Virus record (IMG/VR): IMGVR_UViG_3300018914_000006
Span: 1 to 35,480 of that record
DNA: 35,480 bases
Reading direction: 5' to 3' (one strand)
Origin: a virus
Shown: piece after piece, positions 1-35,480 of the stretch
How the letters are laid out: the number at the start of each line of letters is the position of its first letter
Numbering within the stretch: position 1 is the stretch's first letter
Notes under the pieces: model-generated
Seen by the model: only the letters and a program-made list of their open reading frames with translations
Told to the model about the DNA's origin: nothing
Database searches by the model: none
Position numbers and translations under genes: made by a program

Positions 1-1
1 C

Positions 2-1318
2 GACCTGTTCGCCGGCGGCGGCGGCGCGAGCGAAGGCATCCGCCTCGGCATGGGCCGCGATCCCGACTTCGCGGTGAACCACGACCCGGAAGCCATCGCC
101 ATGCACGCGGCGAATCACCCTGGCACGCGGCACATGTGCGGCGACGTCTGGCACGCGAACCCGCGCGATGTAACGGGCGGCGCGCCGGTCGACTTCATGT
201 GGTTCTCGCCGACGTGCACGCACTTTAGCCGCGCGAAGGGCGGGCCCTTGAAGGACGCGAAGATCCGCGCCCTGGCATGGGTCGTCGTTCGCTGGGCGCG
301 TGAGGTGCGACCGAAGGCGTGGGCCCTTGAGAACGTCACCGAGCTCCAGACGTGGGGTCGGCTCCTGCCGGACGGGACCATCGACCCGCGCTTCGTTGGG
401 CACACGTTCAAGACCTGGCTCGGGAAGCTCAAGGCGCTTGGGTACCAGGTCGAGATGCGCGAGATGCGCGCGTGCGACTACGGCGCACCTACGACACGCA
501 AGCGCTTGTTCATCGTCGGCCGTTGCGACGGCGAGCCCATCGCTTGGCCTACGCCGACCCACGGCCCAGGCCTGAGGCCGTACCGCAGCGCGGCCGAGTG
601 TATCGACTGGAGCACCCCGGCGCGATCGATCTTCGATCGGCCGAAGCCGCTGGCTGAGCCGACGTTGCGCCGCATCGCGCGCGCTCTCCACGTCCACGTT
701 CTCGACGGACGACCCTTCATCGTCCCGCAGCTCGGCGTCGCCGCGACGATGGTGCAGACAGGTTACGGCGAGCGAGATGGCCAGGTCCCGCGCGCGCTCG
801 ACATCCGCGCTCCGCTGGGGACCGTCGTCGCCGGCGCCGGCAAGCACGCTGTCGTGCTCGCCGTGTTGGTCAAGCACTTCGGTGGGCCCAGCAACGGCGG
901 CGCCGGCGTGTCGCTGCGCGATCCCATGGCGACCATCACGTGCCAGGACCACCACGCGCTGGTGACCGCCGTGGCGTCACGAACGGTTGACCCGCGTCGG
1001 GCGCAGCAGGTCCGCGCTCTGCTCTCGATGGGAGACGGGAACGCGTCTGGGCAGCTTCGGCTTGGCGGTGGCGCCGTCGTCCACGTCGGCGGCGAGACGT
1101 ACGAGATCGCAGACGTGCAGATGCGAATGCTCGAGCCGAGGGAGCTCTACGCCGCACAGTCGTTCCGCTCGGACTACGTCATCGACCCCGTCGTCGGCGG
1201 GAAGCCGCTGAGCAAGACGGCGCAGATCCGCATGTGCGGCAACAGCGTCGCGCCCGTCATGGCTGCGGCCATTGTCGCCGCAAACGTCGGAACGCGTCGT
1301 AGTGAGGAGGCAGCGTGA
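2..1318 (+). CDS. DNA (cytosine-5) methyltransferase, 5' end cut by window edge
   Basis: Transfers a methyl group from S-adenosylmethionine to C5 of cytosine in DNA, probably protecting phage DNA from host restriction. The reading frame is open from base 2 and starts with the AdoMet-binding motif I (DLFAGGGGASEGIRLG), so the ATG at 50 is internal and the true start lies left of the window. The catalytic loop is SPTCTHFSRAKGG with the nucleophilic Cys codon at 215-217; this is Pro-x-Cys rather than the textbook PPCQ, a variant known in phage and alphaproteobacterial enzymes of this family. WALENV (motif VI), TTRKRLFIVGR (motif VIII) and GNSVAPVMA (motif X) follow in order. The target-recognition part lies between motifs VIII and X; its specificity cannot be read. 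No partner restriction endonuclease is visible next to it. The stop overlaps the resolvase start. Confidence 0.93.
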   Translation, partial: DLFAGGGGASEGIRLGMGRDPDFAVNHDPEAIAMHAANHPGTRHMCGDVWHANPRDVTGGAPVDFMWFSPTCTHFSRAKGGPLKDAKIRALAWVVVRWAREVRPKAWALENVTELQTWGRLLPDGTIDPRFVGHTFKTWLGKLKALGYQVEMREMRACDYGAPTTRKRLFIVGRCDGEPIAWPTPTHGPGLRPYRSAAECIDWSTPARSIFDRPKPLAEPTLRRIARALHVHVLDGRPFIVPQLGVAATMVQTGYGERDGQVPRALDIRAPLGTVVAGAGKHAVVLAVLVKHFGGPSNGGAGVSLRDPMATITCQDHHALVTAVASRTVDPRRAQQVRALLSMGDGNASGQLRLGGGAVVHVGGETYEIADVQMRMLEPRELYAAQSFRSDYVIDPVVGGKPLSKTAQIRMCGNSVAPVMAAAIVAANVGTRRSEEAA

Positions 1319-1809
1319 CCGCCGCCAAGAAGCTCACGCCGCCCATCCCAGCCGTCCCGCGAAAGGGCCGCATCAAGGCCGTCGTCCCGCGCACGGAGTT
1401 CGCCGATCGCTGCACCTTCGTGGTGCCCGGCATCCCGGTGCCTAAGCAGCGGCCGCGCGTAACCCGGCGCGGCACCTTCATGCCGGCTCACTACGTCGCG
1501 TGGAAGGAATGTTGCCGCGACGAGGCGGCGGTCGTCTTCGCTGAGTTCGCCTGCCGCGGGACGCCGTGGGACGCGCAGGCGACGGCGTATGCGATGACAG
1601 TGCGGGCGTACCTGCCGCACAGCAACGGCGGGGACGCCGACTCGCTCGGCGGTGCCGTCATGGATGCGCTCAACAAGTTCGCGTTCCCCGACGACCGATT
1701 CGTCGCCGACCTGCGCGTCCTCCGCTTCGTCGACAAGGTCAACCCGCGGCTCGAGGTGGAGCTGCGCATCTTCGCACCTGGCCGTAACGGCGAGGAGGAC
1801 GCGCGATGA
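1315..1809 (+). CDS. rusA: RusA-like Holliday junction resolvase, catalytic Lys missing
   Basis: Members cut four-way DNA junctions during phage recombination or before packaging. The 164-residue protein has the family entry strand VPGIPVPKQRPRVTR (about 37-51) and the acidic core D107-A-D109-S-L-G-G, then D117-A-L-N and D126-D127. These match E. coli RusA D70, D72 and D91. RusA Lys76 lies four residues after the second Asp; here that position is Gly113, so the enzyme may be impaired or use another residue. It starts at GTG with an AGGAGG-like ribosome site and overlaps the methyltransferase stop by four bases (GTGA). The extra N-terminal 30 residues are unusual for the roughly 120-residue family. 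The fold assignment is firm; the activity is uncertain. Confidence 0.85.
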   Translation: MTAAKKLTPPIPAVPRKGRIKAVVPRTEFADRCTFVVPGIPVPKQRPRVTRRGTFMPAHYVAWKECCRDEAAVVFAEFACRGTPWDAQATAYAMTVRAYLPHSNGGDADSLGGAVMDALNKFAFPDDRFVADLRVLRFVDKVNPRLEVELRIFAPGRNGEEDAR

Positions 1810-2033
1810 AGCCATCGACGGCGCGTGAACGGTGGCTTGATCGGATCGAGCGGCGTCACGGTGGACTTGCATCGGCTGCGCATGAGTGGGCCGGCACCGG
1901 GTTCATGGCCGGATGGCGGGCTGCGCAGCGCGCTGCAATCGCCGAAGCTCGCTCCCGCCGCGCCTGCTCCGCCGCGGAGGCGCTGGTTGCGGAGCGGGTG
2001 GCGGCGGGTGGGCCGGTGGATGGTGAGCCGTGA
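1806..2033 (+). CDS. Small hypothetical protein, 75 aa
   Basis: No family recognised. The protein is helical and Arg/Ala-rich (RERWLDRIERRHGG near the N-terminus, then WRAAQRAAIAEARSRRA), which would fit a small nucleic-acid-binding or adaptor protein, but no catalytic motif is seen. The ATG overlaps the resolvase stop by four bases (ATGA), which supports translation as part of the same operon. Its last codons overlap the left arm of an inverted repeat at 2028-2056. Confidence 0.55.
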   Translation: MKPSTARERWLDRIERRHGGLASAAHEWAGTGFMAGWRAAQRAAIAEARSRRACSAAEALVAERVAAGGPVDGEP

Positions 2034-2061
2034 AACGGTCGGTCTACGTTTCACGGAAACG
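2028..2061. promoter_or_regulatory. Overlapping inverted repeats, candidate operator
   Basis: CCGTGAAAC at 2028-2036 and GTTTCACGG at 2048-2056 are a perfect 9-base inverted repeat with an 11-base spacer. The right arm is shared with a second palindrome, CGTTTC-ACG-GAAACG, at 2047-2061. The element sits at the end of one gene and about 66 bases before the start of a small HTH protein, in one of the few non-overlapped gaps of the left arm. An operator for that HTH protein is the simplest reading. A transcript hairpin (attenuator) is the alternative; no T-run follows it. Confidence 0.5.
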
Positions 2062-2126
2062 ACCTGGATTCAGCGGCGTTTTCGAGGCCCTTCCAGGGAT
2101 TGCGACAGGCGTGTACGCCCGATGCA

Positions 2127-2327
2127 ATGAAAGCGAATCCTCCGAAAGCGGATGCGGCATTCATCCGGCAGCTCCAGCGCAGGGTGGAGGTGGATGGTCT
2201 GCCCGCATCGGCGACGGCGCTCGGCGTCAGTCAGCCGACGCTGGTTCGGCTCATGGCCGGGCTGCCCGTGAGGGCGGGGTCGCTGGCGCTCGCGCGGATG
2301 CGGGCGGATGCGCTGAGCAAGGTCTGA
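2127..2327 (+). CDS. Small helix-turn-helix DNA-binding protein, 66 aa
   Basis: Probably a small Cro/XRE-like or replication-type regulator. The core reads LPASATALGVSQPTLVRLMAGLPVRAGS (split by eye into helix 2 ASATALGV, turn SQ, recognition helix PTLVRLMAGL), followed by a basic helix ARMRADAL. The ATG at 2127 was chosen because the frame before it (from a possible TTG at 2100) gives no helix and no better ribosome site; neither start has a strong Shine-Dalgarno. A longer ORF in another frame over the same bases (2030-2383) looks like a shadow. The inverted repeats just upstream make autoregulation plausible. Confidence 0.6.
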   Translation: MKANPPKADAAFIRQLQRRVEVDGLPASATALGVSQPTLVRLMAGLPVRAGSLALARMRADALSKV

Positions 2328-2336
2328 AATGCGGAA

Positions 2337-2361
2337 CGCCCACGGCTGGTACCCGCGGGCG
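2337..2361 (+). terminator. Weak hairpin after the HTH gene
   Basis: CGCCCACGG (2337-2345) and CCGCGGGCG (2353-2361) form a 9-base stem with one A/C mismatch and a 7-base loop, followed by CTTCCTT. It lies in the gap between the HTH gene and the GIY-YIG gene. It could be an imperfect terminator or leader hairpin; there is no real U-run, so confidence is low. Confidence 0.25.
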
Positions 2362-2390
2362 CTTCCTTCACCAACTGGAGTGAGCAGTCG

Positions 2391-2977
2391 ATGAACGAGA
2401 AGAAGGGTGCCGGAAGCGGCGCAGACAGTCAACAGGCCTGGGTCTACTTCATCGAGTCGGCCGGGAACGGCCACATCAAGATCGGCTTCACGAAAGGCGA
2501 AGTCGAGGCCAGACGCCGCGCTCTCCAGACGGGCTCGCCAGAGACGCTCCGCGTCCTGGCGCAGGTTCGAGGTGACGAGAAGCTCGAGCGGCGTCTCCAC
2601 GCACGCTTCGCAACGAGCCGCGTCGTGGGCGAGTGGTTCGAGCCGTCCGACGCGCTCCTCGCCTACATCGACGGCATCCACCTCGCCCAGGAGCAGCACA
2701 TCACCGGGTTCGAGGCTCGGGCGAAGGCGGAGGACAGCCTCAAGCGCCTAGCTCGGGAAGCCGCCGAGCGAATGCAGGCGGAACGTGAAGCCAAATGGGC
2801 CGCTCGCGAAGCCGCAAAGGACGCCGCGAGGACTCCGGAGGAGCGGGCTCGCAGGGCGAAGATGACTGAGGCCGAGTTGCTCGAGGAGGCGAAGCGCGAG
2901 CTCATGGCGGCGCTCAACAGCTCGTCTTCTTCTGACCCGTTCGCATCTGGCGCTCTGGCCCGCCGGAGGGCGGGGTG

Positions 2978-2978
<1 letters not shown>
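2391..2978 (+). CDS. GIY-YIG family (T5orf172/Mug113-type) nuclease-like protein
   Basis: The N-terminal 95 residues carry the T5orf172/Mug113 branch of the GIY-YIG fold: WVYFIESAGNGHIKIGFTKG (17-36) for the two tyrosine/isoleucine strands, R41-R43 and LQTGSP for the catalytic-arginine helix, then GDEKLERRLHARF (61-73) and GEWFEPS (80-86). Phage members are thought to nick or cut DNA, sometimes as homing or host-DNA nucleases; the actual substrate is unknown. Residues 100-180 are a charged Ala/Glu/Arg coiled coil, likely for dimerisation. It starts after its own gap with GGAGTGAGCAG upstream and is coupled to the next gene by TGATG. A non-enzymatic DNA-binding role is possible. Confidence 0.82.
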
Positions 2979-3936
<958 letters not shown>

Positions 3937-3940
<4 letters not shown>

Positions 3941-5448
3941 CCACCCGAATCAACGACACGTTCGGGCGCCGCAAGGTCGCCGCGATGAACGCCGAGCCCG
4001 GCGCGAACCCGCCGACCAACCTCGCTGCGGAGCGCAGCGTGATCGCTGACCTCCTCGAGCCCGCTGGCGGCGCCCAGGCGCTCGACGCCATCCGCGACGT
4101 CCTTGCGCCGGAGGACTTCTCCGACGGGATGCTCGGCGCGATCTACGAAGCCATCTGCGGCGTTCGTGACGAGCAGCAGGTTCCAGGACCCATCGGGCAC
4201 GTCGAGATCGGCGCCTGGCTTCGCGCGAAGGAACTCGCCGCGGGGCTTCGACACGGTGGTGCCTATCTCAGCCCGGAGGAGGCTGCTGCGCTTCGGGACG
4301 CGGTCAAGGTGCAGACCGTCGTGGAGTCCGCATCGGACGCTCTGACGACCCGGTCGCGCGTCGAGACACGCGCCTATGCCGTGCGGATGCTCGCTGAGCA
4401 CCGGAAGCTAATCGGCAAACTCTTCACTGCGGCGACCACCGGCTACTCGACCGACCCCGCCGTCTTCAAGAGCACGGCGCTGGAGCTCGCGGCGTACATC
4501 CAGGAGACGTTCAGCGAGGCCAAGTCGGGCAACAAGCACATCGAGACGGCGCTGCGTGCGGCCATCGGGGATCTGCTCAAGGTGGACGCAAAGCCAAGGG
4601 AGCTGGTGACGACCGGCATCGAGAACCTCGACGAGCTGGTCCACATCGAGCCCGGCGCGCTCATGGTCATCGGTGCCAGGTCCGGCGTCGGCAAGTCGTC
4701 GCTGGCCATGCAGATCGCGGTGTACGTCGGCGAGAACTGGGGCGAAACCCTTTACTTCTCGACCGAGATGAAAGCGGAGAAGCTCGCGCTTCGCGCCGCG
4801 TGCACCCGAGCGAAGGTTGACTGGAAGCGCCTCGAGCGTGGCTACGCATCGGGTCCGGAGAAGGCCGAAGTTGCCAAGGCCGCCGACCAGGTCATGCGTG
4901 GCATGTCGTGGTTCTGCGACGACGCGAAGCGAATGATCGTCCCGGACATCGTCGGCAACGCCCGTCGCCACGCGAAGGAGGTGGCCGCGCGCGGCGGGAA
5001 GCTCCGCCTCATCGTCGTCGACTACCTCCAGCGCGTTGACCCCGCGCGTACGCCAACCGGCCGCTCGCGCGAGCAGGACGTGTCGTGGATGGCGAAGGCC
5101 TTCAAGGACCTGGCGATGGAGCTCGACTGCTGCGTCATCGTTCCGAGCCAGCTCAACAAGGCGGGTGACGAGCGCAAGGACGGCCGACCGCGGCCGAGCG
5201 ATGCACGCGAGTCGAGCGGCATCGAGAACGAGTCGGACGCGTTCCTGCTCATCCACAACCCCGAGTTCAACGACCGACCGAAGCGCGCCGTCGTCGGTCA
5301 GCCATACCCGCCGGAGGCCTGCGAGATCATTGCGGCGAAGGTCCGCAGCGGCGGCGCTGGTGTCGCGCACGTGTGGTTTCACCCGACCTACACGTCGTTC
5401 ACGTCGATGACGCCGACTCAGGTCGACGAGCGAAGGAGCAAGAAGTGA
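3937..5448 (+). CDS. dnaB: Replicative DNA helicase, DnaB family
   Basis: Hexameric 5'-3' helicase that unwinds the phage fork. The N-terminal domain (about residues 27-170, NPPTNLAAERSVIADLLEP...) is the DnaB primase-interaction domain. The RecA-type motor has Walker A GARSGVGKSS (246-255, K253), the YFSTEMKAEKLALR helix, Walker B LIVVDYLQ (D362), and the VIVPSQLNK and RESSGIENESDAFLLIHN motifs that end the DnaB core. The 503-residue length is normal for a full two-domain helicase. It overlaps the initiator by ATGA and the CHC2 gene by GTGA, so initiator, helicase and zinc-finger protein are made as one coupled set. Confidence 0.95.
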
Positions 5449-6152
5449 CCAACGTCGAACGAGTCCTCGCGGCCATGCCTGGCCCGCTGGAGTACGTGCG
5501 GATGCTCGGCATCCAGGTGCCGCGTGGCTCGAGGCCGGAGCGGTTCCGGATCTGCTGCCCGTGGCACAACGAGAAGAATCCGTCTTGCGACGTCACGACC
5601 AAGGCCGGGCGCATCGTCGCGCACTGCCACTCATGTCATGCGGGCGGCGACGGGATCTCTCTCGCTGCGGCTGTCTGGAGCATGTCGACCGAGACCGACT
5701 TCGTCGGCGTCCTTCGACGCGTTGCTGACCTGCTCAACGTCCGGCTCGACGAGCTGCCTGGGCCGCCGAAGCCGCGCGACCCGGTGCATGACCTCATGGT
5801 CGTCATCGACGGGCTTGCTGATGAGTACCTGCGGCACGGTGAGCTTCGGGCGTCGTCGACGCACGGCATGGCCATGCTGACCGCGGCCGACCCTCGGCAC
5901 CGGGTGGAGGCGTGCCGACGGTTGGACGAGCTCTACGAGGCGGAGCGCGAGGCCAGGGCCAAGGTTCAGGTCGCGACGACGGACCTAGACCGGCAACGCG
6001 ACGACGAGCTCGACGCCATGGCCGACGACGTCCTGCGGGTCATCGCACGTCGGGAGGCGGTGCAGCTCAAGCGAATGCGGCTGGTGCCGGAGCTGGCGGC
6101 CATCGAAGCCGAGGCGGCGCGGATGTTCCCGAACGACCCGGAGGCGGCATGA
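5445..6152 (+). CDS. CHC2 zinc-finger primase-like protein without TOPRIM domain
   Basis: The first 95 residues are a DnaG-type CHC2 zinc-binding domain: C38-P-W-H41 with NEKNPSC and then C61-H-S-C64-HAGGDG, the ligands used to read the primase template. The rest (about 100-235) is helical and charged, without the RNA polymerase (TOPRIM) domain of DnaG, and no TOPRIM gene is seen nearby. At 235 residues it is well under half of DnaG. It may deliver host primase to the phage helicase or act as a template-reading subunit. GTG 5445 is the start: it overlaps the helicase stop and has AAGGAG upstream; an earlier start in frame would lie deep inside the helicase gene. Confidence 0.8.
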   Translation: MTNVERVLAAMPGPLEYVRMLGIQVPRGSRPERFRICCPWHNEKNPSCDVTTKAGRIVAHCHSCHAGGDGISLAAAVWSMSTETDFVGVLRRVADLLNVRLDELPGPPKPRDPVHDLMVVIDGLADEYLRHGELRASSTHGMAMLTAADPRHRVEACRRLDELYEAEREARAKVQVATTDLDRQRDDELDAMADDVLRVIARREAVQLKRMRLVPELAAIEAEAARMFPNDPEAA

Positions 6153-6307
6153 GCAGCGACAGCAAGCTGACGGACGACGTGGGCGGCTTCGTCCTTAAGG
6201 AGGGCCGGGTCACCGTGCTCTGGATCGACGGCTTCGGGTCGGTCTGGGCGCCGGTGATGCTCGGGCCGGCCGGCTATGTGCTGAAGCCGTGGGGCGAGCG
6301 GTGTTGA
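6149..6307 (+). CDS. Small hypothetical protein, 52 aa
   Basis: No family recognised. The protein has a beta-rich pattern (GGFVLKEGRVTVLWIDGFGSVWAPVMLGPAGYVLKPWG) that could form one small sheet. It is placed as a gene because its ATG overlaps the preceding stop (ATGA) and its own stop overlaps the next start (TTGA), leaving no gap. Confidence 0.5.
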   Translation: MSSDSKLTDDVGGFVLKEGRVTVLWIDGFGSVWAPVMLGPAGYVLKPWGERC

Positions 6308-6900
6308 CCCCGAAGCGCATCGCCATCGTCGGGACGCGGCCGCCCACCGGCAACAGCGACACGTGCTCGCCGGAGGTCTACGGCTGCATCGAGCTCGACG
6401 TCTGCCGCGTCCTGGAGGCTCTGCTGCGCAAGCACGGCGAGCGCCTCGTCATCGTCAGCGGCGGCGCCGAGGGCGTCGACACGATGGGCGAGGACTTCGC
6501 CCGAGCGAACAACCTGTCGCGGCTCATCTGGCGGCCTCGGTACAAGACCGGCGAGTGGCCGCCGAAGGCCGCACCCATGATCCGCAACGAGTGGATCGTC
6601 CGCGACGCCGACTGCGTCATCGCCTGGCCGAGCCCGCGAGGCGGCGGCACGGCGAACGCCATCGGGCACGCGAAGCGCCTGGGTAAGCCGTTGCAGGTGC
6701 GGCGGCCCTGGCACGAGGACCCGGCGATGCGGGTGGAGAGCTTCAACGTGGGCGTGGCGGCTACCCGACCTGGCTGTCCCGAGGCTGGTTGCGGTGCGCC
6801 TCAGTTCCGGTGCTCCGGCGGGGTGTCCTGCGAGAACGGCCACGGGCTACCTGCCGAGGACGTGGAAGGCGCGGCGGCTCTGCCGTGGAGGGACGGGTGA
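6304..6900 (+). CDS. SLOG/DprA-like Rossmann protein with Cys-rich tail
   Basis: Residues 1-135 form a SLOG-superfamily Rossmann domain: RIAIVGTRPP (5-14), VIVSGGAEGVDTMGEDFA, a middle KAAPMIRNEWIVRDADCVIAWPSPRGGGTANAIGHAKRLGKPLQV. The GG-x-G-x-D and PRGGGT elements are the nucleotide or nucleotide-derivative binding loops of the group, which includes DprA, LOG and nucleotide-signal sensors. The last 55 residues hold CPEAGCGAPQFRC...SCENGHG, a possible metal site not usual for the family. TTG 6304 keeps the four-base overlap; GTG 6301 or 6289 are also possible. Substrate unknown: nucleotide metabolism, DNA binding or anti-defence are all open. Confidence 0.75.
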   Translation: MTPKRIAIVGTRPPTGNSDTCSPEVYGCIELDVCRVLEALLRKHGERLVIVSGGAEGVDTMGEDFARANNLSRLIWRPRYKTGEWPPKAAPMIRNEWIVRDADCVIAWPSPRGGGTANAIGHAKRLGKPLQVRRPWHEDPAMRVESFNVGVAATRPGCPEAGCGAPQFRCSGGVSCENGHGLPAEDVEGAAALPWRDG

Positions 6901-7556
6901 TGAGCGTGACCGACCCCGAGGTCCCCGAGACCACAGCCGAAACCACCGAGATCAGTCACGCGCGCGCGCGTGAGGCTAGCGCGGTCCAGCGTGCCCGCGA
7001 CCTGATGCGGGAGCTCGGCCGCGTGCCCAACGCGAAGGAGCGCATCTGGCTCGTTCTCGACCTTTTCGAGGACGACCTCTGGACCCGCGGCGAGACGGCG
7101 CCGCTGCTGGCCGAGGTGTGGGGCCTGCATCCGAACACGGTGGAGCGGAGCGCGGCCACGGCGGCGCTGATGCTGGAGGACCCGGCCAACGTCGAGCGAG
7201 CTCGCGGCGAGGTGACCACGCGGGCGCTGCGGCGCTCGGACGACATCTACGAGCGGGCGCGGCTGGCTGCGGACCGGGAGGCGGCGGCGCTCTACGCGGC
7301 ATCCAACGGCGCCCTCGACACCTACGGCAAGGCGACCGGCGCCATCGCCCCGCAGCAGACCAACGTCCTCGTCGACCTAAAGACCGGCGGCTACCGGCCC
7401 GAGGTCGCCCGCGAGGTGGACGCCGCCGTGAGCGCCGTCCTCGAGATGGCCGAGCGGGTTGCGGTGCAGCGGTTCGGCATCGACGCGAGCGCCTGGGGCG
7501 CGGCGTTGCAGGCGGAGCATGAGACGGCGGCGCTGCCGGCGAAGGTGGGGCGGTGA
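6900..7556 (+). CDS. HTH protein, possible terminase small subunit
   Basis: A 218-residue helical protein. Residues 45-100 have an HTH-like segment (APLLAEVWGLHPNTVERSAATAALML), followed by long Arg/Glu/Ala helices and a short segment TGAIAPQQTNVLVDLKTGG that resembles the region after the coiled coil in terminase small subunits. A small subunit would recognise phage DNA and recruit the large subunit encoded 3.9 kb downstream; the distance is unusual but not excluded. Coupled by TGATG with GGAGGG upstream of the ATG. Otherwise it is an unclassified regulator. Confidence 0.5.
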   Translation: MSVTDPEVPETTAETTEISHARAREASAVQRARDLMRELGRVPNAKERIWLVLDLFEDDLWTRGETAPLLAEVWGLHPNTVERSAATAALMLEDPANVERARGEVTTRALRRSDDIYERARLAADREAAALYAASNGALDTYGKATGAIAPQQTNVLVDLKTGGYRPEVAREVDAAVSAVLEMAERVAVQRFGIDASAWGAALQAEHETAALPAKVGR

Positions 7557-7909
7557 TGAGCACGACGACGGAGCCGAAGTCGGTCTGCCACTTCTGCGAG
7601 TGCCAGATGGACAAGTGGGTGGGCGACGCGAAGCGGTTCGCGGCGTTGCGGTTGGAGTTGGAGTCGCTGGAGCGTCGCATCGACGCGCGAGTGACGGTGC
7701 CAACGCACGGCAGCGTCGTGCGCTACCGACGCGCTGTCGAGAACCTGATCGACACGTGGGACGGCTGCGCCGAACTCATCGAGCACGACCCGCGGCCGTT
7801 GCTTGAGATTCGCCCGGACGCGAACGTCGACGCGTACATCCGGCACCATCGCAGTGCCGCTCGTCGCGCCCGCCGCATCCTCGCCGCCCTGCCTGGAGGT
7901 GAGCGGTGA
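7556..7909 (+). CDS. Hypothetical protein with N-terminal CxxC, 117 aa
   Basis: No family recognised. The N-terminus contains CHFCEC, half of a zinc-ribbon type site, and the rest is helical with many Arg and Glu (FAALRLELESLERRIDARV, HHRSAARRARRILAALPGG). It is coupled to the preceding gene by TGATG and to the next by GTGA. A small nucleic-acid-associated protein would fit; function unknown. Confidence 0.5.
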   Translation: MSTTTEPKSVCHFCECQMDKWVGDAKRFAALRLELESLERRIDARVTVPTHGSVVRYRRAVENLIDTWDGCAELIEHDPRPLLEIRPDANVDAYIRHHRSAARRARRILAALPGGER

Positions 7910-8088
7910 GGCCGGGTCGCGTGGCGCACGCCTACGACCACTCCGCGGCGCCAGCGAAGTGGCTCGGCGCGTCGGTGTTCCGAGCCCTGTGCGGACGCTG
8001 GCTCGCTCCGGAGCGATTCGAGGGCCACCGCGTCTGCCGCAAGTGCGAGGCGCGACAATCAGCCGGCGTGGACGGAGGTGGACAATGA
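7906..8088 (+). CDS. Small Cys-containing protein, 60 aa
   Basis: Short basic protein with ALCGRWLAPERFEGHRVCRKCEAR; one isolated Cys followed by CRKC gives a potential zinc-binding pattern. Starts with GTG overlapping the previous stop. Function unknown; small zinc-ribbon proteins of this kind are frequent in phage early regions. Confidence 0.45.
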   Translation: MRPGRVAHAYDHSAAPAKWLGASVFRALCGRWLAPERFEGHRVCRKCEARQSAGVDGGGQ

Positions 8089-8252
8089 CCACGCCCTACC
8101 GCACCGCCGCTCCACGCAACCCCGAGCCGGAGCACTGGCTCGACGTATGGGAGCGGAACCAACGGCGCCGGCTGTGGCGGACGGGCCTCATCTGCTTCGC
8201 GTCGTCAATCGTAACGACGATGCTGATGCGGCTGCTGCTGGGGTGGACGTGA
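8085..8252 (+). CDS. Small single-span membrane protein, 55 aa
   Basis: The N-terminal half is soluble and charged (PYRTAAPRNPEPEHWLDVWERNQRRRLW). The C-terminal half, LICFASSIVTTMLMRLLLGW, is a transmembrane helix preceded by RRRLWR, so by the positive-inside rule the N-terminus should face the cytoplasm. The ATG overlaps the previous stop. Its first codons are shared, as a 19-base exact repeat, with the start of the next tiny ORF. Role unknown: an inner-membrane superinfection or lysis-modulating peptide is possible. Confidence 0.45.
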   Translation: MTTPYRTAAPRNPEPEHWLDVWERNQRRRLWRTGLICFASSIVTTMLMRLLLGWT

Positions 8253-8274
8253 GCGCCTACCGCACCGCCGCTCC
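8095..8274 (+). repeat. 19-base exact direct repeat, 161 bases apart
   Basis: CCTACCGCACCGCCGCTCC occurs at 8095-8113 and 8256-8274. Both copies are read in the same frame near the start of consecutive small ORFs, giving YRTAAP in each. This looks like a remnant of a partial tandem gene duplication, or a site where recombination could delete the membrane-protein gene. Confidence 0.8.
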
Positions 8275-8332
8275 CAAGCCTCCCGGGCCGACGCTGCCGC
8301 TGGCGACGCTGGTGGAGGTCGTGCCGGCATGA
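8249..8332 (+). CDS. Tiny ORF, 27 aa
   Basis: GTG-initiated frame overlapping the stop before it and the start after it, encoding a Pro/Ala-rich peptide that begins SAYRTAAPKPPGP. It repeats the YRTAAP start of the upstream membrane protein. It may be a degenerate duplicate, or only a coupling spacer that keeps ribosomes moving to the next gene. Translation is not certain. Confidence 0.3.
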   Translation: MSAYRTAAPKPPGPTLPLATLVEVVPA

Positions 8333-8577
8333 GCCCGCCCCAGAACAGGCCCGCCAAGGCCCCCAGCGTCGCCCACGCACCTCAGGGTGGGCCGTGTGCC
8401 CGTTCGAAGCGGGACTCGGACACTGAATTCGCCGACGCCGTGGCGGGCCGATTCCGCGCGATGGCAGACGGGTACCTGACGAAAGATGACATCGCGTGGC
8501 TCACCTTCGGGCTGCGGTGGGCACGGGCGAAGTGGCACCGGCTGCACACGGCAGACGGCGAGCAAAGGACCGAGTGA
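8329..8577 (+). CDS. Hypothetical protein, 82 aa
   Basis: No family recognised. Residues 28-75 look like a compact helical segment (DTEFADAVAGRFRAMADGYLTKDDIAWLTFGLRWARAKWHRLH) after a Pro-rich start. The ATG overlaps the tiny ORF stop (ATGA), and its own stop overlaps the next ATG (TGATG). Confidence 0.5.
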   Translation: MSPPQNRPAKAPSVAHAPQGGPCARSKRDSDTEFADAVAGRFRAMADGYLTKDDIAWLTFGLRWARAKWHRLHTADGEQRTE

Positions 8578-9032
8578 TGACGAAGATCCGAGTGGAGCTG
8601 TGGGCGGTAGCGAACGAGCCGCTTCCGGCGGACGCGGTCTTCGGGGCCATCGTGCTCGCCGAGACCGGCATCGTCTGGAGCAACCAGACGTGCGCGGAGT
8701 CGTGCAGTCACCCAGAGGCCGAGGGCATCTACGTGCCGCTCGCGCCGGGGTGGCTGACCGACACGCTAGAGGGTAACTGGGGCGGCCATGGCGGCGACTA
8801 CCCGCCGCAGTTCGTCGCCGAGTGGCTCCAGCGCTGCGAAGTGCCCGGCTACGGCAAGCCCGAGACGATGGCGGACATCTTCCAGCCGCTCGACGCGTGG
8901 GACGGCACGTGGGGCGAGGCGTGGATGCCCGTCCGCATCGTCGACGACGCCGAGATGCTGGAGCAGGCAGCGCCGCACCTCGCGCCGTTCGCGGGAAAGG
9001 TCGCGGTGCTGACGTGGGGCAATTCGGATTGA
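8577..9032 (+). CDS. Hypothetical protein, possibly DUF6210-like, 151 aa
   Basis: A globular protein with alternating strands (TKIRVELWAVANEP, VFGAIVLAETGIVWSNQTCAESCSHPEAEGIYVPLAPGWL) and a Trp-rich C-terminal half. The SNQT-x-C...HPEAEG-x-YVPL pattern recalls DUF6210, a family of unknown function; I cannot confirm this without a search. It ends the overlapped gene string, since a 43-base purine-rich gap follows. Function unknown. Confidence 0.5.
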   Translation: MTKIRVELWAVANEPLPADAVFGAIVLAETGIVWSNQTCAESCSHPEAEGIYVPLAPGWLTDTLEGNWGGHGGDYPPQFVAEWLQRCEVPGYGKPETMADIFQPLDAWDGTWGEAWMPVRIVDDAEMLEQAAPHLAPFAGKVAVLTWGNSD

Positions 9033-9075
9033 AGGCAGACGGCGAGGCGGACGGGGACAGAGGGAGGGTGCGGGG

Positions 9076-9342
9076 ATGACGGAGCGACTGGCGAACGAGT
9101 CCAACGACTGGGTCGAGGCGGACCGGCTGACCGTGTCGCCGGATGAGCCGTGGCGGTGCGGCGACTGGAGCCCGCAGGAGGTCGACCCGGCCCATTGCCG
9201 ACGCGACCCCGGCGACGACGGGTGCGGTGAGTTGGCGACGCATCACTGCGACCTCTACGGCCGGTTCTGGTGCGCCGCGCATGCGAGCGGCTGCTGCGAC
9301 ACGCTTTCGGAGACGGCGCGTCTCCTGATGAGGGACCGATGA
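9076..9342 (+). CDS. Cys/His-rich small protein, 88 aa
   Basis: Contains many potential metal ligands: WRCGDW, HCRRDPGDDGCGELATHHC, FWCAAHASGCC. The spacing C-x7-C-x8-C resembles small zinc-binding knuckles, but no named family is recognised. It has its own strong ribosome site (GGGAGGG, about nine bases before ATG) after a 43-base gap, so it may be translated independently of the string before it. Confidence 0.5.
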   Translation: MTERLANESNDWVEADRLTVSPDEPWRCGDWSPQEVDPAHCRRDPGDDGCGELATHHCDLYGRFWCAAHASGCCDTLSETARLLMRDR

Positions 9343-10103
9343 CCACCCGCATCCACGACGAGGAGACCGGGCAGCGGGTGGCGTGGCCGTACAGCGGGAC
9401 GGGCGCGGACCCCGACGAGGGGCTTCGTGAGGTGCTTGCCTCGGCGGTCGCCGCAGGCTGCCGCGTCCCGACGAACCCCGAGGAGTTCCGCGACGCGATG
9501 CGCGAGGCCGAGGCAACGTGGGAGCCGTGGCACGTGCACGTCGGGCATCGTCTCGGCGAGCCGTGCACCGACGGGTGCCGGAAGGTCGAGCAGACCATCC
9601 GCGTCGACGCCACCGACTACGCCCGCCTCGTGGCCGAGCGCGACGCCCTCCGGCAGCAGCGCGACGAGTTGCAGGCGCGGGGGACGGCGCTGGTGGAGGA
9701 GCGGCGGCGGGTGGATTGGACGGAGCAGCTGCGCGCCATGTTCGTGGCGTTCGACCAGGACCTCCCGACCAAGCCTGCGTGGCCGTCGGACTTCGTCATC
9801 ACGCGCCGTATGCGCCTCATCGACGAGGAGCACGAGGAGACCCGCGAGGCGATGCGGTCACGCGACTTCGTCGAGGCTGTCGACGGGTTCGTGGACCTCG
9901 CTGTCGTCGCGCTCGGTGGGTTGCTCGACCTCGGCGTGGACCCGCGTCCGATCTGGGCCGAGGTCTGGAAGACGAACATGGCGAAGGCTTCGGGCCCGGT
10001 GTCGTCGGCGGGAAAGAAGCAGAAGCCGGAAGGGTGGCAGCCGCCGCGGATTCGGGAGCTGTTGATCGCGCAGGGCTGGACTCCGCCGGCGGAGGCGAAG
10101 TGA
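9339..10103 (+). CDS. MazG-like nucleotide pyrophosphohydrolase
   Basis: Likely hydrolyses NTPs, dNTPs or (p)ppGpp-type nucleotides. The catalytic all-alpha core is in the C-terminal half: FDQDLPTKPAWPSDFVITRRMRLIDEEHEETREAMRSRDFVEAVDGFVDLAVVALGGLLDLGVDPRPIWAEVWKTNMAK. The EExxE-type and DGFVDL metal-binding helices are present. The end, KQKPEGWQPPRIRELLIAQGW, is the usual tail of the phage variety. The N-terminal 90 residues (CRVPTNPEEF..., CTDGC) and a coiled coil at about 95-130 are extra. ATG 9339 keeps the four-base overlap; an earlier in-frame start at 9270 would run through the previous gene. With the adjoining DHFR it forms a nucleotide-pool module. Confidence 0.85.
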   Translation: MTTRIHDEETGQRVAWPYSGTGADPDEGLREVLASAVAAGCRVPTNPEEFRDAMREAEATWEPWHVHVGHRLGEPCTDGCRKVEQTIRVDATDYARLVAERDALRQQRDELQARGTALVEERRRVDWTEQLRAMFVAFDQDLPTKPAWPSDFVITRRMRLIDEEHEETREAMRSRDFVEAVDGFVDLAVVALGGLLDLGVDPRPIWAEVWKTNMAKASGPVSSAGKKQKPEGWQPPRIRELLIAQGWTPPAEAK

Positions 10104-10702
10104 TCACCATCGTTGCAGCCATCGGCCGCGGTGGCGCCATAGGCAAGGGTGGCGCGCTGCCGTGGTCCTTCCCCGAGGACATGGCGCACTTCCGCCGCCT
10201 GACGATGGGGCACGCCGTCGTCATGGGCCGGAAGACGTGGGAGAGCATCCCGGCGAAGTTCCGCCCGCTTATGGGACGCCTGAACGTCGTGATGACCCGC
10301 GGCGAGTGGCGCGAGATCCACACCTGCGACCAGGTCAAGTTCCAGTCGCCGGGCCCCATCGTCGCGCGCTCGCTCGACGGTGCAGTGTCACTAGCGCGAA
10401 TGTTCGACCGCCCCACGATCGACATCATCGGTGGCGCCGAGGTGTACGCAGCGGCGCTGCCACTCGCCGACCGGCTGGAGATCACCGAGGTCGACGTGGA
10501 GGTGGAGGACGCGGACGCGTTCTTCCCGTTCCCGCACCTGTTCGCGCCGCAGCGCGACGCGCTCGTCGAGGACGCCGGCTGGACCTGCACCGGCGTGCGA
10601 GTCATCCCCGGCGGCTACCCGGGGCCCGAGTTCGTCCTGACGTCGCGACGCCGCGGCGAGGACCCCGCGATCACGTTCGTCACGTGGGAGCGCGTCCGAT
10701 GA
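10100..10702 (+). CDS. folA: Dihydrofolate reductase
   Basis: Reduces dihydrofolate to tetrahydrofolate with NADPH, supporting thymidylate synthesis during phage replication. The start MITIVAAIGRGGAIGKGGALPW and PEDMAHFRRLTMGHAVVMGRKTWESIP match the DHFR core; the acidic residue D27 falls at the same position as catalytic D27 in the E. coli enzyme, and TWESIP and IIGGAEVY are the NADPH-loop motifs. The 200-residue length is slightly above the bacterial norm. GTG 10100 was chosen because the protein then begins exactly at the conserved first strand and overlaps the MazG stop; the frame is open further upstream but that part is a shadow. No thymidylate synthase is seen in the window. Confidence 0.93.
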   Translation: MITIVAAIGRGGAIGKGGALPWSFPEDMAHFRRLTMGHAVVMGRKTWESIPAKFRPLMGRLNVVMTRGEWREIHTCDQVKFQSPGPIVARSLDGAVSLARMFDRPTIDIIGGAEVYAAALPLADRLEITEVDVEVEDADAFFPFPHLFAPQRDALVEDAGWTCTGVRVIPGGYPGPEFVLTSRRRGEDPAITFVTWERVR

Positions 10703-10878
10703 ACGGCGACAGCAAGCCCGAGGCTCGGCGCCGCATCGGGCCCGACGACGGCTCCATCCTCTCCGCCGAGATGCGCCGCCGCCTGCCCGCCGAGTGGGTG
10801 GCGAAGATCGAGGACCGGCCGGCGGATGCGTTGGCGGAGTTGGTGCTGCTGGTTGGGCTGAGGGACGACGGGCGATGA
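10699..10878 (+). CDS. Small hypothetical protein, 59 aa
   Basis: No family recognised. Short, charged and mostly helical (AEMRRRLPAEWVAKIEDRPADALAELVLLVGL). Kept because its ATG overlaps the DHFR stop and its stop overlaps the next ATG, both by four bases. Confidence 0.45.
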   Translation: MNGDSKPEARRRIGPDDGSILSAEMRRRLPAEWVAKIEDRPADALAELVLLVGLRDDGR

Positions 10879-11411
10879 CGCGGCAAGTAGGCGAGCGGTT
10901 CGACATAGACGGCAGCGAGCACATCGCCGGCGACCCGCAGTGCTGCGACACGCGGCGGTGCGTCTGCGGCGGCATCATCCACTGGCAGCCGGTCTACGGC
11001 GGCATCGCCAACGTGTGCGACCAGTGCGGCGGTGACGAGGCTGCACCGGAGCTGGAGCCGATACCGAAGCCGCTTGCGCCGAAGCAGGGGCCGCCGCCCG
11101 CGACGCCGCTCGACCTGGATGCGCTCCAGGCGCTCTGCGACGCGGCGACGCCAGGGCCGTGGCGCTGCCACCGGTTCACCGCGGACAGTCCATGCGATCG
11201 CATCCTCGCCAGCGAAGACCTCGCCGACGAGGTGATCGGTGCGCACTACGGCGAGGCCCTCAGGATCGACCCGAAGGACGCGGCGTTCATCATCGCCGCC
11301 CGCGAGGCGCTGCCGCGGCTCATCGGGCGGGTGCGGGAGCTTGAGGCGGAGGCCGCTCGACGCGAGGACGAGGACAACGACCGCTACTTGGAAGCGAAGG
11401 AGGAGCGATGA
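10875..11411 (+). CDS. Zinc-ribbon protein with phage Ea22-type C-terminal segment, 178 aa
   Basis: Residues 20-60 have a Cys-rich segment (CCDTRRCVCGG... VCDQCGG) consistent with one zinc ribbon. The C-terminal half carries LCDAATPGPWRC...DPKDAAFIIAAREALPRLIGRVRELEAEA. The ATPGPW start and DAAFIAAAR-x-ALPxL-x-RV-x-ELE end are widespread in phage accessory proteins of the Ea22-like type, function unknown. It precedes the large terminase with an ATGA overlap. Residues 60-80 are a Pro-rich linker between the two parts. Confidence 0.6.
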   Translation: MTRQVGERFDIDGSEHIAGDPQCCDTRRCVCGGIIHWQPVYGGIANVCDQCGGDEAAPELEPIPKPLAPKQGPPPATPLDLDALQALCDAATPGPWRCHRFTADSPCDRILASEDLADEVIGAHYGEALRIDPKDAAFIIAAREALPRLIGRVRELEAEAARREDEDNDRYLEAKEER

Positions 11412-12844
11412 CCTCCCCCGCCTCCCTCGTCGCGATGGCGCGCCAGCGGCTGCTGGCGGAGCGGTTGGCGCAGCGCGGCCAGGCTGCGGAGGACCTGCTC
11501 GAGTTCATCCCACGGGTGAGCCACGGCCGGTGGGAGGCGCCGGTGCACCTGATGCCGGTCATCGAGCTGGCCCGTCGCATTGAGCGCGGCGAGCCGGTGC
11601 GGGCGGTCGTGTCGACGCCGCCGCGGCACGGCAAGACCACGACGTGGCTCTCGGCCCTCGTCTGGATCCTGCGGCGTCACCCCGACTGGCCGGTCGCGTA
11701 CGTGACCTATGCGGCCGAGCTCGCACAGTCCAAGAGCTACGAGGCGCGAGCGCTGGCCGGTGAGGCTGGCGTCTCGCTGGCCAAGGACCGCGCGAACCTC
11801 GGCGAGTGGCTGACGGAGAACGGCGGCGGCATGGTCGCGACTGGCGTCGGTGGCGCGCTCACGGGCCGCGGCTTCCGCTTCCTCCTCGCAGATGACCCGT
11901 TCAAAGGCCGCGCCGAGGCCGACTCGCCGCTCATCCGTGAGCGCACGTGGGAGTGGTTCAACGCGGTCGCCTTCACGCGGCAGCACCCCGACGGCACCGC
12001 GTACGTGGTCAACGGGACGAGGTGGCACCCCGATGACCTGAGCGGCCGCCTCCTGCGACACGGCGGGTGGGAGCACATCAACCTGCCGGCCATCCGTGAG
12101 ACGCCGAATGGCGAGCGTGCGCTTTGGCCGGCCAAGTACGGCGTCGCCGCGTTGCGTGCCATAGAGCAGCAGATCGGCCCGTACGAGTTCGGCGCGCTCT
12201 ACCAGGGTGAGCCTCGGCAGCGCGGCTCCTCGGTGTTCAACGAGCCGACCGTCTACGATGCGTTGCCCGTGGGCGTTGGCTACCGCACCAGCATCGGCTG
12301 CGACTTCGCATACACGGTGCGGTCGTGGTCGGACTTCAACGTGGCCGTCGTGCTGCGGCGGTACACGACCGGCGACACGTACGTGGTCGACGTCGTGCGC
12401 GAGCGCTGCGAGCTCCCGGCGTTCCGGTTGATGTTGAGACGTCTCGCCGACCAGCACGGGTCGGGCGCGACCATGCGCGCGTTCGTCAGCGGCACCGAGA
12501 AGGGCGGGCTCCAGTTCTTCGCCGAGGGGCCGCAGGACGAGCGCGTGTTCGTGGAGCCGATGGCCGCGGTCGGCGACAAGTTCCAGCGGGCGCAGCCGGT
12601 GGCGGCGGCGTGGAACGCGGGGCGGGTGCTCGTGCCTCGAGATGCACCGTGGCTGCCGGCCTTTCTCGACGAGGTGCGCGCATTCACCGGTGTGCGCGAC
12701 CCTCACGACGACCAGATCGATGCGATGGCCGGCGCGTTCGAGCCGCTCCGGATGATGGTCGACGGTGGCGGCGATGAGGCGGCAGACACGTCGGCACTCG
12801 ACGGCGACGACGCGACCCGGTGGGGTGGGCAACGCGGGTTCTAG
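11408..12844 (+). CDS. terL: Terminase large subunit
   Basis: Motor and nuclease that packages DNA into the prohead. The ATPase domain has Walker A TPPRHGKT (70-77), the YVTYAAELAQSKS segment, Walker B LLADDP (159-164) and coupling motif VVNGTRWHPDDL. The RNase H-like nuclease domain begins at IGCDFAYT (D298) and ends with DPHDDQIDAMAGAF (about 430-443), which carries the further metal-binding aspartates. The length of 478 residues is typical. ATG overlaps the previous gene. The usual small subunit is not immediately upstream; the HTH protein at 6900-7556 is the best candidate. Confidence 0.95.
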   Translation: MTSPASLVAMARQRLLAERLAQRGQAAEDLLEFIPRVSHGRWEAPVHLMPVIELARRIERGEPVRAVVSTPPRHGKTTTWLSALVWILRRHPDWPVAYVTYAAELAQSKSYEARALAGEAGVSLAKDRANLGEWLTENGGGMVATGVGGALTGRGFRFLLADDPFKGRAEADSPLIRERTWEWFNAVAFTRQHPDGTAYVVNGTRWHPDDLSGRLLRHGGWEHINLPAIRETPNGERALWPAKYGVAALRAIEQQIGPYEFGALYQGEPRQRGSSVFNEPTVYDALPVGVGYRTSIGCDFAYTVRSWSDFNVAVVLRRYTTGDTYVVDVVRERCELPAFRLMLRRLADQHGSGATMRAFVSGTEKGGLQFFAEGPQDERVFVEPMAAVGDKFQRAQPVAAAWNAGRVLVPRDAPWLPAFLDEVRAFTGVRDPHDDQIDAMAGAFEPLRMMVDGGGDEAADTSALDGDDATRWGGQRGF

Positions 12845-12887
12845 GCAGACGACAAGCGCCGGGCTGGCCCCGACGCGGAGGTGGGAC

Positions 12888-13079
12888 ATGGCGACGACGA
12901 AGCTCAAGAAGACGCGGCGGCTCGAACTACGGATGAACGATGACGAGCACCGGCGGCTCGTCGCGCTCTGCGACCACTACGCCATGAGCGCGGCATCGGT
13001 GCTGCGCATGGTGCTCAAGGCGCGGCACGACGAGGTCATCGCTCGCAAGGGCGTGGTCTGGTCAACGGGGCGGCTGTGA
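12888..13079 (+). CDS. Ribbon-helix-helix-like protein, 63 aa
   Basis: Small basic protein KKTRRLELRMNDDEHRRLVALCDHYAMSAASVLRMVLKARHDEVI. The beta strand LELRMNDDE followed by two helices with a turn at YAMSAAS is the Arc/MetJ/CopG layout, so it probably binds DNA as a dimer and regulates transcription. ATG 12888 is used because GGAGGTGGG stands just upstream and the residues before it in frame have no structure. It follows a 43-base gap after the terminase gene, where a promoter or its own operator could lie, although no clear inverted repeat is seen there. Confidence 0.65.
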   Translation: MATTKLKKTRRLELRMNDDEHRRLVALCDHYAMSAASVLRMVLKARHDEVIARKGVVWSTGRL

Positions 13080-13714
13080 CCACCTCCGAGCCTCCCAGCA
13101 GCAGCGGGCCGCGTACCAAGCGGACCGCCATCCCGCGCTTCCTCACGAGCGTTCCTGTCGACGCCGACCTGACCTGGTTCATCAACCACGCCGAGTCGGC
13201 GATGGGTGTGCGGTCGACGCATGGCGCACTCGTCGCGATGATCGAGACCGGCGGCGTCAGCCGCGGCGCTGGCGTGCGAGCGGTCGGCTACACCAACGGC
13301 ATCTGCGACGTGGAGGTGCACCAGGCTGCGGGCGAGCGGCGCCTGCTGTCGAAGCACCACCGGTCGGATGCGGACCGGGACCGGCGGCTTCGGGCGCGGT
13401 TCCTGGCGCTGACCTCGGAGCAGCGGGCGGTGCTGTGCGAGGCGTACGCTGTCCGCAACGTGCCGCACGAGATGTGCGCGCCTCTTGGGGCTTTGGCGGG
13501 CGTTGCGCTGCTCACTAGCGTCGCCATCAACGGCTACCCGGCGCACGAGGGTCGCCCTGCGTTTCGCGGTCACCCCGAGGAGATGGGTCGCGGCGAATGG
13601 CTGCGGGCGCTCTGCCGCAAGCCCGGCCAGAACGCGGAGCCGCTTGAGGCGATGCGCAAGGAGGCGGCGGCCAAGGTGTTCGACGCGCTGATGGCTTGGA
13701 GGGAGACGCGATGA
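13076..13714 (+). CDS. Hypothetical protein, possible phage regulator, 212 aa
   Basis: No family recognised with confidence. The middle (DADRDRRLRARFLALTSEQRAVLCEAYAVRNVP) resembles the region of sigma-factor-like and ArpU/RinA-type late regulators that precedes their HTH, but no clear recognition helix follows. Position next to an RHH protein and just before the late operon makes a regulatory role reasonable. GTG start overlaps the previous stop by four bases. Confidence 0.45.
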   Translation: MTTSEPPSSSGPRTKRTAIPRFLTSVPVDADLTWFINHAESAMGVRSTHGALVAMIETGGVSRGAGVRAVGYTNGICDVEVHQAAGERRLLSKHHRSDADRDRRLRARFLALTSEQRAVLCEAYAVRNVPHEMCAPLGALAGVALLTSVAINGYPAHEGRPAFRGHPEEMGRGEWLRALCRKPGQNAEPLEAMRKEAAAKVFDALMAWRETR

Positions 13715-13998
13715 CGATGCATGACGGACCCTGGCGTGTTGCAGGCGAGGCTCGCGCCGAGTCGTCGGCCGCGATCCTGTCGCGTACCGGCACGAAGCTC
13801 GTCTTCCTTGCCGAGGACGACGACCTTGGTCGTGGGTGCCTCGACTGGTGCAGCAGCACTGTGGAGGCGCATCCCGAGATCGTCGGCATATCGTGCGGCT
13901 CATCGCCGGCAGGATGGGGAACGACGTGGGCGTGGGGAACCTACGCCGACGAGTGGCTTGCGTGGCAGGCGAACGGCGAGGAAGGCGGACGGCGATGA
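13711..13998 (+). CDS. Hypothetical protein, 95 aa
   Basis: No family recognised. Globular, with strands AAILSRTGTKLVFLAEDDDLG and a Trp-rich end (AGWGTTWAWGTYADEWLAWQAN). Two Met codons near the start; the first (13711) overlaps the preceding stop (ATGA) and was chosen. Stop overlaps the next ATG. Confidence 0.5.
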   Translation: MTMHDGPWRVAGEARAESSAAILSRTGTKLVFLAEDDDLGRGCLDWCSSTVEAHPEIVGISCGSSPAGWGTTWAWGTYADEWLAWQANGEEGGRR

Positions 13999-14237
13999 CC
14001 GACGAGGCGAACCGCATCCGCGGGTGGAAGTGCATCGGGGCCGAGCTAGGCGTCAGTGACGAGACGGCTCGCAAGTACGCCCGCGAGGGCGCCTTCAAGA
14101 GCCACAAGGACCTGCTGCCAGTCTTCCGCGACTACCTCGGCCCGTGGGTCGACCGAGACGCGCTGGAGCAGTGGAAGCAGCGAACGACGATGGCGTGGGC
14201 CGCGTGGGAGTCTATCCAGCGGTCGTCGGCCGCCTAG
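13995..14237 (+). CDS. Excisionase/MerR-like helix-turn-helix protein, 80 aa
   Basis: The sequence RIRGWKCIGAELGVSDETARKYAREGAFKSHKD is an HTH with the winged-helix pattern of excisionases and MerR-type DNA-binding domains, followed by VDRDALEQWKQR. It may be a directionality factor, a repressor or a regulator of the neighbouring lipoprotein gene. Its TAG stop (14235-14237) interlocks with the stop of the opposing gene. ATG overlaps the previous stop. Confidence 0.65.
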   Translation: MTDEANRIRGWKCIGAELGVSDETARKYAREGAFKSHKDLLPVFRDYLGPWVDRDALEQWKQRTTMAWAAWESIQRSSAA

Positions 14238-15031
14238 TCGACGCAGCCGATGGCGTCGCAGTCTGGCGCCGCGTGGTTCGTGCAACTCTCGTCGCCGGCG
14301 AGCTTGATGCGGACCGCGCCGCCTTCGCTCGTCTGGCCAGCGGGGACGCCGACCACGAGGAACGCCTCCTCGTCGCCCGGGTCACCATGGCCGCCGTAGG
14401 AGCACGCCTGTGCGGCTTCTCCGACGCACGCTGCTGGCTCGCTGCTGTTCTCGAGCACGCGTTGCGCGACGTAGCCCGGCGGAGCCACGACGCTGAGGCA
14501 CGACGAAGCCTGGACGGGCAGACGCAGACGGATGGCCCAAGCCGTCGGGCGCGCGCCGCCGCAGACGTCAGCGCAGCCGGCTGCCTGCTCGCTGACGGCA
14601 GGGACCCAGAGCAGCGACGAGCCGGGCTGAAGCATCGGCGCGACGCCGGTGTCACCCGCCGTGCAGACGACCTCGTTGCAGTTCGGGCCGCACTCTGGAT
14701 CGCAGACGACGTTGATGTGTCCCTCGCACTGGGCGCACGCGGGCCCAGCTCCCTCGCCGCTGCCGCCTTCACCACCGGCACCACCGGCGCCGGTGGAGGC
14801 TGACGACGAGGCGTCCGCGGTCGACGCTGACGTTGAGCCGGTCGCGGCAGACGACGACGTCGTAGCGGCTGCCGTCGTGCCGCCTCCATCGCCGCTATCG
14901 CCGCCAGTTGCATCGCCGCCGCTGCCCGTCGTCGCGCCAACGGCCGCCTCGGTGCCGGAGGACGTGTCGTCCGCGGGGTCATCCGAGGAGCAGGCGGACA
15001 GGAACAGCAGGGCGGCAAGAGCGGGGCGCAT
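14234..15031 (-). CDS. Secreted lipoprotein with Ser/Thr/Gly linker and Cys-rich domain (moron candidate)
   Basis: The only minus-strand gene found. The chosen ATG at 15031 gives MRPALAALLFLSAC, a short signal peptide with lipobox LSAC (lipidated C14); earlier in-frame starts would spoil it. Residue +2 is Ser, compatible with outer-membrane sorting. Residues 15-100 are low-complexity Ser/Thr/Gly/Ala/Asp, then a domain of about 165 residues with 14 cysteines (starting CAQCEGHINVVC and ending CDAIGCVD), an even number that fits disulphides outside the cytoplasm. This layout is common in Myxococcota lipoproteins. It interrupts the phage between early and late modules, as lysogenic-conversion genes often do; superinfection exclusion or host-surface change is inference. 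No strong ribosome site is visible. Confidence 0.8.
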   Translation of the reverse strand: MRPALAALLFLSACSSDDPADDTSSGTEAAVGATTGSGGDATGGDSGDGGGTTAAATTSSSAATGSTSASTADASSSASTGAGGAGGEGGSGEGAGPACAQCEGHINVVCDPECGPNCNEVVCTAGDTGVAPMLQPGSSLLWVPAVSEQAAGCADVCGGARPTAWAIRLRLPVQASSCLSVVAPPGYVAQRVLENSSEPAACVGEAAQACSYGGHGDPGDEEAFLVVGVPAGQTSEGGAVRIKLAGDESCTNHAAPDCDAIGCVD

Positions 15032-15247
15032 CAGGCCATCGTAGCGACCGAAGGTTGGAGACGTCGCCATCGTTTGGCAGAGAGGCACGGTTCGCCTTGA
15101 TACGCCGCCCGGAGCGCTCGTCACCCTTCGCCATCGCCGGCCTGGACCGGGCCCCTAAAGGTGCCCCATCGTTAGGCTAGGCGCGCGACCGCTCCCGTTC
15201 TTCCCGGGACGCTCAGTCACGACGGTCGAGGCGCCTCCATCCACCCC
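15032..15247. promoter_or_regulatory. Divergent intergenic region between lipoprotein and late operon
   Basis: The largest non-coding stretch in the window (216 bases). It must contain the start of the lipoprotein transcript (minus) and probably the late promoter (plus), but no convincing -35/-10 pair is seen, so a phage or host-specific factor may be needed. CCATCG occurs four times in direct orientation (15036, 15067, 15131, 15166). GGGCCCC-TAAA-GGTGCCC (15149-15166) is an imperfect hairpin with one mismatch. CGACCG at 15186 and CGGTCG at 15223 are an inverted pair. Confidence 0.4.
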
Positions 15248-16714
15248 TTGGCGGCCACCGCTGCTCGCAAGCGGGCGCGTGCCGCCGGCACGGCGCCTAC
15301 GGGCGCAAGCGTCGCGACCGCCCAGGAGCGGGCACCCGAGTCCGGCACCAGGCCGAAGGGTGACCTCGGCAGTGCGCTCCCGGACCTGTCGATCTGGGAG
15401 CAGTTCGCCCGCATCGGCGCCGGCCTCACACCGTTCGACGTCCAGAGCATCGTCCGCCAGGCGGATGGCGGTGACCCGAGCCGCCTCATCGACCTGGCGA
15501 ACGAGTTTCGCCAGAAGGACGCACACCTACAGTCGGTCCTGTTCACCCGCGAGTCGGCCCTGTCCGGGCTCGACTGGGAGCTGGTCCTCCCGGGCGCGCG
15601 GCGCACCAAGGACGGCAGCCGCAGGCAGCGGGCTCCTCGCGGTGAGCGCGAGCGCCGCTTCGTCGACGAGGTCCTCCGCGGCCTCGATGCTCCTCGTGAG
15701 GACCGCGACGCGGTCGGGCTCCGTGAACTCATCCAGCACCTGACCGGCGGCGCCTTCTACGGGCACGCGGTGGCTGAGACCCTCTTCGCGCTCGATTCCC
15801 GCATGCGACTCGTCCCGCGCGGGTTTGCTCTCCACTCCGCGCGCCGGTTCGGGTTCGAACAGACCCGCGGCGAGCTCTTCCTGTCCAACGGCCGCGGCGG
15901 CTGGTCGGACTTCCGCGCCGCCTTTCCTTACCGGTTCATCGTCTCCCAGCCCCGCATCACTGGCGACGTGCAGGCCCGCGAGGGCCTCATGCGCGTCCTG
16001 GTATGGCCGGCCATCTGCCGGAACTGGACGGTGTCGGACTGGATGTCGCTGGCCGAGCTGGCGTGGAAGCCGTGGCGCATCGGCAAGATCCTCAAGGGTG
16101 CGACCGAGGCCGAGAAGGCTGCCCTCAAGCAGACCCTCAAGGACCTCACCCGCATCGGCAGCGCGACCCACACCGAGAACACCGAGATCAAGCTCCAGTG
16201 GCCTGAGGCCAAGGGCGGCGCCGGCAACAGCGGGCACGGCGAGCTCCACATGCGGATGGCCGCGGAGATCAGCAAGGCCGTGCTCGGCCAGACGCTGACG
16301 ACTGAGACCAGCGGCACGGGCAGCTACTCGCTCGGCCAGGTTCACGACCGCGTCCGCAAGGACATCCTCGAGTTCGACGCCAAGCATGTCGCCGCGGTTA
16401 TCACCCGCGACATCGTCAGGCCGCTTATCGAGCTGAACTACGGGCCGACGGCGCCGGTGCCCACGTTCCGCTTCGTCACCGAGGAAGTTGCGGACCTGAA
16501 GACGACGGCCGAGGCGCTCAAGACGCTGGTTGCCGACGTGAAGATGAAGATTCCGGCCGCTTGGGCCCACGCGCAGCTCGGCATCCCGATGGCGGACGAC
16601 GACGAGGAAGTTCTCGGCGCGACGCTGAACGACGAGGGCGAGGAGCCCGAGCCGGAGCCCGAAGGCGACGACGCAGAGGCGGACGACGCCGACGCAGAAG
16701 ACGAGGCGGCATGA
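15248..16714 (+). CDS. Portal protein, Mu gp29-like (DUF935)
   Basis: Forms the ring at the capsid vertex through which DNA enters and leaves. Recognised by DUF935 signatures in order: FRQKDAHLQSVLFTRESALSGLDWELVLPG, FYGHAVAETLFALDS, the RITGDVQAREGLMRVLVWPAICRNW segment, then AVLGQTLTTETSGTGSYSLGQVHDRVRKDILEFDAKHVA and IVRPLIELNYGP. The C-terminal 40 residues are strongly acidic (EPEPEPEGDDAEADDADAEDEAA). The first usable start in the open frame is TTG 15248, with no clear ribosome site; the frame is closed by TAG at 15173, so the start lies at or after 15176. The long basic N-terminus may be partly unreal. Confidence 0.92.
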   Translation: MAATAARKRARAAGTAPTGASVATAQERAPESGTRPKGDLGSALPDLSIWEQFARIGAGLTPFDVQSIVRQADGGDPSRLIDLANEFRQKDAHLQSVLFTRESALSGLDWELVLPGARRTKDGSRRQRAPRGERERRFVDEVLRGLDAPREDRDAVGLRELIQHLTGGAFYGHAVAETLFALDSRMRLVPRGFALHSARRFGFEQTRGELFLSNGRGGWSDFRAAFPYRFIVSQPRITGDVQAREGLMRVLVWPAICRNWTVSDWMSLAELAWKPWRIGKILKGATEAEKAALKQTLKDLTRIGSATHTENTEIKLQWPEAKGGAGNSGHGELHMRMAAEISKAVLGQTLTTETSGTGSYSLGQVHDRVRKDILEFDAKHVAAVITRDIVRPLIELNYGPTAPVPTFRFVTEEVADLKTTAEALKTLVADVKMKIPAAWAHAQLGIPMADDDEEVLGATLNDEGEEPEPEPEGDDAEADDADAEDEAA

Positions 16715-17694
16715 AAGACCTGCAATCGCGAGCCATGGAGTCCCGGGCCATCCGGGAGGACGCCCGCGAGGTCGACTTCGTGGCGAGCACCGAGTCGCCC
16801 GACTCCCACGATTCGGTGGTCAAAGCGAACTGGGACGTCGCTCGCTTCGAGTCGAACCCCGTCGTGCTCTGGGCCCACGAGTCCCGTGAGCTTCCAATCG
16901 GCGTCGCGTCCAACGTGCGCGTCGTCAAGAAGGAGCTCCTCGCGACGGTTCGCTTCGTCGGCGCCGACGTAAACCCGAAGGCCGAGCAGGTCTGGCAGGG
17001 CGTGAAGCAGGGCGTCATCCGCGGGATGTCGGTCGGCTTCTACCCGCGTTCGGTTCGCTACGAGAAGCAGGACGACCGCGAGCTTCTGGTTCTCGACGAC
17101 AACGAGTTGCTCGAGCTGAGCATCACCCCGATCCCGAGCAACCCCGAGACGCTGGCCAAGCTGCGCTGCCGCGCGCGTGCCGCGACCGACAAGACCACCG
17201 CGACGGATACGCCGTCGCCGGAGACGCCCGCCGTCGAGCGCGGCGAGCACAAGGAAGGGACCACCATGTCCGACCAGAACGAGACCGCCGCGCTCAAGAC
17301 GAAGGTCGCCGAGCGTGAGGCGGAGATCCGCGTCGTCGAGAAGAGCCTCGCCGACATCAAGGCCGAGCGCGACATCCTCGCCGGCCAGAACAAGGCCCTC
17401 GTCACCGAGCGCGACGCCCTCAAGGCTCGCGCCGAGAAGGCCGAGAGCGAGATCGTGGAGCGCGAGGTCGACAGCCTCGTCGGCAAGAAGATCACGCCGG
17501 CCGAGAAGCCGTCGTTCGTGAAGCTCGCGCGTTCCAACCCTGAGCTATTCCGCGAGATGGTCGCGCAGCGGTCGGACCTCAACCTGACCAGCGCGAAGTC
17601 GGTCCTCCCGACCGACACGACCGAGCGCGCCGCCACGGGCGCGACGGACGTCGACACCCTGTTCAACGACTTCAGCAAGTCGCTGGGGAACTGA
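16711..17694 (+). CDS. HK97-family prohead protease with C-terminal scaffold domain
   Basis: Residues 1-155 are the S78-type prohead protease: VDFVASTESPDSHDSVV, WDVARFESNPVVLWAHESRELPIG with catalytic His56, FVGADVNPKAEQVW, and GVIRGMSVGFYPRSV with catalytic Ser107. Residues 155-185 are a Thr/Pro-rich linker. From residue 186 onward comes a coiled coil (AALKTKVAEREAEIRVVEKSLADIKAERD...) of scaffold type. The protease matures the prohead and probably removes the scaffold. Fusion of protease and scaffold in one frame, with an internal start, resembles lambda C/Nu3, though that protease belongs to another family. ATG overlaps the portal stop. Confidence 0.92.
   Translation: MKDLQSRAMESRAIREDAREVDFVASTESPDSHDSVVKANWDVARFESNPVVLWAHESRELPIGVASNVRVVKKELLATVRFVGADVNPKAEQVWQGVKQGVIRGMSVGFYPRSVRYEKQDDRELLVLDDNELLELSITPIPSNPETLAKLRCRARAATDKTTATDTPSPETPAVERGEHKEGTTMSDQNETAALKTKVAEREAEIRVVEKSLADIKAERDILAGQNKALVTERDALKARAEKAESEIVEREVDSLVGKKITPAEKPSFVKLARSNPELFREMVAQRSDLNLTSAKSVLPTDTTERAATGATDVDTLFNDFSKSLGN
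17266..17694 (+). CDS. Nested scaffold protein from an internal in-frame start, 142 aa
   Basis: An ATG at 17266 (codon 186 of the protease frame) is preceded by AAGGAAGGGA at 17251-17260, one of the best ribosome sites in the window, with five to ten bases of spacing. The product begins MSDQNETAALKTKV and is all coiled coil plus a short C-terminal helix (LFNDFSKSLGN) likely to touch the capsid protein. Excess free scaffold is normally needed over protease, and a nested start supplies it. Confidence 0.65.
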   Translation: MSDQNETAALKTKVAEREAEIRVVEKSLADIKAERDILAGQNKALVTERDALKARAEKAESEIVEREVDSLVGKKITPAEKPSFVKLARSNPELFREMVAQRSDLNLTSAKSVLPTDTTERAATGATDVDTLFNDFSKSLGN

Positions 17695-17701
17695 GGAAGC
17701 C

Positions 17702-18118
17702 ATGGCTGCTCGTCCCGCATGCCGCCTGTCCAAGGCGAACATCACCGCGAAGGCCGTCGTCACCGCTCCCGTCGAGCGCTACCGCGCCGTCTCGCTCAGC
17801 ACGTCGGATTCGCAGGTCGCCTACACGGCAGCCGGCGGCGCCGCGTACGGCTTCACGCTCGAGGCCGGAGCGGTCGGTGCCGTCATCCCCGTCGTCGTCA
17901 CCGGCTGCGGCGAGACGACCCGCGTCAAGGTCGGCACCGGCGGCGCCACGCGCGGCTCATGGGCCGTCGTCGTCGGCGCGGCCGGCGAGGTGACGAACGC
18001 CGCAGCCCTCGGTGGCGGCACCGTCGCCCGCAACATCGTCGGCAAGTTCGAGGAGACCGGCGTCGCAGGTGACGAGGTCGGCCTCGTGCTCATCGCGTTC
18101 ACGGGCGCGTCGGCCTGA
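17702..18118 (+). CDS. Capsid decoration protein, DUF2190-like
   Basis: 138 residues of beta-rich, Gly/Ala/Val-rich sequence with GGAAYGFTLEAGAVGAVIPVVVTG and ARNIVGKFEETGVAGDEVGLVLIA. The pattern and the position between protease/scaffold and major capsid match DUF2190 head-stabilising proteins, which bind the outside of the mature capsid. ATG follows GAGGAAG. Its stop lies inside the first copy of a 15-base repeat, and a GC hairpin follows. Confidence 0.7.
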   Translation: MAARPACRLSKANITAKAVVTAPVERYRAVSLSTSDSQVAYTAAGGAAYGFTLEAGAVGAVIPVVVTGCGETTRVKVGTGGATRGSWAVVVGAAGEVTNAAALGGGTVARNIVGKFEETGVAGDEVGLVLIAFTGASA

Positions 18119-18188
18119 CGTCGCTCGCGCGCTCCCCACCTCCGAGCGCGCCCCTCCCCACAACCCAACTCGACTGACGTCGCTCGCG
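18115..18188 (+). repeat. 15-base direct repeat flanking the decoration/capsid gap
   Basis: CTGACGTCGCTCGCG occurs at 18115-18129, covering the decoration stop codon, and again at 18174-18188, just before the capsid leader hairpin. The two copies are 59 bases apart. They may be the trace of a small duplication or a site for a regulator or processing enzyme. Confidence 0.7.
18127..18151 (+). terminator. 8-base perfect hairpin after the decoration gene
   Basis: GCGCGCTC (18127-18134) and GAGCGCGC (18144-18151) form a perfect stem with a 9-base C-rich loop, beginning nine bases past the decoration stop. C-rich sequence rather than a U-run follows, so it may act as a partial terminator or an mRNA 3'-end stabiliser rather than a standard intrinsic terminator. 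Confidence 0.45.
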
Positions 18189-18220
18189 GGACGCGAGCGC
18201 GAATGGGGACTCGCGTCCCG
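18187..18220 (+). promoter_or_regulatory. 11-base perfect hairpin directly before the capsid ribosome site
   Basis: CGGGACGCGAG (18187-18197) and CTCGCGTCCCG (18210-18220) pair perfectly around a 12-base loop. The AAGGA ribosome site starts at the next base (18221) and the ATG at 18232, leaving the ribosome site free. Such 5' hairpins are known to protect abundant mRNAs from decay or mark processing sites; which applies here is inference. Confidence 0.65.
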
Positions 18221-18231
18221 AAGGATCGAAC

Positions 18232-19326
18232 ATGTCCACCACTTCGCTCGCTCTCGCCCCGGAGCCCAAGTCGCCGGCGGCCGTCGCGCACGAGAAGTTC
18301 GCGCGTGAGTTCAAGCACAAGCTCCACATGGACCGCGACTTTCGGAAGTCGCTTGCGCGGAACATGCTGCTCCACACGCAGCGCGTCGCGTTGAACCCGA
18401 ACACGGTCCACGCGGATCGCTTCCTGACGCAGCTGTCCATCGGCTACGTCAACGACGACATGATCGGCGAGAAGCTCCTCCCGATCGTCAACGTCGCGAA
18501 CCGCAGCGACAAGTTCTTCAAGCGCGATCGTCGTTCGACACTCAACGCGCCCGACGACCTGTCCGCGCCGCGCGCTCGCGCGAACGAGATCGAGGTCACG
18601 TTCTCCGAGGACAACTACTCGGTGCGCGACTACCACCTCCAGGCCTACGTCGACAAGATGACGGAGGCGAACGCCGACGAGGCGTACATGGAGATCGTCG
18701 ACATGACGGAGGCTCTCACCGAGTCTCTCGCGATCAAGACGGAGCTTCGGTACGCCGCGCTCCTCGGCTCCGCGGCGACGTACGGAAGCAACACGGCGGC
18801 GCTCACCGGCGTGGAGTGGAACGAGGCGGTGACGCCGAACAACGATCCGCTTCCGACCATCCAGAGCATTATCGCGTCGCGCTGGACCGGTGGCGGCCGC
18901 ACGCGGCTCATCGGCGCGACCACGATCGAGGTGCTCAACGCCCTCATCAACAACACGCAGATCCGCAGCCTGTTCCAGTACACGACGGGCGGCCTCGCGA
19001 CCCGCCAGCAGATCGCCGCGTACATGGGCCTCGACGACCTCATCGTCACGAGCGCGCGCTACGACGCCGCGAATATCGGCCAGGCCCCGAGCTACCAGCG
19101 CATCTGGCCTAACGTCTTCATCGTCGCCCGCGTCATGGCTGCGCCGTCGCGGCGCACGACCGGCCTGGGCGCGACGTTCAACTGGGCCCCGGGTTCCGCG
19201 ACCACGCAGTGGTTCGACCCCGAGCCCGGCAACATCGGCGGCACGTACACCAAGGTGTCGCGCTCCTACGACCTCAAGGTCATCGACCCGGACAGCAGCT
19301 ACCTGCTGACCGGCGTGATCGTCTGA
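18232..19326 (+). CDS. Major capsid protein
   Basis: The main shell protein, 364 residues. Identified by position after protease, scaffold and decoration genes and by its features: an N-arm (1-60), a basic loop (SDKFFKRDRRSTLNAPDDLSAPRARANEIEVTFSEDNYSVRDYHLQAYV) like the E-loop region, a spine helix (EAYMEIVDMTEALTESLAIKTELRYAALLG), and a late beta segment (RRTTGLGATFNWAPG... WFDPEPGNIGG) found in phage major capsid proteins related to the HK97 fold. It has its own leader with an 11-base hairpin and AAGGA site, unlike the overlapped genes around it, which fits high independent expression. Confidence 0.88.
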   Translation: MSTTSLALAPEPKSPAAVAHEKFAREFKHKLHMDRDFRKSLARNMLLHTQRVALNPNTVHADRFLTQLSIGYVNDDMIGEKLLPIVNVANRSDKFFKRDRRSTLNAPDDLSAPRARANEIEVTFSEDNYSVRDYHLQAYVDKMTEANADEAYMEIVDMTEALTESLAIKTELRYAALLGSAATYGSNTAALTGVEWNEAVTPNNDPLPTIQSIIASRWTGGGRTRLIGATTIEVLNALINNTQIRSLFQYTTGGLATRQQIAAYMGLDDLIVTSARYDAANIGQAPSYQRIWPNVFIVARVMAAPSRRTTGLGATFNWAPGSATTQWFDPEPGNIGGTYTKVSRSYDLKVIDPDSSYLLTGVIV

Positions 19327-19337
19327 ACGGGGACACC

Positions 19338-19739
19338 ATGGCCAACCAGAACGACAGCAAGAACAAGCAGCAGGACGCTGGCAGCCCGATGACCTCCGGC
19401 TCGCCGGAGCAGTTCCTCCAGGAGGCGCCTGCGCACCTGACTGCCCAGGGCGACAAGGCCCCGCCGATGCCGAACGCGCAGACCGCGCGTAGGTACTTCC
19501 GCATGCACGACAAGGGTGGCGCGATGCTCCAGGTCGGCGAGACGACCGACCCGAACGGGAACACGCGTCCCGCGCGTCGCCTCGTCACCGCCGGCGAGGT
19601 TCTGGCGCTTGACCCGAAGTACGCCTCGCAGGAGGGCCTCACCGAGGTCGACGCGAACGGCCAGCCTCTCCAGCAGCGCAGCGGTGGCGTCGATAGTCGC
19701 CAGACCACCGAGGCCTCCGGCTTCCAGAAGCGAGGCTGA
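19338..19739 (+). CDS. Hypothetical head-region protein, 133 aa
   Basis: No family recognised. Hydrophilic N-terminus (NDSKNKQQDAGSP), a small central domain (ARRYFRMHDKGGAMLQVGETTDPNGNTRPARRLVTAGEVLALDP) and a polar tail. Lies right after the major capsid gene, 11 bases away with GGGGACACC before the ATG, so a minor head protein is likely. An in-frame extension upstream would read through the capsid gene and was rejected. Confidence 0.55.
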   Translation: MANQNDSKNKQQDAGSPMTSGSPEQFLQEAPAHLTAQGDKAPPMPNAQTARRYFRMHDKGGAMLQVGETTDPNGNTRPARRLVTAGEVLALDPKYASQEGLTEVDANGQPLQQRSGGVDSRQTTEASGFQKRG

Positions 19740-19740
19740 C

Positions 19741-20076
19741 GTGCCGCGCGTCGACAAGGGCAAGCACGGCCGGGCCTCCGGTCGCGCCGAGCGCGCCCTC
19801 GCCGAGGGCAAGGCCCGCCTCCACGACAACGGCGGCGAGCCCATCGTCGAGGTCGACAAGCACGGCAACGCGGCGCTCCTTGCGGGCGAGGCGAACGTCG
19901 ACGAGTCGACCATCGGCGCTGAGAACGTGCACGCCTCGCCACTGCTCGGCGACCCGGCCGCAGGCTGGACTTCGTCCACACCGCTGCCGACCGAGGAGCA
20001 GTCGGCAGAGCCGCAGCCGGTCGACTACGCGATCCCGGCCGAGTACATGGCGCAGGGTCGTAAGTCCAAGCGCTGA
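19741..20076 (+). CDS. Hypothetical head-region protein, 111 aa
   Basis: No family recognised. Very polar, probably extended or intrinsically disordered (KGKHGRASGRAERALAEGKARLHDNGGEPIVEVDK, later TPLPTEEQSAEPQPVDYA) with a basic end (QGRKSKR). GTG start lies one base after the previous stop. May be a head-completion or internal head protein. Confidence 0.5.
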   Translation: MPRVDKGKHGRASGRAERALAEGKARLHDNGGEPIVEVDKHGNAALLAGEANVDESTIGAENVHASPLLGDPAAGWTSSTPLPTEEQSAEPQPVDYAIPAEYMAQGRKSKR

Positions 20077-20834
20077 TGCCTAAGAAGACCGCTCGCTCGC
20101 TGGTCCCGCTGGGAGCAGTCGTGGCGAGCGGCGTCGGTGAGTCGGTCGACATCGCACCCGACGCGACGCTCGACCTCGAGCTCGCCGTCACCGCCATTAC
20201 TGGAACGCTCGCTGTCACGATCGAGACGAGCCGCGATGGCCTGAACTGGACGCCGCTCGCGCCAGTGGCGGGCGACGACACCGACGAGACGGACGCGGAC
20301 TTCCCGCTCGTGTCCGCCGTCGGAACCACGCTGCGCGTTTTCCCCGATGCACGCCGGTACGTGCGTGCCCGGTGGACGCTGTCGCCGGGTGGTTCGGCCA
20401 CCTTCGCCGTTACCGGTTGGTCCGTGCGGGTCTACGCCTCGCCGGAGGACATGCCGGAGTTCGGCATCCGAGCCGCGTGGCTGGAGTCGCTGAACAGCCG
20501 GAAGATCGACGCCGCTCTCCGGGCGAAGACGGACGACGTCACCGACGCGTTCGCCTCCGGCTGGCCAAGCATGCCCGTCCCGCTCACCGAGTGGGGCGAC
20601 AACATTCGCCGCGGCGTGGCCGCCTGTGCAGCCGTCGACCTTATGGCGACGGAGGGGACGCGCCCCGACGAGGACGACGACCGCATGCTCATCGATCGCT
20701 GCGCCGCCTTCGATGCCTGGCTGGCGCTGGTCGCCGCCGGCAAGCGCGGCGGCGCGTCGACTGAGACCGACGAGGAGACCGCCGCTGGCGGCGCGACGGT
20801 CATCCTGGTGCACGACTGCCGCTGGGACTTCTGA
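20076..20834 (+). CDS. Head-tail adaptor-like protein with extra N-terminal beta domain
   Basis: The C-terminal 100 residues (DDVTDAFASGWPSMPVPLTEWGDNIRRGVAACAAVDLMATEGTRPDEDDDRMLIDRCAAFDAWLALVAAGK) resemble gp36/DUF1320-type adaptors that bind under the portal: an irregular start, a helix ending in AAxDLMxxRG-like, and a final ID-x-R-x-xxFDAWL-x-xVxAGK helix. Residues 1-125 are a separate beta-rich domain of TVTIET-x-DGLNW type (DLELAVTAITGTLAVTIETSRDGLNWTPLAP), not part of usual adaptors; it may decorate the neck. TGATG overlap. Confidence 0.65.
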   Translation: MPKKTARSLVPLGAVVASGVGESVDIAPDATLDLELAVTAITGTLAVTIETSRDGLNWTPLAPVAGDDTDETDADFPLVSAVGTTLRVFPDARRYVRARWTLSPGGSATFAVTGWSVRVYASPEDMPEFGIRAAWLESLNSRKIDAALRAKTDDVTDAFASGWPSMPVPLTEWGDNIRRGVAACAAVDLMATEGTRPDEDDDRMLIDRCAAFDAWLALVAAGKRGGASTETDEETAAGGATVILVHDCRWDF

Positions 20835-20835
20835 C

Positions 20836-21258
20836 GTGGCCTCGCTGAAGGCCACCGGCGCGGGCTTTGCCGATCTTGCTGCCAAGTTCGACCGCCTCGC
20901 CGACCGCTACCCGCGCCTCGCTGCCGAGAAGGGCGCCGCTGCTGCGCAGAAGTGCATCGACCGGGAGTACGCCAACGAGGCGGGCCCGGACGGCACGAAG
21001 TGGAAGCAGAAGAAGCGCCCGAACGGCAAGCCGCAGGGGCAGGCCAGCGGCGAGACGATGGCTTCTGCGAAGGCCATCCCGGGCCCGAACGCGGACATCC
21101 TCCTGAGCGTCGAGGGCGCGGCCTCGTACCTCCAGAACGGCACGAGCCGGATGGACGCTAGGCAGATCCTTCCTGAGGGAAAGCTTGACCCCGAGTGGGC
21201 CGAGCCCATCGACGACGCCGCTCACGACGCCATACACGAAGCCTATGAGGGGCGCTGA
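20836..21258 (+). CDS. Tail completion / virion morphogenesis protein (Mu gpG-like)
   Basis: 140-residue protein ending in the pattern YLQNGTSRMDARQILPEGKLDPEWAEPIDDAAHDAI. The Y-L-x-x-GT-x-x-M-x-AR-x-x-LP motif is shared by Mu gpG/P2 gpS-type and HK97 gp10-type proteins, which join the tail to the head connector. The N-terminal helix (GFADLAAKFDRLADRYPRLAAEKGAAAAQKCIDREYA) is the usual lead-in. GTG start one base after the previous stop. Confidence 0.72.
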   Translation: MASLKATGAGFADLAAKFDRLADRYPRLAAEKGAAAAQKCIDREYANEAGPDGTKWKQKKRPNGKPQGQASGETMASAKAIPGPNADILLSVEGAASYLQNGTSRMDARQILPEGKLDPEWAEPIDDAAHDAIHEAYEGR

Positions 21259-21750
21259 GTGGCCACCACGGTCGCCGACGTCATGACCGTCGTCGCGGCC
21301 GAGATGGTCCAGCGCGGCGTCGACGTGCAGCACCAGTGGGGCAAGAAGAGCGCGGAGCGGCACGACCGCCTGCCTCGCCTCCTGTGGGTCGAGCTCGACG
21401 ACGACGAGACCATCGAGCCGCCCTACCAGACTCGCTACGACCTAGCCGACGGTACTCAGGCCGACGCCGCCTACGACCGCGCGGTGAAGCTCGAGGTGAC
21501 CGTCCTCGCCAAGGACCCAGAGACCAGTGAGGCCGTGATGAACGTCCTCCTCATCGCCGGCCGCCACGCCCTGAGCGAGAGCGCATGGGAACCCGGCAAG
21601 GTCAAGAAGCGCGGTGAGCGACCGTCGAGCGGGTCTCACGCGCGCGTCCTGCCGGTGACGGTCCGCCTTCCCGTGCTCGACGCGCCGCTAACCCACGGTC
21701 GCATCGTGACGACCGCCATCACGGCCGAGGTCGAGACCGTCCTCGACTAG
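21259..21750 (+). CDS. Tail terminator-like protein, 163 aa
   Basis: Probably caps the tail tube before head joining. Alternating helix and strand structure (TTVADVMTVVAAEMVQRGVDVQ... YDRAVKLEVTVLAKDPETSEAVMNVLLIAGRHAL...RVLPVTVRLPVLDAPLTHGRIVTTAITAEVETVL) and its place between gpG-like protein and sheath match Mu gp37/gpU-type terminators. The sequence itself has no decisive motif. GTG follows the previous stop immediately. Confidence 0.6.
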   Translation: MATTVADVMTVVAAEMVQRGVDVQHQWGKKSAERHDRLPRLLWVELDDDETIEPPYQTRYDLADGTQADAAYDRAVKLEVTVLAKDPETSEAVMNVLLIAGRHALSESAWEPGKVKKRGERPSSGSHARVLPVTVRLPVLDAPLTHGRIVTTAITAEVETVLD

Positions 21751-21852
21751 CCGCTTTCGGCCCAACGGCCGCCGCCATCGCCAGTCGCTCCCCAATCGGA
21801 GCGGCACCCGACCCGCACCCCGGAGCGCCCGCGTCGCCGGGCCGGAGAAGCC
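21751..21852 (+). promoter_or_regulatory. Leader of the tail sheath gene with three short hairpins
   Basis: The 102-base gap holds CGGCC/GGCCG (21758-21771, 4-base loop), CGCTCC/GGAGCG (21786-21803, 6-base loop) and CCCGG/CCGGG (21819-21841). GGAG just before the ATG is the ribosome site. No T-run follows any hairpin. A separate leader is notable because neighbouring genes overlap. Confidence 0.45.
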
Positions 21853-23280
21853 ATGCCTGCTGCCAGCCTTTCGATCGTCCAGAGCGCTTCGGGTCAGCCG
21901 AAGTCCATCGCGCGCGTCATCGCCGTGATCGGACGGTGCTCGGCTGTGTCGACGCCCGCCGTCTACGCCTTCGACACCGACACCACGGTCCCCGACGAGC
22001 TCGGCAACGGCCCGCTTGTCGAGGCGACCATGGCGCTCGTCCGCGAGGGTGGGCAGCGCGTCCTCGCCATCCCGTGCGCCACTGGCGTCGCCGGCAGCCT
22101 TACCGCGGTCACCGAGACGCCCGCCGGTACTGGCCCCGCCATCACGGTCGCAGGGACGCCCTACGACAGCCTCGACATCGTCGTTCGCGTCGTGCGCGGC
22201 GGCGTCATCGGAACGTCGAAGTTCCGCGTCAGCCTCGACGATGGCCTGACCTTCGGCCCCACCCTGACGACCGCGGCGTCGTATCTCATCCCGAAGACGG
22301 GCATCACCATCACGTTCGGGGTCGGAACCTACGTCATCAACACCGACTACACGTTCTCGTCGACCGCCCCGGCGCCTACGACGGCGGAGGTCGCGTCAGC
22401 CATCAACGTGCTCCTCGCTGGCACGCAGCAGGCCTCGCTCATCCTCTTGGCGCAGACGGACACGACGACCGTGACCGAGACGCTCGCCATGGCGAACCAG
22501 CTCGACACGAGCATGGAGAGTGCCCGGCTCGCCAAGCAGTACGTGCGCGCCATGCTGTCGCCGAACGTCGACGCAGCCGACGCCGACATCGCGACGTCGT
22601 TCGGCCCCGGCGCGGCCATCGATGCTGAGCGGGTCGTGCTGGTGCCTGGCGACGCCTACATCAGCGGCGGGAACCTCGCCGGCTCGATGCGCCGCCCGGC
22701 AGCCTGGGCCGCGGCCATAAAGTCTGCGCGCAACCGCCTCTCGTCCGACCTGGGCAACGGCGCCGATGGCCCGCTCCCGTTCGTGAACGACATCACCCGC
22801 GACGAGTTCACGTCCACCGTGAAGCTCCGCGAGGACGGCCGCGCGACGGTCCTGGAGACGCGACCAGGGTCTGACGGCTTCTTCTTCGCCCGTGGAGTGA
22901 CGCTCGCATCGGCGGGCTCGATCTTCTCTGACCTCAACATCGCCCGCGTCATCGACGAGGCGTGCCGCGTCGCGCAGCCGCTCCTGAACCAGGAGGTCAA
23001 CAACGACCCCCTGCTCAAGGCGAACGGCACGATCAGCGATGACGACGCGGAGCGCATCGAGGCCAAGCTCTACGACGCCCTCGAGCTCGCGCTCCTGAAG
23101 CCGGCCGACGGCGTGGCGCACGCCTCGTCCGTCGAGGTTCTGGTCGACCGGTCCAACGTCATCGCCACGACCGAGGACCTGCGCGTGACCATCTCGGTCC
23201 AGAAGAAGGGCCAGAACAAGACCGTCACCGCGACCGTCGGCATCACGTCGACCGCATCGTCGCAGCCGCTCGCGGCCTGA
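21853..23280 (+). CDS. Tail sheath protein, DUF2586-like
   Basis: 475-residue contractile sheath subunit. Recognised by the order GDAYISGGNLAGSMRRPAAWAAAIKSARNRLSSDLGNGADGPLPFVNDITRDEF and FFFARGVTLASAGSIFSDLNIARVIDEACRVAQPLLNQEVNNDPLLKANGTISDDDAERIEAKLYDAL, the conserved core of Mu-like/DUF2586 sheaths. The middle (about 80-190) is a beta-rich insertion (GRCSAVST..., TPYDSLDIVVRVVRGG) likely exposed on the outside of the sheath. It establishes a contractile tail. Own leader with hairpins and GGAG site. Confidence 0.9.
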   Translation: MPAASLSIVQSASGQPKSIARVIAVIGRCSAVSTPAVYAFDTDTTVPDELGNGPLVEATMALVREGGQRVLAIPCATGVAGSLTAVTETPAGTGPAITVAGTPYDSLDIVVRVVRGGVIGTSKFRVSLDDGLTFGPTLTTAASYLIPKTGITITFGVGTYVINTDYTFSSTAPAPTTAEVASAINVLLAGTQQASLILLAQTDTTTVTETLAMANQLDTSMESARLAKQYVRAMLSPNVDAADADIATSFGPGAAIDAERVVLVPGDAYISGGNLAGSMRRPAAWAAAIKSARNRLSSDLGNGADGPLPFVNDITRDEFTSTVKLREDGRATVLETRPGSDGFFFARGVTLASAGSIFSDLNIARVIDEACRVAQPLLNQEVNNDPLLKANGTISDDDAERIEAKLYDALELALLKPADGVAHASSVEVLVDRSNVIATTEDLRVTISVQKKGQNKTVTATVGITSTASSQPLAA

Positions 23281-23363
23281 CGCTTCCGGCCGCTCCCGCG
23301 TCACGCGGTTCGTGCGGCCTCCCGATCTGACGACCGGCCCGGACGCGGCCGAGGAGCACAGCC
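23281..23363 (+). promoter_or_regulatory. Leader of the tail tube gene with nested hairpin
   Basis: GGCCGC (23288-23293) pairs with GCGGCC (23314-23319), enclosing CCGCG-TCA-CGCGG (23296-23308), a two-level stem in the 83-base gap. It stands downstream of the sheath stop and before GAGGAG and the tube ATG. It may stop or stabilise the sheath message, or set tube expression separately. Confidence 0.5.
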
Positions 23364-23825
23364 ATGGCAACTGTTGGTGGGAGCCGCAGTCATGCGGACA
23401 AGGTCGTCACGATGCACTTCGCCGACGGGCAGAGCTACACGCTCCGCACGGCAGAGAGCATCGAGTACGAGCCGAACGCGACGCACGCCGTCGTGGGTGG
23501 CACGCAGGTCGGCCCGGTCGACCATGCGGTCGGCTCGGCGGACCCGACGTGGTCCTTCGAAGTCGCCGAGATCGATAAGGAGGCCATCGAGGACAAGATG
23601 GGCGCGGGCCTCATCGGCAAGCGCATCCCGCGCATCACCATCGCGAAGAAGGCCAGCGGGACGCTCGGCCGCCGCGTGGACACGCTGGTCAACTGCCGCA
23701 TCGAGGGCTTCCCGAACTCCTCGTCCCGCGGCGAGAAGGGTGGCGGAACCGTCTCCGGCGTGTGCACCGACATCCTCTACAACGGCAAGAGCGCTCTCAA
23801 TGAGCCTGCGACGGCGGCGATCTGA
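23364..23825 (+). CDS. Tail tube protein
   Basis: 153 residues, mostly beta strands (KVVTMHFADGQSYTLRTAESIEYEPNATHAVVGG, DPTWSFEVAEIDKEAIEDKM, RIPRITIAKK... TLVNCRIEGFPNSSSRGEKGGGTVSGVCTDILYNGKSAL). Length, fold pattern and location after the sheath fit the inner tube subunit through which DNA passes. GAGGAG precedes the ATG. Confidence 0.8.
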   Translation: MATVGGSRSHADKVVTMHFADGQSYTLRTAESIEYEPNATHAVVGGTQVGPVDHAVGSADPTWSFEVAEIDKEAIEDKMGAGLIGKRIPRITIAKKASGTLGRRVDTLVNCRIEGFPNSSSRGEKGGGTVSGVCTDILYNGKSALNEPATAAI

Positions 23826-24499
23826 TGGGTCTCCCGTCGTCTGAGGTTATTGCAGACCTCAAGCAGAAGCACGGCGACGTCTTCTTCGCCGACTTCGGCG
23901 AGGAGCGGCTGCTCTTCCGCAAGCCGGCCATGCCCGAGGTCGACGCCTACCTGCTCGGCACCGTGCGCGGCACGGCCGAGGAGAGCGCGAACAACCTCAT
24001 CTTCGCCGCCCGCCTGTGGCCGTCCGTCGAGCAGCTCCAGGAGTCGTTCGACGAGGCTCCTGCTGTTGTGGCGAAGTGCGCCGAGTCGGTCATGGAGACC
24101 GCTGGTGCCGACGAGGAGACGATGGCTGGCCTCGTTCCGGCCACGCTAGACAAGCTCTCCGACGAGCAGCGCGCCGAGCTCGAGCAGCGGACCGGGCAGA
24201 AGGTCTCCGACCTTGAGAACTCGCACCCGCGCGGAGTCCTCCGGTACGTGCGCCTGCCAGGCGTCGGCATCTCCGTCTTCCGACGGCCGACCCGGTCGTC
24301 GTACGCCGCCTTCGCAGACGCGTCGAAGAAGGACGAGGTCATGCAGGCGTGCCGCGACCTGTCGGCTGAGTGCGCCATCACGGATGCGAAGGCGCTTCCG
24401 GGCGTGTTCGCCTCGGCGCCGGCGGTGCCGTTCTACCTCGCCTTCGCTCTCGCGTCGCTTGCTGGCGCTCATCTCGAGGTCCGCTCGGGAAAGCTCTAG
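23825..24499 (+). CDS. Tail assembly chaperone, 0-frame product (gpG-like)
   Basis: 224-residue helical protein made before the tape measure; such proteins coat the tape measure until the tube is assembled. Sequence holds a chaperone-like core (EERLLFRKPAMPEVDAYLLGTVRGTAEESANNLIFAARLWPS) and ends RSGKL at a TAG. Eight bases before the end of the frame lies GGGAAAG, a -1 frameshift site. TGATG overlap with the tube gene. Confidence 0.78.
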   Translation: MGLPSSEVIADLKQKHGDVFFADFGEERLLFRKPAMPEVDAYLLGTVRGTAEESANNLIFAARLWPSVEQLQESFDEAPAVVAKCAESVMETAGADEETMAGLVPATLDKLSDEQRAELEQRTGQKVSDLENSHPRGVLRYVRLPGVGISVFRRPTRSSYAAFADASKKDEVMQACRDLSAECAITDAKALPGVFASAPAVPFYLAFALASLAGAHLEVRSGKL

Positions 24500-24666
24500 G
24501 GCTCCTGCGGGGGCTGCGACGAGACTTAGGAGCCGCCGCAGACGCGCTCCTCTCTTTCACGGGGCGCGACCCCGACGCTGCTGACGAGTCCGCCTACTCC
24601 GGCGCCGTGCTCGTCGCTGCGTACCTGCTGACGCAACTGCCGCCTGAGAAGACGGGGAGGCGCTGA
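23825..24666 (+). CDS. Tail assembly chaperone, -1 frameshift product (gpGT-like), 280 aa
   Basis: Slipping back one base at 24487-24493 joins 223 residues of the upstream frame to 57 residues encoded by 24493-24663 (GLLRGLRRDLGAAADALLSFTGRDPDAADESAYSGAVLVAAYLLTQLPPEKTGRR). The second part lacks a good start of its own and fills what would otherwise be a coding gap before the tape measure, which is how lambda G-T and P2 E-E' chaperones are built. Confidence 0.75.
24487..24539 (+). promoter_or_regulatory. Programmed -1 frameshift signal: GGGAAAG and downstream stem
   Basis: The heptamer lies in the required phasing (G GGA AAG), identical to lambda G-T. Six bases later GGCTCCT (24500-24506) pairs with AGGAGCC (24528-24534), a perfect 7-base stem. 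The loop bases GCGG (24507-24510) can pair with CCGC at 24536-24539, giving a possible H-type pseudoknot. Confidence 0.8.
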
Positions 24667-24668
24667 CG

Positions 24669-26684
24669 ATGGCAATCAGCGAGCGCGTCGACCTCGTCGG
24701 CAACGTCAGCCAGCAAGCCCGCGCGTGGAGTCGCGACCTCGCACGTCTCGCGGCACAGGCCCGCAAGCTCAACCAGGCGATGGGCGGTCGCGGCGGCGGC
24801 GGGTCGATGCCCGGCGTTCCGAAGCAAGCTCGTGCACGCGGCGGCTCGTCATCAGCCGAAGTGCGTGAGCAGCGCGCAAAGGCGGACGCGCTTCGTGAAC
24901 AGGCACGCGCGGCGGCGGCGGCGGGGCGTGCACAGGCCAAAGCCGCTCGCGACCAGGCGAGGGCCGAGACAACGGCCGCGAAGCAGCGCTCGCGCGCCGA
25001 GGCCGCCGCTGCGAAGGCCCAACAGAAGGCGGCCGCAACATCCGCCAGAGCAGCCGGCGCGAAGGTGCCAACGGGCGCGCGCGCTCCCTCAGGTGGAGGC
25101 CAAGGCAAGGCGGGTAACAAGGCGCTCCCGCGTCAGGAGGTCGGCGGCATCGGCGGTGCGCTCAACAGCATGGCCGGCAACCTCATGGCCGATGCTGCCA
25201 CCGCGGCCATGTCGGCGCTCGCCGGGATGATGAAGTCGATGGCCTCGACCTTCATCGAAGCGCAGAAGTTCCGCGAGAACAGTCTCGCCGGCCTGACCAT
25301 CCTCCATAAGAGCGGCATCGAAGCGAACAAGACATGGAAGGAATCGTTCAAGCTCGCCCGCGAGACCGGCACGACGCAGCAGGAGACGATGAGCTCGATT
25401 CAGGGGCTCATGTCCAAGGGCTTCAAGAAGAACGACGCCGTCGAGCTGTACAAGCTCATGAACGCGGTGTCTGTCGTGAACCCGGCAGCGAACCTTGACG
25501 GCATCGTCACAGCGATCGGGCAGATCAAGAACACGGGCAAGCTCCAAGGCGACGAGTTGCTTCAGCTTGCTGACGCCGGCGTCTCGGTCGACGCGGTTTA
25601 CAAGGCGCTCGGCAAGAGGCTCGGCAAGACCCGTGAGCAGATCATCGCCATGCAGGGAGCTGGCGACATCAAGGCCGACGACGCCATCGCCGCCATCAAG
25701 GACGCGATGAAGGAATCCGTCGGCGGTGACGTCAACGGAGCTCTACACACCAAGGCCAACAGCCTGTCCGCCATCATGGGCCAGCTACAGGCGGCGCCGA
25801 TGACGTTCTTCTCTGGGCTGGAGCAGGACCCGGCGCTAATGGAGAAGATGAAGGTTTCTCTCAAGAGCCTCGTCGACATGATGGACCCTTCGACGGCGAA
25901 GGGTAAGCAGACGGCAGAGTCGTTCTCCAAGCTGATCGACGTCATCGCTGGTCCAGGCGCGGACCTGTTCACGAAGATGGTGGCTGGTGCGCCCGAGTTC
26001 CTGGCCACGCTCACTAGCTTGGGCGAAAGCCTCGGCCCGATCATCTCTCTTCTAGGTGCCCTTGGTGGCGCGTCTCTTTACGTGCAGTCCGGAATCGCGA
26101 AGTTCATCGAGATGATCCGCAGCGCCGGATCTGTCGGCAGCATTTGGTCGTGGATTCCGGCCCTCATTGCCCAGATCGCCGGGCTCGGGTCCACGTTCTC
26201 ATCCGGTGGCGCGTCGATGGGCTCGCAGCTAATCAGCGGCATCGTGCAGGGCATCTTCGGCGGGTCCTCATCGGTCGTGTCCGCGATCATGAGCATGGCG
26301 CAAACCGCGATAGGCGCGGGCAACTCGGCCTTTCAGATCCGCAGCCCGTCGCGCGTCTTCGCCGACATGGGCGAGCAGCTCCCCGCCGGGCTATCCCGCG
26401 GCGTCGTCGACAACATGGCGGTCGTCGAGCGGTCGTCTCAGGCCATGGCTGGCTCTGCCACCAACGCCACCTCCTCCGCGCTGCCGTTCATCGGCGACGC
26501 GTTCCAGGAGCGCGGCATGGGCCGTCAGACGACCAACAACTTCGGCGGCATCCGGTTCAACGCTGGCGGGTTCAACGTCGGCGGTCCTGGCCAGGCGCAG
26601 CCGGAAGACATCGCCCGCGACATCAACCGGCTCATCCAGCAGGGCGTGCAGAACTTCATGAACAAGTCGGCGGAGGCTGCGTAG
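24669..26684 (+). CDS. Tape measure protein
   Basis: 671 residues that set tail length and reach into the host envelope. Residues 80-150 are an Ala/Gln/Arg/Lys coiled coil, 170-380 a helical block (FIEAQKFRENSLAGLTILHKSGIEANKTWKESFKLARETGTTQQETMSSIQGLMSKG... TGKLQGDELLQLADAGVSVDAVYKALG) shared by phage tape measures, and about 450-520 hydrophobic helices (ISLLGALGGASLYVQSGIAKF, IWSWIPALIAQIAGLG). SPSRVFADMGEQLPAGLSRGV near 560 is a common tape-measure end motif. At roughly 0.15 nm per residue the tail would be about 100 nm, a rule-of-thumb estimate. Starts two bases after the chaperone. Confidence 0.92.
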   Translation: MAISERVDLVGNVSQQARAWSRDLARLAAQARKLNQAMGGRGGGGSMPGVPKQARARGGSSSAEVREQRAKADALREQARAAAAAGRAQAKAARDQARAETTAAKQRSRAEAAAAKAQQKAAATSARAAGAKVPTGARAPSGGGQGKAGNKALPRQEVGGIGGALNSMAGNLMADAATAAMSALAGMMKSMASTFIEAQKFRENSLAGLTILHKSGIEANKTWKESFKLARETGTTQQETMSSIQGLMSKGFKKNDAVELYKLMNAVSVVNPAANLDGIVTAIGQIKNTGKLQGDELLQLADAGVSVDAVYKALGKRLGKTREQIIAMQGAGDIKADDAIAAIKDAMKESVGGDVNGALHTKANSLSAIMGQLQAAPMTFFSGLEQDPALMEKMKVSLKSLVDMMDPSTAKGKQTAESFSKLIDVIAGPGADLFTKMVAGAPEFLATLTSLGESLGPIISLLGALGGASLYVQSGIAKFIEMIRSAGSVGSIWSWIPALIAQIAGLGSTFSSGGASMGSQLISGIVQGIFGGSSSVVSAIMSMAQTAIGAGNSAFQIRSPSRVFADMGEQLPAGLSRGVVDNMAVVERSSQAMAGSATNATSSALPFIGDAFQERGMGRQTTNNFGGIRFNAGGFNVGGPGQAQPEDIARDINRLIQQGVQNFMNKSAEAA

Positions 26685-26685
26685 C

Positions 26686-27585
26686 GTGGCGTTCCCGTCT
26701 CCGCGGCGCCTACCAGAGTTCTGGCAGACGTGCGTCGTGGGGTCCTTCAACCTTCCGCCGGTCAAGGACCGCGGCACCGTCCAGATCAGCATCACCGCGT
26801 CGCTCAAGAAGGACGACAAGAAGAAGGCCGGCAAGGACGGGAGCAAACCTGCGATCGAGCGCATCGAGCCCGACAAGATCGAGATCGAGTACCAGTTCAA
26901 CGAGGACAGCTGGGAGGAGAACGAGGCCGTCATCGCCGGGCTCAAGCCAGACGGCACGCCGCGCGACATCTCTCACCCGTTGGCGTCCGTCTACGGCATC
27001 TCGGCGATGCTCATCGAGCAGGCATCGCCGGTCACATTTGCCGACGGAATCTTCACGATCACGTGGTCCGGCGAATCGTGGAAGGCGCCAGCCGCTCAGG
27101 GTCAGCAACTTTACCTGCGGCGCGGCTCCACAGGCCCCGAGGTCACGCGCTGGCAGACGTTCCTCACCGAGCAGAAGTTCGGTGAGGCGGAAGGCTTCTC
27201 CCCCATCGACGGCATCTTCGGCATCCTCACCGAGGACGGCACCAAGGGCTTCCAGGAGCGCGAGAAGATCAAGGTCGACGGCATCGTCGGGCCCGAGACC
27301 TTCGGCGCCGCGTCGAAGTACGGCTACGTGCCACCGCCGCCGGTCAAGGGCGGCAGCGGTGGTGGCGTGAAGACGCCGGAGCAGGCGGCGGCTGCAGCCG
27401 TTGGCGCTGCAGCTGGCGACGTCGTCGATGCAGCTGGTGACCTGGCCGACGCAGCCGGCGAGTTCCTGGACGACGCGGCTGACGCGTTCCTCGGCGGAGA
27501 CGAGAACGGTGACAGCGGGAGTGGCGAGTCGAGCGGCGAAGGCGGCGGCGCCACCGCAGGCGGCAACGCTGGGTACGTCGAATGA
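26686..27585 (+). CDS. Tail hub-associated protein with peptidoglycan-binding domain
   Basis: Residues 1-135 are a beta-rich baseplate-type domain (PPVKDRGTVQISITASLKKDDKKK... PDKIEIEYQFNEDSWEENEAV). Residues about 142-214 match the PG_binding_1 fold: LRRGSTGPEVTRWQTFLTEQKFGEAEGFSPIDGIFGILTEDGTKGFQEREKIKVDGIVGPETFGAA, with the GSTGPEV...IDGIFG...VDGIVGPET repeats. The tail is acidic and Gly-rich (ENGDSGSGESSGEGGG). In many myophages this position holds a LysM protein; here a different wall-binding fold may anchor the tail tip to peptidoglycan. GTG start, one base after the tape measure stop. Confidence 0.8.
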   Translation: MAFPSPRRLPEFWQTCVVGSFNLPPVKDRGTVQISITASLKKDDKKKAGKDGSKPAIERIEPDKIEIEYQFNEDSWEENEAVIAGLKPDGTPRDISHPLASVYGISAMLIEQASPVTFADGIFTITWSGESWKAPAAQGQQLYLRRGSTGPEVTRWQTFLTEQKFGEAEGFSPIDGIFGILTEDGTKGFQEREKIKVDGIVGPETFGAASKYGYVPPPPVKGGSGGGVKTPEQAAAAAVGAAAGDVVDAAGDLADAAGEFLDDAADAFLGGDENGDSGSGESSGEGGGATAGGNAGYVE

Positions 27586-28745
27586 CCCTCACCATCCGCG
27601 GAGTCGACGCCATCGGCGGCGTCCTCGAGATGCCGCTCCGCGGACCTTGGGTCTACACCGGTGACGTCGACTCGCAGTCGTTCGCGACGGGGCACGCCGA
27701 CCTCGTCTACGCCGGCAAGAAGGCGGTCACCTTCTCCGGGACCATCATGGAGAGCGCCACCGAGGCGGCCCGGACGCGAGTTCGCATGGTCGGCGGCGCC
27801 GGCGGGCTTTCGAAGACGCTGCCGGCGCTCGGCTACGGAGAGACGCCCGCGTCTACGGTGGTGCGTGACATCGCGGCGGGATGCGGCGAGGCGCTGGCCG
27901 ACGGCGTCGCCGACGCGTTGAGGGACACGCTCCTCGCTGGGTGGCAGCGATCCAAGGGCACGGGCAACCGCGCTCTTGAGGCGCTCTGCGACCACCTCGG
28001 CACGGGCTGGAACTATCGCATCCTCGCGAACGGGACTCTGTGGGTTGGCAAGGAGACCTGGGACCAGTTCACGCCGGAGCCGTTCAAGGAGCGCGACCCG
28101 GACGAGAACGGCGTCGCGACCTACGCGCCCGACCAGCCCGACCTCAAGCCTGGCGTGAACGTCGGCGGCAAGCGCGTCTCGTCGGTGAAGCACTCGTTCG
28201 AAGGCTCGCTGCGGTCGTTCGCAACGATGCTCAAGTCGCTGACCGAGGGCGGCGACCGTGAACGGAAGGCTCAGGAGGCCTTCGTCAGGTCCAAGATTCC
28301 CGAGCTCGAGCGGATGGCCACCTACGAGGCGAGGGTTATCTCGCAGGCCTCCACCGGCCGCGTCGACGTGAAGAGCGACGACGAGCGGATGGGCGACATG
28401 CCTGCGGTCCCGCTCTTCTTCGGCGTTCCTGGGATGCGCGTTGTCCTCGGAGAGGACGTGCGGGTGAAGGTCGCGTTCGACGGCGCCAAGGCTGACCGTC
28501 GCTTCGCCTACGGCTTCCACCAGGACTGCGAGGCGCAGGAGATCACCATCCGCGTGAAGAAGCTCGTCATCGAGGCCGACGAGATCCACCTCGGCGGGTC
28601 GGACGCGCCACTCCTACGCTCTGGCGACACGCTCGTTGTCCCAGTCGGCGCGGCTGGCACACCGACTCCCATGCCCATCTCTCTGGCCCCAACGGTAACC
28701 GAGCCCGGTCCGCCGCCCACCGGCCACTCGCGCGCGAAGGGATAG
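27582..28745 (+). CDS. Baseplate hub protein (phage late control D-like)
   Basis: 387 residues placed where gpD/gp27-type hub proteins lie, after tape measure and PG-binding protein. Contains a beta-barrel-like start (GGVLEMPLRGPWVYTGDVDSQSFATGHADLVYAGKKAVTFSGTIME), the segment ETPASTVVRDIAAGCGEALADGVADAL, and MPAVPLFFGVPGMRVVLGEDVRVKVAFDGAKADRRFAYGF, typical of hub domains that carry the central spike. A Pro-rich tail (TPTPMPISLAPTVTEPGPPPTGHS) may hold a spike. ATGA overlap upstream. Confidence 0.7.
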   Translation: MTLTIRGVDAIGGVLEMPLRGPWVYTGDVDSQSFATGHADLVYAGKKAVTFSGTIMESATEAARTRVRMVGGAGGLSKTLPALGYGETPASTVVRDIAAGCGEALADGVADALRDTLLAGWQRSKGTGNRALEALCDHLGTGWNYRILANGTLWVGKETWDQFTPEPFKERDPDENGVATYAPDQPDLKPGVNVGGKRVSSVKHSFEGSLRSFATMLKSLTEGGDRERKAQEAFVRSKIPELERMATYEARVISQASTGRVDVKSDDERMGDMPAVPLFFGVPGMRVVLGEDVRVKVAFDGAKADRRFAYGFHQDCEAQEITIRVKKLVIEADEIHLGGSDAPLLRSGDTLVVPVGAAGTPTPMPISLAPTVTEPGPPPTGHSRAKG

Positions 28746-28749
28746 CCGG

Positions 28750-28986
28750 ATGGCCATGCTCGCAGGCTCCGTCAGCATCGATGCCGACGGGGTCGCGACG
28801 GGCAGCGGCTTCGCGTTGGCGCTCGCCGAGGCGAAGCTCGAGGCGTACGACGAGCTGGGGCTGCCGTCCGACCCGAACGCGCTGGCCGCTGTGTACGCGG
28901 GCATCGCCGCCGAGTGCAACCTCGCGGCGACCGTCATCACCTACATCCAAGCGAACGCTGAAGTCAGCGGCTCGGCGGTGACGTGA
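28750..28986 (+). CDS. Small hypothetical baseplate-region protein, 78 aa
   Basis: No family recognised. Ala-rich, helical in the middle (ALALAEAKLEAYDELGLPSDPNALAAVYAGIAAECNLAATVITYIQANAEV). Sits between hub and wedge genes, so a small baseplate component is likely. Two in-frame Met codons close together (28750, 28756); the first is used. The stop is shared with the next ATG (TGATG). Confidence 0.55.
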   Translation: MAMLAGSVSIDADGVATGSGFALALAEAKLEAYDELGLPSDPNALAAVYAGIAAECNLAATVITYIQANAEVSGSAVT

Positions 28987-29411
28987 TGGCCGACCTTACG
29001 CTCGAGGAGATCGGCAACGACATCTCGACGACCGCCGAAGGCGACCTCGACCTATCGTTCGAGCCCATCACCGGATCGCGTGTAGTCGCTGAAGGCGTCC
29101 TTCGCCGCTGGCAGACGAAGCGTGGCCGCTGCTTCTGGGCGCCATGGATCGGCCGCAACCTCGCGGCCCTCGTCAACGCGGACATGAGCCGCGTCGAGAT
29201 CATCCGCATGCAGGCGCTCCTCGCTCAGGAAGCGCTCGGCGTCGACGGCTGCCGCCACTGCACCGTGACCATCACGCGCGACGAGGACACCGAGGGACTC
29301 GTCATCCGCTCCGACGTTGTGACTCGCGCGGGCACCTCCGACGTGAACGTCAGCATCGGCAACGCGGGCCAGATCATCGCGGCCCAGATCAGAGAGCGCA
29401 ATGGCCGTTGA
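28986..29411 (+). CDS. Baseplate wedge protein, gp25/gpW-like
   Basis: 141 residues with the family layout: a first segment GDLDLSFEPITGSRVVAEGVLRRWQTKRGRCFWAPWIGRNL, then the RVEIIRMQALLAQEALGVDGCRHCTVTITRDEDTEGLVIRSDVV pattern, where T4 gp25 and related wedge proteins have a conserved helix and strand. It should form the inner wedge ring with gpJ, the next gene, whose start overlaps its end by 11 bases. ATG 28986 preferred to GTG 28983. Confidence 0.7.
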   Translation: MADLTLEEIGNDISTTAEGDLDLSFEPITGSRVVAEGVLRRWQTKRGRCFWAPWIGRNLAALVNADMSRVEIIRMQALLAQEALGVDGCRHCTVTITRDEDTEGLVIRSDVVTRAGTSDVNVSIGNAGQIIAAQIRERNGR

Positions 29412-30531
29412 AGACCTCACCGCGACCGAGACGGAGGAGGACCTGTTCGACCGCTTCGCCACCGACGCGGCGACGCTCGACCACCCCGTCGACGTCCGCG
29501 GCATGCAGCCGGAGCGCTGGGCTGTGGGCCAGCTGCACGTCGAGGCGAAGGCCCACGAGCAGTACCAGCTTCGCCGCAAGGCCATCGTCGAGAGCGGCTG
29601 GATGCAGACCGCCAAGGGCGACTCCCTGTCCCTGTTCGCGCGCGGCTTTCACGGGATCGAGCGCTTCGGGGCGACCAACGCCGTTCACCAGCTTCGCCTC
29701 ACAGACACGGCGGGCGTCGGCCCGGTGAACGTCGCAGCCGGCGAGCGCGTGGCCTACGCATCCAACGGCCAGGAGTTCCGCAACGTCGACGCTCTAGTCG
29801 TCCCGCAGAACGGGTACGTCGACGGCAACTGGCGGGCCGAGGTCGCAGGCGCGCTGGGCAACGTTGCGGTGGGCAGCATCACGCGGCTTCGGGCGCCGAT
29901 CGTCGGCGTGGCCGTGTCGAACCCGGCCATCGGCTCCACCGGCTCCTCGCTTGTTACTGCCGGCAGAAACGCGGAGACGGACGCACAGCTGGTCCAGCGA
30001 CTACGCGACCACTGGGGCTCGGTCGGCAGCGGCGGCAACGCGGCTGCATATCGCTTTTGGGTCCACGAGGCGTTCACCGTCGACGGCCTCACGTCGACCA
30101 TTACGCGCATCAAGATTCGTGACAATAACCCGTACGGGCCCGGTTCCATTGGCGTCGTCATCGCGAACGCTGGCGGTGGCGCTACCGGCGACGAGCTGAC
30201 TCGCGTCGACGCGTACCTGCAGACCAAGAAGGCCCTCGGCTCTGGCGAGCTCGTCGTTGAGCCTGCGACGGCTCAGGTCGTCATCGTGCGAGCCACCGTC
30301 TACATCGAGCCGGGCTATACATCGACGATCGTACTTGCTGCTATCGAGGCCGCGCTAGACGAGTACGAGTCCGAGTTCAGCATCGGTGGCCTTGTCTACA
30401 GGGCCGAAGTGTTGCAGCGCATCATGGCCGTCGACGGCGTCTACAACGCCGTCCTCGTCGCGCCCGCGACTGACGTCACGATCAACAACACGTCGATCGT
30501 CTCGTTCTCCTACACGCTGACCGCCGTCTGA
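29401..30531 (+). CDS. Baseplate J-like protein (Mu gp47/P2 gpJ family)
   Basis: 376 residues of the baseplate wedge outer part. N-terminus ATLDHPVDVRGMQPERWAVGQLHVEAKAHEQYQLRRKAIVESGWMQTAKGDSLSLFARGFHGIERF and the following GNVAVGSITRLRAPIVGVAVSNPAIGSTGSSLVTAGRNAETDAQLVQRLRDHWGS are typical of family Baseplate_J. The end (LVYRAEVLQRIMAVDGVYNAVLVAPATDVTINNTSIVSF) is the usual C-terminal domain. It starts 11 bases before the wedge stop, the longest overlap in the late operon. Confidence 0.85.
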   Translation: MAVEDLTATETEEDLFDRFATDAATLDHPVDVRGMQPERWAVGQLHVEAKAHEQYQLRRKAIVESGWMQTAKGDSLSLFARGFHGIERFGATNAVHQLRLTDTAGVGPVNVAAGERVAYASNGQEFRNVDALVVPQNGYVDGNWRAEVAGALGNVAVGSITRLRAPIVGVAVSNPAIGSTGSSLVTAGRNAETDAQLVQRLRDHWGSVGSGGNAAAYRFWVHEAFTVDGLTSTITRIKIRDNNPYGPGSIGVVIANAGGGATGDELTRVDAYLQTKKALGSGELVVEPATAQVVIVRATVYIEPGYTSTIVLAAIEAALDEYESEFSIGGLVYRAEVLQRIMAVDGVYNAVLVAPATDVTINNTSIVSFSYTLTAV

Positions 30532-31199
30532 TGGCGACCGACTTCACGGGGTACCAGCAGGCGCTCGTCAGGGGCGTCGGAGGGTTCTCGGGCCCGAAGG
30601 CCCAGATGTGGATCGGCTTCACCGGCCGGTACAAGGACGAGGAGCTCGACAAGCTTCGGCAGTGGCGCATGGAGCGCTACCCAGCCGACTGCGGCGAGGA
30701 TGCCCTCCCGCTGGTCGGCTCAACGTTCGACCTAGAGCGCCTCGATGGCGAGTCTACGGCGGACTACCGGACGCGCCTCACCGAGGCGTGGGACCAGGTC
30801 CATAGCTTCGCTGGTTCCGCACAGTCGATCGTGACCAACCTACTCGCCCTTGGCGCGACGTCGGTGTCCTTCATCGAGCAGTGGGAGTCGGGCGGCGGCG
30901 ACCCGGCCAACTACTCGTACCTGAGGGTCCTCGTCGACTTCCCCAGCTTCGCACCGACTCTGCTCGGAGGCGGAACGGTCCTCGGCGGCGGGACGAAGCT
31001 CGGCGGCAACATCCCCCGCGTCAAGTTGCGCGAGGCGGTTCGCATCATTCACAAGTACCGGTCGGCGCATTCGCTCCCGATCGAGCTCCACCTGCGGGAC
31101 CAGTCGCCCCCGACGGCGACCATCGTGATCCCTCTCAAGCGCCTGCTCGGCCAGATGAAACTCGGCCGGCAGAAGCTGGGCGCGTTCGAGGAGTTCTGA
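30531..31199 (+). CDS. Tail protein, gpI / Mu gp48-like by position
   Basis: 222 residues following gpJ, as gpI-type proteins do. Helical N-terminus with FDLERLDGESTADYRTRLTEAWDQVHSFAGSAQSIVTNLLALGATSV, a pattern used by these proteins to bind gpJ. The middle has a Gly-rich repeat (LLGGGTVLGGGTKLGG) and the last 60 residues are basic (IPLKRLLGQMKLGRQKLGAF). Function as tail-fibre attachment is inferred from order. TGATG overlap. Confidence 0.65.
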   Translation: MATDFTGYQQALVRGVGGFSGPKAQMWIGFTGRYKDEELDKLRQWRMERYPADCGEDALPLVGSTFDLERLDGESTADYRTRLTEAWDQVHSFAGSAQSIVTNLLALGATSVSFIEQWESGGGDPANYSYLRVLVDFPSFAPTLLGGGTVLGGGTKLGGNIPRVKLREAVRIIHKYRSAHSLPIELHLRDQSPPTATIVIPLKRLLGQMKLGRQKLGAFEEF

Positions 31200-31202
31200 C
31201 CC

Positions 31203-31706
31203 ATGTCGAATATCGAGTCGCCCGACAACAGGTTTCATCAGGGTCCGTTCCTCATCCTCGAGGACCTCGACGACCTCAATGAGGAGAACCTCTACAAGAG
31301 CGCCGACTCGGACAAGGGTCTGCTGAGGAAGATCCTGGACTCGCTCAGGTATCTGCACACGCGGTCGCCCCAGTGCTTCTCGGTCCGCACCGACGGGGCC
31401 GGAGCGGTCTCGCTCCAGCGGCGCACGCCCACCGTCAACGGGTCGACTCAGTTCCTCACTGCTGGGTTCAACGGGACCAGCGCAGTTAGGTTCACGCTGA
31501 CGACTGCCGCAGCGTCGGTTGACGACATGCTCGTGTTCGTGTCCATCAACGGCACCGTCGATTGGTTCCCACGGCACAACAAGCTCAACACCTCGACGAT
31601 CGACGTGTCGTTCTACGACGTCTCGGTGCCAGGCGCAGTCGACCCGACGGCCAACATCATTGACTTCGACCTCATCATCTTCCCGAACCTCGCGGGGATG
31701 ACGTGA
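31203..31706 (+). CDS. Tail-associated protein, 167 aa
   Basis: No family recognised. N-terminal charged helix (PDNRFHQGPFLILEDLDDLNEENLYKSADSDKGLLRKILDSLRYL) then beta-rich sequence (CFSVRTDGAGAVSLQRRTPTVNGSTQFLTAGFNGTSAVRFTLTT). Lies between gpI and the tail fibre; a fibre connector or collar protein is possible. Confidence 0.5.
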   Translation: MSNIESPDNRFHQGPFLILEDLDDLNEENLYKSADSDKGLLRKILDSLRYLHTRSPQCFSVRTDGAGAVSLQRRTPTVNGSTQFLTAGFNGTSAVRFTLTTAAASVDDMLVFVSINGTVDWFPRHNKLNTSTIDVSFYDVSVPGAVDPTANIIDFDLIIFPNLAGMT

Positions 31707-33706
31707 GCTACAATACCGTCCTCGCCGCTCGCAACGCCGCGCGACTCGCGGCGTGGAAGGACCCGGTCCTCATCGCCGTCGCGTCGGCCGATGTCGACCC
31801 GGTCGGCGAGCAGACGCTCCAAGGTGTCGGTCTATTCGTCGGTGACGCCGTACTCATTACGGACGGCGCGGAGGGTGGCATCCGCATCGTGCAGTCCGGC
31901 GCATGGGCACGTCGCGAGGACGCGCTCAAGGTCGGCCACCTAAGGCAGGGCACGACCGTTCGTGTTCTAGCGGGAACGAACGCCGGCGTTTGGAAGCTGA
32001 ACACTGCCGGCACGGTCGAGCCTGGCGTTACGTCGCAGACGTGGAGCCTTGACGCAGGTGGTGGTGGTGGCGGCGGCGCCCTACCGTCTAACGCGGTTCC
32101 GTCATCTGTCGGCGCCGCTGGTACGCCTGGCGTCGCCGCGACCTACTCGCGCTCGGACCACGTTCACCCGCACGGCGCGCTTGCGGGCGGGAACATGCAC
32201 GCGGTCGTCATCGCGGGTGGTGCGAACGGGTTCATGTCCGGTACGGACAAGACGAAGCTGGACGGCATCGCCGCTGGAGCGACGAACGACACTGCCCAGC
32301 TTGCCACGATCACGAGCGGCCTTTCGTATCTCCAGAACTATGCGATGGCCCTCTACAACGCGGCGATCGATTGGGGCATCGCGCAGGTGTGGATTGATCT
32401 GACGAACGTCGTCCCGATGACGGCGTCGACGGTGCTCCCGTTCGAGATCTTGATCGAGGTCGATTCGCCGGACGTCATCAACACCACACCGGAGAACTCT
32501 CGGAGCGCCGTTCACGAGACCCTCATTGTCCGTGTGCTGGTCCTCCGCAACGGCGCCAGCGTTGCAACCTTTCACGTCGAGGGCGGCGGGTCCGCCTCGT
32601 GGACCATCGGTGCGGGCGGGCTCCTCGCTGGCATCCAGGCCCAACTCGTCGACGTGTCGGGCGCGTGGAAACTGCAGGTTCGGCGCGCGGCCTCGGGCGG
32701 TGGGTTCACCGGAACCACGCAGGTCCGCGCCTCAATCCGGCCGATCGGCGCGGCGGTGCCGTGGACTGCGGACACGTCGCCGACGTTCCAGGTCATCGGC
32801 GCGAGCGTGGGTTCGGCGTACACGTTCGGTGACGGCCTCGTCGAGTCGGGCGGAGACGTCGACATCGACCTGACGGACACGACGGTGTTCGCGCCGGCCG
32901 CGGCGACCGCGTCTCGCGTGCCGGTGCTCGACGCCTCGGCTCGCCTCGTCGCGGCCGGTCTCATCCGCACGTCGGCCGACGTCACCATCTCGACGACGAC
33001 CAGCGGCAACATCGCGGTCACCTCGGTCGGCACGCTGACGCTGACCGGCACGGCGCTCGCGGCGAACTACTCGACGTCCTTCGTTGCCACGGGCGCGCGG
33101 CCGTCCACCGACGTCCGTCCGCCGCCGTTCCATGTGGTCGTCGGTCGCGCCACGACGCTGGCGTCGGGGTCGACTACCGCGGCGAACAAGCCCGGCCCGC
33201 ACGCCGCCATCGCTCTCGGACGCGGGCAGACGGAAGGCACCGACGAGCCGGGGTCGCTCTTCATCGGACTGGGTAACCGCGTCGGCAGCAGCATCGCCGG
33301 CGGCGTCATCTTCGGGGACGGTGCCGAGGTCGGCACGCCCGGGACGGACGCTTACCGACCCTTCACGACCGAGCTGTGTCGCTTCCGCACCTTCGGCGGG
33401 GAGTTCGGCATCGACGCCGGATACCTGTTCCTACGTTCGACTCTCGGCGGCGTGACTGTTCGTTCTGCCGGCGCCATCGACATGCAGATCGGCGTCACGT
33501 CGAAGACGAACATCACGTCGTCGACGACGACTATCGAGAACACGAACGTCAAGCTCGGGTCGACCGGCGGCAACGTCGGCTTCTACGGCGCCACGGCCGC
33601 GGCGAAGCCGGCCATTACGGGCTCTCGCGGAGGCAACGCGGCGCTCGCCTCGCTGCTGACGGCGCTGGCCACGCTCGGACTCATCACCGACTCCACCACC
33701 GCGTGA
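31703..33706 (+). CDS. Tail fibre / receptor-binding protein
   Basis: 667 residues of Gly/Ser/Thr/Ala-rich beta repeat. Residues 1-115 (VLAARNAARLAAWKDPVLIAVASADVDPVGEQTLQGVGLFVGDAVLITDGAEGGIRIVQSGAWARREDALK) are an adhesin-type head domain. The AATYSRSDHVHPHG motif (His-x-His) is the metal-binding repeat of T4 gp12-like fibres, and GFMSGTDKTKLDGIAAGAT is a common phage fibre repeat. The rest (about 370-667) is a long series of beta strands likely forming a trimer shaft and tip that recognise the host surface. GTG overlap with the previous gene. No assembly chaperone domain of its own is clear. Confidence 0.85.
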   Translation: MSYNTVLAARNAARLAAWKDPVLIAVASADVDPVGEQTLQGVGLFVGDAVLITDGAEGGIRIVQSGAWARREDALKVGHLRQGTTVRVLAGTNAGVWKLNTAGTVEPGVTSQTWSLDAGGGGGGGALPSNAVPSSVGAAGTPGVAATYSRSDHVHPHGALAGGNMHAVVIAGGANGFMSGTDKTKLDGIAAGATNDTAQLATITSGLSYLQNYAMALYNAAIDWGIAQVWIDLTNVVPMTASTVLPFEILIEVDSPDVINTTPENSRSAVHETLIVRVLVLRNGASVATFHVEGGGSASWTIGAGGLLAGIQAQLVDVSGAWKLQVRRAASGGGFTGTTQVRASIRPIGAAVPWTADTSPTFQVIGASVGSAYTFGDGLVESGGDVDIDLTDTTVFAPAAATASRVPVLDASARLVAAGLIRTSADVTISTTTSGNIAVTSVGTLTLTGTALAANYSTSFVATGARPSTDVRPPPFHVVVGRATTLASGSTTAANKPGPHAAIALGRGQTEGTDEPGSLFIGLGNRVGSSIAGGVIFGDGAEVGTPGTDAYRPFTTELCRFRTFGGEFGIDAGYLFLRSTLGGVTVRSAGAIDMQIGVTSKTNITSSTTTIENTNVKLGSTGGNVGFYGATAAAKPAITGSRGGNAALASLLTALATLGLITDSTTA

Positions 33707-33714
33707 GGTGACCC

Positions 33715-34032
33715 ATGGCTGCTCCCCGTCTCGGCTACCTCGTCCACACCGGCACCTTGCCGCCGATCCTCGTGCTCTCGGAACGAGACGCGAAAACGTA
33801 CCCGGGTCGACTCGGCCACCACTCGGTGGTCATCCACCGCGGCGATAACGGCACGGCCGACTTGCCGCAGTACTACCTCCTCGACCCGTCGCGGCACCCG
33901 TTCCCGGAGTCGCAGCCGCTCGTCTTCGACAAGCTTGCCGCGGACGCTCGAAAGGCGCTGCGTGACACCGCGTTGGCGAAGCTTACGCAGGCGGAGCGAG
34001 AGGCACTCGTCGGCGCGGGCAACGACACGTGA
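33715..34032 (+). CDS. Hypothetical protein after tail fibre, 105 aa
   Basis: No family recognised. Compact: GYLVHTGTLPPILVLSERDAKTYPGRLGHHSVVIHRGDNGTADLPQYYLLD, then a charged C-terminal helix (FDKLAADARKALRDTALAKLTQAEREAL). Position directly after the fibre gene suggests a fibre assembly or capping role, unproven. GAGGTG ribosome site eight bases after the fibre stop. Confidence 0.5.
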   Translation: MAAPRLGYLVHTGTLPPILVLSERDAKTYPGRLGHHSVVIHRGDNGTADLPQYYLLDPSRHPFPESQPLVFDKLAADARKALRDTALAKLTQAEREALVGAGNDT

Positions 34033-34044
34033 TCCGGGGCCGTC

Positions 34045-34524
34045 GTGGCTGACCCGTACTTCAAGGTCGTAAACAACCGCATTCAGTGGATCGATGCGGA
34101 CGAGGTCGCGCATGACGTGATGCTCGGCGAGCGTGTGACGGCTTCCAGGGTCGGCGTGCTCGACATTCTCCAGGGCTCCGGTGCGGTGGCACTCGCGGCT
34201 GCTGCTGCGACGGTGACGCTCATCGAGTGGCCCGAGCCAGCGACCGCCGGGACCTACCGTCTTGCTGCCGTCGTCGCCATCGACGCCGCCGCGACGTCCG
34301 GCATGTGGAGCGTCTTCGCCAACATTCGGAAGATTGGGACCGCCGCACCCGTCGTCATCGGCACGCGACGGCTTGAGGTGGACGGCGTCAGCGCCTCGTT
34401 CGCCTTCGCGGCGCCGACCGTCGCAGTCGTGAACAGGAAGATTCAGCTGAACGTGGCCAGCATCGCGGCGGCCACGGCAACCGCCTACGCCTACGACTGC
34501 CGTCTCCGAAAGGTGAGCTCGTGA
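34045..34524 (+). CDS. Hypothetical tail-region protein, 159 aa
   Basis: No family recognised. Beta-rich and alanine-rich (GAVALAAAAATVTLIEWPEPATAGTYRLAAVVAIDAAATSGMWSVFANIRKIG... ATATAYAYDCRLRKV). Could be a virion surface or fibre-tip accessory protein. GTG start after a short gap; stop overlaps the next GTG. Confidence 0.45.
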   Translation: MADPYFKVVNNRIQWIDADEVAHDVMLGERVTASRVGVLDILQGSGAVALAAAAATVTLIEWPEPATAGTYRLAAVVAIDAAATSGMWSVFANIRKIGTAAPVVIGTRRLEVDGVSASFAFAAPTVAVVNRKIQLNVASIAAATATAYAYDCRLRKVSS

Positions 34525-34928
34525 CCCTGTTCATGCAGGCGGCCGAGACCTCCGGCGCGATCCTCGCGCAGTGGGGCGCGCCAGGCGCCATCATCCTCGT
34601 CCAGTTCGGCGCCATCTTCTGGCTTGCCAAGCAGCTACTCGCGTCGAACGACAAGATCGTCGACGCGATGCGCGTCGGCATGACGTCGAAGGAAACGAGC
34701 GACGAGAAAAACCGCGTCGCACTCGCCGAGCAGACGAAGGCCATCCTCGCCAGCACGAAGGCATCCGAGGAGCAGACCGCTGCCATCCGTGAGTTGAAGG
34801 CGACCGGCGGCGCGCAGACCGCCGCCATCGACCGCATTAACGAGAGCGTCACCGGCATCATCAAGGATGCGCTCGCGAGGCGGTCCGCTGCCTCTTCACA
34901 GCACATCCAGGCGGTGAAGGCGCCATGA
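34521..34928 (+). CDS. Single-span membrane protein, holin-like candidate
   Basis: 135 residues. About residues 19-40 (GAPGAIILVQFGAIFWLAKQLL) form one transmembrane helix, followed by a long charged coiled coil (DEKNRVALAEQTKAILASTKASEEQTAAIRELKATGG). One-span holins or phage membrane-linked coiled-coil proteins look like this. Located where lysis genes usually lie after the tail fibre, but no endolysin is seen before the window ends. GTG start overlaps the previous stop. Confidence 0.5.
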   Translation: MTLFMQAAETSGAILAQWGAPGAIILVQFGAIFWLAKQLLASNDKIVDAMRVGMTSKETSDEKNRVALAEQTKAILASTKASEEQTAAIRELKATGGAQTAAIDRINESVTGIIKDALARRSAASSQHIQAVKAP

Positions 34929-35167
34929 GCCGGCGAGGCTTCTTCGACCGTCTGTTGGGCCGCGAGGTCGACCGGGTCCACGACCAGTTCGTCGAGACGA
35001 TGAAGCCGAAGCCCGCCGATGAGGTGGAGGCCGCCATCGCCGAAGCGCTCGCTCTCATCGAAGAAGAGCGACGGAAGAAGGCTGCGCAGCGCGCTGGCCG
35101 AAAGCTCACGCCGCCGGTGCCAGTGCCGAGGCCGGCGCGCATCCCCAGCATCCCCGAGGACATGTGA
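34925..35167 (+). CDS. Hypothetical protein between two membrane proteins, 80 aa
   Basis: No family recognised. Basic start (MSRRGFFDRLLGREVDRVHDQFVETMKPK), an acidic helix (DEVEAAIAEALALIEEERRKK), a Pro-rich end (RKLTPPVPVPRPARIPSIPEDM). ATGA overlap with the previous gene, TGATG with the next. Confidence 0.5.
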   Translation: MSRRGFFDRLLGREVDRVHDQFVETMKPKPADEVEAAIAEALALIEEERRKKAAQRAGRKLTPPVPVPRPARIPSIPEDM

Positions 35168-35480
35168 TGGACCAGCAACTGAAAAGCGATCCGCCGACGT
35201 CCACCTCGACGTCGCTCGACAAGATCGGCAGGTCGCTCGAGAAGGTCGGCGACCGCTTCCACCACTTCTCGGATTGGTTGAAGCGGTGGGCGACCGTCGG
35301 GGCGCTGGCGATTGCGTGCACGCTGGCGATCCAGGTGTGGCTCGTGACGAAGAGCCGCGCGAACGCTGAGCGTCTTGCCGAGCTCGCCGCGTCACAGGTG
35401 GCCCAGCAGGCGGAGCTTCGCGAGATCGGCCAGACGACGCAGGAGACCAGGGTCGTGGTCGAGGAGGCGAAGGCCGAGGT
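35167..35480 (+). CDS. Membrane protein with coiled coil, 3' end cut by window edge
   Basis: The frame runs open to the last base, 104 codons so far. After a charged start (MDQQLKSDPPTSTSTSLDKIGRSLEKVGDRFHHFSDWLKRW) there is one transmembrane helix (WATVGALAIACTLAIQVWLV, about residues 43-62) and a helix of A/E/Q/R residues. Short N-in coiled-coil membrane proteins with this design include holins and Rz-like spanin subunits. With the membrane protein at 34521-34928 it may form the lysis set. ATG follows the preceding stop by one-base overlap. Confidence 0.5.
   Translation, partial: MDQQLKSDPPTSTSTSLDKIGRSLEKVGDRFHHFSDWLKRWATVGALAIACTLAIQVWLVTKSRANAERLAELAASQVAQQAELREIGQTTQETRVVVEEAKAE

Follow-up and report, generated by a model that had tools for sequence, protein, structure and literature searches.

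The window analysed here is a whole IMG/VR virus record (IMGVR_UViG_3300018914_000006) of 35,480 nt. Its predicted proteins include a Mu-type portal (PF06074, Portal_Mu; E = 5.5e-72) and a major head protein matching phrog_1005, and on the basis of these matches, together with a tail sheath of the DUF2586 family and a tape measure protein of the TMP_3 family, a Mu-like head and a contractile tail module are assigned to the phage. A tail assembly chaperone gene and a T-like extension are lodged between the sheath and tape measure genes, giving the order sheath, chaperone, T, tape measure. The features of this interval are as follows:

21853..23280, plus strand: tail sheath of a contractile tail (PF10758, DUF2586, E = 3.4e-25; phrog_907 tail sheath), upstream of the chaperone
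23825..24499, plus strand: tail assembly chaperone, short (G-like) product of 224 aa, an open reading frame matching PF20941 (DUF6848, E = 1.7e-7)
24476..24479, plus strand: GAGG, lying 7 nt ahead of the heptamer, a weak candidate for a Shine-Dalgarno-like stimulator
24487..24493, plus strand: phased slippery heptamer G_GGA_AAG, starting 10 nt ahead of the stop, with aligned heptamers in relatives
24494..24663, plus strand: -1 frame extension (T-like domain) of 57 codons, recognized by T-domain homology and reached only after a shift
24497..24499, plus strand: TAG that closes the zero-frame open reading frame of the short product
24500..24541, plus strand: GC-rich downstream structure, a probable stimulator judged by fold energies and by the class-wide downstream structure
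24669..26684, plus strand: tape measure protein of 671 aa (PF20155, TMP_3, E = 2.1e-12; PHROG tape measure families), with an ATG start at 24669

Elsewhere in the window, a C-5 cytosine DNA methyltransferase gene (2-1318) borders the left end of the record, which truncates it. A 394-residue open reading frame at 9518-10702 contains a dihydrofolate reductase domain confined to its second half (residues 196-337), and a Pfam search of its first half gave no match.

The chaperone and its duplicated domain

The PF20941 match covers residues 27-98 of the chaperone and scores 32.2 bits against a curated cut-off of 27. A chaperone family profile built without the window matches both halves of the protein, at residues 6-99 (i-E = 1.1e-14) and 125-223 (i-E = 1.1e-8), and the protein is therefore a tandem duplication of the chaperone domain. 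In an AlphaFold2 model (pLDDT 73.9 overall, with poor confidence in the second half) the order helix-hairpin-helix likewise appears twice. Among solved structures, 3FGX (target TM 0.82, E = 8.6e-3) comes closest to the first domain, and the HK97 chaperone 2OB9 gives a weak match. Most relatives carry a single copy of the domain, and the duplicated form recurs in the loci L026 and L029 and in the near-duplicates of the latter, L030 and L064. Neither annotated phages nor viral contigs yielded a match when searched with the chaperone protein, and no match to a lambda G family of Pfam was detected in it. An alignment of the fused G-T sequences proved too poorly conserved for scanning.

The slippery site, its reading frames and its conservation

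The chaperone reading frame ends with the codons TCG GGA AAG CTC TAG, in which G_GGA_AAG occupies 24487-24493 in the phasing of lambda G-T, the heptamer starting ten bases ahead of the first base of the stop. In a census of 34 likely genes, comprising 9,819 codons in reading frames picked by hand to tile the window, 12 in-phase sites of the form X_XXY_YYZ were encountered, and this is the only one of the 12 in which Y is A or T. Extension codons in the -1 frame are read from GCT (from 24493) as far as a TGA at 24664-24666, shortly before the tape measure ATG, and the predicted fusion comprises 223 + 57 = 280 residues. An earlier sequence-only reading of this DNA had described the phased GGGAAAG, a -1 frame continuing for 57 residues to the tape measure gene and a product of 280 residues, and the coordinates and computed length bear it out on each of these points.

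A T-domain profile, made from the extensions of 15 relatives with the window excluded, was scanned against the 631 six-frame open reading frames of at least 25 residues in the window. It selected the -1 frame extension with an E-value of 4e-7, the next best frame standing at 0.35; as the sole window reading frame picked by a profile built without the window, the -1 frame is taken to be coding. The extension shares 41% identity over 46 aa with its counterpart in Thermus phage Riverbug, and it also aligns to the extensions of Meiothermus phage MMP7 and Myxococcus phage Mx4. Used as a search query itself, the -1 frame product gave no match, and a scan of 24000-25000 against Rfam likewise gave none.

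Related loci were gathered by a sheath alignment search, which yielded 64 viral and 16 genome loci, in most of which the chaperone gene was located with the chaperone profile; 49 loci were left after removal of near-duplicates. The sheath sequence alone had no match among viral contigs, and no close relative of the window was found, the best sheath identity being about 34%; at such distances the stem downstream of the heptamer does not align. A purine-A heptamer is situated 7-16 nt before the chaperone stop in 14 of the 49 dereplicated loci, and in 10 of these 14 it lies exactly at -10, the window being included in both counts. The heptamers found at exactly -10 in the relatives are A_AAA_AAG (L011, L034 and L027), A_AAA_AAA (L066, L029, L043, L044 and L009) and A_AAA_AAC (L018). 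Heptamers of this A_AAA_AAA/G/C kind are found in distant Mu-like contractile-tail relatives, at the same codon as the window heptamer or near it. In the clearest alignment, GTC CGG GCA AAA AAG CTC TAG of L034 is matched with GTC CGC TCG GGA AAG CTC TAG of the window, such that the slippery position is kept although the encoded residues differ (KK versus GK).

The heptamer, which related phages were expected to keep, is conserved in 13 further dereplicated loci but is not universal: a canonical heptamer is absent from L010, L028, L033 and L061, and a +1 branch of the family, described below, apparently uses another site. All that L028, L033 and L061 show is a run of the AAAA type. The site of L010 reads A_AAA_ATA with both frames open, and its near-duplicate L009 has A_AAA_AAA; the L010 sequence (8530-8540) could represent a lost heptamer, a different and weaker site or an assembly error. 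Upstream of the heptamer, the GAGG at 24476-24479 keeps the same spacing in L024, L027, L034 (as AGGAGG) and L043, and may be a Shine-Dalgarno-like stimulator or merely reflect conserved Glu-Val codons.

Downstream RNA structure

The 46 nt beginning at 24500 are more stable than 98% of the genome's windows. Their minimum-energy fold is a nested hairpin that pairs 24505-24510 with 24536-24541 and 24512-24515 with 24531-24534 (-20.4 kcal/mol). The perfect 7-base stem that had been proposed six bases after the heptamer is present as GGCTCCT (24500-24506) and AGGAGCC (24528-24534), with a 6-nt spacer, but it is not part of the minimum-energy fold, its own energy being -11.3 kcal/mol and that of a fold in which it is forced -14.9 kcal/mol. 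The frequency of perfect stems of at least 7 bp at a spacer of 5-8 is 2.7% among dinucleotide shuffles and 2.4% among the remaining window positions, and hence this stem alone is only modestly unusual.

The sequence-only reading had further suggested that the loop of the stem pairs with a downstream CCGC to form a pseudoknot. The complementarity is real, with GCGG at 24507-24510 facing CCGC at 24536-24539, and an H-type pseudoknot acting as the stimulator would have two perfectly complementary stems and a suitable 6-nt spacer. The bases of its second stem, however, belong to the competing nested hairpin (-20.4 versus -11.3 to -14.9 kcal/mol), its connectors, 0 nt ahead of the second stem and 1 nt separating the downstream strands of the two stems, look too short for stems of 7 and 4 bp, and relatives share no common shape. 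The classical H-type pseudoknot, sterically implausible as it appears, was rejected on energy and geometry, and we consider such a stimulator improbable; the question concerns the stimulator only and not the frameshift.

Downstream structure of some form is enriched in the -1 class. In its 14 dereplicated loci the corresponding stretch is consistently stable relative to genome windows (combined P ~4e-6, and 2e-5 with the window left out), it is more stable than in the 10 loci of the +1 branch (Mann-Whitney P = 3e-5) and its stability exceeds that of shuffles among synonymous codons (mean z -1.23, Wilcoxon P = 3e-4), all these P values being somewhat optimistic because the loci are related by descent. 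The signal in the -1 class peaks directly after the heptamer. The window's own fold, taken alone, is not significant against synonymous-codon shuffles (z -0.89, P = 0.18). A downstream stimulator at the window site is plausible, in one or another of the alternative folds; no common fold shape was found among the -1 class relatives. A second dip, with weaker support, is seen about 80 nt further on in the -1 class.

Proposed joining of the frames and recoding across the family

One could imagine that the two reading frames are expressed separately and without a frameshift, the second either from its own start, such as the GTG at 24370, or through coupled re-initiation in the vicinity of the TAG. 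In some Microbacterium EA phages the two chaperone reading frames are expressed with no evident frameshift (PMC7302621), and the -1 frame of the window is indeed open from 24370, with a GTG at hand. A start there would nonetheless add about 40 residues of non-conserved reading, and from the heptamer to the conserved start of the T domain the -1 frame offers no ATG, GTG or TTG. Separate expression would also leave aside a heptamer that is unique in the likely coding sequence and placed as in relatives, and we regard it as very unlikely. Least probable of all is a joining of the frames by transcriptional slippage or by a +1 or -2 ribosomal shift, for which the apparent use of +1 at TTT_C in relatives of the Thermus/Meiothermus branch provides a precedent, given that the homologous T domain of the window sits in the -1 frame, that the +1 frame closes after 28 codons with no T-domain match and that a long homopolymer, as would suit transcriptional slippage, is missing from GGGAAA.

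We therefore favor a programmed -1 ribosomal frameshift of the lambda G/GT type in the tail assembly chaperone, with a probability of about 0.94, on account of the in-phase heptamer, the coding -1 frame, the conserved slippery position and the fitting gene order. This was the central proposal of the sequence-only reading, and the conserved T domain, the slippery position and the gene order now lend it strong support. As far as comparison of sequences can tell, the site matches the lambda G/GT scheme in every testable feature.

What follows on the slippage, its frequency, the part played by the fold and the contacts among the proteins is our inference. Most ribosomes would terminate at the TAG at 24497, their product being the 224-residue chaperone. 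In a minority of cases, with the GC-rich downstream fold as the probable brake, the ribosome would slip one base backward with GGA in the P site and AAG in the A site, re-pair on GGG and AAA, and go on to add the 57 residues of the T domain, yielding the fusion of 280 residues. If lambda is a guide, the short form may coat the tape measure protein, and a few long forms may recruit tail-tube subunits.

The frameshift in the lambda G/GT tail assembly chaperone was reportedly described by Levin, Hendrix and Casjens in 1993, and PMC5009743 reviews it. The lambda site and that of the window share the heptamer G_GGA_AAG (PMC7618472), its phase and its position near the end of the first reading frame, and in both of these long-tailed phages the -1 extension stops before the tape measure gene; the window differs from lambda in its contractile tail, its two-domain duplicated chaperone and its downstream GC-rich fold. 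In lambda, where G and GT are made at a ratio of about 30:1, the binding partner of G is the tape measure protein and that of T the tube protein (PMC5009743). The heptamer is highly shift-prone in E. coli (PMC7618472; PMC5009743); with the tRNAs of this phage's host its slipperiness may differ. Mass spectrometry of virion proteins, one of the checks put forward earlier, is a poor test of the fusion, since both G and GT are absent from the mature lambda virion (PMC5009743). The predicted junction, SGK-ALGLLR, has a trypsin site exactly at the join; Arg-C would release the peptide SGKALGLLR, and Glu-C (cleaving at E and D) the peptide VRSGKALGLLRGLRRD. With the proposed shift, frameshifting of the lambda type in tail chaperones would reach an undescribed phage that combines a Mu-like head with a contractile tail, and the predicted proteome would be corrected by a 280-residue product that gene callers overlook.

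It is already known that tailed phages differ in the direction of this shift, with -1, -2 and +1 cases in different phages (PMC5009743). Phage Mu resembles the window in its Mu-like head and contractile tail module and in having a frameshifted chaperone before the tape measure gene, a likeness of module and gene position; its shift is -2 (PMC5009743), as against -1 in the window. Myxococcus phage Mx4 (p57/p58; L003) has a homologous chaperone and T domain in the same gene order and a putative -1 shift at A_AAA_AAA. Mx4 differs in having a single chaperone domain and an A-rich heptamer at -13, and its p57 and p58 are annotated as two separate hypothetical proteins with no frameshift recorded. 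Meiothermus phage MMP7 (L004) and Thermus phage Riverbug (L005) also have, ahead of the tape measure gene, a T domain and an XkdN-like chaperone that are homologous, and likewise lack a frameshift annotation; their extensions, in contrast to that of the window, lie in the +1 frame, are apparently reached via TTT_C and go with no enriched downstream structure.

These two phages belong to a set of 10 loci of the Thermus/Meiothermus type (L004 at 7080-7115, L005 at 7020-7040, L006, L012, L015, L020, L022, L032, L047 and L070) with the homologous extension in the +1 frame. An in-phase TTT_C motif stands near the chaperone stop in 10/10 of them, in contexts such as GAN TTT CGN or CGR TTT CTG, and the branch apparently reaches the T domain by a +1 shift at this motif. 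Enrichment of downstream structure is absent from the 10 loci (percentiles 0.30-0.97). We lean, with some reserve, toward a single chaperone family that reaches the same T domain either by a -1 shift at a purine-A heptamer followed by a fold, as in the window and Mx4, or by a structure-free +1 shift at TTT_C, as in the Thermus/Meiothermus phages, some members such as the window having duplicated the chaperone domain. The wider family could then display an evolutionary change of recoding direction, and would constitute a natural series for a recoding site that changes direction while its product is kept.

Other loci contain further candidate in-phase -1 sites, of the types T_TTT_TTG/C, G_GGT_TTC/T and C_CCT_TTC/T. 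In 10 loci from spirochaetes and others (L055, L060, L063, L067, L068, L077, L080, L082, L084 and L085) the in-phase sequence CCT TTY TTC recurs some 40-43 nt ahead of the stop of the chaperone gene. The -1 frame opens a short way upstream of it, and C_CCT_TTY or T_TTT_TTC is a possible -1 site there.
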